The notes under the pieces: model-generated
Databases searched by the model: none
Seen by the model: the letters and a program-made list of their open reading frames with translations, nothing else
What the model was told of the DNA's origin: nothing
DNA from: Cytophagales bacterium
Lineage (GTDB): Bacteria > Bacteroidota > Bacteroidia > Cytophagales > Spirosomataceae
NCBI GenBank assembly: GCA_004292855.1
Contig: RDXN01000076.1
Coordinates: 1-45,846, forward strand
Direction: 5' to 3'
Length of the DNA: 45,846 nucleotides
Shown here: in pieces, positions 1-45,846 of the stretch
Layout of the letters: every line of letters starts with the position of its first letter
Position numbering within the stretch: the first letter of the stretch is position 1
Translations under genes and position numbers: made by a program

Positions 1-27
1 GGCTACACGCACTTTCAAACCTTAGTA

Positions 28-100
28 GATGGATACAGGATGTCAAAGAACGAGTACTTAAAAACAAACCCCCAGACTTGTGGGTAAACCTCACCCCTAA
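28..100. repeat. Dispersed repeat, inverted copy of the one at the other window end
   Basis: Two blocks match the reverse complement of 45748-45814. Block 76-100 is identical over 25 bases to 45748-45772. Block 32-52 matches 45794-45814 at 20 of 21 bases. The segment between the blocks is only loosely similar. The two copies face opposite ways at the two ends of the window. Inference: a multicopy element, possibly insertion-sequence flank, at which an assembly contig broke. Confidence 0.75.
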
Positions 101-167
101 AGGGTGCCCGCTGGCGCATAATTAACCACCAGCGGAGATTTCTCGCGCCAGCGGGCACCCTTTAGGG
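95..167. repeat. Long inverted repeat (23-bp arms)
   Basis: Arms 95-117 and 145-167 are perfect reverse complements of 23 bases around a 27-base centre. The motif GGGTGCCCGCTGGCGC lies in the arm. It directly abuts the end repeat at 76-100 and is followed by a 16-mer (174-189) that recurs inside uvrA. No open reading frame of note lies here. It could be a palindromic mobile repeat or a strong hairpin terminator, but there is no T-tract on either side. Confidence 0.8.
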
Positions 168-287
168 CGGGGGGCGGTCCGACGGGTCGGTAGAGATGGT
201 TAAGGCACAAAATTGGCTTTTACACACAAGATTCAAATGCACCCGGATCTAGTTCCCTAATAATCAATTTGAGAATACCAGAATTAG

Positions 288-314
288 ATCCCTCCTGCGT
301 CGGGATGACAAAAA
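288..314. repeat. Partial copy of the 16.4-kb palindromic repeat
   Basis: These 27 bases, including CGTCGGGATGACAAAAA, match 16425-16451 with one mismatch. At 16.4 kb the same segment is the centre and part of one arm of a perfect 28-bp-arm palindrome. Here the outer arms are missing, so this is a partial or decayed copy just downstream of the DUF2237 gene. Confidence 0.7.
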
Positions 315-328
315 AGCCGCGTTCCAAT

Positions 329-691
329 CTATTCTTCAAACGCCAAACTCTTCAACGCATCCAGCTCAATATAGTCCAGAGCGCGTTCGTGGGTGCAGGA
401 GAGCAACACTGGGGGCGCAACGCCCATTTCGTAGGCCTCTTGCCAGCGGAGGGCACACAGACACCAACGGTCGCCGGGGTTGAGACCGGGAAACTGATAC
501 TCAGGCCTAGGCGTCATGAGGTCGTTGCCGCGTGATCGGGTGAAGAGCAAAAACGACTCGGTCATGATCGCACAAACGACATGGCGTCCCTGATCCTGCT
601 CGTCGGTTCGGCAGAAACCATCGCGGTAAAAGCCCGTCATGGGTTTGGTGCAACAACAGGTGAGCGAGCCACCAATAACATTCGTTGGCAT
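329..691 (-). CDS. DUF2237 family protein
   Basis: A 120-residue protein recognised as DUF2237 by its conserved stretches: an SLTCCC cysteine cluster near the N-terminus, PMTGFYRDG, GNDL.TPRPE, GDRWCLC and a C-terminal HERAL segment. The ATG at 691 is preferred over one eight codons upstream because the family starts close to the NVIGG.L segment. The family is widespread and small; its biochemical role is not established, and the conserved cysteines suggest metal or redox chemistry only by inference. It is last in a minus-strand series after the sigma-factor operon but separated from it by a hairpin (718-757), so it is probably transcribed separately. Confidence 0.9.
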   Translation of the reverse strand: MPTNVIGGSLTCCCTKPMTGFYRDGFCRTDEQDQGRHVVCAIMTESFLLFTRSRGNDLMTPRPEYQFPGLNPGDRWCLCALRWQEAYEMGVAPPVLLSCTHERALDYIELDALKSLAFEE

Positions 692-717
692 TGTAAAGGC
701 TGGTTGAACACGCAAAG

Positions 718-760
718 AATAGCCCCGAACCGGATTTTCCTACAGTTCGGGGCTATTTTT
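718..760. terminator. Hairpin terminator between the barrel gene and DUF2237
   Basis: Stem AGCCCCGAAC (721-730) pairs with GTTCGGGGCT (745-754) around a 14-base loop and is followed on the plus strand by ATTTTTTA. On the minus strand, the direction of the genes on both sides, the tail is weaker (TATTCTTTG). It most likely ends the sigma-factor operon. Confidence 0.6.
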
Positions 761-796
761 TATAGATGCTTACGGTTTACTAAACTCTCATGGCAC

Positions 797-2344
797 TTAT
801 CGTTTCTTTCGCCAATCGACTTGGTAGAACAATCGGGCCGATGCTCCACCCGCTTGTACATTCAACCGGCTCGGCTGATTACCGAGGGGTGTGTTCAGGT
901 ACGGGCCGAGTTGCAAGGCCCAATCGCCCCAGTTTTTTTCGAGATACACGGCACCCATCCCGGCATGCAACGCCCGCTGAGGCATGTGACGTACAAGCGT
1001 GACAGGTTCAAAAACACCGGGGCCACGCACATAGGCAAATCGAACTTCTTCACGATTACTCAGGCTCAGGTTTACTCCCACCGAGGGCACCAGCGACCAC
1101 CCATTCCCCAACCCCACCCGATAGCTGAGCATCAGGGGCACCCGCACCGTGGAGCCAGTTGGTTCAATGCTGATAATCTCCTGTTGGGGAGCTACTTTAG
1201 GTTTATATTTCTGCCGAAAATCCTGCTTGTTCTGCTTACCGTAGTCAACCTCGGTAAGATACGTACCACCTTCCAGATTCACGGTCGATAAGCCGATGCC
1301 AAGCCTGAAATGGTTATTCAGGCGAAGTTCACCAAACAAGCCCGCGCTCCACTGTCGCCAGCCCAGGTTCGCCCCCGTGCCCAACCGCCAGTTCCAGTTG
1401 GGTTCACTCCGGTTCACTTCTACCTTCGCCAACGCCGTACCAGCGGGCGACAACGTGCTCAACATCCGGCGCATCCGCCGTGCCGTCCGAGCTATGCCTT
1501 CCTGATAATACGCTGTATCGTACCGGAACGGCTTAATGGCCAACAGTGATAATTGAGTTGTCTGGTTACCAACACTTTCGGGTTGGCCAGTTGGTATTGT
1601 CGTTGTCGTTGCGTCCACTCGATTCGAGCCAACATCTACTCTAGAATTAGTTTGCCCATTAGCTCCATCTCTGGTGGATTCACTTACTCGGTTTCCTGAG
1701 CGAGTACGCCCTTTAGCCGTTGCATTTGTAGTCACTCGGTTCTCTGAACCTGCGATTACGTCCTCATTCACTGATCCCGATGTTTTAGAGCGGTTCGTGT
1801 TCAGACTGCTTGAGGGCGACCGGTTAGTGGTAGTAGTGGTTGTTTCGGTAGTGTTGGGGTTTATGGTTGAATTTACCTCGGTTGATGACCCATTTGGAGC
1901 TTCATCAGTTTGAGCCACTCGCTCTGATTTATCCAGATCAGGGCCAACATCAGTCTCGTCCGCTCGTTTTCGCTCATAGGGCACGGGCACATACCGAATC
2001 ACCTCGCGGGTCAAATAGACCGTGTCTGCGGGGAGACTGCCGGGCGTGATTGGGGTTGGGTCAGCAGATTGCTTTTCTTGTAATCTGGTAACTGTTTCAT
2101 TGAGCGTACGGACCTGTTCGCGCAGGTGCTGACTCGTTTGAAACTGCTGGTAGGCAACACCCCCAAACGCCACAACGGCTGCTACGCTGGCAGCGGCCAT
2201 CAATCCGGCTCGGGTGCCAATGGCAAAAACGGGTGTCGAATGCCCCAAAGCCTGCTGCATTCGGGTCCAGTCTTTTTCGCGGAATTCAGGCTCAACGCTC
2301 TCCAGTTTTCGCCTGATCCGGTCTGAGAAATCGTCAGGTTTCAT
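797..2344 (-). CDS. Membrane-anchored outer-membrane beta-barrel-like protein, partner of ECF sigma factor
   Basis: A 515-residue protein. Seen in order: a charged N-terminal segment of about 45 residues (DRIRRKLESVEPEF..KDW), one membrane helix at about residues 45-65, a short coiled coil (LREQVRTLNETVTRLQEKQ), a long Thr/Ser/Asn-rich linker with TTTTTTN runs, and a C-terminal region of alternating strands (LGTGANLGW, HFRLGIGLS) typical of an OMP beta-barrel domain. The ATG at 2344 overlaps the end of the sigma-factor gene by 11 bases, so the two are translationally coupled. Position and architecture suggest an anti-sigma-like or envelope-sensing role, but no zinc-binding anti-sigma (HxxxCxxC) motif is visible. 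A TTG at 2353 is a weaker alternative start. Confidence 0.75.
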   Translation of the reverse strand: MKPDDFSDRIRRKLESVEPEFREKDWTRMQQALGHSTPVFAIGTRAGLMAAASVAAVVAFGGVAYQQFQTSQHLREQVRTLNETVTRLQEKQSADPTPITPGSLPADTVYLTREVIRYVPVPYERKRADETDVGPDLDKSERVAQTDEAPNGSSTEVNSTINPNTTETTTTTTNRSPSSSLNTNRSKTSGSVNEDVIAGSENRVTTNATAKGRTRSGNRVSESTRDGANGQTNSRVDVGSNRVDATTTTIPTGQPESVGNQTTQLSLLAIKPFRYDTAYYQEGIARTARRMRRMLSTLSPAGTALAKVEVNRSEPNWNWRLGTGANLGWRQWSAGLFGELRLNNHFRLGIGLSTVNLEGGTYLTEVDYGKQNKQDFRQKYKPKVAPQQEIISIEPTGSTVRVPLMLSYRVGLGNGWSLVPSVGVNLSLSNREEVRFAYVRGPGVFEPVTLVRHMPQRALHAGMGAVYLEKNWGDWALQLGPYLNTPLGNQPSRLNVQAGGASARLFYQVDWRKKR

Positions 2345-3008
2345 AATAGCCAACGTTTGTCGATGTTATGTGTGGGTAATTCTGTTTAATCAATTGTTGA
2401 AGTCGCTGCCGCCCCCGCAAAAAGTGCGACCGAATAGTGGCCTCGTTGGCGTCGAGCATCTCGGCCACCTCGCGCAGGCTGTACCCATCCACTACGTGCA
2501 GGTTAAACGTTGTGCGCCAGGCGGGCGGTAATTGCTGCACAATAGCCATAATCTCGTCGGCGGTGATGCGGTCTATCACCTGATCGTCAAACGGAGCCTC
2601 CGGGGCATCGTCAAGTCCGATATTGGTGGCATGTTTGTGGTATTTGCGGTAGTTGCTAATGGCCGTATTGACCATAATTGTCCGCAACCAGGCTTTGAAG
2701 GGCAAACCTGTGTCGTATTGATGCAGATGCTGAAACACTTTCAAAAACCCCTCGTTGAGTACTTCCTCGGCCTCCTCCGACGTGGCAGAGTAGCGAAGAC
2801 AAATGCTTTTGGCGTACCCGAAGAATTTTTTGAACAGCACCCGTTGCGCCTGCGGATTTTGCATTCGGCAGGCTTCGATAACGCTGAGCAGGTCATCGTC
2901 CGTAAAGGTGCGTTTTTGGAATAGCAACAGGCTGACAGTTAAACGTGTAGAGATCGTTCCTGTTAAGTGATACGCGCCAGTATCCGCTAATGTTGCGAAT
3001 CGGAACAA
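2334..3008 (-). CDS. RNA polymerase ECF-type sigma factor
   Basis: A sigma-70 family factor of the extracytoplasmic-function class, up to 224 residues. Region 2 is visible in KKFFGYAKSICLRY, EEVLNEGFLKVFQHL and PFKAWLRTIMVNTAI; region 4 in LPPAWRTTFNLHVVDGYSL and the helix-turn-helix EVAEMLDANEATIRSHFLRG. It would direct core RNA polymerase to a set of target promoters. The first about 30 residues read poorly for the family, so translation may begin further in, near TFTDDDLLSVIEAC. The gene overlaps the following barrel gene by 11 bases. It is divergent from the SGNH-like gene. Cognate targets cannot be told from this sequence. Confidence 0.9.
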   Translation of the reverse strand: MFRFATLADTGAYHLTGTISTRLTVSLLLFQKRTFTDDDLLSVIEACRMQNPQAQRVLFKKFFGYAKSICLRYSATSEEAEEVLNEGFLKVFQHLHQYDTGLPFKAWLRTIMVNTAISNYRKYHKHATNIGLDDAPEAPFDDQVIDRITADEIMAIVQQLPPAWRTTFNLHVVDGYSLREVAEMLDANEATIRSHFLRGRQRLQQLIKQNYPHITSTNVGYYET

Positions 3009-3122
3009 TTTTTTACGCCCTTTTCTTAGCCAATCAATTTCGTTATCCTAATGCAACACTTGCAAGTGGGTTGGCGTAATCCTTTATAACGGCAGCGACA
3101 CCGGGTTTTGTATGCCCAAACC

Positions 3123-3794
3123 ATGACGACTAAAAAACTATCTGTTTTGATTATTGGGGGCGAAGCGTCTATAGACCTGAACCGACCCTGGGCATTCGAT
3201 GGTCCCGGCACGGCCATCAGTGGGGGCTACGTTCCGCGACTTATCGAGCAATTGCAACGGGAGGGCTGGCAGGTTCACACCGAGTCTCATGCACCCCTCG
3301 ACCTCAACGTTACCCTACCTCTGCTTCAACGCTTAAATCTGAATCGTTTCGATCTGGTCATTCTGCAACTTGGTCACAGCCAACTGGAGATGGCCGACAC
3401 ATCGCGGTGGCCTTTGGGCTGGATTGCACTTCTTTTGGGTCAAATTGGCTTGTTTCGCAACGTTAACGCTCAACTCACCGATCTGCTGTTTTATTTGCAA
3501 CCGTTTCGGCGTCGGTTAGTCATGCTGACGCCCCTACCCCATCCGCAATCTGTCAATCAATGGCTGCGCAACAAAGGACGTGACTTGTTCTTGAAACATG
3601 GTCGCCGACACATGATTCCTGTTTTCGACACCAGCGTAATACTCGGAAACGGCGAAGAGTTTTTTGCCCAACCTACAGGCGATACCCTAAGCCCAACCGC
3701 AGGCGACCTGCTTGGGCAATCTCTATTTGACTACATCCAGGTAAACGCCTTATTGCCCGCTCGCCCCGAACAACGGCAACGCCGGGGATACTAG
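3123..3794 (+). CDS. SGNH-hydrolase-like protein of unknown function
   Basis: A 223-residue protein starting at ATG 3123 (the reading frame also has an in-frame TTG at 3108). The N-terminus LSVLIIGGEASIDLNRPW, the central LVILQLGHSQLE and the late DTLSPTAGDLLGQSLFDYI resemble the first, third and last blocks of SGNH/GDSL hydrolases, but the canonical GDS serine and the DxxH pair are not clear, so enzymatic activity is doubtful. There is no signal peptide. It is divergent from the sigma-factor gene across about 115 bases and convergent with merC-like 3791-4168, with which it shares a CTAG in which both stop codons lie. Confidence 0.55.
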   Translation: MTTKKLSVLIIGGEASIDLNRPWAFDGPGTAISGGYVPRLIEQLQREGWQVHTESHAPLDLNVTLPLLQRLNLNRFDLVILQLGHSQLEMADTSRWPLGWIALLLGQIGLFRNVNAQLTDLLFYLQPFRRRLVMLTPLPHPQSVNQWLRNKGRDLFLKHGRRHMIPVFDTSVILGNGEEFFAQPTGDTLSPTAGDLLGQSLFDYIQVNALLPARPEQRQRRGY

Positions 3795-4168
3795 TGTACG
3801 TGCCGCATCCGGCAATACCAGATATTGTAGAGGTGTGAACCAACCAGCCCCAATGAGGCCACATAAGCGGCATACTCAAACACGGGAGCGGTATCTTCCA
3901 GCATAATGCAGGCGGCAAACAAGGTCAGAAAACCCCACAGGGCCGTGCGAACACCCGCCGGAGCGTGACGCGTAGCGAAATACACGGCCACTATATTCAC
4001 CCCAATAAACACGTAGTCGAGGCTCAGATAGCTATCACGCACAAATTCGTCTTTCAACAGGGTCGACGTAACCAGAAGAACGGGGGTGGCGAGGCAGTGA
4101 ATCAGGCAAAGCACCGAACCGGTGATACCTACATAATCGGCTTTGTGTGAGATACTTGTACTTTTCAT
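3791..4168 (-). CDS. MerC-domain inner-membrane protein
   Basis: A 125-residue membrane protein with four predicted helices. The first contains SVLCLIHCLATPVLL, whose Cys-Leu-Ile-His-Cys pair is the hallmark of MerC-domain proteins; others are at YVFIGVNIVAVYFA, GFLTLFAACIMLED and AAYVASLGLVGSHLYN. MerC in mercury-resistance operons carries Hg(II) across the inner membrane, but solitary MerC-domain proteins are common in Bacteroidota and need not act on mercury. No merA, merR or merP is nearby. The ATG at 4168 is used; the reading frame also opens at a TTG two codons earlier. The stop codon lies within a CTAG that also holds the stop of the opposite gene. Confidence 0.8.
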   Translation of the reverse strand: MKSTSISHKADYVGITGSVLCLIHCLATPVLLVTSTLLKDEFVRDSYLSLDYVFIGVNIVAVYFATRHAPAGVRTALWGFLTLFAACIMLEDTAPVFEYAAYVASLGLVGSHLYNIWYCRMRHVH

Positions 4169-4253
4169 AAACAACCGCTGCTGATTGAGTTTTCGTGGTC
4201 TGTGCTAACCCTAACTCAAATTGTTGCAGCAAAGTTGCAAAAACTCTCAATAA

Positions 4254-4730
4254 TTAAAAAGTAGCTCCATACGTGATTTCAATCGTTGTACGGGTCACTT
4301 TACCGGGGCGCACGGTCTCGGCGTTGATACGATTGTCAATATCGAACGAATTTCCGTACAATCCTTTCGGCTCCCGCACCAGCACCGAATACCGCCCGGA
4401 CGGCAGATGATACACGCAAAAACGACCCTGTTTATCCGACTTAACCACCTTGACCGGCTCAATTCCCGGCACATCAGCGATAAAGCCCTCATCAGTCATC
4501 TTCACCTGTTTCATTGTAAGAACTGGGTAGATCACCACCTCACGCACCACGGGTTGCCCCTTCGGCACGGGCTTGTCGGGGCCGGGCATGTGGTTGCCTT
4601 TCTTCTCCAGCACAACCCCACAAATGCCCTGATTCGCCATCGGTTTCGCTTTTTTGGGGCGAGGAGTTTGCGCCTGTGCTGTAAGTAAAATAAGCAGAAA
4701 AGCGAGTACGCCCAACAGTCGAGTTATCAT
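4254..4730 (-). CDS. Secreted protein with carboxypeptidase-regulatory-like fold
   Basis: A 158-residue protein with a clear signal peptide (MITRLLGVLAFLLILL..AQAQ) cleaved before TPRPKK. The mature part has a basic start, then a beta-rich domain ending in DKQGRFCVYHLPSGRYSVLV, like the carboxypeptidase D regulatory-like fold found at the N-termini of many Bacteroidota envelope proteins. No catalytic site is visible; it is probably periplasmic or surface-exposed. The ATG at 4730 is chosen because the signal peptide starts there; upstream codons overlap ftsY. It lies 10 bases after ftsY on the same strand and is probably cotranscribed with it. Confidence 0.7.
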   Translation of the reverse strand: MITRLLGVLAFLLILLTAQAQTPRPKKAKPMANQGICGVVLEKKGNHMPGPDKPVPKGQPVVREVVIYPVLTMKQVKMTDEGFIADVPGIEPVKVVKSDKQGRFCVYHLPSGRYSVLVREPKGLYGNSFDIDNRINAETVRPGKVTRTTIEITYGATF

Positions 4731-4740
4731 AACGCTCGTT

Positions 4741-5709
4741 TCATTTCTTAAAAAACGAATCGACAAACTCAATCTTGTTGAACGTTTGTAGGTCTTCGAT
4801 GCGCTCCCCAACGCCAATGTACTTAACAGGAATCTTGAATTGATCCGAGATACCAATCACCACGCCCCCTTTAGCCGTGCCGTCGAGTTTGGTGATGGCT
4901 AAGGCAGTTACCTCGGTGGCCTTTGTGAACTCAGTGGCCTGGATAAATGCGTTTTGGCCGGTTGAGCCATCCAATACCAACAGAACTTCGTGGGGGGCCT
5001 CGGGCAGAAACTTCTGCATCACGCGTTTGATCTTGGTCAGCTCGTTCATCAGGTTCACTTTGGTATGCAAGCGGCCCGCTGTGTCGATAATGACCACGTC
5101 GGCCTGCATCTCAACGGCTTTCTTGACCGCATCGAAAGCCACCGCCGAGGGGTCGGTGTTCATGCCATGCTCGATGACAGGCACCCCCACGCGCCCACCC
5201 CACAGTTTGAGTTGGTCGACGGCCGCTGCCCGGAAGGTGTCGCCTGCACCCAACACAACCTTGTAGCCGCGCTTGTGAAACTGTGCCGCCAATTTGCCAA
5301 TCGTGGTTGTTTTGCCCACGCCATTCACGCCAACCACCATAATCACATACGGGCGTTTGTCCGCAGGCAGGCTAAAATCGTCGCGGTCTGTCGATGCGCC
5401 GTCTGCCGATTGACCCTGTGAGAGTAGCCCAGCGATTTCCTCACGGAGGATACGGTCGAGTTCGTCGGTGCCGAGGTATTTGTCGCGGGCTACGCGCTCC
5501 TCAATGAGCCGGATAATTTTAACGGTGGTATCGACACCTACGTCCGAGGTGATCAATACTTCTTCGAGGTTGTCGAGCACCTCATCATCAACCTTCGACT
5601 TGCCGACAACGGCGCGGCCCAGTTTGGAGAAGAAGCTGTCTTTGGTTTTCTCAAGCCCTTTATCGAGCGTTTCTTTTTTTTCTTTCGAGAAGAGTCCGAA
5701 TAAGGCCAT
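4741..5709 (-). CDS. ftsY: Signal recognition particle receptor FtsY
   Basis: A 322-residue SRP-receptor GTPase that binds the Ffh-RNA particle at the membrane and hands ribosome-nascent chains to SecYEG. An N-terminal helical N domain (residues 20-100) is followed by the NG GTPase: P-loop GVNGVGKTTT around 127-136, DTFRAAAVDQL at 157-167, DTAGR at 209-213, TKLDGTAKGG near 273-282 and the closing GVGERIEDLQTF. The acidic A domain of E. coli FtsY is absent, leaving a short basic start (LFGLFSKEKK), as in many Bacteroidota. A promoter -10-like box lies at 5850-5857 and a large hairpin repeat sits in the leader. Confidence 0.98.
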   Translation of the reverse strand: MALFGLFSKEKKETLDKGLEKTKDSFFSKLGRAVVGKSKVDDEVLDNLEEVLITSDVGVDTTVKIIRLIEERVARDKYLGTDELDRILREEIAGLLSQGQSADGASTDRDDFSLPADKRPYVIMVVGVNGVGKTTTIGKLAAQFHKRGYKVVLGAGDTFRAAAVDQLKLWGGRVGVPVIEHGMNTDPSAVAFDAVKKAVEMQADVVIIDTAGRLHTKVNLMNELTKIKRVMQKFLPEAPHEVLLVLDGSTGQNAFIQATEFTKATEVTALAITKLDGTAKGGVVIGISDQFKIPVKYIGVGERIEDLQTFNKIEFVDSFFKK

Positions 5710-5726
5710 ATTGATTGCGGATTGAG

Positions 5727-5835
5727 GATTTGGGAACGGTCCGCCGTCGCGGTGCGGATTGATTGCTTAAGCAATAATGAACAGGCGTAAGTGCAACCCC
5801 AAATCCGCACCGCGACGGCGGACCGTTCCCAAATC
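5727..5835. repeat. Paired REP-like palindrome in ftsY leader (34-bp arms)
   Basis: Arms 5727-5760 and 5802-5835 are perfect reverse complements over 34 bases. Each arm contains CGGTCCGCCGTCGCGGT, whose centre CCGC-CGTC-GCGG (5741-5752) can itself fold as a mini-hairpin. The same core, with CGAA in the loop, is found in both arms of the element inside uvrA. The unit resembles an inverted pair of REP sequences (BIME). It ends 17 bases upstream of the ftsY start codon, so a transcript from the box at 5850-5857 would carry it. Confidence 0.85.
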
Positions 5836-5849
5836 CGAAATTTGATATG

Positions 5850-5857
5850 CAAAGCTA
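5850..5857 (-). promoter_or_regulatory. ftsY promoter, -7 box TAGCTTTG
   Basis: On the minus strand 5857-5850 reads TAGCTTTG, an exact match to the Bacteroidota -7 consensus TAnnTTTG. A clear TTTG -33 element at the usual distance is not present; that stretch is occupied by the terminator of the upstream gene. Transcription would give a leader of about 130 bases that contains the palindrome at 5727-5835. Confidence 0.5.
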
Positions 5858-5861
5858 AAAC

Positions 5862-5886
5862 AAAAAAAGTCCCACCGGGGGACTTT
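5862..5886 (-). terminator. Terminator after DUF4295 gene
   Basis: On the minus strand AAAGTCCC (5886-5879) pairs with GGGACTTT (5873-5866) around a 5-base loop, followed by a run of seven T (plus-strand A at 5862-5868). It would end the rpmG-DUF4295 transcript before ftsY. Confidence 0.75.
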
Positions 5887-5919
5887 CTGTGTGTGCGCGA
5901 TAGCCGATGACCGAAAGGA

Positions 5920-6075
5920 CTAGCCTTTCAGAGCATTCTGGATTTCGTCGACAGGAACCATTTCTTCTTTGAAGGTGTAAGCCCCCGTCTTGGGTGACTT
6001 AACCGCACGGATAATCTTGGCGAATGCCTTACCGTTGTCCTTCGTTTTGAGGGTTGCAACTACCTTCTTTGCCAT
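5920..6075 (-). CDS. DUF4295 family small protein
   Basis: A 51-residue basic protein, too short for routine ORF calls, starting MAKKVVATLK and continuing with VKSPKTGAYTFKEE, which identifies DUF4295. In Bacteroidota this family is almost always encoded directly downstream of rpmG, as here (69 bases apart), and its size and charge suggest a ribosome-associated protein; that role is an inference from context. The start at 6075 and stop at 5920-5922 give the full family length. A terminator follows at 5862-5886. Confidence 0.93.
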   Translation of the reverse strand: MAKKVVATLKTKDNGKAFAKIIRAVKSPKTGAYTFKEEMVPVDEIQNALKG

Positions 6076-6144
6076 TGTATTACGTGTTTAGCGGTGAGTG
6101 ATGAGTGAGTAGCAGCTTTCGTCTTGCCACTACAGACGAACCAC

Positions 6145-6327
6145 TTACTTAATTTCTTTGTGAAGCGTTACGCGCTTGAGGAACGGGTTGTACTTCTTCC
6201 GCTCGATGCGGCTTGGCGTATTCTTGCGGTTCTTTGTTGTAATGTACCGCGACATGCCCGGAGTGCCCGAGGTTTTCTGCTCAGTACATTCCAAAATAAC
6301 CTGAATTCTATTGCCTTTCTTAGCCAT
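6145..6327 (-). CDS. rpmG: Ribosomal protein bL33
   Basis: A 60-residue large-subunit protein bL33. [37 protein letters not shown] and the basic C-terminus [12 protein letters not shown] match the family. It has a single cysteine and lacks the zinc-binding CxxC pairs, so it is the zinc-independent form. The ATG at 6327 is the family start; upstream codons in the same frame are noncoding. In Bacteroidota rpmB normally precedes rpmG; here rpmB is absent and the position upstream is taken by a toxin-antitoxin module on the other strand. A good promoter is at 6357-6387. Confidence 0.97.
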
Positions 6328-6356
6328 CGCTATGAGATATTTTCTGAATAGGAGCG

Positions 6357-6387
6357 CAAAGGTACTAATAAGTTTCGGTATCCGCAA
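6357..6387 (-). promoter_or_regulatory. rpmG promoter, TTG-N20-TACCTTTG
   Basis: On the minus strand TTG (6387-6385), a 20-base spacer and TACCTTTG (6364-6357) match the Bacteroidota housekeeping promoter closely. The start codon of rpmG at 6327 is about 30 bases below the -7 box. This shows that rpmG is transcribed on its own here, without rpmB. Confidence 0.75.
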
Positions 6388-6446
6388 GGTAATGAGTTGA
6401 GGAAAAATTGCTCGACCAAAAAGTTTCTTTTTAAGGAAACATTTTG

Positions 6447-6454
6447 TATGTTTG
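6447..6454 (+). promoter_or_regulatory. Promoter -7 box TATGTTTG for HigB-like toxin
   Basis: TATGTTTG at 6447-6454 matches TAnnTTTG exactly and lies 18 bases before the proposed TTG start of the toxin gene. A perfect -33 TTTG is not seen; GTTTC at 6423-6427 is at roughly the right distance. Confidence 0.5.
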
Positions 6455-6472
6455 TACCCTAAATAATTCAAT

Positions 6473-6817
6473 TTGTCTATAATCAAACCAATACGAGTTT
6501 TTACACTCCCCGAAGCTAGGGAGTATTTAGCTTCACTAGAAGCCCCTGTTCGAAAACAATTCGGTAAAGCCTTTGATAAAGCTCAATTAGGATCGAAAGG
6601 AGAATGGTTCAAGAAGATGGTAAATACAGAAGACATCTACGAGTTCAGGGTATCACATGGGACAAACGCTCATCGAATCTTTGCGTTTTGGGATACAACA
6701 GGTGATACGGATACACTAATTGTTTGTACGCATGGATTGAACAAAAAAAGTCAAAAAACACAGAAAGCAGCCATAAAGAAAGCGGAGCAATTAAAGAAAC
6801 AGTATTTCGGTCAGTAA
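6473..6817 (+). CDS. HigB/RelE-type toxin, Gp49-like
   Basis: A 114-residue protein resembling the phage-derived Gp49-like/HigB (RelE superfamily) mRNA interferases: [28 protein letters not shown] and [15 protein letters not shown] match the usual core (a helical N-terminus, then F.W...-like strands and the GFxKKTQKTP-like tail). Such toxins cut mRNA on the ribosome. The frame has no ATG before the conserved part; an upstream TAA at 6464 leaves TTG 6473 as the best start. The matching HTH antitoxin gene follows 84 bases downstream, the toxin-first order of higBA. Base composition is more AT-rich than in neighbouring genes, consistent with recent acquisition. Confidence 0.85.
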
Positions 6818-6901
6818 AGTACCTATAGCATAGGTTTCAGAAAATACAGAGTTATTGTAATAAGTACCAATCGAACATTTTATGACGCATTCTGAAACAT
6901 T

Positions 6902-7228
6902 ATGAAAAATACAATAGAACGTAACGGGTTGATACTAACATCTTTTGAAGATTTAAAAGATGAGTGGTTTGGCCCCAAAGGGACGCCATCACGCGAAGAG
7001 TACGAATTTGAGCTTAAACTTGAACTGCTTAGTGAGGCATTGAAACAAACACGCAAAAACCGCCGACTGACTCAGGAAGAACTGGGTCAGTTGGTCGGTG
7101 TTGGCAAAGCACAAATCTCCAAACTGGAGAATAATGCCAAAAACGTAACCTTTGATACAGTTATCAAAGTGTTTAACGCTCTCGGTGCCCGAGTGAAATT
7201 CAACGTGGAGCTGGACCCGGCTTTTTAG
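6902..7228 (+). CDS. HigA-like XRE-family antitoxin
   Basis: A 108-residue protein whose C-terminal half is a helix-turn-helix of the XRE/HTH_3 type: EALKQTRKNRRLTQEELGQL followed by VGVGKAQISKLENNAKNVTFDTVIKVFNAL. The N-terminal 45 residues (SFEDLKDEWFGPKGTPSREEYEFEL) are the usual toxin-neutralising arm in this group. It pairs with the toxin at 6473-6817. Antitoxins of this type also repress their own promoter, probably the box at 6447-6454. The tail-to-tail gap to the TonB-receptor gene is only 11 bases. Confidence 0.88.
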   Translation: MKNTIERNGLILTSFEDLKDEWFGPKGTPSREEYEFELKLELLSEALKQTRKNRRLTQEELGQLVGVGKAQISKLENNAKNVTFDTVIKVFNALGARVKFNVELDPAF

Positions 7229-7239
7229 CAACAAAAGTC

Positions 7240-9657
7240 TCAAAGTTTCCGGCTGTAGCCAACCCGCACCACTTGCGTTTCGTAGTAATCGGTGCTGACG
7301 TAGCGAAAGCCCGCGCCCTGCACCTCCCGACGAATGTTCAGGGTGTTGGCCAGATCGGTGGCATTCAAAAACCACTCAGCCTTGCCCTGCTGAACGGTTT
7401 TTTTCAGGCCCGCATCAATCGAAAATCGCGTTCCGATGCGGCCCTGCGGCACCAAGTCAGGGGCGAGGTACAGTACCGTCAGTTGGGCTTCAAGTTGTTT
7501 GGGCAGGCGAAACAGCCCATTGAATTTGGCATTGCCCGACAGCAGTTGGTCGCGAGCCGCTGTGAAGGTGTTCCGAATTGGGTACAAATTCACGACCGAA
7601 AACGCGTCGATGGTGTTTCGGTAGCCATTCAGGTTCACGTTGAGCGTAACCCAGGGCGCGGGTTGGTGCGACACCACCACCTCGAAGCCCGTGTTGCGGC
7701 TATCGCCCGCGTTTTGGAAGATGTTGTAAATCAACGTGCTGCCCGGCGTGGCGACGCCCGGCACAATACTGCCGATACGTGTGATGGTAGCCTGCATTTC
7801 TTTGTGATACAGAGCCGCATAGAACGAGCCGCCCGCCCAGTTGGTCTTGTAGCCCAATTCGACCGAACTCGTAAACTGCGGTTGTAGGGCCGGGTTGCCT
7901 ACCTTGATGATTTCGGCATCGTCGTACTTCGGGAAGATGCGAATATCCACCTCGTTGGGGCGGTCAACACGCCGGGTATAAAACACCGACAGCCTGTTTC
8001 GGTCGTTAATCTTGTAGGTAAATCGCAGGTTTGGGAAGGGTTGCGAATAGGCGTAGCCATCGCTTTTATAAACAGGGTGGTTCGGGTTTACGTCGTAGTT
8101 CAGATTCACATATTCGTAGCGCAAACCGGCCTCAGCCTCCCAATGTTGGCTCTCGTACACGTAGTTGGCGTACAGGGCCGGAATCACCTCGCTGTAGGTG
8201 GCCTCCCCGCCCGCGTTGGCATCTATGGGCGAGTTCAAGCCCGGGAAAAACTGCATATTCGTCGGGATAATCCGACGGCGGAGCTTGGCCCCCACCTCCA
8301 CGCGGCCCGCCCGGAGCGGCTGCACGTAATCAGCGGTGAGGTCGCCCACGTGTTCGTCGGAGAGGAGCTTGAACGAGTCCATACCGGTAGACGTGGGCAG
8401 GATGTTCGTGAAAAAATATTTCTCGTCTTCGCGGTGGAAGGTGTAGTTAAAACCGAGATTGAACACTCGACCGGGTTGTTTGAACTTGTGTTGCCAGGCT
8501 GCGGTAGCCGTTACGGTCGTTTTCAGTTCGTCTTCCAGAAACTGCCACAGCCGTTGTCGTTCGGTTAGGTTGGCGTTGAGAAACGGTTGGTCGCCCCGGT
8601 CGATGATCTTCTCGCTGCTAAACAGCCCCGAAACCGTCAGGGTGTTGTTGGGGTCGATGAACCAGTCAAGGCCCGCCTTGCCGGTGATGATGTTGGTGTT
8701 TCGGTTGCGCTTGAGTTGCTGCCTGACTACTTGCCCAGTGTCGTAATAGCGGTCGGCAAACTCGTTTTTGTTAAGCGTTTGGGTGTACAGGTTATCGCCC
8801 TGGAAAAACAGATTCACCTTATTCTTGCGGTAGTTCAATGAGATAGAAGGATTGATTTTGGGCGTGGCCCGATACTGCGGACGAATCCCCGGAAAGTTCG
8901 CCTGTTTCACCCACAATGCACCTAGGCCCGTTGTCAGGCCAATTTTTCCGTTGAAGCCCTCTTGCTTGTTCTTCTTGTAAATGATGTTGATGATGCCCGC
9001 GTTGCCGTTAGCGTCGTATTTGGCCGAAGGGTTGTTGATGATCTCGATCCGGTCGATGGCCGAGGCCGGAATGTTGTCCAGCCCCTCCTGGTTACCAAAG
9101 CCGGTAAGGGCTGTTTGCCGTCCGTCGATCAGCACGGCCACGCGGTCGTTGCCGCGCAACAATACCTGTCCCCCATTGTCGACGGTGATGCCGGGCAGGT
9201 TTTTCATGGCTTCCAGAGCCGAGCCGCCCGTTTGGCTGATGTTGTCGGCTAGGGTAAATGTTTTCTTGTCCAGCGCGTTGGCAATTCCCTGTTGCTGACC
9301 CGTCACCGTTACCTCGCCCAGTTGGGCCGCAGACTCGGTCAGGTCGATCACCCCCAGGTTTAGAAACGAGCTAAGTTGGCCCACCCGCATGGATTGGATG
9401 CGGGTCTCGTAACCCACGTAGGAGAGTTTGAGCAGGTAATTGCCGCTTTTGATACCCGCCAGCGTGAACAGACCGGCTTCGTTGGTAATGGCCCCCGTCA
9501 CGAAACTACTGTCGGTAGGTAGCAACACCGTGACTGTCACAAACGCCAGCGGCATCTTGCGTTTGGTATCCTCGACCGTTCCCGATACGGTCACGGTTTG
9601 AGCGAGGGTAAGAGTCGGGAGAACGAACGACAGCAGGAAAAGAACGCTTTTTTTCAT
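7240..9657 (-). CDS. TonB-dependent receptor, OMP beta-barrel family
   Basis: An 805-residue outer-membrane receptor. Signal peptide at residues 1-19 (MKKSVLFLLSFVLPTLTLAQ), then a carboxypeptidase-regulatory-like domain (about 22-105, VSGTVEDTKRKMPLAFVTV), a plug domain (about 110-220, LKNLPG..VDN, GNDRVAVLIDGRQT, IERIEIINNPSAKYD) and a long C-terminal barrel (about 260-805) of the PF14905 type ending in RVGYSRKL. Substrate unknown; no SusD partner is adjacent, so a polysaccharide-utilisation role is not supported. The start at 9657 is the ATG before the signal peptide. A -7 box TAGCTTTG at 9686-9693 lies just upstream. Confidence 0.92.
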   Translation of the reverse strand: MKKSVLFLLSFVLPTLTLAQTVTVSGTVEDTKRKMPLAFVTVTVLLPTDSSFVTGAITNEAGLFTLAGIKSGNYLLKLSYVGYETRIQSMRVGQLSSFLNLGVIDLTESAAQLGEVTVTGQQQGIANALDKKTFTLADNISQTGGSALEAMKNLPGITVDNGGQVLLRGNDRVAVLIDGRQTALTGFGNQEGLDNIPASAIDRIEIINNPSAKYDANGNAGIINIIYKKNKQEGFNGKIGLTTGLGALWVKQANFPGIRPQYRATPKINPSISLNYRKNKVNLFFQGDNLYTQTLNKNEFADRYYDTGQVVRQQLKRNRNTNIITGKAGLDWFIDPNNTLTVSGLFSSEKIIDRGDQPFLNANLTERQRLWQFLEDELKTTVTATAAWQHKFKQPGRVFNLGFNYTFHREDEKYFFTNILPTSTGMDSFKLLSDEHVGDLTADYVQPLRAGRVEVGAKLRRRIIPTNMQFFPGLNSPIDANAGGEATYSEVIPALYANYVYESQHWEAEAGLRYEYVNLNYDVNPNHPVYKSDGYAYSQPFPNLRFTYKINDRNRLSVFYTRRVDRPNEVDIRIFPKYDDAEIIKVGNPALQPQFTSSVELGYKTNWAGGSFYAALYHKEMQATITRIGSIVPGVATPGSTLIYNIFQNAGDSRNTGFEVVVSHQPAPWVTLNVNLNGYRNTIDAFSVVNLYPIRNTFTAARDQLLSGNAKFNGLFRLPKQLEAQLTVLYLAPDLVPQGRIGTRFSIDAGLKKTVQQGKAEWFLNATDLANTLNIRREVQGAGFRYVSTDYYETQVVRVGYSRKL

Positions 9658-9685
9658 CAAGAGTAGCCGCAAGGGGAATGACCTG

Positions 9686-9693
9686 CAAAGCTA
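9686..9693 (-). promoter_or_regulatory. TonB-receptor promoter, -7 box TAGCTTTG
   Basis: Minus-strand 9693-9686 reads TAGCTTTG, an exact TAnnTTTG. It lies 28 bases before the ATG at 9657. No TTTG is found at the usual -33 distance. Confidence 0.5.
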
Positions 9694-9763
9694 TTGAGTT
9701 GAGGTAAATACCGGATGAGTGAGATATTAAAAGGAGATAACACCCAAACACACCACCACCTGT

Positions 9764-9771
9764 TATTTTTG
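9764..9771 (+). promoter_or_regulatory. nuoD promoter, -7 box TATTTTTG
   Basis: TATTTTTG at 9764-9771 fits TAnnTTTG and lies only eight bases before the ATG at 9780. Transcription from it would give an almost leaderless mRNA for that start, or a leader of about 60 bases if translation begins at the in-frame ATG 9840. No -33 element is obvious. Confidence 0.45.
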
Positions 9772-9779
9772 CCCTACAA

Positions 9780-11036
9780 ATGACCGTCACACAATCCATC
9801 GACTATACCCCCGGCGCGGGCCTCACGAACGCAACCCCGATGACGTCGGGCGAGTTGCTCCTAACCTCGGAGACTAACCGATACGCGCCCGACGACTTGG
9901 GCGAGGGGCAGATGATTCTGAACATGGGGCCGCAACACCCCTCCACGCACGGCGTGTTGCGGCTTGAGGTGATCACCGACGGCGAAATTATCGTTGATGT
10001 GGTGCCGCACATGGGCTACCTGCACCGGTGTTTTGAAAAACACGCGCAGTCGCTGCCGTTTAACCAGACGATTCCGTTTGTGGACCGGCTCGATTACCTG
10101 GCCGCCATGAACGCCGAACACGTGTTTGTGATGGGCGTGGAGAAGATGCTGGGTATCGCGGGCGACCTCCCCAAACGCATCGAATATATCAGGGTGCTGG
10201 TGGCCGAACTGAACCGGATTGCCTCGCACTTTGTCGCTATCGGCACCTACGCCATCGACATTGGGGCCTACACGCCGTTTCTGTACTACATGCGCGACCG
10301 TGAGCATATTCAGCGGATGCTCGAATGGGTGAGCGGTGCCCGAATGCTCTACAACTACATCTGGGTTGGGGGCCTGTTCTACGACCTGCCCGTTGGTTTT
10401 GAGGAACGTTGCCGCGAACTCGTCACCTACCTCGCGCCCAAATTGAGCGAGTTGGAAGAATTGGTCGTTCACAACGAAATCTTTGTTAAACGTACCGCCA
10501 ACGTGGGCGTGTTGCCGCTCGACGTGGCCATCAATTACGGCTGCACCGGCCCCGTGTTGCGCGGGTCGGGCCTGCGCTACGACCTGCGCCGGGTCGATGC
10601 CTACTCGGTCTACCCCGAACTCGATTTCGAGATTCCGATTGGCACAGGTACGGTGGGGACCGTAGGCGACAGTTGGGACCGCAACTACGTACGCGTTCGG
10701 GAGTGCCGCGAGTCGCTGAAGATCATCAGCCAATGCCTCGACCAACTCACCGGCCCGCACAAACGCACCCGCGAATTTGACCCGCACGCCCTATTGCCCA
10801 AGAAAATCCGGCCCAAAGCGATGGACGTGTACGTGCGGGGCGAAAGCGCGAAAGGCGAACTGGGTTTCTTTTTCCGCACCGACGGCAAATCCGATGTGCC
10901 GGTGCGCTGTAAGTGCCGGGCCTGCTCGTTTCACAACCTCTCGATCCTCTCCGAAATCAGCCGGGGGACCATGATCGCCGACCTGATCGCCATTTTGGGG
11001 TCTATTGATATTGTGATGGGGGAAGTTGACAGATAA
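9780..11036 (+). CDS. nuoD: NADH-quinone oxidoreductase subunit D
   Basis: A 418-residue protein of the 49-kDa subunit family of respiratory complex I, which forms part of the quinone-reaction site in the peripheral arm. Visible hallmarks are NMGPQHPSTHG (49-58), HMGYLHRCFEK, NYGCTGPVLRGSG, YSVYPELDFEIP, and the C-terminal KCRACSFHNLSIL and GSIDIVMGEVDR. Length is normal. The first about 40 residues are lineage-specific and the true start could be ATG 9840. No other nuo gene is adjacent: upstream is a TonB receptor on the other strand and downstream is hupE, so this is an isolated copy. It could be the only nuoD, displaced from the operon, or a second one. Confidence 0.95.
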   Translation: MTVTQSIDYTPGAGLTNATPMTSGELLLTSETNRYAPDDLGEGQMILNMGPQHPSTHGVLRLEVITDGEIIVDVVPHMGYLHRCFEKHAQSLPFNQTIPFVDRLDYLAAMNAEHVFVMGVEKMLGIAGDLPKRIEYIRVLVAELNRIASHFVAIGTYAIDIGAYTPFLYYMRDREHIQRMLEWVSGARMLYNYIWVGGLFYDLPVGFEERCRELVTYLAPKLSELEELVVHNEIFVKRTANVGVLPLDVAINYGCTGPVLRGSGLRYDLRRVDAYSVYPELDFEIPIGTGTVGTVGDSWDRNYVRVRECRESLKIISQCLDQLTGPHKRTREFDPHALLPKKIRPKAMDVYVRGESAKGELGFFFRTDGKSDVPVRCKCRACSFHNLSILSEISRGTMIADLIAILGSIDIVMGEVDR

Positions 11037-11120
11037 CAGCGAACAGCCAACAGTGAACAGTTTTCAAAAATGCTGGCATCTTTGCATTTAGAACACTGCT
11101 CGCTGTTATCTGTTATCTGA
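11030..11120. repeat. Imperfect inverted repeat over the nuoD stop codon
   Basis: AGATAACAGCGAACAG from 11031 is related, with one mismatch, to the complement of the segment at about 11098-11113 plus a repeated ATAACAG unit out to 11119. The nuoD stop TAA (11034-11036) lies inside the left arm. The arms enclose a region with CATCTTTG (11078-11085), one base off the TAnnTTTG box, that could start the hupE transcript. Confidence 0.5.
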
Positions 11121-11124
11121 AAAC

Positions 11125-11736
11125 ATGTCTGATTTCTCCATTTACCTCGGCCTCGGCTTCGACCACATTACCGACCCCGGCGGCTACGACCATATCCTGT
11201 TTGTGATTGCCCTGTGCGCCATTTACACCATTCGGCAGTGGCGGCAGGTGCTGATTCTGATTACGGCCTTCACCATTGGACACTCCATCACGCTGGCCCT
11301 GGCTACGTTGCGCATTGTGGAGTACAGCACCGACGTTGTCGAACTGCTCATCCCGATCACAATTCTAATCACGGCCATTGTCAACTTTTTCCACGACGAG
11401 CGACGGAGTCAGTTCGATGTCGGGAAGCGGGCCGAGCGGCCGTGGTCGCGGTATGGGTTGGCGGTAGTTTTTGGACTGATTCACGGGCTGGGTTTCTCTA
11501 ACTACCTGCGGAGCCTGTTGGGGCGCGAAATGAGCATTGTGGAGCCGTTGCTGGCGTTCAACATCGGGCTGGAACTGGGGCAATTGGTGATTGTTGCGTT
11601 GGTGCTGCTGGTAGCGTGGCTGGCCATCGAGAAGTTAGGATCGAGCAAGCGCACCTGGACGCTCATCGTGTCGGGCATTGTGGCCGGTATGGCCCTGTCG
11701 CTTATTTTGAATAACAAACTGGTCGCTGGCGAATAA
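11125..11736 (+). CDS. HupE/UreJ-family membrane protein
   Basis: A 203-residue inner-membrane protein with about six helices, of the HupE/UreJ_2 family (nickel or cobalt permease-like). Conserved histidines are visible in GYDHILFVIALC, TAFTIGHSITLALA and FGLIHGLGFSNYL, which in the family are the likely metal-handling sites. Substrate is not established for these Bacteroidota proteins, and no hydrogenase or urease gene is in the window. Its stop codon is followed after two bases by the ATG of a truncated copy of the VWA gene start, which shows that hupE and the VWA gene were once adjacent in one operon. Confidence 0.85.
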   Translation: MSDFSIYLGLGFDHITDPGGYDHILFVIALCAIYTIRQWRQVLILITAFTIGHSITLALATLRIVEYSTDVVELLIPITILITAIVNFFHDERRSQFDVGKRAERPWSRYGLAVVFGLIHGLGFSNYLRSLLGREMSIVEPLLAFNIGLELGQLVIVALVLLVAWLAIEKLGSSKRTWTLIVSGIVAGMALSLILNNKLVAGE

Positions 11737-11791
11737 CCATGATCACCCGCCGAACGACCCTCTCCCACAACATCGTGGCCCTTTGCCGGTT
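11736..11791 (+). repeat. Direct repeat copy 1: duplicated start of the VWA gene
   Basis: These 56 bases match 12482-12537 at 54 positions (mismatches at 11781 and 11789). Copy 2 is the true 5' end of the VWA gene. The distance between copies is 746 bases and the interval holds exactly one antitoxin-toxin pair. It reads as an insertion scar. Confidence 0.97.
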
Positions 11792-11828
11792 AAATTCTTT
11801 ATCTTGTCCTAAAATGACACGTTTATGA
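11739..11828 (+). pseudogene. Truncated VWA gene start, now a 29-codon upstream ORF
   Basis: Starting at ATG 11739, 17 codons repeat the N-terminus of the VWA protein with one difference (MITRRTTLSHNIVALCR against ..IVAFCR), then the frame runs through new sequence and stops at TGA 11826-11828. The stop overlaps the antitoxin ATG (11825-11827) as ATGA. The remnant sits two bases after the hupE stop, the place where the intact gene would have begun. It may still be translated and could hand ribosomes to the antitoxin start. Confidence 0.85.
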
Positions 11829-12028
11829 TTATCGAACGGACATCCAACGAGGTGATTATTCGTTTGCCAGCTTCGGTAGACGTCACAGGTTTACAACGCC
11901 TTGTCGATTATCTGGTATACAAAGAGGCAACAACCAACTCGAAAGCAACTCAGGAGGAGGTTGATGAATTAGCTAGTGAGGTTAAGAAGGGGTGGTGGTC
12001 ACGCAATAAAGAACGCTTATCTAAATGA
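11825..12028 (+). CDS. Antitoxin of PIN-type pair
   Basis: A 67-residue small protein: MIIERTSNEVIIRLPASVD, then LQRLVDYLVYKEATT, and an acidic-to-basic C-terminus ending SRNKERLSK. This layout (a short strand-forming N-terminus followed by helices) and the four-base ATGA overlap with a PIN-domain toxin gene are typical of Bacteroidota PIN antitoxins. No helix-turn-helix motif is clear. Its own start is preceded by the truncated VWA copy, whose stop overlaps it. It presumably binds and blocks the toxin. Lower GC than hupE and the VWA gene. Confidence 0.85.
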   Translation: MIIERTSNEVIIRLPASVDVTGLQRLVDYLVYKEATTNSKATQEEVDELASEVKKGWWSRNKERLSK

Positions 12029-12474
12029 AGAAAATTGTTGTTGATACAAACATCATCTTCTCTTGTCTGCTCAATACACAGGGCACTATTGGGGATTTGA
12101 TTTTCAATTCATCAACGATTTTCACCTTTTATAGTAGTTCCTACATGCGTCAGGAAATACGTAAGCATTGGGACAAACTGAAAAAGATTTCAAAGCTGAC
12201 CGATTTTGAGTTGGAAACCGCTTACGAGCGACTACTAACTCGTCTTACGTTCATCGACGAAGCGTTGATTCCGGCTTCTGTCTGGCAACAATCGGCCAGT
12301 CTGGTTTCCGATATAGACGAAGATGATGTCGATTTCGTCGCGCTAGCAAAATTTCTGAAAGCCGGTCTTTGGACAGGGGATAAGCCTTTATGTACAGGAT
12401 TGAAGGCTAAACGGTTTAGGCGCATTTACAACACGACAGATCTCGTCAAACTGCGGGAAAAACTTATGAATTAG
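12025..12474 (+). CDS. PIN-domain toxin (putative ribonuclease)
   Basis: A 149-residue PIN-domain protein. KIVVDTNIIFSCLLN carries the first catalytic aspartate near residue 7, DIDEDDVDFVALAKFL the central acidic cluster, and LWTGDKPLCTGLKAKRF the late acidic motif. PIN toxins of the VapC type cut RNA, often tRNA or rRNA, using Mg or Mn held by these acids. It overlaps its antitoxin by ATGA at 12025-12028. Its end lies 10 bases before the intact VWA gene. The pair forms the whole content of a 746-base insertion bounded by the 56-bp repeats. Confidence 0.9.
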   Translation: MKKIVVDTNIIFSCLLNTQGTIGDLIFNSSTIFTFYSSSYMRQEIRKHWDKLKKISKLTDFELETAYERLLTRLTFIDEALIPASVWQQSASLVSDIDEDDVDFVALAKFLKAGLWTGDKPLCTGLKAKRFRRIYNTTDLVKLREKLMN

Positions 12475-12481
12475 CCGTTTC

Positions 12482-12537
12482 ACCATGATCACCCGCCGAA
12501 CGACCCTCTCCCACAACATCGTGGCCTTTTGCCGATT
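12482..12537 (+). repeat. Direct repeat copy 2: 5' end of intact VWA gene
   Basis: This segment matches 11736-11791 at 54 of 56 bases and contains the start codon (12485) and first 17 codons of the VWA gene. The bases before it (TTAGCCGTTTC) differ from those before copy 1, so the similarity begins just before the ATG. Confidence 0.97.
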
Positions 12538-13606
12538 CCTGCGGGAAAACGGCCTCGGCATTGGCCCCGACGAGGAGGCTACGGCCCTGCTGGCCCTGGC
12601 ACAGATCGACATGGCCGACCGCGAGGGGTTCCGGCTGGCCCTGCGAACGGTGTTGTGCCGACGGGTGCAGGATCAGGCTTCGTTCGACAAGTTGTTTTCG
12701 CAGTACTGGAAAGAACTTGAATCGGCGGTCGATTCCAAGATTAAAGACGACCCGAACAAACGCCAACAGCAAAAGCCGAAGCAAGGCCCCGATTTTAACC
12801 AGCTTAAATCGTGGCTGTATGGCAACAAACCGAGCAAGGAAACCGAACTCCGCACCTATTCGGTACAGGAAAACCTGAGCCAGAAAGATTTCTCGCTCGT
12901 CGCGACCGACGATCTGGCCGAGGTCATGCAGCGTGTGCGGGAGTTGTCGCTCGCGATGGCCCGACGCGCCAACCGACGTTACCGGAAAACCCACTCCGCC
13001 CGGCAGTTCGACCTGCCCCGAACGCTCCGCAAAAATCTCCGGCGCGGGGGCGAAATGATCGAACTGGCCTACCGAAAACCCCGCAAAAATCCCCTCAGCG
13101 TGGTCGTGCTGGCCGATGTGAGCCAGTCGATGGACCTCTACAGTACGTTCTTGATTCAGTTTTTGTACGCGTTCCAGACGGTCTACCGCAAGATCGACAC
13201 GTTTGTGTTCAGTACGGGCCTGCACCGCATTACCCCCGCCCTCAAAAACCATCCCTTCGACGAGGCTCTGCGCGAACTCGCTGAGACCACCACTGGCTGG
13301 GGGGGCGGCACCCGCATCGGGGCCTCGCTCCAAACCTTCGCCGACGAATATCTGGGACTGGTCAACAACGAAACGCTGGTCATTATTCTGAGCGACGGCT
13401 GGGACACAGGCGACATTGACGTGCTGGCCGACTCGCTCGCCCGCATCAAAGCCAGAGCACGCAAACTGGTCTGGCTGAATCCGTTGGCGGGTAATCCGTC
13501 GTTTGAGCCGAGCGTGTCGGGGATGGCTGCGGCCATGCCGTTTCTGGATGGGTTCGCGCCCGTTCACAACGTGGAGAGCCTGCGAACGCTCGACAAATGG
13601 CTCTGA
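12485..13606 (+). CDS. VWA domain protein, CoxE-like
   Basis: A 373-residue cytoplasmic protein of the VWA-containing CoxE-like family. The N-terminal third is helical (HNIVAFCRFLRENGLGIG), a Lys/Gln-rich linker lies near 85-103, and the VWA domain begins near 205 with the metal-ion-dependent adhesion motif D-x-S-x-S at 211-215 (LADVSQSMDLYSTF); GGTRIGASLQ and ILSDGWDTG follow. Such proteins usually act with a MoxR-type AAA ATPase in complex assembly or cofactor insertion, but no such ATPase is in this window. It ends in a TGATG overlap with the TatD-like gene. Its 5' end is duplicated upstream of the inserted toxin-antitoxin pair. Confidence 0.9.
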   Translation: MITRRTTLSHNIVAFCRFLRENGLGIGPDEEATALLALAQIDMADREGFRLALRTVLCRRVQDQASFDKLFSQYWKELESAVDSKIKDDPNKRQQQKPKQGPDFNQLKSWLYGNKPSKETELRTYSVQENLSQKDFSLVATDDLAEVMQRVRELSLAMARRANRRYRKTHSARQFDLPRTLRKNLRRGGEMIELAYRKPRKNPLSVVVLADVSQSMDLYSTFLIQFLYAFQTVYRKIDTFVFSTGLHRITPALKNHPFDEALRELAETTTGWGGGTRIGASLQTFADEYLGLVNNETLVIILSDGWDTGDIDVLADSLARIKARARKLVWLNPLAGNPSFEPSVSGMAAAMPFLDGFAPVHNVESLRTLDKWL

Positions 13607-14262
13607 TGCGTTTCGTCGACGCTCATACGCACCGGCTCCACCCGCCCAACACGAACGCGGTTTCGATTCAGAACGTGATCGTGGGGAAAATGGGGTCACC
13701 TGTTTCTGAGCTATCTTATTGTTCGATAGGCATTCATCCGTGGTACATCGACGCAGTTGATGAACAAATGGCTTTATTGGGGCAATGGGCCGCATTGCCC
13801 AACGTACGGGCCATTGGCGAGTGTGGCCTCGACCGGCTGCGGGGGGCATCTTTACCCAAACAGCAAACCGTTTTCGAAAGGCAAATTGCTCTCAGTGAGA
13901 CCATTAAAAAGCCCGTTATCATCCACTGCGTTCGGGCTTTTGCAGAAGTGTTAGCAACCCGCAAACGCCTGAAAACCACCCAATCTTGGGTGCTGCACGG
14001 CATTAACAACAGGCTGTCGGTTGTAAAACCCCTACTCAACGTGGGTCTGTATGCCTCGTTTGGCGCAGCCCTGCTTCGGCCCAATTCACCTGCCCGGACC
14101 ATTTTGCAAGCCACTCCCCCCGACCGTATTCTGCTCGAAACCGACGATGCAGATGTATCGATTGAGTTGATTTACGAAGCAGCCGCCGAGTGTTTAAGTT
14201 GGTCGATGGAGAGGCTGACGGAGCAGGTTTGGGGGAATGCTCAACGGGTGTTTGGGCTGTAG
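13606..14262 (+). CDS. TatD-family metal-dependent hydrolase
   Basis: A 218-residue protein of the TatD DNase-like amidohydrolase group. The N-terminal metal motif is VDAHTH, followed by SIGIHPWY, AIGECGLD (bridging glutamate), VIIHCVRAF, VLHGI and LLETDDAD (final aspartate). It is shorter than E. coli TatD (about 260). The start ATG 13606 shares its A with the stop TGA of the VWA gene; the in-frame ATG three codons earlier is less likely because the family begins at the F-[IV]-D-x-H-x-H segment. Members are Mg-dependent 3'-5' exonucleases or uncharacterised hydrolases; substrate here is unknown. Confidence 0.88.
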   Translation: MRFVDAHTHRLHPPNTNAVSIQNVIVGKMGSPVSELSYCSIGIHPWYIDAVDEQMALLGQWAALPNVRAIGECGLDRLRGASLPKQQTVFERQIALSETIKKPVIIHCVRAFAEVLATRKRLKTTQSWVLHGINNRLSVVKPLLNVGLYASFGAALLRPNSPARTILQATPPDRILLETDDADVSIELIYEAAAECLSWSMERLTEQVWGNAQRVFGL

Positions 14263-14283
14263 CGATGGGGCGTCGTATCTTTG
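14251..14283 (+). promoter_or_regulatory. tcdA promoter, TTTG-N21-TATCTTTG
   Basis: TTTG at 14251-14254 and TATCTTTG at 14276-14283 are separated by 21 bases, an excellent Bacteroidota promoter. It lies at the end of the TatD-like gene and 31 bases before the tcdA start, so tcdA is transcribed separately. Confidence 0.8.
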
Positions 14284-14314
14284 CGACTCGTATCTCCGTA
14301 CTTATCTGACTTTC

Positions 14315-15166
14315 ATGCAAGACCGTTCCTGGTTGTCGCGCACGCAACTGCTCGTGGGCGAGACTGGCATCGACCGCCTGACCCGCGCCCACGTGCTAAT
14401 TGTGGGCTTAGGAGGGGTTGGTTCGTTTGCCGCCGAATTCATGGCCCGCGCGGGCATCGGCACCCTAACCATTGTCGACGGCGACGTGGTGGACCCCACA
14501 AACCGCAATCGCCAACTGCCAGCCCTCGCCACCACCCACGGCCAATCGAAGGCCCAGCTCATGGCTGAACGGCTCCGGGCTATCAACCCAGAACTGGATC
14601 TGCGCGTAATTGAAGATTTTATCCGGCCCGGCATGGTACAAGACCTACTCGATGCTGGCCCCTACGATTACGTGATGGACTGCATAGACAGCATTACCCC
14701 CAAACTCACCCTGCTTCAAGCGGCCTACGCCCGAAAACTGCCCACTGTGAGTTCGATGGGGGCCGGTGGCAAGCTCGACCCTACGATGCTGCGCGTAACC
14801 GACCTGTTCGATACGTGGGAATGCAGCATGGCTCAATATGTGCGCAAACGACTCCGACGACTGTCGGTGGGGCCGGGTATCAAGTCGGTGTTTAGCATTG
14901 AGCCAGTGCGCAAGGAGTCGTTGGTGATGACCGACGGCAGCAACTTCAAACGCTCGGCCTACGGCACCATGTCATATTTGCCCGCAGCCTTCGGGGGCAC
15001 CTGCGCGTCGGTGGTGTTGCGCGATTTGCTGGGCGAGTCTATCCCGCTCGAAGAACGCCCTGATTCCATCAACCTCGCGAAGAAGGCCAAGAAAGAAGAG
15101 AAGAAGGGCCGGAAGAAAGCTGGAAATCACTCCTCTGCCAACGTCCGCGAGATGTTCATGCGGTAA
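14315..15166 (+). CDS. tcdA: tRNA threonylcarbamoyladenosine dehydratase TcdA (ThiF/E1-like)
   Basis: A 283-residue E1-like enzyme of the TcdA (CsdL) group, which uses ATP to cyclise the t6A base at position 37 of ANN-reading tRNAs. The nucleotide loop GLGGVGSFAAE is at about 31-41, followed by TIVDGDVVDPTNRNRQ, a conserved ATP-binding stretch, YDYVMDCIDSITPK, and the late GTMSYLPAAFGG. The C-terminus is unusually basic (AKKAKKEEKKGRKK) and extends 40 bases into the opposite-strand ABC permease gene. The ATG 14315 is chosen from homology and from the promoter at 14251-14283. Confidence 0.93.
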   Translation: MQDRSWLSRTQLLVGETGIDRLTRAHVLIVGLGGVGSFAAEFMARAGIGTLTIVDGDVVDPTNRNRQLPALATTHGQSKAQLMAERLRAINPELDLRVIEDFIRPGMVQDLLDAGPYDYVMDCIDSITPKLTLLQAAYARKLPTVSSMGAGGKLDPTMLRVTDLFDTWECSMAQYVRKRLRRLSVGPGIKSVFSIEPVRKESLVMTDGSNFKRSAYGTMSYLPAAFGGTCASVVLRDLLGESIPLEERPDSINLAKKAKKEEKKGRKKAGNHSSANVREMFMR

Positions 15167-16377
15167 ACGCCCAATGCCGGGAGTGCAGCGGCAACTAAGC
15201 CAATCACAATGGCCGCGCCGAGAATGTACCACTCTTCGGTCAGGATTCCGAAATTGTCCAGATTGTAGTGGTAGCTGCCCTGTACATAGCCAGAAATGGC
15301 CCACAGGCTCAGTCGGCTGATGAGCAGGCCAGCTATGAAGCCAATTAAGGCTAGTACTAAGCCTTCCAGCAAAAGCATGAGGAACAGTTGCGCACGGGTG
15401 GCCCCCATCGAGAGCATCAGGGCCATCTCGTACCGGCGTTCTTTGAGTGAGTTGTAGAGCGACACGAATACACTAATACCCGCCACCAGAATAATAGCCA
15501 AAGCCAGATACTGCAACGTCTCGACGCCCACGCCGAGCAACTCGAACAGGCGGTTTACTTCAATTTGCGGCATGGCAGCCTGAAGTTTAGAGTTGGCGTT
15601 AATGCCCCGTGCTAACATCATTCCGAGCGGATTACGAAACTTAATCAACATGCTCGTAATCTCGCGCTCCTCTTCATGTCCGTGGTTTTCGTGCGCTTCT
15701 CCTTCATGATCATGCTCTTCCTCAACAGCACCTTCGCTATGCTCTTCGCCCTCATGCTCTTCGTGCTCGTGAATGGCCCACACGCTCGACACGGGCGTTA
15801 AAATGAGTTGATCAGCTACGGAGTTGCTGGGGTTTAGAATACCCACCACCTTGTATTTTACGTTATCGTGAACCTCGCCCTCAGCATCCAGCCCGTGCGA
15901 TCCGGCAAACTGATCACCCAATTTAAGGCCTGTCGCCTGCGCTACCTTCACACCGATAACACACTCAAGATCAGCCCCGAATACCTTACCCTGCGCCACC
16001 GTGACTTCAAAATGATCGAGGTATTTTTTGTCCGTGCCCACAATCCGAAACGAACGGTAATTGTCGCCCAGAGCCAGCGGGATGGCCGTTTTGATCATTG
16101 GGTTGCGGGTCAGGCGTTCGGCCTCGGCCAGGGGGATGTTGCCCACGGGCGAGTCGATCTGGTAGATGCTCGACAGAATCAGTTGCAATGGGCTTCCCTT
16201 CGCGCCCAACACCATGTCGATGCCCCGGATATTTTTCCGAAACTGCTCGTCTAGTTGCTTGTTCAGCAACAGCAGCAACGAGATAATGGCAATACCCAGG
16301 GTCATGAGCAGTCCGCTCAGGAAACTGCTCAGGGGCTTGTCGCGGAGGTTACTCCAACTGATTTTGAAGAGGTTCAT
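15127..16377 (-). CDS. ABC transporter permease (FtsX/MacB-type) with His/Glu-rich loop
   Basis: A 416-residue inner-membrane permease of the MacB/FtsX/LolCE class. The N-terminus MNLFKISWSNLRDKPLSSFLS leads into helix 1; a large periplasmic domain follows; three C-terminal helices are seen around YLALAIILVAGISVFVS, LFLMLLLEGLVLALIGFIAG and ILGAAIVIGLVAAALPA. Residues about 197-240 form a loop dense in His, Glu and Asp (HEHEEHEGEEH, EEEHDHEGEAHENHGHEE), which probably binds a divalent metal such as zinc. A LolD-like ATPase that could serve it is at 31250-31885, not adjacent. It overlaps tcdA tail-to-tail by 40 bases. Confidence 0.9.
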   Translation of the reverse strand: MNLFKISWSNLRDKPLSSFLSGLLMTLGIAIISLLLLLNKQLDEQFRKNIRGIDMVLGAKGSPLQLILSSIYQIDSPVGNIPLAEAERLTRNPMIKTAIPLALGDNYRSFRIVGTDKKYLDHFEVTVAQGKVFGADLECVIGVKVAQATGLKLGDQFAGSHGLDAEGEVHDNVKYKVVGILNPSNSVADQLILTPVSSVWAIHEHEEHEGEEHSEGAVEEEHDHEGEAHENHGHEEEREITSMLIKFRNPLGMMLARGINANSKLQAAMPQIEVNRLFELLGVGVETLQYLALAIILVAGISVFVSLYNSLKERRYEMALMLSMGATRAQLFLMLLLEGLVLALIGFIAGLLISRLSLWAISGYVQGSYHYNLDNFGILTEEWYILGAAIVIGLVAAALPALGVYRMNISRTLAEE

Positions 16378-16401
16378 TTTGTTTTTAACACAGAGTGAAC
16401 G

Positions 16402-16466
16402 GAGCTTTAACACAGATTTTTGTCATCCCTCCTTCGTCGGGATGACAAAAATCTGTGTTAAAGCTC
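16402..16466. repeat. Perfect palindromic repeat (28-bp arms) between GNAT and ABC permease genes
   Basis: Arms 16402-16429 and 16439-16466 are perfect reverse complements over 28 bases with a 9-base loop. The centre TCATCCCTCCTTCGTCGGG is shared with a partial copy at 288-314. The right arm covers part of the stop codon of the GNAT gene (16465-16467). It could also act as a terminator for the GNAT transcript, with a T-run within the arm, but its second copy elsewhere marks it as a dispersed repeat. Confidence 0.9.
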
Positions 16467-16896
16467 ACAACGTTAATGAGAAATGATGACTGCTGATACG
16501 GAATCGTTTATTCAGATAAAGCCGGTGTGCGTTGGCCCGGTCGGGGCCATGACCCGAATCGAGTGAGACTGTCTGAAACCCCCATTCGCGGGCCTTTTCG
16601 ATCACAAAGTCGAGCAGGGCCCCGGCATAACCATGTCCACGCGCTTCGGGCAAGGTACTCAGGTCATCAATATACACTGTCTTACCCGAAAACAGCATCG
16701 TTTGTCGGCGGTAGGTAATTACGGCGGGCGCGGGTCCATCGCCCGTATCGACAAACGCCACGTCGTACGACTCATTGGCCCGTTGCTCGATAAGAATCGG
16801 CAAGGCAGTCTCGTTCGTCAAATGTGGGCGCAGGGCAAGCAGGGCGGGCAGGCAGCGAAGCAAATCGGCTTCGGTTTCGGCAAGGCGAATGGTCAT
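16465..16896 (-). CDS. GNAT-family N-acetyltransferase
   Basis: A 143-residue acetyltransferase fold. VYIDDLSTLPEARGHGYAGALLDFVIEKA contains the acetyl-CoA pyrophosphate loop (R-G-x-G-x-A), and VSLDSGHGPDRANAHRLYLNKRF is the C-terminal acceptor region with the Y-x-x-x-G/R-F pattern. The ATG 16896 is used; upstream in-frame codons read as hemC antisense. Substrate unknown. The last codons and stop are formed by the right arm of a palindromic repeat, so the original C-terminus may have been altered by its insertion. It follows hemC by 13 bases and may be cotranscribed with it. Confidence 0.88.
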   Translation of the reverse strand: MTIRLAETEADLLRCLPALLALRPHLTNETALPILIEQRANESYDVAFVDTGDGPAPAVITYRRQTMLFSGKTVYIDDLSTLPEARGHGYAGALLDFVIEKAREWGFQTVSLDSGHGPDRANAHRLYLNKRFRISSHHFSLTL

Positions 16897-16909
16897 TAGG
16901 GGTTGTGGT

Positions 16910-17833
16910 TTATAAGCGTTCACGAATAGAATCCAAAATGGCCTCGCCACCTACGGCCAACACGTGTTCGGCCAATTGGCGGCCTAGCTGCTCGGCTTGG
17001 GCGGGGGGACCAACGAAGGTTTCGCGCAGAAGTTCGGTTCCGTCGAGGCTGATGATGCCGCCGGTTAGCGACACCTCTTCACCCACCCGTGTCGCTAATG
17101 CAAACACCGGAATACTGCATCCCCCTTCGAGTCGACGCAGGTAGGCGCGTTCGGCTTTGAGGCAGGTTTCGGTGGGTTCGTGGTTGGTGAGTTTTCGGAT
17201 GGCATCGAGCTTATCGAGCGGCAGGGTATCGGCGGCTTCGAGGGCCACGCTACCCTGCCCCACGGGGGGCGTAAACTCACGGACAGACAGGTGTTCGGCA
17301 ATCAGGTCGTCGTATTCCATCCGGTGAACACCCGCGTAGGCCAGCAGGAGCGCGTCGCACTGCCCCTCGTCCATCTTGCGGAGCCGGGTTTGCAGGTTTC
17401 CCCGCATATCGACCACCTTGATGTGCGGGCAATAGTGTTTGAGCAACGCCACCCGGCGCGTGGAGGACGTGCCCACCACAAACGCCTGCCCACTGGTGAG
17501 CGAGAGCGCGGAGTTACGGCTCACCAGCACATCATTGGCTCCTTCGCGCTCGGTGAACGCAATGATGCCCAAATCGGGCGGCAGCGACGACTGCAAATCT
17601 TTGGCACTATGCACGGCTATGTCGATAGTGCCCGCCCGAAGCCCATCTTCCAACTCCTGCGTAAACACGCCCTTACTACCAATTTTGGCCAGCGAGCGGT
17701 CCAGAATCTGATCGCCTTTGGTTTCGATCAGGACAAGCTCGGAGGTAAGCCCCCCGGCCCGAAGCAGCGTTTGTATGTATTCGGCCTGCCAAACAGCCAG
17801 CCGGCTGGCGCGAGTTCCTAACTTAATATGCAT
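16910..17833 (-). CDS. hemC: Hydroxymethylbilane synthase (porphobilinogen deaminase)
   Basis: A 307-residue enzyme that joins four porphobilinogens into hydroxymethylbilane in heme and siroheme synthesis. It starts MHIKLGTRASRLAVWQAEY and has LVLIETKGDQ, GVFTQELEDGL, AVHSAKDLQSSLP, GTSSTRRVALL, DMRGNLQTRL, PPVGQGSVALE and the dipyrromethane-cofactor cysteine in RRLEGGCSIPVFA. Length is standard. ATG 17833 is the family start. A repeat-derived sequence (17834-17864) immediately precedes it, which could affect initiation. No other heme gene is adjacent. Confidence 0.97.
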   Translation of the reverse strand: MHIKLGTRASRLAVWQAEYIQTLLRAGGLTSELVLIETKGDQILDRSLAKIGSKGVFTQELEDGLRAGTIDIAVHSAKDLQSSLPPDLGIIAFTEREGANDVLVSRNSALSLTSGQAFVVGTSSTRRVALLKHYCPHIKVVDMRGNLQTRLRKMDEGQCDALLLAYAGVHRMEYDDLIAEHLSVREFTPPVGQGSVALEAADTLPLDKLDAIRKLTNHEPTETCLKAERAYLRRLEGGCSIPVFALATRVGEEVSLTGGIISLDGTELLRETFVGPPAQAEQLGRQLAEHVLAVGGEAILDSIRERL

Positions 17834-17864
17834 GACGTTGGATATTGGATGTTGGACGTTAGAC
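17834..17864. repeat. Core-less version of the uvrA repeat arm
   Basis: 17834-17850 matches 39911-39927 (the left part of the uvrA palindrome arm) at 16 of 17 bases, and 17851-17864 continues as GTTGGACGTTAGAC, matching the part of the arm that follows the 15-base core. In uvrA, CGGTCCGCCGAAGCG stands between these two parts; here it is missing. The segment abuts the hemC start codon on its upstream side. Confidence 0.75.
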
Positions 17865-17892
17865 AGTGTAGTTTGTCCAGCGTTCAGAATCT

Positions 17893-18672
17893 TTATACTA
17901 TTTTTCCCCATTTCACTTTCCGTTTGAACGTCGCGAACGAGTCGGTCCCGCGAATGTCGATCCGGTTGAGGTCGTAAACGTTACGGAGGGGCAGCGGGTT
18001 AAGTCGGTTCCCGATTCGGAACGCGGCCCGGATGCCCAACCGTTCCAGAGTCTCGTACAACGCCCGGCGTTGCTCGGGGTCTTTCGGGCGACCACCGTAC
18101 GGATACGCCAACGCGGGTGTCATGGGCAAACTCATTTCGTCAGCTACTCGAACGTTGGCTTCCAGGTCCTGCGCTGCTCTTTCGGGTGAAGCGTGTTTGT
18201 AGTTCAGGTGCTGGTGTGAATGAAAGGCCAAGTTTATCCCTCTGTTTACGAGACTTTTAAGTTCGTCGCCCGTCATAATCGCGTCTGTTCCACCGTCCCA
18301 CTCGTTGGTGCCGCCCACAAAGGCCGTGGGCACAAAAATAACGGCTGGCACCGCAAACTCGTCTAAAACGGGGAGAGCGTGGGTGAGGTTATTTTTATAG
18401 GCATCGTCGAAGGTGAGCAGTACAGCACGGGGGTTTATCCGATCCCCTGTGTTGTTCGATAAGGCGCAGAGCACGTCAGGCAGCGACACAAACTGGTAGC
18501 CCGCCTGCTGTAGATGGTGCAGGTGCTGACGAAGTTGGACGGTGGTAACGGTCAAAAAATCGGGGTTGGTATCGGCCACTTTATGGTACATCAGCACCCG
18601 CAGGCTGGGGCGTTGGCTGTGGAAGATTAGCCACACAAACACCCCAAAAAGCAACGCTACAAAACCCCACAT
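17893..18672 (-). CDS. Polysaccharide deacetylase family protein (NodB domain)
   Basis: A 259-residue carbohydrate esterase-4 type protein. An N-terminal membrane anchor (MWGFVALLFGVFVWLIF) is followed by LRVLMYHKV, the NodB motif VLLTFDDAYKN with the catalytic and metal Asp pair, the HSHQHLNY metal-histidine motif, and LAYPYGGRPKD. Such enzymes remove N- or O-acetyl groups from envelope polysaccharides or peptidoglycan. It probably acts in the periplasm, membrane-tethered. It precedes hemC on the same strand with a 59-base repeat-bearing gap. Confidence 0.9.
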   Translation of the reverse strand: MWGFVALLFGVFVWLIFHSQRPSLRVLMYHKVADTNPDFLTVTTVQLRQHLHHLQQAGYQFVSLPDVLCALSNNTGDRINPRAVLLTFDDAYKNNLTHALPVLDEFAVPAVIFVPTAFVGGTNEWDGGTDAIMTGDELKSLVNRGINLAFHSHQHLNYKHASPERAAQDLEANVRVADEMSLPMTPALAYPYGGRPKDPEQRRALYETLERLGIRAAFRIGNRLNPLPLRNVYDLNRIDIRGTDSFATFKRKVKWGKIV

Positions 18673-18847
18673 TGGCTTTTATTTATTTTTTTATCTGATG
18701 CAAAACAGCCAAAAATACGCCAAAACGACGGATAAACGCTGTTTCTGGCAATTATTCCTGTCAGCTTGGCGTGGTTTTTGGTCCCAAACAAGCAAGGCAC
18801 GGCATTTGAGTAGTCTTGATTACTTGAACAGTAAACGACAGATACCG

Positions 18848-19270
18848 ATGAGAGGGATAGAAAATGTGTTCAGCGGAACGGGAGGTCAGATTGACCTGCT
18901 CAATACGCTCTACGGCGGTTCGAGCATGACAACGATGAATGTAGAGCGCGAAGAAGATCGGCTCGTCATCACGTTGTCGGCCCCCGGCGTCAGTGCCAGT
19001 TCATTTAATGTACTGGTCGAAGGAAATAAGTTAGTGCTATACACCTTGCTTGTTGGCACCGCCAATCGGCAGGACGATGACATACTGAACCCCGGTGGTA
19101 ACTCGCAGCGACTGGCCGTTCCGATGTTTCTGCGTGTGCTCGACATCCCGACGTTTGTGGAGGCCGATCAGATTGAGGCTATCCACGAAGAGAGTCGGGT
19201 AGTGGTAGTGTTACCCCTCAAAAATGAAGATCAGTTGCACCGACGCATTGACATTAAAGATCTTTTCTAG
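18848..19270 (+). CDS. Hsp20/alpha-crystallin-like protein
   Basis: A 140-residue protein starting MRGIENVFSGTGGQIDLLN. The central part, MNVEREEDRLVITLSAPGVSASSFNVLVEGNKLVLYTLL, resembles the alpha-crystallin domain of small heat-shock proteins, with RLAVPMFLRVLDIP and VVVLPLK matching later strands. It would be an ATP-independent holdase, if it is a true sHsp. The frame is open upstream to 18542, but that part overlaps the deacetylase gene antisense and its promoter region, so ATG 18848 is preferred. No heat-shock promoter is evident in the 175-base gap upstream. Confidence 0.78.
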   Translation: MRGIENVFSGTGGQIDLLNTLYGGSSMTTMNVEREEDRLVITLSAPGVSASSFNVLVEGNKLVLYTLLVGTANRQDDDILNPGGNSQRLAVPMFLRVLDIPTFVEADQIEAIHEESRVVVVLPLKNEDQLHRRIDIKDLF

Positions 19271-19288
19271 GCTCTACCCGGAACCGAT

Positions 19289-20083
19289 TTAGGTTCTGTT
19301 TACATACAGGCGTGAGGGCCGTTCTTCCGGGAGCGGCCTTTTTTGTTGCAACTCATGCAGTTTGGCATATTTCACCACGGGATACATAGCCGAAAACAAC
19401 GACCATACGAACCCCGAATACCCATTTAACAGGTTCATTTTCAGCAAGTATTCTTTCAGAAATGTGAATGGCAACCGCACAATCACCTGCCCTAGCGATG
19501 CCCGCTTGCCCCGCCCCTGTAGGTCACGCGCTCCGGCGGTGGTGTAGCGGTTCATCTTCTCAAAATACTCATGTAACGACCCGTAGCTGTCGTGCAGCAT
19601 ATGGTTGGCGAGGGTGGGCACCCGCCCCCCCGCGAGTTCGACGTCTTCATGCACGCGCCGGGTGTTGTAGGTGCCAAACGTCCGATTGAACAACCGTAGG
19701 TGGGGCATTTTGAATTCGCCCCCGTGCCGCATGAGTCGTCCCAGAAAAATAAGCGAAATAGGCACCTTGTACCCCGCTACACCTGGCTCCTGCCCCACCC
19801 GACTCCTGATTTCATCGCGAAGTTCGGGCGTAACCACCTCGTCGGCATCGACCACGAATACCCAATCGTTTTTGGCCTGTGCCACAGCATAGCCTTTCTG
19901 CGTACCAAAGCCGTCGAAGTCGCGATGCAGCACCCGCACTCCCTTCTCCTGGGCAATCGACAGCGTTTGATCGGTACTGCCCGAGTCGACTATAACCACC
20001 TCGTCGCACCAGGTTAGGGCGTCGAGTACGGCGGGCAGCAATCGCTCGGAGTTGAGCGTAATCATAACAGCACTAATCGGCAT
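19289..20083 (-). CDS. Family 2 glycosyltransferase (WaaE-like)
   Basis: A 264-residue GT-A fold glycosyltransferase. MPISAVMITLNSERLLPAVL, EVVIVDSGSTDQTL, and the metal-binding DAD in WVFVVDADEVVTPEL are characteristic; DGFGTQKGYAVAQA and HEDVELAGG support the lipopolysaccharide core glycosyltransferase (WaaE/KdtX-like) branch. It probably adds a sugar to lipopolysaccharide core or another surface glycan at the cytoplasmic membrane face. It stands alone, convergent with the Hsp20-like gene (18-base gap), and has a -7 box TAACTTTG at 20109-20116. Confidence 0.9.
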   Translation of the reverse strand: MPISAVMITLNSERLLPAVLDALTWCDEVVIVDSGSTDQTLSIAQEKGVRVLHRDFDGFGTQKGYAVAQAKNDWVFVVDADEVVTPELRDEIRSRVGQEPGVAGYKVPISLIFLGRLMRHGGEFKMPHLRLFNRTFGTYNTRRVHEDVELAGGRVPTLANHMLHDSYGSLHEYFEKMNRYTTAGARDLQGRGKRASLGQVIVRLPFTFLKEYLLKMNLLNGYSGFVWSLFSAMYPVVKYAKLHELQQKRPLPEERPSRLYVNRT

Positions 20084-20108
20084 TGGTAATGAACTGAGGG
20101 TTATGACA

Positions 20109-20116
20109 CAAAGTTA
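20109..20116 (-). promoter_or_regulatory. Glycosyltransferase promoter, -7 box TAACTTTG
   Basis: Minus-strand 20116-20109 reads TAACTTTG, an exact TAnnTTTG, 25 bases before the ATG at 20083. A TTTG -33 element is not seen at the expected place. Confidence 0.5.
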
Positions 20117-20307
20117 AGGTAAAAGGGGGTATTGCCTGTAGAGATAACAGAGCATATCGTTCACAAAACGTTGAGTATCAGACAGAGATTTTTTTTGTAG
20201 TATATTTCTAAGAACCACATTGCTTCTGAAAAATTCAACCGGCTGATTCCGTAGGGCTTACAAAAAAAGGAGGTTGGCTTTAGACGCACCGCTACGTATA
20301 GGGTTGC

Positions 20308-20336
20308 TTGATGGTGCCTAAAAATCGCTACTTTTG
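20308..20336 (+). promoter_or_regulatory. nrdB promoter, TTG-N18-TACTTTTG
   Basis: TTG (20308-20310), 18 bases, then TACTTTTG (20329-20336) matching TAnnTTTG. It implies a leader of roughly 70 bases before the ATG at 20415. Confidence 0.7.
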
Positions 20337-20414
20337 AAGAATCGTGGGTTAGAAAGGGCTTTAACTCGACGATTTCTGGACAAGTTTTTACACGCCTATA
20401 ACGCATACATCTGC

Positions 20415-21461
20415 ATGGTACAGTCAACCGCAATTGAACCAATCTTAGAAGAAGACAAAAGCCGATTTGTGCTTTTTCCCATTAAGCACTGGGACATTTG
20501 GGAGTTTTATAAAACCCACGAAGCCTCGTTTTGGACAGCCGAGGAAATTGACTTGGGGCAGGACCTGAAAGACTGGGCAGGCCTGAACGACGGCGAACGC
20601 CATTTTATCTCGCACGTGCTGGCTTTTTTCGCAGCAAGCGACGGGATCGTGAACGAGAATCTGGCGGTCAATTTTCTTTCGGAGGTACAATACGCCGAGG
20701 CCAAGTGCTTCTATGGATTCCAGGTAATGATGGAGAATATCCACTCGGAGACCTATTCGTTGCTGATCGACACCTACATTAAAGATTCGAGCGAGAAAGA
20801 CCGACTTCTCAACGCTATCGACACCATTCCGTGTGTGCAAAAAAAGGCCGAGTGGGCGTTGCGCTGGATCGACAACGGTTCGTTTGCCGAGCGGCTCATT
20901 GCCTTCGCGGCCGTGGAAGGGATTTTCTTCTCAGGCTCATTCTGCTCGATCTACTGGCTCAAGAAACGTGGCCTTATGCCCGGTCTGACTTTCTCGAACG
21001 AGCTGATCTCACGCGATGAGGGACTGCACCGCGACTTCGCCTGTATGCTCTACACCGACCACATTCAGAATAAACTCGATGAGGGTCAACTGTATCAGAT
21101 CGTTCGCGACGCCGTAGAAATTGAGCAGGAGTTCGTAACCGACGCGCTGCCTGTTTCGCTTATCGGCATGAACGCGAACCTAATGAAGCAATACATCGAG
21201 TTTGTGGCCGACCACCTGCTGACGTCGTTGAACCTGAAGAAGATCTACAATGTGGCAAACCCTTTCGACTTCATGGATATGATCTCGCTACAGGGCAAGA
21301 CTAACTTCTTCGAGAAGCGCGTGGGCGAGTATCAGCGACCTATGGTTATGGACAAGTTCAAGGCCATGCGGGCCAAAGCCCAACAAGCCGAGTCGGGCGT
21401 GGCGATTGAGGAAACTGTGGTGGAGGAGAAGAAAATGTTCTCGATGGAGGAAGATTTTTAG
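20415..21461 (+). CDS. nrdB: Class Ia ribonucleotide reductase beta subunit
   Basis: A 348-residue R2 subunit that carries the diiron-tyrosyl radical needed by the alpha subunit to reduce ribonucleotides. Iron ligands are visible at Asp76 ([12 protein letters not shown]), Glu107 and His110 ([10 protein letters not shown]), with the second Glu/His set in [10 protein letters not shown] and [10 protein letters not shown]; Tyr114, four residues after His110, is the radical site, so this is class Ia, not Ic. The C-terminal FSMEEDF is the tail that docks on NrdA. ATG 20415 is the homology start. nrdA is not in the window, so the pair is split or lies elsewhere. Confidence 0.97.
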
Positions 21462-21497
21462 TGAAAGCAGAAGGTGTCTATATGTATGAATAGTAGG

Positions 21498-21541
21498 GCA
21501 CGTCGTGGTTATACCAAGAAAACACGGCGTGCTTATTTTTA
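21498..21541 (+). terminator. nrdB terminator
   Basis: Stem GCACGTCGTG (21498-21507) pairs with CACGGCGTGC (21523-21532) with one G-T wobble, followed by TTATTTTTA. Confidence 0.75.
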
Positions 21542-21560
21542 ATTTATTAACTTATTAATA

Positions 21561-21842
21561 ATGAAACACTTAGAATATAAATTATCAAAACACGTAATAG
21601 AAAGAGCAACCGAAAGAGCCATCACCGAACTCATGATTCGTGAAATACTTTCTAATCCAGATCAAATAGTAGATGACAAAACTGGCGAAGAAGGCCAAAA
21701 AGTTTTCCAGTCGATCATCAATTTCCCAGAGAATAGCACTTATTTAGTACGGGTATTTGTTAATACGCTTAAAGACCCGAACGTTGTAAAGTCAGTTTAC
21801 AAAACGTTGAAAATAAGTAAATACTATGAAAGTGAACTATGA
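21561..21842 (+). CDS. DUF4258 family protein, putative toxin-like partner
   Basis: A 93-residue protein: SKHVIERATERAITELMIREIL, SNPDQIVDDKTGEEGQKVFQ, and YLVRVFVNT..DPNVVKSVYKT match the DUF4258 pattern (an H-x-x-x-R-x-x-x-R helix then a three-strand sheet), related in fold to the BrnT/RelE-like nucleases. Its gene overlaps the DUF2283 gene by 17 bases, the arrangement of a two-gene module seen widely in Bacteroidota and cyanobacteria. Whether it is a toxin is not established. AT-rich compared with nrdB. Confidence 0.8.
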   Translation: MKHLEYKLSKHVIERATERAITELMIREILSNPDQIVDDKTGEEGQKVFQSIINFPENSTYLVRVFVNTLKDPNVVKSVYKTLKISKYYESEL

Positions 21843-22020
21843 CCGGGAGGTTGATATTCTGTACATTAAGTTGACAGACGCGGCCATTGAAGAGAGCGAT
21901 GAGGAAAAACCGGGCTTTGTCATAGACTACGATGCCAATGGTTTTGTTGTGGGTATAGAAATTATGAATGCGTCAAAAAGCGTCTCCAAGCCCAATACGG
22001 TGGAACTTGCTATAGCTTGA
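21826..22020 (+). CDS. DUF2283 family protein
   Basis: A 64-residue protein with the DUF2283 signature: MKVNYDREVDILYIKLTD, IEESDEEKPGFVIDYDANG and VVGIEIMNASK. The family is small and beta-rich, and its genes commonly sit next to DUF4258 genes, as here with a 17-base overlap, which suggests a functional pair, possibly antitoxin-like. A terminator follows at 22042-22071. Confidence 0.88.
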   Translation: MKVNYDREVDILYIKLTDAAIEESDEEKPGFVIDYDANGFVVGIEIMNASKSVSKPNTVELAIA

Positions 22021-22041
22021 TTATTTGTTTGGGAGTTTGAG

Positions 22042-22071
22042 CCGGAGCCAGAGGTGGTTCCGGTTTTTTTT
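22042..22071 (+). terminator. Terminator after DUF2283 gene
   Basis: CCGGAGCCA (22042-22050) pairs with TGGTTCCGG (22055-22063), one wobble, 4-base loop, followed by eight T. Confidence 0.85.
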
Positions 22072-22116
22072 GTGTGTCACAAACCCATAACTTGACCCCG
22101 AAAACCTAAATCTCCT

Positions 22117-24153
22117 ATGTCCGATTTTAAGCCCTACATCCCCGACAATCAGTCGCCTGCCGAGTTCACCCTAAAAGCCGTTATCACAGGTGCCCTGTTT
22201 GGGGTTCTGTTTGGGGCGGCAACGGTTTATCTTTCCCTGAAAGCCGGGTTGTCGGTGTCGGCCTCAATTCCGATTGCGGTGCTGGCGATCTCGCTCGGAC
22301 GGCGGTTTCTGAACACGACCATTCTCGAAAACAATATTATCCAAACTACCGGCTCAGCGGGCGAGAGTATCGCGTCGGGGGTGGTGTTTACGTTGCCGGG
22401 GTTCCTGTTCCTGACCGGGGGCATCGGGGCCGATTTTTTCAACTACTGGACGATCCTGACGCTGGCCATTCTGGGTGGACTGGTCGGAACGCTCATGATG
22501 ATTCCATTACGTCGGTCGCTCATTGTGCAGGAACACGGCACCCTGCCCTACCCCGAAGGCACGGCCTGTGCGTCGGTGCTGATTGCCGGTGAGCGCGGGG
22601 GCGACTTTGCCAAAACCGCTTATCAGGGCCTGGGCGTTGCGTTGGTCTATGCGCTGTTGCAAAAGGTGTTGCACGTGATTGCCGAGGTGCCAGTGTGGGC
22701 CACGAAACAAACGAACCGCTACTTTCCGTCGGCGCAGGTCTCGGGCGAAATCACGCCGGAGTATTTGGGCGTGGGCTACATTGTCGGGTTTCGGATTTCG
22801 GCGGTGTTGGTTGGCGGGGGCATTCTGGCCTGGTTGGGGTTGATTCCGCTGCTGTCGTCGCTGGTTCCGGGCGAAGTGATTGCCGGACAGCTAGTTAAAC
22901 TTGGCTATCTAACCGATTTACAAACGGCTGGCGGTGGTAGTAGTGGCGGCTGGAATCCCGAAACCAAGACTTTCTCCAACACCGCAGCCGCCGTATATCG
23001 GGCCTACATTCGGCAAATCGGGGCCGGTGCCGTTACGGCGGGGGGCTTCATGACGCTGCTGAAAACGATCCCAACCATTGTGTCGTCCTTTAAATCGAGC
23101 TTTGGTGGCGGTAAAGGATTGGAGTTAGCCGCTGGCGGAACCACCCGTCGCACGGAGCAGGATTTGAGCATCAAGGTGGTTGTGTTTGGCAGCATCGCGC
23201 TGGTCGCTCTGATGCTCGTTTTACCCCAAATTCCGGGCGATTCGCTGTTGACCAAACTCCTGATCGGCGTATTGGTGATTGTATTTGGCTTTTTCTTCGT
23301 GACGGTCGCGAGCCGGATTGTGGGGCTGATTGGTTCGTCGTCGTCGCCGGTATCGGGCATGACGATTGCCACCATCATGGGTACCTCGCTCATTTTCATT
23401 GCGTTCGGCCTCACGGGGCAGGTTTACGAACCCGCTGTGTTGGTCGTGGGCGGCATGATTTGCATCGCGGCTGCCTCCGCCGGGGCCACCTCGCAGGACC
23501 TGAAAACGGGTTATATTGTAGGTGCCACGCCCAAATACCAGCAGATAGCCTTGTTTATTGGGGTGATTGTATCATCAATTGTAATTGGCGCGACGGTCAA
23601 AATTCTGGACACGCCCACCCCCGACCTCGTCGCGCAGGGCATCACCCATGCGATTGGCTCCGACAAATTTCCGGCTCCGCAGGGCACGCTCATGGCCACC
23701 CTCATCAAGGGCCTGCTCTCGTTCAACCTCGACTGGCAGTTTGTGTTAGTCGGCGCGTTTCTGGCGTTTGTGTTTGAGCTAGTCGGTGTGAGTGCGCTGG
23801 CGTTCGCGGTAGGGGTGTATCTACCTCTGTCGACTACCCTGCCCATCTTCGCCGGAGGTCTTGTCAAAGCCATTGTGGATTGGAATGCCAAGCGTACCAA
23901 CACCGTAGAGGAAGATGCCGATCTGGGCAAAGGCAACCTGTTTGCCACGGGCCTGGTGGCCGGGGGAGCGTTGGCGGGTGTTGGTGTGGCCCTGCTCTCG
24001 GTCAACGACGGAATCTTTAATGCGCTGGCCCGCATCTCGCTTGAACACGGTTTGGCGGGTGCGCTGGGCGAAGGCGGCTACATGCTTCTGGGCGCACTGG
24101 CGTTTATGGGGCTGGCGTTGTTGTTGGGAAGAGTAGCAATGAAACGGAGCTGA
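22117..24153 (+). CDS. OPT-family oligopeptide transporter
   Basis: A 678-residue integral membrane protein with about 15 hydrophobic segments. [28 protein letters not shown] at the start, [34 protein letters not shown] and [21 protein letters not shown] are hallmarks of the prokaryotic OPT family, which takes up small peptides or metal chelates by proton symport. Substrate cannot be deduced. ATG 22117 ([18 protein letters not shown]) is a standard start. The gene stands alone between the DUF2283 terminator and the start of the accessory island. Confidence 0.93.
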
Positions 24154-24228
24154 TAACCGTCTTGTTTAGTGTAATAAAAGTATTACTATGGAGAGCATTC
24201 AAACCTCAACTCTTTACAGATCAGCTTG

Positions 24229-24393
24229 ATGCGCCTATTTGACCGGGGGTTATCAGAAGAACAAATTTTGGAGCTACGTCGTGTTTTGGTAAAGCATTAT
24301 TCCTCTTTACTGAAGCAAGAGGTAGATCATGTTGTTCAGGAAAAGGGCTACACACAAGCCGACTTTGATAAGATGCTCAATAGCCCTTCCTGA
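24229..24393 (+). CDS. Antitoxin of a broken PIN pair
   Basis: A 54-residue protein (RLFDRGLSEEQILELRRVLV, then a helix to MLNSPS). Its size, helical content and position directly before a PIN-toxin start mark it as a VapB-like antitoxin of the type common in Bacteroidota. Its stop TGA shares the A (24393) with the ATG of the following toxin remnant (TGATG). The partner toxin is cut off after about 16 residues, so the antitoxin is an orphan here. The frame is open upstream to about 24178, with a possible TTG start at 24226. Confidence 0.7.
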   Translation: MRLFDRGLSEEQILELRRVLVKHYSSLLKQEVDHVVQEKGYTQADFDKMLNSPS

Positions 24394-24446
24394 TGGTTCG
24401 AGTTGTTGTTGACACAAACTGCTTGTTGGCTTCAATTCCGAACCGA
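24393..24446 (+). pseudogene. PIN-toxin remnant (N-terminus only)
   Basis: From ATG 24393 the frame reads MVRVVVDTNCLLASIP, the unmistakable first strand and catalytic Asp of a PIN toxin, and then loses the family after about 18 codons and runs into the signal-peptide start of the next gene. More than 100 residues, including the other acidic residues, are missing. A deletion has removed the rest of the toxin. The frame stays open into 24462-24962, so a fusion product is possible but is unlikely to be a nuclease. Confidence 0.8.
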
Positions 24447-24461
24447 CTTAAATCAAATTAT

Positions 24462-24962
24462 ATGACCCTCCGCTATCCGCTCCTGCTCTTTTTACTGATT
24501 GGTTTGCAGGCTACCTACGCTCAAACTACCCTCGCGCCATCCGGCTCCCTCACTGACGTAGCTCTGCTCGAAGGCCACTGGCGCGGCACCTACAACGGCG
24601 GCCCTATAGAAGCATCGTGGACAGCCCCCGAAGCGGGCAATATTGTGGGCTACATCCGCATGATGAAAGACAACAAGCCTGCTCTGTACGAGCTATTCGT
24701 GTTCGAGCAAAGCGACGCAGGGCCGGTGGCAATGGTGAAGCACTTCAAACCCGGCATGATTGGCGTGGAGGAAAAGGACAAAATGGACCGCTACCGCTTC
24801 ATCCGGGCCGAGAAAGACCGCACCGTGTTTGAGAAGGAAGACGGGTCCATCCGCATTAACTACGAACGGCGACCTCGAAATCAACTCGTCATTCAGCGAG
24901 GCACCCCAAAAGACGGGGCCTGGGCGTTCAGCGATTTGTTTGTATTTGAGAAGGTGCGGTGA
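24462..24962 (+). CDS. Secreted DUF6265-like protein
   Basis: A 166-residue exported protein. Signal peptide MTLRYPLLLFLLIGLQATYAQ, then ALLEGHWRGTYNGGPIEASWTAPEAGNIVGYIRM, YELFVFEQSDAGPVAMVKHF and RTVFEKEDGSIRINYERR. The W-x-G..E..W..P..G.M pattern is that of the DUF6265 group of small beta-barrel, lipocalin-like proteins; function unknown. The start is set by the signal peptide at 24462, although the frame is fused upstream to the PIN remnant. Confidence 0.8.
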   Translation: MTLRYPLLLFLLIGLQATYAQTTLAPSGSLTDVALLEGHWRGTYNGGPIEASWTAPEAGNIVGYIRMMKDNKPALYELFVFEQSDAGPVAMVKHFKPGMIGVEEKDKMDRYRFIRAEKDRTVFEKEDGSIRINYERRPRNQLVIQRGTPKDGAWAFSDLFVFEKVR

Positions 24963-25050
24963 GAGTTCAAAAACTGCTTTTCGAACACTGTACCTTGTAT
25001 GTTCTATTTTTTTCACAAACAATTCAAATTGTTATATTTATTTTGTATAT

Positions 25051-25824
25051 ATGGACATTTTCTTTGATGTAAGCTTGGCAGTATCCTATCCTAGTCCTTC
25101 CCAGAAAATCCGTGTGCTCAGTGAGCATTGGGCTACCAACAATCTTTACTGCCCATCATGTGGTCACGATATTTTGACGAAGTACCCTAATAACGATCCA
25201 GTTAGAGATTTTGGATGTGCAAATTGCCATGTTGATTTTGAACTGAAAAGCAAAAAAGGGGCTATAAAAAATAAAATTAATGATGGAGCTTATGGAACAA
25301 TGATTACTCGCATAAAAAGTGATGCCAATCCAAACTTCCTCTTTCTAAGCTACACCAATCAGTTGAAGGTAAATGATCTCATTGCCGTACCAAATTATTA
25401 TTTCACGGAATTCATTATAGAGCAACGTAAACCGTTGAGCTTAACAGCAAAGAGAGCAGGTTGGGTTGGTTGTAACATACTGATCGACCAAATCCCCGAA
25501 TCTGGCAGAATCTATTTGATCAAAAATAGCTTGGTTCTTAACAAGAAAGAGGTCGTCCATCAGTGGCAACAAACTGTCTTTTTGAAGGACTGTGAGCTAC
25601 CCAAACGGAGATGGCTCATTGAGATCCTTAAGATAATAGATGAAGTTCCTACAGATTTTTTTAGCTTGCGACAGATGTATCAATTTGAGAATCGTTTGAA
25701 AAGCATCTTCCCCAGTAATAATCATATCCAAGAAAAGATTCGTCAGCAATTGCAAATCCTTAGAGATCAAGGGCTGATTGAGTTTAGAGGTAATGGTGTT
25801 TACCACAAACTTAATGTGTTTTAA
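25051..25824 (+). CDS. dpnI: DpnI-like methyl-directed restriction endonuclease
   Basis: A 257-residue homologue of Streptococcus DpnI (254 residues), alike end to end. DpnI cuts GATC only when the adenine is methylated, so it needs no protective methylase and attacks Dam-modified incoming DNA. The N-terminal PD-(D/E)xK domain shows Asp53, Glu64 and Lys66 (RDFGCANCH.DFELKSKKG) and zinc cysteines at 34, 37, 56 and 59. The middle KINDGAYGTMITRIKSDANP and RAGWVGCNI, and the C-terminal winged helix with NNHIQEKIRQQLQILRDQG, match DpnI closely. The gene is distinctly AT-rich beside its neighbours and lies in an accessory island, which indicates transfer. ATG 25051 gives the DpnI N-terminus. Confidence 0.95.
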   Translation: MDIFFDVSLAVSYPSPSQKIRVLSEHWATNNLYCPSCGHDILTKYPNNDPVRDFGCANCHVDFELKSKKGAIKNKINDGAYGTMITRIKSDANPNFLFLSYTNQLKVNDLIAVPNYYFTEFIIEQRKPLSLTAKRAGWVGCNILIDQIPESGRIYLIKNSLVLNKKEVVHQWQQTVFLKDCELPKRRWLIEILKIIDEVPTDFFSLRQMYQFENRLKSIFPSNNHIQEKIRQQLQILRDQGLIEFRGNGVYHKLNVF

Positions 25825-25825
25825 A

Positions 25826-25945
25826 ATGATAGTTGAATCCTTTCACTACTCTTTACGAAATCTATCAGCGCAAGCACAGCAGCAACAGGTGCGACGTGAT
25901 TTTTCGGGGGCAAAGGAAGAAATTGAGCGGATGGTTTTAGGATGA
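25826..25945 (+). CDS. Small ORF directly after the DpnI-like gene
   Basis: ATG 25826 comes one base after the dpnI stop codon and opens a 39-codon frame: MIVESFHYSLRNLSAQAQQ, a Gln-rich stretch, then RRDFSGAKEEIERMVLG. The close spacing suggests cotranslation. No family is recognised. It could be a small partner protein, or the tail of an unrelated gene that was deleted. It is not similar to DpnD. Confidence 0.4.
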   Translation: MIVESFHYSLRNLSAQAQQQQVRRDFSGAKEEIERMVLG

Positions 25946-26132
25946 AAATTTTATTACATAATAAAGCAAACTAATACTCTATTACTTGGTTTGTAACAAG
26001 CCACTTAATAGAAAATGGCAACTTTAGAGCTTTCAAGGTAGTTTTGCCTACAAAATGACGTAACTTTGTGCAGATTCTAAGGCAAAACTGCGTCGTTATT
26101 GTAACAATCTCTACTAACTTCCAACGCAACTA
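25946..26132 (+). promoter_or_regulatory. Control region of XRE-ImmA-PIN operon with operator-like dyad
   Basis: AGTTTTGCC (26040-26048) and GGCAAAACT (26081-26089) form an inverted repeat around TAACTTTG (26061-26068), an exact TAnnTTTG -7 box. The arms flank the promoter at nearly equal distance, a common layout for autoregulation by an XRE-type repressor dimer or tetramer. A TTTG at 26043-26046 lies inside the left arm, 14 bases from the -7 box, shorter than usual spacing. Leader to the ATG at 26133 is about 60 bases. Confidence 0.65.
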
Positions 26133-26483
26133 ATGAACACGCAAAACGAAACCGTCGGGCAGAACATCCGGCTGTTTCGCGAGCGGTTGGCTCTTTCCCA
26201 AACTGCATTGGCCGATTATTTGGGCGTTTCGCACGCCATGATTAGCCACTACGAAACCGGAAATCGCCCCGTCTCGACCGACCACCTCCAAAAATTAGCC
26301 GACCTGTTCGGCATCGATGCCTACGGTCTGTTTGAAACCGACGGGGCGCAGCAACAAGCGAATTTGGCGTTTGCTTTCCGGGCCGATACAATGAATGCCG
26401 AAGACCTGACCAGTATTGCGGCATTCCGTCGTATTGTGAACAACTATCTGAAAATGAAAAAACAGTTGAGCCATGTCAGCTAA
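26133..26483 (+). CDS. XRE-family transcriptional regulator
   Basis: A 116-residue protein with a helix-turn-helix of the HTH_3 class: IRLFRERLALSQTALADYLGVSHAMISHYETGNRPVSTDHLQKLADLFG, residues 13-62. The remaining 50 residues are helical. It is followed, with an 11-base overlap, by an ImmA/IrrE metalloprotease. In such pairs the protease usually cleaves the repressor under a stress or phage signal. The dyad at 26040-26089 is the likely binding site. Confidence 0.93.
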   Translation: MNTQNETVGQNIRLFRERLALSQTALADYLGVSHAMISHYETGNRPVSTDHLQKLADLFGIDAYGLFETDGAQQQANLAFAFRADTMNAEDLTSIAAFRRIVNNYLKMKKQLSHVS

Positions 26484-27216
26484 ACTGAAAGGCATGAAAC
26501 TATCGCTGGAGAAACTAGCCAGCGAGTTTCGGCAAGCTCACGGTTTAAACGACCGGCAACCGATTCGGCTACGGAGCTTGTTGCAGGACTTAAATGTGAA
26601 AACGGTTTTTAAACCGTTGAGCGATGGCTTTGCAGGAATGGCGGTTAAAGCCCATTCCGAACGTTTTATGCTGGTGAACAGTGATCAGATATTAGCTCGG
26701 CAACATTTCACGATTTGTCACGAGCTTTATCATCTGTTTATCCAAAAGGTTTTTACTTCCCAGATGTGCAATCCGGGACAGTTCAATTACAAAGATTCCG
26801 AAGAACTTAATGCCGATTGGTTTGCAGCTTACTTACTTATCCCGCGTGATGGCGTGTTGATGCAAATTGTCGATTGGGATGAGTTGGAAAAAAACCAGAT
26901 CTCACTGGCTACTATTCTGCACCTTGAACAGTTTTTCTCCTGTTCACGCCAAGCCTTACTCATTCGCTTAGAAGAGATTGGCTTGATAGATCGCGCATAT
27001 GGAGAACAATTTAAGTCCAATATTAAGCGGTCGGCTATTGAACATGGCTACTCAACCGACTTATACGAAGCGGGTAATCATAACCTGACGCTTGGAGATT
27101 ATGGTGCGATTGCTCGTCAACTTTATGATACAGAACAAATCTCGGAAAGTCATTATGCCGGACTTTTGTTAGATTTGGGAGTCGATCTGAACGAGTTGAC
27201 CACCGACTATGTCTAA
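26473..27216 (+). CDS. ImmA/IrrE-family metallopeptidase
   Basis: A 247-residue Peptidase M78 protein. FTICHELYHLFI contains the zinc motif HExxH (His83, Glu84, His87) and SEELNADWFAAYLLIP supplies the third ligand and the usual following helix. A C-terminal helical region of about 100 residues follows. Known relatives cleave XRE-type repressors (ImmA on ImmR, IrrE on DdrO). It overlaps the regulator gene by 11 bases and the PIN-like gene by 8 bases, so the three are one unit. XRE plus ImmA/IrrE pairs are also reported in anti-phage toxin-antitoxin systems such as RosmerTA; membership here is not shown. Confidence 0.93.
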   Translation: MSAKLKGMKLSLEKLASEFRQAHGLNDRQPIRLRSLLQDLNVKTVFKPLSDGFAGMAVKAHSERFMLVNSDQILARQHFTICHELYHLFIQKVFTSQMCNPGQFNYKDSEELNADWFAAYLLIPRDGVLMQIVDWDELEKNQISLATILHLEQFFSCSRQALLIRLEEIGLIDRAYGEQFKSNIKRSAIEHGYSTDLYEAGNHNLTLGDYGAIARQLYDTEQISESHYAGLLLDLGVDLNELTTDYV

Positions 27217-27733
27217 AACTATTCTTGTTGATGCGGATGTAGTATCACATTTTGTAAGTGCTGGAGAAATCCTTACTCTACCCAAAATCTTCCCTTATCC
27301 TGTCAAACTGCTCGATAAGGTTTATGCAGAACTGGAACGTTGGCGTGAACGTAAGCAAGCGGTCGATAACCTGGTCAATTTCAAACTGATTGAGGTGATT
27401 CCCTTCCCCGAAAATAACCATGAAATAGTTAAGGAGTTTTTCAGAATCAGAACCAAATTAGACAAGGGCGTAGGCGAGAGTGCTTGTATGGCCGTTGCCC
27501 GATACACAAGGGACATCCTGGCAAGCAGTAATCTTCGGGACATCAAATCGTATTGTGAGACACACCAAATTGTGTACTTGACCACAATGGATTTCCTGTG
27601 TCACGCATTGACAACAGGCCTTTTCGATGAAACCCGTTGTGACGCGTTTATTGCGGCTGTTCGCAGAAAAGGGCAGAAATTACCTGTGGATGCCATGAGC
27701 AAATTTACCTGTCGGGATTTGGCAGGTATTTGA
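27209..27733 (+). CDS. PIN-like domain protein, third gene of XRE-ImmA operon
   Basis: A 174-residue protein. The first strand TILVDADVVSHFV has Asp8 and Asp10, GVGESACMAVARY supplies a glutamate like the central PIN acid, and SSNLRDIKSYC a late aspartate. Together with the alternating strand-helix pattern this suggests a PIN-like nuclease fold, though it diverges from VapC. It overlaps ImmA by 8 bases. It is the likely effector of the operon, released when the protease acts on the regulator; this is inference. Confidence in PIN-like fold is moderate. Confidence 0.72.
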   Translation: MSKTILVDADVVSHFVSAGEILTLPKIFPYPVKLLDKVYAELERWRERKQAVDNLVNFKLIEVIPFPENNHEIVKEFFRIRTKLDKGVGESACMAVARYTRDILASSNLRDIKSYCETHQIVYLTTMDFLCHALTTGLFDETRCDAFIAAVRRKGQKLPVDAMSKFTCRDLAGI

Positions 27734-27807
27734 GTTCTCAATTCCCCCTTTCCCTCCCAAAATAAAGCGTTTCCGGCTCGCCCGTGTTGTCTATAGAAAG
27801 CAACCAC

Positions 27808-27957
27808 ATGGCGAATCAGGATAAGAAGAACAAGAACGCGAAGAAAGTAGCCACGAAAGCACCCAAGGTGCATGGTTCGCCCAAAACGCCCCGGTACGAA
27901 CAGAACGAGTCAAGCGTAACCGCGCCCGACCTGGCTCCTAAAGCCAAACGTAAGTAA
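27808..27957 (+). CDS. Small Lys-rich protein
   Basis: A 49-residue, strongly basic, low-complexity protein (MANQDKKNKNAKKVATKAPK, ending LAPKAKRK). It is followed by a strong terminator, which supports that it is a real gene. The composition suggests nucleic-acid binding, but no family was recognised. It is too short for routine ORF tracks. It lies after the accessory island and before the broken VOC gene. Confidence 0.55.
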   Translation: MANQDKKNKNAKKVATKAPKVHGSPKTPRYEQNESSVTAPDLAPKAKRK

Positions 27958-27967
27958 TGAACTCTGT

Positions 27968-28011
27968 CGGCAGTACACCGTGTTGCAACGGTGTACTGCC
28001 GATTTGTTTTT
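27968..28011 (+). terminator. Strong terminator after small basic gene
   Basis: CGGCAGTACACCG (27968-27980) pairs perfectly with CGGTGTACTGCCG (27989-28001) around an 8-base loop, followed by ATTTGTTTTT. Confidence 0.9.
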
Positions 28012-28024
28012 AGGCTTGCTCCAT

Positions 28025-28532
28025 ATGACTCCCCCCTACTCCATTCCCACCCAGACCCGCATTGGGCACGTACACTTGAAAGTGGCCGATTTGGCCCGTT
28101 CAATGGCTTTCTATTGTGATTTATTGGGATTCAACCTCGTTTCGATGTATGGCGACCAAGCTGCATTTATCTCGGCGGGGGGCTACCACTGGAACGCCAG
28201 CCCGGCACCACATCGGTTTGAACACCTGGTACAGCAAAGATGCTCCACCGGCACCCGTTCGGTCGGCGGGTTTGTTCCATACGGCCATTGTGTACCCCAC
28301 GCGCCGGGACTTGGCGGTGGCTTTCAAACGGTTGATCGACGCCAAATACCCCATCACGGGTGCGTCGGATCACGGGGTTTCGGAGGCTATTTACCTCAAC
28401 GATCCCGACCAGAACGGGGTCGAATTGTACTGGGACCGTCCGCAGGAACAATGGCCGCGCCGAGCCGATGGTAGCCTTGAGATGTATACCCGCTCGCTCG
28501 ACCTCCACGCCCTGATGCGCGAGACCGATTAG
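28025..28532 (+). pseudogene. VOC-family (glyoxalase/dioxygenase-like) protein, frameshifted
   Basis: The first 55 codons from ATG 28025 read as a VOC protein (TRIGHVHLKVADLARSMAFYCDLLGF, AAFISAGGYH), and the rest of the family continues in another frame (HHIGLNTWYSKDAPP, GLFHTAIVYPTRRDL, ISDHGVSEAIYL-like, DPDQNGVELYWDRP). The break is at about 28190-28205, where 16 extra bases stand between the TAC CAC and CAC CAC ATC codons expected for the GGYHHHIGLNTW motif. Metal ligands (His in GHVHL, Glu in VELYW) are kept on both sides. Either a true inactivating insertion or an assembly error. It ends directly before the stop codon of the opposite glycoside hydrolase gene. Confidence 0.88.
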
Positions 28533-29588
28533 CTATTTTCCGGTCGTCAACTGCTTAATCACTGCCGTTTCTTTGGGGTCGAACACCGAGCCATCGGGGC
28601 GGAAAATGTCGTGGAACCAGACTTTGGGTTCCTCGCCACCGGGCATTGGCGTGTCCCAGGCGTAGATCGTGTTGGTTTTGCCCTTCACAAGGCCCCAGTT
28701 GATGGCTCCCACTTTGTATTTTTTGAAGACGGGTAAACAGGTCTCGAACGTACTGTTGCGCGTCCGGGCCATGTACTCCGTGCAAATCAAGGGCCGACCA
28801 AACTGCTTTTGAAGCTCCAGAATCTGCGCTTCCAGCTTGGCAGCTTCGGCGTAGTTGTGGAACGTAATTACGTCCGACTGCGCAAACATCAACTCGTTCG
28901 ATTGGGGGTGGTCGTGCCACCAGCCCGCCGTAATGGGTTGGTCGGGACGCACGGACTGCGCCCAAGCGAATGTTTTCGTTAAAAGCGGCACCACGGCGTC
29001 CATGTAGCCAGAGTTGCTTGGCTCATTGAACAGATCCCAGGTCATCACCCGCTTGTCTTTTCCGAAGGCCGTTAACACCCCTTTTGTGTATGCTTCAAGG
29101 CCGGCCCACGTGCGCGAGTCGAACAGGCGTTTGGTACCCGGCCCGCGTACCCAACCCGAATTGTGTTTTCCCGTGACGGGGTCCATCTGCTTACCCAGCT
29201 TCGGGTCGTCGTTCCAGCACGAATCGAACAAGACAAACATGATCTTGATCTTGTGTTTGTCGGCGATTTGCAGAAACTGCTCAATGCGCTTTTTATACGC
29301 TTCGGCGTCCTGCTCCCAAACCAAATTGTGCAGAAACACGCGCATCACGTTCATGCCAATGCTCTCGGCATAGCCCAATTCGCGGTCGATGGTGGCCGGG
29401 TCGAAGGTTTCGGCCTGCCACATTTCGAGTTGATTAATGGCCGTGCTCGGAATAAAGTTAGCCCCCACCAGAAAGGGCTGCGTTTTGTACCAGTCGTTGG
29501 CCTGTTGGGCCGTCCAGCGTTGGGCAAACGTGGGAATAAAGAACAGCAGCGCGAAGCTGAGCGTGACGAAAAGGCGAAGGGTTTTCAT
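28533..29588 (-). CDS. Secreted clan-A glycoside hydrolase (GH5-like)
   Basis: A 351-residue exported protein with signal peptide MKTLRLFVTLSFALLFFIPTFAQ. The barrel carries the acid/base Glu189 in TWDLFNEPSNSG and the nucleophile Glu271 in LICTEYMAR, the pair of retaining clan-A hydrolases; GANFIPST and FVLFDSCWND fit the same fold. Relatives are labelled cellulase-family or 1,4-beta-xylanase; the substrate is not clear. ATG 29588 precedes the signal peptide. It follows the RmlD-like gene by 43 bases on the same strand. Confidence 0.88.
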   Translation of the reverse strand: MKTLRLFVTLSFALLFFIPTFAQRWTAQQANDWYKTQPFLVGANFIPSTAINQLEMWQAETFDPATIDRELGYAESIGMNVMRVFLHNLVWEQDAEAYKKRIEQFLQIADKHKIKIMFVLFDSCWNDDPKLGKQMDPVTGKHNSGWVRGPGTKRLFDSRTWAGLEAYTKGVLTAFGKDKRVMTWDLFNEPSNSGYMDAVVPLLTKTFAWAQSVRPDQPITAGWWHDHPQSNELMFAQSDVITFHNYAEAAKLEAQILELQKQFGRPLICTEYMARTRNSTFETCLPVFKKYKVGAINWGLVKGKTNTIYAWDTPMPGGEEPKVWFHDIFRPDGSVFDPKETAVIKQLTTGK

Positions 29589-29631
29589 GTTGTTGAACGT
29601 TGCTACACCCAAAAGGCGACAAAGGCCCCGT

Positions 29632-30537
29632 TTATCCCCGTGCTGCAACTTGATCAGCCAACAAGGCAATCCCCTCGGCAAAACTGTGCGGGTTGTAGCC
29701 CAGCACCGTCCGAGCTTTGTCGATAATGAACCCGGTGCGGGGTGGTCGGCGGGCGGTTTGGGTGAACGTCGAGCCGTCGGCCTGCGTGATAAACGATTTA
29801 TCGAGGCCGAAATAATCGGCAGTTTGAATGGCCATTTCGTAGGGCGTTAGCACCTCTTTTCCCGAAATGTTGAAGATACCCTCGGCCTGTTGTTTGGCAA
29901 TAAGCGAACAACCAGCGGCCAGGTCTTCGGCCAGGGTCGGGCTGCGAAACTGATCGGTCACGACCCGGATATTCTTGCCGTCTTCGAGCGATTTTTTCAC
30001 CCAGAGAATGATATTGCTCCGGCTCATATCGTGGGCAATACCGTACACGAGCACCGTTCGGGCAATCCCCCACCGAACCGGCGAACGGCGAACCACGGTC
30101 TCGGCGGCATACTTACTCCAGCCATAAAAGCTGATCGGATTTCCCTCGGCCTGCTCGTCGTAGGGGCCAGCCGCTCCGTCGAAAATAAAATCGGTTGAAA
30201 CATGACACAGGAATGCGCCGGTTTGGGCGCAGGCCTCTACGATATGCTCCACGGCGGTTACGTTCTGGAGCCAGCAATCATCTTTCTGGAGTTCGCACTT
30301 GTCTACGTCGGTCATGGCTGCGCCGTGGATCACCGCGTCGGGTTGGGTCTCGCTTAGCACGTTGAGTACCTGTTGCCGGTTGGTGATGTCCATCGAACGA
30401 TACGTGTAGCCTTCTGAAAAAGGCAGTCGGTTGTCGCCACGGGCGGTGGCAATGAGGTGGATATCGGGGTCGGGAGCCAGCAAACCCACTAATTTTTGAC
30501 CTAGCAGGCCGTTGGCACCGGTGATAAGGATACGCAT
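29632..30537 (-). CDS. RmlD-like SDR sugar-nucleotide reductase
   Basis: A 301-residue short-chain dehydrogenase of the RmlD substrate-binding family. The Rossmann motif MRILITGANGLLGQ is at the start; HGAAMTDVDKCE, CHVSTDFIFDG and SFYGWSKYAAE (Tyr-x-x-x-Lys) form the active site, and FNISGKEVLTPYEMA the C-terminal part. RmlD reduces dTDP-4-keto-rhamnose; many Bacteroidota homologues are less specific, and rmlA-C are not nearby. Its start overlaps the stop of the cyclophilin gene by one base. Confidence 0.9.
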   Translation of the reverse strand: MRILITGANGLLGQKLVGLLAPDPDIHLIATARGDNRLPFSEGYTYRSMDITNRQQVLNVLSETQPDAVIHGAAMTDVDKCELQKDDCWLQNVTAVEHIVEACAQTGAFLCHVSTDFIFDGAAGPYDEQAEGNPISFYGWSKYAAETVVRRSPVRWGIARTVLVYGIAHDMSRSNIILWVKKSLEDGKNIRVVTDQFRSPTLAEDLAAGCSLIAKQQAEGIFNISGKEVLTPYEMAIQTADYFGLDKSFITQADGSTFTQTARRPPRTGFIIDKARTVLGYNPHSFAEGIALLADQVAARG

Positions 30538-31253
30538 TAAAATTGTACTTTATACTGTTTCACTAATTTTTTCTTCTTGATCCACTCGCCCGACACTGTC
30601 ATACGGAGGTCTTTGAGCGGGCGGTTGCTTGATGAGCGGGGCTGTTTGGCAACGCTATCAATCACGGCTAAGCCATCCACTACCTGCCCAAACACGGTGT
30701 AGTTACCGTCGAGGTGGGGGCTTCCGCCAATCGTTCGGTACACGTCGGTTTGCTCCGGGGTCGGTGGTCGTCCATTCATGCTCTGAATCCGGGCTAGTTG
30801 CTGTTGCATACCGGCTTCGTCCCAAGTGCGGCCCTGAACCACATAAAACTGGCATCCGCTCGATGCTTTTTCGGGGTTTCCGTCGTGGGCCGCAGCCAAC
30901 GCCCCCTTCCGATGAAACAGGGTCGGCACAAACTCAGCAGGGATTTTGTAACCCACATTGCCGCTGCCTAGTGCCTGCCCGGCGGTAGCCGTTCGGGAAT
31001 TTGGGTCGCCCCCCTGAATCATGAAGGTCTGCATAATGCGATGGAACAATAGACCGTCGTAGAACTTGTCGTTGACGAGCTTGATAAAATTGGCCTTGTG
31101 CTTCGGCGTTTGGTCGTGGAGCAGCAACTTCATCGTGCCGAAGTCGGTGGTCATTATGACCAAAAAATCTTTCTTTTTACGCACACGGGCCGAGGGTAGT
31201 TGGGCACTTACCAGCGTGGGCAGAACCAGAAAAAAGAGGAGAAAATACTTCAT
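30537..31253 (-). CDS. Periplasmic cyclophilin-type peptidylprolyl isomerase
   Basis: A 238-residue exported protein with signal peptide MKYFLLFFLVLPTLVSAQ. TDFGTMKLLLHDQTPKHKANF, FYDGLLFHRIMQTFMIQGGDP, ALAAAHDGNPEKASSGCQFYVV and FGQVVDGLAVIDSV match the cyclophilin fold, with catalytic Arg in FHRIM and the Gln in QGGDP. It would speed prolyl isomerisation during folding of exported proteins. It sits between the LolD-like ATPase (ATGA overlap) and the RmlD-like gene. Confidence 0.93.
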   Translation of the reverse strand: MKYFLLFFLVLPTLVSAQLPSARVRKKKDFLVIMTTDFGTMKLLLHDQTPKHKANFIKLVNDKFYDGLLFHRIMQTFMIQGGDPNSRTATAGQALGSGNVGYKIPAEFVPTLFHRKGALAAAHDGNPEKASSGCQFYVVQGRTWDEAGMQQQLARIQSMNGRPPTPEQTDVYRTIGGSPHLDGNYTVFGQVVDGLAVIDSVAKQPRSSSNRPLKDLRMTVSGEWIKKKKLVKQYKVQF

Positions 31254-31885
31254 GAAGTGTGTAGGGATACGCGGTTCGGGATAACGTCTTTTAGGCGTTG
31301 GTCGTGGGTGACAATAATCAGGCTAGCCCCAATTTGTTCGGACTGTCGACGGAGCAGGTCCAGAACACGGTCGGTATTGGTATCATCAAGACTCGATGTT
31401 GGTTCGTCGGCCAGGATAACGCCGGGGCTGTTCATCACGGCGCGGGCAATACTCACGCGCTGTTGTTCGCCCTGACTCAATTGGTGCGTTTTTTTATCGA
31501 GCCGGTCCGAGAAACCCAGTTGGTTTGCCAGTTCGCGCGCCCGTTCGCGGTTTTGTGGCTGACTGGCCAAATAATTCGCCAAAATCAGGTTATCCAGCAC
31601 TGACAACGAACTCACAAAATGCGGTTTCTGGTACACAATACCCACGTGTTTAGCCCGAAAAGCGGCTGTTTCGGCCACGCTCAGGCGCGTCAAGTCGGTG
31701 TTGTTCATTGTTACCGAACCCCCTTCGGGCTTCAGCAGCAGGGCCAGCAGGTGCAGCAACGTAGTTTTTCCCGTTCCCGACCGGCCCAATATCAACAGGC
31801 TCTCGCGGTCGGCGCAATGCAGGTCGGGAAAGGCGAACCGTTTGTCGGAGCCATAGGCAAATTGGAGTGCTTTAGTTGTTAACAT
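31250..31885 (-). CDS. ABC transporter ATPase, LolD/MacB-like
   Basis: A 211-residue ATP-binding subunit. Walker A GRSGTGKTT at 34-42, Q-loop in IVYQKPHF, signature HQLSQGEQQR, Walker B VILADEPTSSLD and switch VTHDQRL are all complete. It belongs to the LolD/MacB type that works with FtsX-like permeases. No permease is adjacent; the permease at 15127-16377 is a plausible partner because that class normally pairs with this one. It is first in an operon with the cyclophilin and RmlD genes. A -7 box TAACTTTG lies at 31912-31919. Confidence 0.95.
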   Translation of the reverse strand: MLTTKALQFAYGSDKRFAFPDLHCADRESLLILGRSGTGKTTLLHLLALLLKPEGGSVTMNNTDLTRLSVAETAAFRAKHVGIVYQKPHFVSSLSVLDNLILANYLASQPQNRERARELANQLGFSDRLDKKTHQLSQGEQQRVSIARAVMNSPGVILADEPTSSLDDTNTDRVLDLLRRQSEQIGASLIIVTHDQRLKDVIPNRVSLHTS

Positions 31886-31911
31886 ACCTTAACGGGGGGT
31901 TGGCATCCGGG

Positions 31912-31938
31912 CAAAGTTACAAATTCCGCGTAATTTTG
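31912..31938. promoter_or_regulatory. Divergent promoters of the ABC ATPase and purN
   Basis: Minus-strand 31919-31912 is TAACTTTG for the ATPase operon; plus-strand 31931-31938 is TAATTTTG for purN. Both are exact TAnnTTTG boxes, 11 bases apart and back to back. The purN box ends five bases before its ATG at 31944, implying a leaderless or nearly leaderless transcript. No -33 TTTG is well placed for either. Confidence 0.6.
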
Positions 31939-31943
31939 GCCCC

Positions 31944-32543
31944 ATGCAACGCATTGCCCTTTTCGCTTCCGGCTCCGGCTCCAACGCCGGAAAAATCGCC
32001 GATCACTTTGCGGCCTCTGTCGAGGTCGAGATTTCGCTCGTGCTGACGAACAACCCCAAAGCGGGCGTTATCGACCGGGCGCGGGGGGGCTTCGGTACGG
32101 GTCAGATTCATGCTCCCGTGCTGATGTTCGACCGCACAACTTTTTACCAAACCAACCGAATTGTTGAACTACTGCAAAAACAGGAGATTGATTTGATCGT
32201 GTTGGCAGGTTTTATGTGGCTCATCCCCGCCCAGTTGGTGCGGGCTTTTCCAAACCGGATCGTGAACATTCACCCGGCCTTATTACCCAAATTTGGCGGC
32301 AAAGGCATGTATGGGCATTTTGTGCATGAGGCTGTTGTGGCGGCTGGCGAAACGGAATCGGGGATCACGATCCACTACGTCAACGAACAGTACGACGAGG
32401 GGGCCGTTCTGTTTCAGGCTACTTGCCCGGTGGTGTCCACCGACTCCCCCGACGACGTGGCCCGCAAGGTGCAGTTGCTCGAACATGCCCACTATCCAAG
32501 GGTTGTGGAGGAGGTGTTGAACCAAATGAAAAATGTACAATGA
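31944..32543 (+). CDS. purN: Phosphoribosylglycinamide formyltransferase
   Basis: A 199-residue folate-dependent GAR transformylase of purine synthesis. RIALFASGSGSNAGKI binds the phosphate, VLAGFMWLIPAQL and IVNIHPALLPKFGG contain the catalytic Asn and His, and GITIHYVNEQYDEGAVLFQ holds the catalytic Asp. Length is normal. ATG 31944 is the only reasonable start and lies five bases after a -7 box. It overlaps a lipoprotein gene by ATGA (32540-32543). Confidence 0.96.
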   Translation: MQRIALFASGSGSNAGKIADHFAASVEVEISLVLTNNPKAGVIDRARGGFGTGQIHAPVLMFDRTTFYQTNRIVELLQKQEIDLIVLAGFMWLIPAQLVRAFPNRIVNIHPALLPKFGGKGMYGHFVHEAVVAAGETESGITIHYVNEQYDEGAVLFQATCPVVSTDSPDDVARKVQLLEHAHYPRVVEEVLNQMKNVQ

Positions 32544-32929
32544 AGAACGCAAACTGGCTACTCATCGGGCTACTTCTATGCGGCCTTACTAGCTGCTTCC
32601 GGCCCGCGATCCCCATTTCGACGGGGCCAAAATACCCGATTGAAATTTTCTATGAGAACGACCGCCCTCCGCGTCCGTATGAGGTATTGCAGGAGATGGA
32701 GAGTCGGCGGGAGACGCCCGTTGCCACCCGCCAATATGAGGACGGGCGTATGCTCGAGCGGGGTAACACGATGCAGGACAAGGAGTTACTACTGGCCAAA
32801 CTATCGCTCGACGCCCAGAAAGCAGGGGCCGACGCCCTCGTGAACGTGCGGTATAAATACTACACCACCAAAACCATGAACGGATATTTGCTGAGCGGGC
32901 AGGCCGTGAAATATAGAGCGGAGAATTGA
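32540..32929 (+). CDS. Small lipoprotein of unknown function
   Basis: A 129-residue protein with a lipoprotein signal peptide (MKNANWLLIGLLLCGLTSCF; lipobox LTSC, Cys19). The mature part includes PYEVLQEMESRRETPVATRQY and a C-terminal AQKAGADALVNVRYKYYTTK, resembling small YbjQ/YdgH-like surface-lipoprotein folds but without a firm family. Probably anchored to the inner or outer membrane. Overlaps purN by four bases. It ends directly against the stop codon of the opposite DUF4834 gene. Confidence 0.8.
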   Translation: MKNANWLLIGLLLCGLTSCFRPAIPISTGPKYPIEIFYENDRPPRPYEVLQEMESRRETPVATRQYEDGRMLERGNTMQDKELLLAKLSLDAQKAGADALVNVRYKYYTTKTMNGYLLSGQAVKYRAEN

Positions 32930-33151
32930 TTACTTAATCTCTTCGTAATCAACATAATCACCCCCTTTGTTCGTATTGGGCCGGGGGGGGACATAGTCGA
33001 CGCGGGTTTCGCCCTCGCGACGGGGCTGGGGGGCCTGCCGACGTTGCTCCTTCACTAACTGCCGACCAACAAGCAGATAAAACAAAAACCGCCGAACGGG
33101 TGGCACAAAGGCAATGAGCAGGATAACGATCAGAAGAATCTTAAAAATCAT
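32930..33151 (-). CDS. DUF4834 family small membrane protein
   Basis: A 73-residue protein: one N-terminal membrane helix (IFKILLIVILLIAFVPPV), then RRFLFYLLVG and a charged tail ending DYVDYEEIK, typical of the Bacteroidota DUF4834 family. Function unknown. ATG 33151 matches the family start; the longer frame from 33172 does not. Antisense end-to-end with the lipoprotein gene. Confidence 0.85.
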   Translation of the reverse strand: MIFKILLIVILLIAFVPPVRRFLFYLLVGRQLVKEQRRQAPQPRREGETRVDYVPPRPNTNKGGDYVDYEEIK

Positions 33152-33199
33152 GAGCGTCGTGTTTTCAACCAAATAACGTTGCGAACCTACGATTAGTTT

Positions 33200-33229
33200 T
33201 TTGGATATGAGTCATACGCACTAGGTTTG
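33200..33229 (+). promoter_or_regulatory. Promoter of the sulfur operon, TTTG-N18-TAGGTTTG
   Basis: TTTG (33200-33203), 18 bases, TAGGTTTG (33222-33229): an excellent Bacteroidota promoter. The ATG of the TauE/SafE gene (33239) is only nine bases downstream, so the mRNA leader is only a few bases long. Confidence 0.8.
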
Positions 33230-33238
33230 TAGCCGGGT

Positions 33239-34051
33239 ATGACAACACAGGAGATTTTTGGATATGCGTCGGCCATTGTGGTCGGGTTGGTAATTGGGTT
33301 GGCAGGCGGGGGCGGGTCCATCCTGACCGTACCCATTTTTGTGTATGTGTTTGGCATCACGCCCCTGCTGGCAACCACCTATTCGCTATTTGTCGTCGGC
33401 ACAACCTCGCTCGTGGGGTCCGTCAATCACCTCTGGAAACGGCGCGTCGATTTGCGAACGACGGCAACGTTTGCCCTGCCCTCGTTTCTGTCGGTATACC
33501 TCTCGCGCCGGTTTCTGGTGCCCGCCCTCCCCGATCCGCTCGTTCGGTTTGGCGATCTGACTCTGGGCAAAAACGACGCCATTCTGTTCTTTTTCGCCTT
33601 TGTGATGGTTATGGCCGCCCGCGCCATGATCCGCAACCAACGCCCCGAACAGGGCGAAGCCCCCGTGCAACGGTCCGACGATGGGCAGCCTCGTTACGTC
33701 TTGCTTGGTCTGGATGGGCTGGCCGTTGGCTTGCTTACCGGAACGATTGGGGCCGGGGGCGGCTTCCTGATCGTGCCGATGCTGGTGTTGCTGGCGGGCC
33801 TGCCCATGCACCGGGCCGTGGCTACGTCGGTGCTTATCATCGCCGTGAACTCCTTCGTGGGTCTCATCGGCGACCTACAACATACCCGGCTCGACTGGAA
33901 TTTTCTGCTGCCGTTCACGGGTTTATCTATTGGCGGTGTCTTTTTGGGTATGTATGGGGCACGGTTTGTGGCCCCCGATCAGCTTAAGAAAGGCTTCGGC
34001 TGGTTTGTGCTGACCGTGGCCGCATCCATCGTTTTGAAAGAAATCTTATGA
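33239..34051 (+). CDS. TauE/SafE-family sulfite/sulfonate exporter
   Basis: A 270-residue membrane protein with about eight helices and the twin TauE/SafE motifs GLAGGGGSILTVPIFV and TGTIGAGGGFLIVPMLVLLAG, each followed by PLLATTYSL and PMHRAVATSVLIIA. The family exports sulfite, thiosulfate or organosulfonates. It overlaps by four bases the MBL-rhodanese gene, a sulfur-oxidising enzyme, so export of sulfite made from persulfide is a sensible joint role. Promoter at 33200-33229. Confidence 0.92.
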   Translation: MTTQEIFGYASAIVVGLVIGLAGGGGSILTVPIFVYVFGITPLLATTYSLFVVGTTSLVGSVNHLWKRRVDLRTTATFALPSFLSVYLSRRFLVPALPDPLVRFGDLTLGKNDAILFFFAFVMVMAARAMIRNQRPEQGEAPVQRSDDGQPRYVLLGLDGLAVGLLTGTIGAGGGFLIVPMLVLLAGLPMHRAVATSVLIIAVNSFVGLIGDLQHTRLDWNFLLPFTGLSIGGVFLGMYGARFVAPDQLKKGFGWFVLTVAASIVLKEIL

Positions 34052-35469
34052 TTGTCGAACAACTATATACGGGCTGTCTGGCTCAAGGTGCTTATTATAT
34101 CGAAAGCGACGGTGAAGCCGCCGTGATTGATCCGCTTCGCGAAACGGCTCCGTACATCCGCAAAGCCGAGCGGGCCGACGCACGTATCAAATACGTATTC
34201 GAGACGCACTTCCACGCCGATTTTGTGTCGGGCCACATTGACCTTGCCCAGAAAACGGGTGCTAAAATCGTGTATGGACCCAACGCCAGCACAAGCTACA
34301 ATGCGTACAATGCCGCTGATGGTGAAGAGTTTACACTAGGTCGCGTCAGGATTCGGGTGCTACACACGCCCGGCCACACCCTCGAATCGACTACTTACCT
34401 GCTGCTCGATGAGACGGGCAAAGAACACGCCATTTTCACCGGCGACACTCTGTTCATTGGCGACGTGGGTCGCCCCGATCTGGCTATCAAGGGCAATCTG
34501 ACCGAACGCGATTTGGCCGGGATGCTCTACGACAGCCTGCACACCAAAATTGTGCCTCTGGCAAACGACGTGATCGTGTACCCGGCCCACGGCGCGGGGT
34601 CGGCCTGTGGCAAAAATATGAGCAAAGAAACCACCGACACACTGGGCAACCAGAAACGGTTTAACTACGCGCTCCAGGCAAAATCGAAGGAGCAGTTTGT
34701 AGAGCAAGTGTTGGACGGACTAACCACGGCCCCGCACTACTTTGCCCAAAACGCCCGGCTCAATAAGGAAGGCTACGAACCCATCGACCGGGTGATGCAG
34801 CGTGGCAGTCAACCCCTTTCGCCGAATGCGTTCGAGACTGCTGTGAACGAAACCGGCGGCCGGCGTCCCGGAGCGTTGCTTCTCGACGTACGCGATGCTG
34901 CCGATTTTGCGGCTGGCTTCGTACCAAACGCTATCAACATCGGCCTCAACGGCTCCTTTGCCCCGTGGGTGGGCGCACTCATCCCCGATCTAACGCAGCC
35001 TATCGCGCTCGTTACGCCCCTCGGCAAGGAACACGAAACCGTGTTGCGGCTCGCCCGCGTTGGCTACGACAATTGCATTGGTTACCTCGACGGCGGATTT
35101 GCAGCCTGGCAATCGGCCGATAAAGAAGTGGATACAATTGAGTCGATTTCTGCCGAGGAGTTTGTGCGTCGGCACGCCGGGCAACCCAACGCGCCCGTTG
35201 TGGACGTTCGTAAGGAAGCCGAGTTTGAACCCGAACACGTTGCCGGGGCCGAAAACTTGCCCCTCGACACCCTCAACGACCACATGGCAGCTATCCCGCG
35301 AAACCAACCGGTCTACGTGCATTGTGCCGGGGGTTACCGCTCCATGGTCGCCAATTCGATTCTGAAAGCCCGTGGCTTCGATAACGTCGTGAACGTTGAG
35401 GGCGGCATTGCGGCTATCAAGAAAGCTGCCCCGGAATTGCTTATTTTTGATGAGACAAACGCGCACTAA
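34048..35469 (+). CDS. MBL-fold persulfide dioxygenase fused to two rhodanese domains
   Basis: A 473-residue fusion. The N-terminal metallo-beta-lactamase domain (1-250) has ETHFHADFVSGH, TPGHTLES, FTGDTLFIGDVGRPD and YPAHGAGSACG, as in ETHE1/Blh-type persulfide dioxygenases. Two rhodanese domains follow: the first (about 265-365) keeps LLDVRDAADFAAG but has no catalytic cysteine where it is expected (VTPLGKE); the second (about 375-470) has VVDVRKEAEFEPEHV and the active-loop YVHCAGGYRS. The protein would oxidise glutathione persulfide or move sulfane sulfur in the cytoplasm. It is coupled to the TauE/SafE exporter by a four-base overlap. Confidence 0.93.
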   Translation: MIVEQLYTGCLAQGAYYIESDGEAAVIDPLRETAPYIRKAERADARIKYVFETHFHADFVSGHIDLAQKTGAKIVYGPNASTSYNAYNAADGEEFTLGRVRIRVLHTPGHTLESTTYLLLDETGKEHAIFTGDTLFIGDVGRPDLAIKGNLTERDLAGMLYDSLHTKIVPLANDVIVYPAHGAGSACGKNMSKETTDTLGNQKRFNYALQAKSKEQFVEQVLDGLTTAPHYFAQNARLNKEGYEPIDRVMQRGSQPLSPNAFETAVNETGGRRPGALLLDVRDAADFAAGFVPNAINIGLNGSFAPWVGALIPDLTQPIALVTPLGKEHETVLRLARVGYDNCIGYLDGGFAAWQSADKEVDTIESISAEEFVRRHAGQPNAPVVDVRKEAEFEPEHVAGAENLPLDTLNDHMAAIPRNQPVYVHCAGGYRSMVANSILKARGFDNVVNVEGGIAAIKKAAPELLIFDETNAH

Positions 35470-35471
35470 CC

Positions 35472-35738
35472 ATGACAACGGCCCAGATTTTATACGAACA
35501 ATACCGAGTGCTACCCCCTCGTATTCGGCAGGAGTTAAAAAAAATGATTGTTAAAGAGGCTCCCTTCGCGGAGGAAGATGAGGATGACGAAGACACAGAC
35601 GACCGGATTCATATTGCTGTTGAACCGCTCAAAGCAGGTCTCCGCGAGTTAAAACAAGTTCTGGCAGGGAAAGCAAAGGCAATGCCTGCTCGCGAAGCAT
35701 TACGTCAACTCCAGGCAGAGCTAGATAATGAGCATTAA
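35472..35738 (+). CDS. Antitoxin of RelE-type pair
   Basis: An 88-residue protein with an acidic middle (EEDEDDEDTDD) and a helical C-terminus ending LQAELDNEH. The N-terminus QILYEQYRVLPPRIRQELKKMI resembles small Bacteroidota antitoxins that sit before RelE/ParE toxins. It overlaps the toxin gene by 11 bases. It follows the MBL-rhodanese stop by two bases, so it may be read from that operon as well. Confidence 0.75.
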   Translation: MTTAQILYEQYRVLPPRIRQELKKMIVKEAPFAEEDEDDEDTDDRIHIAVEPLKAGLRELKQVLAGKAKAMPAREALRQLQAELDNEH

Positions 35739-36069
35739 CGTAAGCTTGCTCTCGCGATTTAGACGAGACCTGAAAAGGCTTGGCAAGAAGCACCGCACTC
35801 TGGTGACAGAGGTCGATCAATTGCTTGATCTTCTTGAATCAGACCCAACTCTTGGCCAAAGCCTGGGTTCTGGCTTATACAAAATCCGATTGGCTAGCCA
35901 AAGCAAGGGGAAAGGCAAACGAGGAGGCTTTAGGGTCGTGACGTATTATGTTGAACAAGTAGGTGATGAAGAAGTTGTCTATTTAGTCACGATTTACGAC
36001 AAGTCAGAACAGGATAGCGTTTCAAAAGACGACCTGCTCGCTATGATCGACGATGCATTTGGCGAATAG
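35728..36069 (+). CDS. RelE/HigB-like toxin
   Basis: A 113-residue RelE/ParE-superfamily protein: FRRDLKRLGKKHRTLVTEVDQLLDLLESDP, LGSGLYKIRLASQSKGKGKRGGFRVVTYYV and VYLVTIYDKSEQDSVSKDDLLAMI match the type II toxin fold found in many Bacteroidota (basic R-x-x-L-x-x-S-x-x-K-G-K-x-G-G stretch). It would cleave mRNA at the ribosome. It overlaps its antitoxin by 11 bases. Lower GC than the sulfur operon. Confidence 0.88.
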   Translation: MSINVSLLSRFRRDLKRLGKKHRTLVTEVDQLLDLLESDPTLGQSLGSGLYKIRLASQSKGKGKRGGFRVVTYYVEQVGDEEVVYLVTIYDKSEQDSVSKDDLLAMIDDAFGE

Positions 36070-36077
36070 TTCAGGCA

Positions 36078-36398
36078 TCAAACCACCGGATTCTCGTCCA
36101 ACCCCAGCCGGGGTAGAGCCGGGTTCAACACGCGGGGCATAACCTTGATGCGAAATACTTTGGTGCCTGCCACATCGAAATCACAGGAATAAAATTTGCG
36201 GAGTTTCACCCCCCTGTACACCGCCGTATAGTTAATCTTCAACGGCCAATTATTCACCAGCAGCTCAGCGGTGATACACTCTACGGCTTTTTTCAAATTA
36301 GAAAAGAAAATAACCGTTGGCTCACGTTGCCGCAACGTGTTCAACGAACCGATGTGTTGCATCGTGATTTCGTAAATGACCTTGGTAGATGATTTCAC
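36078..36398 (-). CDS. Hypothetical protein
   Basis: A 106-codon frame starting at a GTG (36398), or 94 codons from ATG 36362 (MQHIGSLNTLRQREPTVIFF). Content: KKAVECITAELLVNN, a basic patch YRGVKLRKFYSCDF, and VAGTKVFRIKVMPRVLNP. No family was recognised. It faces the RelE-type pair tail-to-tail across eight bases. It may be genuine, since codon content is even and the frame is long for this compact region, but evidence is limited to that. Confidence 0.5.
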   Translation of the reverse strand: MKSSTKVIYEITMQHIGSLNTLRQREPTVIFFSNLKKAVECITAELLVNNWPLKINYTAVYRGVKLRKFYSCDFDVAGTKVFRIKVMPRVLNPALPRLGLDENPVV

Positions 36399-36515
36399 GC
36401 TGTTTCGGAGGTATATAGGCTATATCAGAACTATACTGGCAAATTATCACACTATTTTTCAGTCACAAAACTTTTCCTATACGGTCGCCGTTTATCTATC
36501 AACTGCCTCACAAAG

Positions 36516-36554
36516 CAGCAAAAAGCCCGAACAGCAATGTCCGGGCTTTTTTTG
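36516..36554. terminator. Terminator after pdhB (works in both directions)
   Basis: AAAAGCCCG (36521-36529) pairs with CGGGCTTTT (36542-36550); T-runs occur on both strands. For the minus-strand pdhB gene it follows the palindromic repeat at 36555-36627. Confidence 0.75.
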
Positions 36555-36627
36555 GTAGCGCGGTTTTCCTAAACCGCGCATTAGGCGTGAACAATCGATG
36601 GTGCGCGGTTTAGGAAAACCGCGTTAC
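36555..36627. repeat. Paired REP-like palindrome over the pdhB stop codon
   Basis: Arms 36555-36580 and 36602-36627 are reverse complements over 26 bases with one mismatch. Each arm itself folds as CGCGGTTT-TCCT-AAACCGCG (first copy 36559-36578), so this is again an inverted pair of mini-hairpins. The pdhB stop codon (36624-36626) is inside the outer arm. The unit resembles in design, but not in sequence, the elements at 5727-5835 and 39911-40019. Confidence 0.85.
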
Positions 36628-37601
36628 TTATACATCACTGCCTCTACGGCCTGCAACGTTTTCTTTACGTTTGGCAGAATCACCTCGATCAGGGTTGGCG
36701 CGTAGGGCAATGGCAGGTCCAGGCTGTTCACGCGGACCACGGGCGCATCGAGATAATCGAACGCGTTGCGCTGAATATTGTAGGTCAGTTCCGACGAGAT
36801 TGCTGCCAGGGGCCACGCTTCCTCAACAACCACACAACGGTTGGTTTTTTTCACCGAATTGATGATCGTTGCATAGTCGATGGGGCGCACCGTGCGTAGG
36901 TCGATTACCTCTGCCGACACGCCGTTTTTGGCGAGTTCGTCGGCAGCAGCAAGGGCCACCTTCATGATCTTACCAAACGACACGATAGTCACGTCGTTGC
37001 CTTCGCGAACCACTTTGGCCTGACCAATCGGAATCACGTATTCTCCTTCGGGAACCGGCCCTTTGTCGCCGTACATCAACTCCGACTCCATAAAAATAAC
37101 CGGGTCGTTATCGCGGATCGAGCTTTTCAGGAGTCCTTTAGCATCGGCGGGGTTCGAGGGCACTACCACTTTGAGGCCGGGGGTATTGGCAAACCAGTTC
37201 TCGAAGTTCTGCGAGTGTTGGCTCGACAGCATGCCCGCGTTGCCCGTTGGCCCGCGAAACACAATCGGGCACGAATACTGCCCCCCCGACATCGACATCA
37301 CCTTAGCCGCGCTGTTGATAACCTGGTCGATAGCAACAAGCGAAAAGTTGAACGTCATGAACTCGATAATGGGCCGCAAACCGTTCATGGCCGAACCCAC
37401 GCCGATGCCAGCAAAGCCCAACTCAGCAATAGGGGTATCCCACACGCGGTCGGGGCCAAACTCATCGAGCATGCCTTGACTCACCTTATACGCACCGTTA
37501 TATTCGGCCACTTCTTCGCCCATCAGATAAACCTTCGGGTCAAGGCGCATTTCTTCAACCATAGCCTCCCGCAGGGCCTCGCGAAACTGTATTTCTCTCA
37601 T
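36624..37601 (-). CDS. pdhB: Pyruvate dehydrogenase E1 component, beta subunit
   Basis: A 325-residue beta chain of a heterodimeric, thiamine-diphosphate 2-oxoacid dehydrogenase E1. REIQFREALREAMVEEM, GEEVAEYNGAYKVSQGML, TPIAELGFAGIGVGSAMNGL, and the trans-E1 phosphorylation-free loop EFMTFNFSLVAIDQVINSAAK match pyruvate dehydrogenase E1-beta; DLRTVRPIDYATIINSVKKT and CVVVEEAWPLAAIS complete the C-terminal domain. It acts in conversion of pyruvate to acetyl-CoA with an alpha subunit that is not in this window. ATG 37601 is the family start. Its stop codon lies in a palindromic repeat. Confidence 0.94.
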   Translation of the reverse strand: MREIQFREALREAMVEEMRLDPKVYLMGEEVAEYNGAYKVSQGMLDEFGPDRVWDTPIAELGFAGIGVGSAMNGLRPIIEFMTFNFSLVAIDQVINSAAKVMSMSGGQYSCPIVFRGPTGNAGMLSSQHSQNFENWFANTPGLKVVVPSNPADAKGLLKSSIRDNDPVIFMESELMYGDKGPVPEGEYVIPIGQAKVVREGNDVTIVSFGKIMKVALAAADELAKNGVSAEVIDLRTVRPIDYATIINSVKKTNRCVVVEEAWPLAAISSELTYNIQRNAFDYLDAPVVRVNSLDLPLPYAPTLIEVILPNVKKTLQAVEAVMYK

Positions 37602-37672
37602 GATGAATTGAGCGTAGTCTGTTGTGCTTCGAAAAGCGGTCAAAATTAGGCAACAACCGGGGATTCGCCAAG

Positions 37673-40651
37673 CTAGAGCTTCTCCCGCAGAAAATCGGCC
37701 GTGAAGTTCTCACCTGTGGGCAGTTGCGCCATTTGTTCGGGCGTACCCTCAAAGGTTACGTAACCACCCGTATCGCCCCCCTCGGGGCCGAGGTCGATAA
37801 CGTGGTCAGCCGATTTAATGACCTCCATGTTGTGCTCGATGATGATGACCGAATCGCCCTGATCGACCAGCGCGTTGATGGCTTTGAGCAGTTTGCGGAT
37901 GTCGTGGAAGTGCAGGCCGGTGGTGGGTTCGTCAAAAATAAACAACGTGCTCCCTTTGTTTGGGTTGCCCTTGCCCAAAAACGACGCCAGTTTCACCCGT
38001 TGGGCTTCGCCCCCGGACAGCGTGTTGGCCGACTGACCCAGCCCGATATAACCCAGCCCAACCTCCTGCAACGGCAGGAGCTTCTCGGCCATTTTGGGTT
38101 CGGTTTTGCGGAAAAACTCAATGGCCTCATCGACAGTCAGGTCCAGGATATCGGAGATATTTTTCTCGCCTAATGTCACCTCCAGCACCTCCTGCTTAAA
38201 CCGGCGACCGTTGCAGCCTTCGCATTTCAGGTAAATGTCGGCCATAAACTGCATCTCGACCTTCACTTCGCCCTCACCCTGACACACCTCACACCGGCCC
38301 CCATCGACGTTAAACGAGAACTGACTCGGTTTATAACCCCTTGATTTTGATACCTGTTGATCGGCCATTACCTGCCGCAGGTAGTCGTATGCCTTGATGT
38401 AGGTCACGGGGTTCGAGCGGCTCGATTTGCCAATTGGGTTTTGGTCGATCATCTCGATGGCCTTAACCCGGTCCAAACTACCCGTTAATTCACTGTAGCG
38501 ACCTGCCTCTTCGGCAACGTCGCCTTTGGCCCGCGCCAATGCCGGATACAGCACCTTCCGAATGAGCGTACTCTTGCCCGATCCCGACACACCTGTCACA
38601 ACCGTCAGCGTGTTCAGCGGAAACCGCACGTCCACATATTTCAGGTTGTTCTCGTGCGCCCCTTTTAAGTCCAGAAAATGCGTAGCCTTCCGCCGGAACG
38701 ACGGCACGGCGATGGTCTCGCGCCCGGTAAGGAAGTCGAGAGTGTGGGACTGAAAGGAGTGAGGAGTGAGCGACCCGTCGGACCGCTCACTCCTCAAAGT
38801 TCCCTGAAACACCAAATGCCCCCCGCCCGTGCCAGCTTCGGGTCCGATGTCGATCAGTTGGTCGGCGGCCCGCATCACCTCTTCTTCGTGCTCAACCACA
38901 ATCACGGTGTTGCCCATGTCGCGCAGGGACTCTAACACGCTAACGAGCCGTTTGGTATCGCGTGGGTGCAGGCCGATGCTTGGCTCGTCGAGAATATACA
39001 TGGACCCCACCAGAGCCGACCCGAGCGACGTGGCGAGCTTAATGCGTTGATATTCTCCCCCCGACAGGCTGTTCGTAAGCCGGTTCAGGGTGAGGTAGCC
39101 CAGCCCAACCCGCTCCATGTAATCGAGCCGGTTTTGGACCTCAACCAGAATCCGGCTGGCGATTTTCTGCTGCATATCGGGCAGTTCGAGCGTGCGAAAA
39201 TAGGCCGCTACTTCGGTGATGGGTTTCAGTACTAAATCGGTGATCGAAACGCCCGACCCGTCGGCCCGGCCAATTTTCACGTAGTTTGCATCCTTTCGCA
39301 GGCGCGACCCCCGGCATTCGGGGCAGGTGGTTTTGCCCCGGTAGCGCGACAGCATCACGCGGTATTGCACCTTAAACGTCTGGCTTTCAACCCACGAAAA
39401 GAAATCGTACAGCCCCGAAAAAAACTGGTTACCCGTCCAGAGCAAGTCTTTTTGCTCAGGCGTGAGTTCTTTAAACGGTCGATGAATCGGAAAGTCGAAC
39501 CGGATGCCATTTTTGAGCAGGGGCTTCAGAAACTCCTCGCTCATTTTTTCGCTGCGCCAGGGCGCGATGGCCCCCTCGAACACGGACAGATTCTTGTCGG
39601 GCACGACCAAATCGGGGTCAATACCCAGCACCTTCCCGAAGCCGTCGCACCGGCGGCAGGCTCCGTAGGGGTTGTTGAACGTAAACAGGTTTACGCTCGG
39701 CTCCTCAAACGTGATCCCGTCGAGTTCAAACGTATCCGAGAATGTCCGCGATTCATTCCCCCCCTCACTCCCACCAACGATAGTCACCCGGCACACATTG
39801 CCGCCCTCATTGAAAGCCGTCTGTACCGAATCGGAGAGTCGATATTGGGTATCTTCGTCGGGTTGACCGTTGTCGTCGAACAACACGGTTCCCCGGTCGA
39901 TGAGGATTTCGACGTTGGATACTGGATCGGTCCGCCGAAGCGGTTGGACGTTGGACAACTCCGTGTCAACATTATCTAACGTCCAACCGCTTCGGCGGAC
40001 CGATCCACTATCCAACGTCTCCTCAATCTGCATCACCTCGCCATCCGCCACAATCCGGGTATAGCCCTTTTGGAGGAGAATTTTCAGCTCATAATCAAGC
40101 GTGCGCCCCTCGTGGATAATGAGCGGGGTGGTAATCATCACGCGTTGCGGACGACCGTCTTCGCCGGGGCGATGCCCGAAAATATAATTGACCACATCGG
40201 TCACGGTGTCGCGTTTTACCACCTGCCCCGACACGGGCGAGTAGGTCACCCCGGCCCGTGCGTAGAGCAGTTTCAGGTAGTCGTAGATTTCGGTACTTGT
40301 GCCCACGGTGGAGCGCGGATTACGGGTCGACACTTTTTGCTCAATGGCAATGGCGGGCGACACACCCCGGATGTACTCCACGTCGGGTTTTTCCATCCGG
40401 CCCAAAAACTGCCGGGCGTAGCTGCTCAGGCTCTCCACATACATACGCTGTCCCTCGGCAAAGAGCGTGTCGAACGCCAGCGACGATTTGCCCGACCCCG
40501 ACAGGCCCGTCAGGACAACCAGTTTATTGCGGGGAATAGCAACGTCAATGTTTTTCAGATTGTGTACTTTCGCGCCTTTGATGATAATAAATTGCTTCGG
40601 GTCGAGCGAGTCGACCGAAGCCACCGGGCGAGTGGGGGCAGTTGAGTTCAT
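37673..40651 (-). CDS. uvrA: Excinuclease ABC subunit A, with in-frame repeat insertions
   Basis: A 992-residue UvrA, longer than the usual about 940. It finds DNA lesions and loads UvrB in nucleotide excision repair. Visible: Walker [12 protein letters not shown] (48-58), [16 protein letters not shown], first zinc finger [10 protein letters not shown] and [26 protein letters not shown], second Walker [13 protein letters not shown], zinc finger [16 protein letters not shown] and [21 protein letters not shown] and [12 protein letters not shown]. Two segments do not resemble UvrA: about residues 211-247, encoded by a palindromic repeat (39911-40019), and about 618-634, encoded by a smaller palindrome (38761-38795). 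Both are in frame and lie at positions that are variable surface loops in other UvrA proteins. Confidence 0.97.
38761..38795. repeat. Small in-frame palindrome within uvrA
   Basis: GAGGAGTGAGCG (38761-38772) is the reverse complement of CGCTCACTCCTC (38784-38795). The centre, read on the minus strand as GCGGTCCGACGGGTCG (38786-38771), is identical over 16 bases to 174-189 at the left end of the window. It encodes part of [13 protein letters not shown] in UvrA. Confidence 0.8.
39911..40019. repeat. Paired REP-like palindrome inserted in frame in uvrA
   Basis: Arms 39911-39952 and 39978-40019 are reverse complements over 42 bases with one mismatch, around a 25-base centre. Each arm carries CGGTCCGCCGAAGCGGT with the mini-hairpin CCGC-CGAA-GCGG (39932-39943). 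The element is read through in uvrA as about 37 extra residues ([20 protein letters not shown] and onward to VSN), with no stop codon or frameshift. Confidence 0.9.
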
Positions 40652-40724
40652 TCAGAAATTTTGTGCAAACCGTATCTAAATGCTAACGGTTTTCATCCGA
40701 AACGAGTTTCTTCACTTTATATCA

Positions 40725-41354
40725 ATGACCATCATGCCCGAAGATATCCTCCGCCTTGCCCTTGCCCTGCTGATTGGGGGGCTAATTGGGGCCGAACGCG
40801 AGTATCATAGCAAAGCTGCCGGTTTCCGAACCATGATTATGATCTGCGTAGGGTCGGCCCTGTTTACGCTGGCCTCCGGGCGTATTGGCGAAGAGGGCGA
40901 CCGCATTGCCGCCAACATCGTAAACGGCATCGGTTTTTTGGGAGCGGGTATTATTTTCAAGGAAGAGAGCCGCGTGAAGGGATTAACCACGGCGGCTACC
41001 GTTTGGGCCGTGGGTGCGTTGGGCATGTGCATCGGCGCGGGCCATTACGACATCGGCCTCACCGGGGCGGCTGTTATCCTGGGATGCCTTTGGTTGCTGT
41101 CGGGAACCTCCAACTGGATCAGCAGCAAAAATCAACAGCGGGAGTATAAAATCGTAACCACGTTCGAACACAAAACTTTAGCCCGATACGAAACGTTTTT
41201 TAAAGAATGCGGCCTGTCGCCACATCGGGGCCGTCAGCAGCGTACAGGCAATGAAATGATGGGGCAATGGCGCGTGTACGGCCCCCAAAAAGCGCACGAA
41301 AAGTGCATCAAACGACTCCTCAACGACCCCGACGTGAAGGAGTTTGTATTTTAA
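40725..41354 (+). CDS. MgtC/SapB-family membrane protein
   Basis: A 209-residue protein. The N-terminal part has four or five helices with the MgtC signatures LALALLIGGLIGAEREYHSKAAG and RTMIMICVGSALFT, NIVNGIGFLGAGIIFKEES and VKGLTTAATVWAVGALGMCIG. A soluble C-terminal domain of about 80 residues follows. MgtC proteins help survival at low magnesium and modulate membrane energetics; exact role here unknown. ATG 40725 is chosen; ATG 40734 (MPEDIL) is equally plausible. Divergent from uvrA. Confidence 0.9.
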   Translation: MTIMPEDILRLALALLIGGLIGAEREYHSKAAGFRTMIMICVGSALFTLASGRIGEEGDRIAANIVNGIGFLGAGIIFKEESRVKGLTTAATVWAVGALGMCIGAGHYDIGLTGAAVILGCLWLLSGTSNWISSKNQQREYKIVTTFEHKTLARYETFFKECGLSPHRGRQQRTGNEMMGQWRVYGPQKAHEKCIKRLLNDPDVKEFVF

Positions 41355-41386
41355 AATTTCGGGCAGACGTTTTTCGTTAACAAACC

Positions 41387-42034
41387 ATGAATTCTATCCG
41401 TCGAATTGTCTTTGCCCTTGCTCTGTTGAGCAGCGGCCTGGCCTATGGCCAAATAACTGAAGACCCCGAAGATCGTGAGCGGGGTAGCACGGGCCGTGAC
41501 CCTCTGCGCACCCAAACGCCCGAAGGTCGTCCGCTGCCCTTTTTGCAACGACTCCGCTTTGGAGGTGGCATTAGCGCGTTGCAGTTTGGGAATCCGCAAA
41601 CCATCACGCCGTTCATGATTGGCCTATCGCCTGTTGTGGCGTATCAGGCCTCCGAACGGCTGGTTTTGGGGGTAGGAGCCAATTATTTGTATTCACGGTG
41701 GCGGGCCGAAACTACGCAGGGTCGCATTACATTGGCCAAATCCACTCAGTATGGTGGTCGTGGCTTTGGTATGTACGAGGTCGTGCCAAGTCTGGTACCG
41801 GGCTTGTACGCTCATGGTGAAGTCGAAAGTACCAGTTTTGAACAGCTTGATTTTACCACTGGTCGATTCGGCAACCGCCAGACTGTAGTGGCTCCCCTAG
41901 TGGGCCTGACCTACTCACAACGCATTGGTCGACTGGCGGGCATTAATGTGTCGGCTCTATACAACCTGAATTACACGAATCAGTCGGCGCAGATTTACAG
42001 AAGCCCGTTAGTGTTTCGGATTATGTTTTTCTAA
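41387..42034 (+). CDS. Outer-membrane beta-barrel protein of unknown function
   Basis: A 215-residue exported protein. Signal peptide MNSIRRIVFALALLSSGLAYGQ, a short polar linker (EDPEDRERGSTGRDPLRTQ), then strands such as RLRFGGGISALQFGN, ERLVLGVGANYLYSRW and RLAGINVSALYNLNY, ending in the aromatic LVFRIMFF of a barrel C-terminus. No known ligand. It follows the MgtC gene by 32 bases and may be cotranscribed. Confidence 0.82.
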   Translation: MNSIRRIVFALALLSSGLAYGQITEDPEDRERGSTGRDPLRTQTPEGRPLPFLQRLRFGGGISALQFGNPQTITPFMIGLSPVVAYQASERLVLGVGANYLYSRWRAETTQGRITLAKSTQYGGRGFGMYEVVPSLVPGLYAHGEVESTSFEQLDFTTGRFGNRQTVVAPLVGLTYSQRIGRLAGINVSALYNLNYTNQSAQIYRSPLVFRIMFF

Positions 42035-42068
42035 CAAAGAAATACCCTCTAGCGTAACTATCTGGTTA

Positions 42069-42118
42069 TATGCAACAAACCCCAAAATGAGGCCGCTCAT
42101 TTTGGGGTTTGTTGCATA
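42069..42118. terminator. Bidirectional terminator with 23-bp perfect stem
   Basis: Arms 42069-42091 and 42096-42118 are perfect reverse complements of 23 bases with a GCCG loop. It sits between convergent genes (barrel protein and TonB receptor). The A-rich left and T-rich right inner stretch serve both directions. Confidence 0.85.
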
Positions 42119-42123
42119 ACGGT

Positions 42124-44874
42124 TTACACGCCAAACTTTCGCAGATGATAGAGCAGGCTAACCATGACATAGCGGTTTAGTACCCGGCTCTGTACATCCT
42201 CCACAAAAGCATCGCCCGTGTTGCGAACGAGGCTCCGGTTTTGGTTCAACAGGTCGAATGCCTGCACGCGCACCTCCCCTTGCTTGCCTTTTAGAAATTG
42301 CTTGCCCAGCGAAGCGTTCCACAAGGCAAACCGCTGGTTGAACCCCGCCGACCGCCCCGTCGTGGCCGTGTACGTCAAATCGCTGTTGAGCACAAGACCC
42401 AGCGGAAGTTGCCAATGCAGATCAGCCGTGATTAACTGTGACCAGAAGGCCGCGTTCTGCCGGGGCAGGAGCGAGTATGTAATCCGCTGGTAGGTCAGGT
42501 TGGCCCCAATGCCATATTCAATCTTCTCATTGTAAGTCGATTGCAGGCGTACCCCCTGCCCCAGCGTTAGCACGCGCACCTCGTTGGGCTGGTTGTTTAT
42601 GTAGCTCAGGCTGCGCTCCAGGCCGGTTTGGGTGGTTGCACTTCCGTTCAGTTTCACGGCCCGGAACGTGCGGTTGGCGGCCAACACCCCATTGGCGGCC
42701 CAGTATCCACCGGCATTCACGGGCCGAACGATCTGCACGCCCGCCGGGCTGATGTCGGTGGCGGTACCAATCCGGGTGTTGCTCTGATTCAGCCCAAGCA
42801 ACACGAACAGGCTGCGCGTACCGAGATTCCGGGCACTGTTGTAGGTCAGCGTGGCGGTGTTGTACTGTTCGGGCCGGAGGGTGGGGTTACCCGCCCGGAT
42901 CAGCAGCGGATTGGCATTGTCGGGCACGGGTTGCAACTGACTTACCGAAGGCGGCCCGATGCGCGACCGATACTGGAACCGCAACGTCCGGCTCCGGGAA
43001 AGGGTGTAATTGAACAGGGCGTTGGGCAACAGATAGAGGTACTGTCGGCTCTGGCTGGTGTCGGCAGAGCGGTTCGTGACGCGCAGGTCGGCTTGTTGCA
43101 CATCCAGCCCGAAGGCATAAGTGTACAGGAGCCGACGCGTTTGCAGAGTTGCGCCTGCCTGATGCGTGGCAAACAAACTCCCGAACCGGTTGCTCAAGGC
43201 CAGATTGGGTTGGTCATACTGGCGGGTGGCTTCTCTGAAATCGCTCACGGCGCGTTCGGCCCCGTTCAGGCTGCGGGCGTAGGCATACCGAAACTCCAGC
43301 TTGCGGGTAATCGAGAGGGGTTCCGTAAACGACAGGGTCAACGTGTTCTGCTGAACACTATTATCCTGTAAACCAAGTTGATCCAGCCGAATAACCCGCC
43401 CCGAATCACTGCCTGAACCGGGTTGAATTCCGTTGAAAAACGTATTCGTAGAGCGATTGAACACCGTAACTGTATTGCCCGACAGAATCGAGTTTAGGTT
43501 CAGCGACAATGTGCGCCCTTCGCGCCGGAACTTGCGCATCAGCAGGGCGTTGGTGGTACCACCGAGCCTGTTGCCCGAATCGGTGACCCTTGTTTCGCCC
43601 CCATTGAACGGTTGCCCACCGGGCAGAAACGAGCGGCTATCCAACCGATTGTCGAGGCTTGTGTGTTGCCACGACAGGTTTGGCGTGAGCCGGAAACTGG
43701 TCAGCGAGTCGAGTTGCCAATCGAGCCGGGCGTTGAACCGGTGTCCCTCTTGCCGGTCGCGGGTATAGGCCGTCTGGTCGGTGGTGAACGAGCCATTGGG
43801 CAGGATGTTCTCGCGTTGGCTTCGTTGATCGGTGGTGGTCACGGCCTCGCTCAGGAAATAACTGGCCGCGAGTTCGGCGCGTTTGCCCACTTTGTCGCGG
43901 TAGTTCACACCCCCGGCTTTCACCTCGGTGATGTTGGTGGGCATGGGGTCGGGGCCAGCCCCGAAACTGCCTGGACCACCCACCAGCACCGGCCCCATGC
44001 CCGCTCCCCCACCCCCAAGCGTAAAATTCTGTTGATTGATGTTGTTTGCCTGTCCAATCAGGGAGAGCTGACGGCCAGAATTAAAGCGGTTCAGGTTCAG
44101 TCGCCCCTGGTATCGGCCATCGGTGCCGACTCCCAGGGCGTTCTGACCAAAATAGCCCTTCCGTTTGTCGCGGTTGATGGTGAGGTTGATGGTTCGCTCG
44201 CGGTTGCCGTCGTCCATACCCGAAAACTGCGCCTGATCCGACTGTTGGTCATAGAGTTGCACCTTGTCGATCACGTCGGCATTGAGGTTGCGGGTGGCTA
44301 TTTTGGCATCGTTGCCGAAAAACGGTTTGCCGTCTACCAGCACCCGGCTCACGGTTTGCCCCTGCGCCTTGATGGTGCCATCCCGCGAAACCTCCACCCC
44401 CGGCAGTTTTCGGAGCAGGTCTTCCACCACTGCGTTGGGTTGGGTTTTGAACGAGTTGGCGTTAAACTCCAGCGTATCACCCTTCACCCGGACGGGTGCC
44501 CGCTCTTGTTGAATCACCACCTCATTCAACACGTTTACCTGCTCACTCAACCGGATGCTGTCCAGCGTCAGCACGGGCGTTTGCCCCGCAACCGTCACCC
44601 GGCGCGACGCGTTTCGGTATCCCACAAACGTGACCAGAATCCGGTATGCCCCCGCCGACACGTTCCGCAGTTGAAAACGCCCGTCGCCATCGGTAATAGT
44701 GCCCATGACGTAGGCCGAATCCCGCGCCCCCAGCAGCGACACCGAGGCCATTCGCAAGGGCTTACCGCTCACCGAATCCACCGCAACACCCTGAATATCA
44801 ATTTTCTGTCGGGGCGGCTGCGCCAGCGCGGTGAGCGAAATGAGCAGAAGCAGGCAACATAGAAGACGTTTCAT
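42124..44874 (-). CDS. TonB-dependent receptor, OMP beta-barrel family
   Basis: A 916-residue outer-membrane receptor. Signal peptide MKRLLCCLLLLISLTALAQ; carboxypeptidase-regulatory-like domain (about 25-110, IQGVAVDSVSGKPLRMASVSL); plug (about 115-230, VVEDLLRKLPGVEVSRDGTI, VLVDGKPFFGNDAKIATRNL); a Gly-rich loop (GGGGAGMGPVLVGGPGSFG) and a long barrel to YVMVSLLYHLRKFGV. It is related to, but longer than, the receptor at 7240-9657. Its gene follows the GLPGLI gene by six bases, a common Bacteroidota pairing. Substrate unknown. Confidence 0.92.
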   Translation of the reverse strand: MKRLLCCLLLLISLTALAQPPRQKIDIQGVAVDSVSGKPLRMASVSLLGARDSAYVMGTITDGDGRFQLRNVSAGAYRILVTFVGYRNASRRVTVAGQTPVLTLDSIRLSEQVNVLNEVVIQQERAPVRVKGDTLEFNANSFKTQPNAVVEDLLRKLPGVEVSRDGTIKAQGQTVSRVLVDGKPFFGNDAKIATRNLNADVIDKVQLYDQQSDQAQFSGMDDGNRERTINLTINRDKRKGYFGQNALGVGTDGRYQGRLNLNRFNSGRQLSLIGQANNINQQNFTLGGGGAGMGPVLVGGPGSFGAGPDPMPTNITEVKAGGVNYRDKVGKRAELAASYFLSEAVTTTDQRSQRENILPNGSFTTDQTAYTRDRQEGHRFNARLDWQLDSLTSFRLTPNLSWQHTSLDNRLDSRSFLPGGQPFNGGETRVTDSGNRLGGTTNALLMRKFRREGRTLSLNLNSILSGNTVTVFNRSTNTFFNGIQPGSGSDSGRVIRLDQLGLQDNSVQQNTLTLSFTEPLSITRKLEFRYAYARSLNGAERAVSDFREATRQYDQPNLALSNRFGSLFATHQAGATLQTRRLLYTYAFGLDVQQADLRVTNRSADTSQSRQYLYLLPNALFNYTLSRSRTLRFQYRSRIGPPSVSQLQPVPDNANPLLIRAGNPTLRPEQYNTATLTYNSARNLGTRSLFVLLGLNQSNTRIGTATDISPAGVQIVRPVNAGGYWAANGVLAANRTFRAVKLNGSATTQTGLERSLSYINNQPNEVRVLTLGQGVRLQSTYNEKIEYGIGANLTYQRITYSLLPRQNAAFWSQLITADLHWQLPLGLVLNSDLTYTATTGRSAGFNQRFALWNASLGKQFLKGKQGEVRVQAFDLLNQNRSLVRNTGDAFVEDVQSRVLNRYVMVSLLYHLRKFGV

Positions 44875-44880
44875 AACGGC

Positions 44881-45678
44881 CTAATTCTGCTCCATGTTCA
44901 TCATCATCTTTTGCTGAAAATCGGCGCGGGCCTTCTCGCGAATATCCTTCAGCTTCTCCTCCGTAACGGCTTGAGCCGACCCGCTGGGCGTTACATCTTT
45001 CTCCGCTACGCCGTTGTTGGCCACTTTGGTGGCCCGAAACTGCTCCTTGCTGCTCTCAATCATCAGCACAACGCCACGTTCGGGGGTTAGCTGCGGGATG
45101 GGCGAGTACGTAATGGGCAGATCGGTCGTGAACCAGACCGTGTAGGTTTCTTTCTGATATGGCACGGTGGCTTTGCGGCACTGGAAACCCGCTATCTTTT
45201 TGGTCTGATCGGTCAATTGCCAACCCTCGGCTCGCTTAATGGGCGTTTTGGTGGTGTAGGTTTGGGCTTCTTTGTCTTTGCCAACAGTTAGGTAGGTCAG
45301 CATTTGTTGCCCTGCCAGATCAACATAAGAGGTTTCCTCATACGGGCGACCCAACTGCGTGGTTTTTGGTACTCCCCCGCCCCCGCCCGGCCCCATGACC
45401 TGCCGGACCATCATTCCACCTCCTCCTTCGACTGTCTCTTTCGCGTACTTGTCCGTAAACGTCACCTTCTGCTGGAACGTCCGCGTATCGGGAATGTCGG
45501 TGGGGAAGTTGGGGTCACCCGGCTTAACAGCCTCGCCATTAATCATGATCCGCAGGGCCGACGGATCAATTTTCCTGGCTACTTCGTACGAAATTTGCCC
45601 AGAAGTTTGGGCCAAAGTTGGGCTAACGAGGGCGGTTGACAGGCCCAAAAGGAGCATTTTGATTGGTTGATTTTTCAT
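44881..45678 (-). CDS. GLPGLI family protein
   Basis: A 265-residue exported protein with signal peptide ending at LVSPTLAQ. It shows the GLPGLI-family layout: GQISYEVARKID near the start, KETVEGGGGMMVRQVMG and a Gly-rich stretch, QLTDQTKKIAGFQCRKATV, then YTVWFTTDLPITYSP and VVLMIES. The family is periplasmic, restricted to Bacteroidota, and nearly always encoded next to a TonB-dependent receptor, as here. Its molecular role is unknown. It is first in the operon with the receptor gene. Confidence 0.88.
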   Translation of the reverse strand: MKNQPIKMLLLGLSTALVSPTLAQTSGQISYEVARKIDPSALRIMINGEAVKPGDPNFPTDIPDTRTFQQKVTFTDKYAKETVEGGGGMMVRQVMGPGGGGGVPKTTQLGRPYEETSYVDLAGQQMLTYLTVGKDKEAQTYTTKTPIKRAEGWQLTDQTKKIAGFQCRKATVPYQKETYTVWFTTDLPITYSPIPQLTPERGVVLMIESSKEQFRATKVANNGVAEKDVTPSGSAQAVTEEKLKDIREKARADFQQKMMMNMEQN

Positions 45679-45747
45679 TGGATTGTTTTGGTTTTACTTG
45701 GACTGTTTATGTCTCGCCCCGACTAACCCCACCCCAACCCCTCCCCA

Positions 45748-45818
45748 TTAGGGGTGAGGTTTACCCACAAGTCGGAATTTGATTGTAAGTTTCCGTTCTT
45801 TGACATTCTGTATCTATC
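45748..45818. repeat. Dispersed repeat, inverted copy of 28-100
   Basis: 45748-45772 is the exact reverse complement of 76-100, and 45794-45814 of 32-52 with one mismatch. It is preceded by a GC-rich AACCCCTCCCC stretch. The GTTCTTTGACAT part resembles the boxA-like segment of Bacteroidota rRNA operons; this is only a resemblance. Confidence 0.75.
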
Positions 45819-45824
45819 TTTACT

Positions 45825-45846
45825 ATGGCCCTTGACGCTGTCATTG
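45825..45846 (+). CDS. Possible start of a gene running off the window
   Basis: ATG 45825 opens a frame (MALDAVI) that continues past the last base. It follows the terminal repeat directly. Too short to identify; possibly a gene carried by the repeated element. Confidence 0.25.

Follow-up and report, generated by a model that had tools for sequence, protein, structure and literature searches.

A palindrome read in frame within uvrA

REP-like palindromes that are read in frame within repair genes are known but unexplained, and the locus described here raises the question of what such an insert is made of and how it came to lie in uvrA. The gene belongs to a Cytophagales bacterium of the Spirosomataceae (assembly GCA_004292855.1), and the window, by which we mean the whole stretch of DNA that was analysed, comprises 45,846 nucleotides of contig RDXN01000076.1. 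As the initial annotation had claimed, a palindrome runs through the reading frame of uvrA without introducing a stop: the frame is open over 992 amino acids, and the palindrome encodes residues 212 to 247 (36 residues). The 42-bp arms with one mismatch that had been described form the core of the structure and enclose a loop of 25 nt; in full, the inverted arms (39911-39958 and 39972-40019) are 48 nt each, 94% complementary and separated by a 13-nt spacer. RNA folding of positions 39905-40025 gave -92.4 kcal/mol, with a mean of -36 for 200 shuffles (z = -14.7), and the palindrome is confirmed as real and far beyond chance. A search of Rfam returned four microRNA-family matches, all under the gathering scores.

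The palindrome consists of two nested repeats, an outer hairpin built of 7-bp units (heptads) of the form TTGGAYR and an inner 15-nt module that lies within each arm. The features of the locus are as follows.

37673-40651, minus strand: uvrA, 992 amino acids, open (ORF and Pfam)
39911-40019, minus strand: complete hairpin, in-frame residues 212-247 (arm alignment, fold and translation)
39911-39927, plus strand: first arm, outer 7-bp units, starting GACG
39928-39942, plus strand: 15-nt module CGGTCCGCCGAAGCG, copy 1 (genome-wide pattern count)
39943-39955, plus strand: first arm, inner 7-bp units
39959-39971, strand not applicable: loop separating the 48-nt arms (arm alignment)
39975-39987, minus strand: second arm, inner 7-bp units
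39988-40002, minus strand: 15-nt module CGGTCCGCCGAAGCG, copy 2, at the corresponding position in the second arm (genome-wide pattern count)
40003-40019, minus strand: second arm, outer 7-bp units, plus-strand end CGTC

The earlier description of the insert as a paired REP therefore holds in that it is palindromic and repeated elsewhere, but each arm is made of 7-bp units with a 15-nt module, and the whole is not a simple REP pair. The Pfam domain UvrA_inter (PF17760), which binds UvrB, matches residues 168-213 only, that is, up to the insert, and the interaction domain is thus split by the repeat. Our preferred reading, which we consider likely to be right, is that a mobile-like hairpin of heptads, with a 15-nt module in each arm, lies in a dispensable loop of UvrA and that the insert is tolerated there.

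Hairpins of 7-bp units are dispersed in the genome

The initial annotation had made its reading hang on further copies of the arm in the genome, and a search with the insert found partial copies at eight other places, the flanks common to them being 7-bp units. Three consecutive units (at most one mismatch) gave 93 matches in the genome, against 3 for the reversed control pattern. When 46 places were inspected, period-7 arms in inverted arrangement were found at 36 (uvrA and 35 more), and the other 10 carried units on one arm. The majority of heptad elements lack the module, and in several it is confined to a single arm. The window holds a second element:

17834-17863, plus strand: heptad element whose units were found on a single arm, intergenic, 4 nt from a predicted start codon

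Similar heptad units also occur in other genera of the family (matches against control, with genomes given as G numbers and loci below as L numbers: G019, 20 v 0; G012, 29 v 1; G008, 14 v 1); in G010 the pattern was not clean, with 57 matches and 38 for the reversed pattern. Among 40 loci fetched from relatives, 31, nearly all from G010 and G019, show three consecutive units, and 9 do not. Many hairpins with other 7- or 8-bp units (AATGNAN, GTTTNCR, GAGYGAAA) were seen in G002 (L241-L260) and in G010 and G028 (L261-L270), lag 7 being the top lag in 20 of 50 G002 arms; 100 kb of G036 held no such hairpin with arms of at least 18 nt.

A 15-nt module within the arms

The inner module, CGGTCCGCCGNNGCG, has 108 exact copies in the genome, the reversed control pattern having 0, and it folds with 4-bp stems. 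Its hosts are heptads, at least four other repeat families that also have empty copies, and tRNA-like sequences of relatives. Another hairpin of the window carries it in both arms, the dinucleotide of the module being TC and the host repeat a different one (GGATTTGGGAA...GTGCGGATT):

5726-5836, strand not applicable: hairpin with the module in both arms (5737-5751, plus strand; 5811-5825, minus strand)

As a 16-mer, the module was found in 18 of 296 Bacteroidota genomes, a set that includes only three of the family studied here; there were 108 copies in the own genome, 13 in G006 and 1-3 in each of the remaining 16, no more than the background set by the reversed pattern. A 21-mer with two mismatches allowed, searched in 59 genomes (its own and relatives), gave 55 matches in its own genome, 36 in G010, 38 in G028 and 32 in G052. 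The tRNA-like hosts carry the module next to GGTTC (L232 of G015, about 1495-1570; L233 of G029, 1501; L237 of G035, 3-93). L232 is, by eye, a filled tRNA-Thr-like copy beside an intact tRNA-Thr found by ARAGORN, and L237 still yields a 91-nt tRNA-Lys call from ARAGORN.

For 75 contexts, 9 of them matches in other organisms, n nucleotides were cut out, the flanks were joined and the result was sought in the fetched DNA only. The length of the empty site is directly seen: empty sites were found at 15 nt in 15 of the 75 contexts, at 16 nt in 5, at 14 nt in 4 and at 22 nt (the 15-nt module plus one heptad unit) in 7, with 0 for every other length from 5 to 25 nt; in 55 contexts, none of the lengths from 14 to 16 nt produced an empty match. 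With one mismatch allowed, a previous run had given 9, 5 and 2 of 74 contexts for 15, 16 and 14 nt and 0 for every remaining length between 9 and 21 nt. Filling of a heptad turns TTGGAT/GTTGGA into TTGGAT-(15 nt)-GTTGGA, and another repeat, GTCATCCCGAC/GCAGGAGGGATC, is present in both filled and empty forms. Some of the empty sites could be mimicked by heptads, which does not apply to those in the other repeat families. At L156:13927-14053, L157:1481-1603 and L159:2334-2458, the GTCATCCCGA repeat holds a different insert of about 16 nt, GGCWCCGGCCACCCGG, perhaps a second small module.

Of 42 collapsed contexts, 30 have a base before the module that is complementary to module base 11 (expectation 12.8; reached in 0 of 20,000 shuffles), and 4 more have G:T at that pair; among uncollapsed contexts the complement is present in 56 of 68 (19.6 expected), L068-L078 and L327-L333 having been left out of the count. 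Five other base pairs tried in the same contexts showed no such linkage. The twelve non-complement contexts, three tRNA-like ones among them, may have a shifted boundary, and the rule could equally reflect module subtypes choosing their sites or templating. In a G019 heptad the module follows C and carries GT, and in heptads of the own genome it follows T and carries AA in all the exact copies seen except one (L008, AC); such near-uniformity suggests that these copies may descend from one insertion that spread.

Analysis of 100 of the 108 copies found 16 inverted pairs within 250 bp, and the members of all 16 visibly share an identical variable dinucleotide (chance about 3e-9; 0 of 100,000 shuffles), which fits movement as a unit as well as copying between arms. 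Where two modules occur in one element, as in four cases, they are in exact register in three and, by eye, off by one unit in L005.

Inverted repeat pairs that form a hairpin, as these 16 do, are the mark of a classical REPIN, and such a pair might have been moved as a unit by the genome's own RAYT (Y1) transposase, with the heptads as mere flanks, a reading that we consider rather unlikely. The genome has eight Y1_Tnp matches, and one Y1 gene, on contig C108 (L020), lies within a repeat array with five module-like matches (at most two mismatches), where the control density predicts 0.5. That array, however, is a different repeat, GCCCCGCTAGGGGCTAAC..., some units of which contain, by eye, a module-like sequence of 15-16 nt as an insert. 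Neither exact TTGGANNTTGGA in the flanks of the eight Y1 genes (up to 1.5 kb per side) nor heptad pairs near them were found, and heptad elements with no module, or with one in a single arm, also speak against heptads as mere flanks.

Position of the hairpins at gene borders

According to an in-house gene caller, for which 446 kb of the genome served as training data, 5 of the 46 heptad places lie within genes and 41 outside. The stop-side distance is at most 33 nt in 29 of 30 cases, some of these being overlaps, and the start-side distance at most 14 nt in 18 of 52. As raw counts, the 41 elements fall in 26 tandem, 13 divergent and 2 convergent gaps, and control gaps of at least 60 nt number 144, 42 and 24; a preference for the upstream side of starts, based on orientation, was dropped for want of a clear difference from these control gaps.

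Closeness to stops, and often to starts, is what RNA elements such as terminators or translation controls would display, the uvrA copy then being misplaced, but we judge this improbable. The orientation classes just given weigh against it, and so do the arm mismatches: in elements of known transcript direction (own genome and relatives) they would give 39 G-U and 41 A-C oppositions in the sense RNA, and with no bias between the two, RNA-level selection via G-U pairs was rejected. The match between the two arms of one hairpin was 36.4, against 26.8 between arms of different hairpins (36 own-genome elements, optimised split), and in 30 module-free hairpins of the genome it was 31.3 v 28.3 (p 0.0006, midpoint split). 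Arms that are tied pairwise, with mismatches that show no RNA-strand preference, favour arm-to-arm copying or selection at the DNA level over selection at the level of the transcript.

For comparison with congeners, 40 of the 41 extragenic elements were kept (one had fewer than three units), and L012 was dropped for a stop in its segment; 31 of the resulting 39 were queried, and 22 sites were comparable. The orthologous gene pair was compared in G002 at 22 sites and in G003 also at three, giving 25 comparisons. The congener gap was at most 41 nt in six of these (window 17838, L008, L135 and L137 in G002; L005 and L109 in G003), and at the 17834-17863 element the G002 gap is 10 nt. L005 and L109 have G002 gaps of 60 and 100, unlike their short G003 gaps. 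A seventh short gap was seen by eye at L007, where the script had placed the boundary wrongly: the G003 counterpart is empty, a stop codon being followed by 12 nt and a start codon. Gaps of at most 40 nt account for 23% of tandem gaps but hold 0.7-0.8% of intergenic bases, and insertion therefore seems guided by the gene border and not by the length of free DNA.

At L109, L110, L117, L123, L129 and L130, the gap in G002 nearly matches or exceeds the length of the own gap, element included, and simple insertion is thus not readable there. One hairpin occupies the same position in the genome and in G002 (L133 and L290), and by eye its pairing has been kept through a change on both sides; remnants of hairpins were seen by eye in L281, L286 and L287. 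We dropped a claim of different hairpins at one gene gap in G002 (L220, L224, L225, L228) because hairpins are common in G002 gaps (44 of 140 gaps of 60-300 nt contain one regardless) and few of those at the compared gaps are unrelated: among 17 compared G002 gaps of at least 60 nt, 3 have an unrelated hairpin and 1 has a related hairpin at that threshold.

Heptads in proteins and the loop of UvrA

Eight proteins with heptads in frame were examined. Five belong to the own genome (UvrA, a hybrid kinase, an FG-GAP/UnbV protein, a CcmF-like protein and a protein without a Pfam match), two to G010 (DnaG primase and an AIRS-like protein) and one to G008 (an acyltransferase E2). In dnaG, the second replication/repair gene concerned, they lie in frame between the DnaB-binding match and the C terminus (L168, 1505-1542). 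All six single-arm intragenic copies (three own, three from G010 and G008) are read on the TCCAA strand, which gives mostly polar peptides, such as SNIQRPTS, and such a bias would be expected if only harmless readings survive. A design that is free of stops in all six frames was rejected as only partly borne out: of the six frames, 37 elements had on average 2.3 open and shuffles 1.4, with 3 in the uvrA copy.

UvrA was searched in 59 genomes (own and 58 others), and the 29 relatives with the best matches, whose loci were returned, were aligned. The palindrome segment was not found in UvrA of any of these 29 relatives (best of 58 searched), nor in that of the congener G003, as the initial annotation had anticipated, and its placing of the insert at a loop of variable length was also right, the loop having 13 to 39 residues in the 29 relatives. 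The own loop has 36, a difference of -3 to +23 from the relatives (median +20) and of +22 from the 14 residues of G003; the longest loop, that of G009 (39 residues), is unrelated to the insert in sequence. The "about 37 extra residues" of the annotation are close in number to the 36 encoded, but "extra" overstates the case, since these occupy the place of the native loop. G003 UvrA reads IEE-LLEQEAVLANSADL-ELLVDRG and the UvrA of the window IEE-36 residues-EILIDRG, and DNA alignment with the congeners G001, G002 and G003 directly shows no native loop remaining in the own uvrA. The receiver domain of the hybrid histidine kinase (L003) follows the same pattern, the native loop residues of congeners being absent, and in both genes the borders of the repeat are flush with conserved motifs on both sides. 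On these alignments, the hairpin stands in place of the native UvrA loop, whose loss may date from the insertion or from later. Single-sequence structure prediction for UvrA residues 118-285 gave a mean pLDDT of 50, unusable for loop placement.

An insert that is selected, altering the activity of UvrA, for example, towards higher mutation rates, seems to us highly improbable. Di Nocera et al. speculate on such an effect for repair genes, and REPs recur in repair/replication genes (PMC3733652), just as heptads do in the own uvrA and in dnaG of G010; the other carriers, from the kinase to the E2 enzyme, are nevertheless unrelated, and in G009 this loop of UvrA is filled by a longer segment of unrelated sequence. 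An assembly artefact, for which a draft genome of 108 contigs gives some occasion, is scarcely credible, since the open frame is preserved and a second in-frame copy, in L003, has the same replacement pattern. Variation in loop length among relatives might suggest a native UvrA loop or a chance palindrome, but this is already refuted by the similar sequence at eight other places, together with the fold and the absence from the 29 aligned relatives described above.

How the nested insert may have arisen

On our preferred reading, of a mobile-like hairpin tolerated in a UvrA loop, the outer layer would be a dispersed 7-bp-unit family, mostly of hairpins, mainly intergenic, near stop codons and often near start codons, and the module would have been inserted between two bases of one 7-bp unit. 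A heptad hairpin would have landed in the dispensable loop, and native loop codons would have been lost with its arrival or after it; a module would then have entered one arm, and the other arm would have been rewritten from the filled arm by copying across the hairpin. Alternatively, an already filled hairpin may have moved in as a unit. Copies would survive within genes where they leave the frame intact and the peptide that they add, mostly polar, can be tolerated, and we infer from this that UvrA most likely only tolerates the insert, with no gained function. No insertion event was observed in the single assembly of the own genome that was analysed, and no target duplication was established at the insertion sites.

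We propose more tentatively, and with somewhat less than even confidence, that the 15-nt module is itself an insertion unit, with one base set by, or chosen to pair with, the host base at the point of insertion (X-CGG-TCCG-CCG-X'), that the arms were then copied onto one another and that uvrA records both steps. Such a unit would be smaller than the mobile elements known to us, and a 15-nt passenger may be unusually small for mobile DNA. Movement of the unit, if real, would lower the known size limit of mobile DNA (the Nostoc repeats are reportedly of 21-27 nt) and would supply a concrete target-pairing rule, testable with Y1 transposases. Two layers can be told apart in the insert, each following rules that can be measured: a hairpin of period 7, and a 15-nt unit that has a defined empty site and a flank-complementary base. 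The insert is also a case of a repeat standing in place of a protein loop, not only lengthening it.

Comparison with known repeats

In-frame REPs, some of them in uvrA, are a published kind; what is new, within the open papers searched, is the make-up of a heptad hairpin that carries a 15-nt module. Open-licence literature searched for heptad hairpins or the 15-nt module gave no prior report, and a search for the letters CGGTCCGCCG gave no bacterial-repeat paper among the matches listed, as judged by titles and the starts of abstracts. The small dispersed repeats (SDR) of Nostoc described by Elhai and colleagues in 2008 are reportedly 21-27 nt long and embedded in tandem heptamers and other repeats. 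The module shares this embedding in heptameric repeats but differs in its length of 15 nt (minor lengths 14 and 16), the two being compared by description and not by sequence. The Nostoc repeats are also mentioned in four other papers (PMC4390886, PMC3733652, PMC3116915, PMC2884548).

The initial annotation had set the insert apart from the Rickettsia elements by its place in a Bacteroidota DNA-repair gene, but an insert in a repair gene is not without precedent. Intragenic REPs, many of which lie in repair genes, are the subject of Di Nocera et al. (2013), and the insertions listed there affect both uvrA copies of O. terrae, the Thioalkalivibrio uvrA and the R. conorii uvrB; CGTC repeats are reported in Bacteroidetes too (PMC3733652). 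The uvrA hairpin, being palindromic, multi-copy and in frame, resembles these GTAG/CGTC REPs, which occur as in-frame REPs or dimers inside uvrA and repair genes and in some species as dimers nested in longer palindromes (PMC3733652). They have stems of 5-13 bp (GTAG) or 8-9 bp with a 4-5 nt loop (CGTC) and an unpaired tag, which in the CGTC class is CGTC or a variant at one end (PMC3733652), whereas here the arms are of 7-bp units and up to 48 nt long with the module included, the stems of the module have 4 bp, and the outer GACG...CGTC belongs to the paired stem. The likeness to the palindromic elements of Rickettsia, which also lie in frame in genes (PMC3733652), can be accepted for an in-frame palindrome with copies elsewhere, by description and in an unrelated host. 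With REPINs and their RAYTs (PMC3116915), the present repeats share inverted pairs that form hairpins and the occurrence of Y1 transposases in the genome, but none of the eight Y1 genes was found flanked by heptads in the DNA fetched around them (up to 1.5 kb per side).

Repeats of seven nucleotides are known from other settings, among them TAACTGA heptamers near start codons (PMC4679880). In Nostoc, the P6b stem of the trnL intron consists of 7-nt units that fall into two classes, and one class has repeatedly taken over from the other at a given site (PMC4476775); Geobacter metallireducens has tandem heptanucleotide sites whose layout, strand-switching according to a figure legend, we take to represent hairpins (PMC2700814). 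These likewise have arms of 7-nt units and differ from the uvrA hairpin in unit sequences and contexts; the nested 15-nt module, which has no counterpart in the passages on either system (PMC4476775, PMC2700814), is a feature of the present hairpin.
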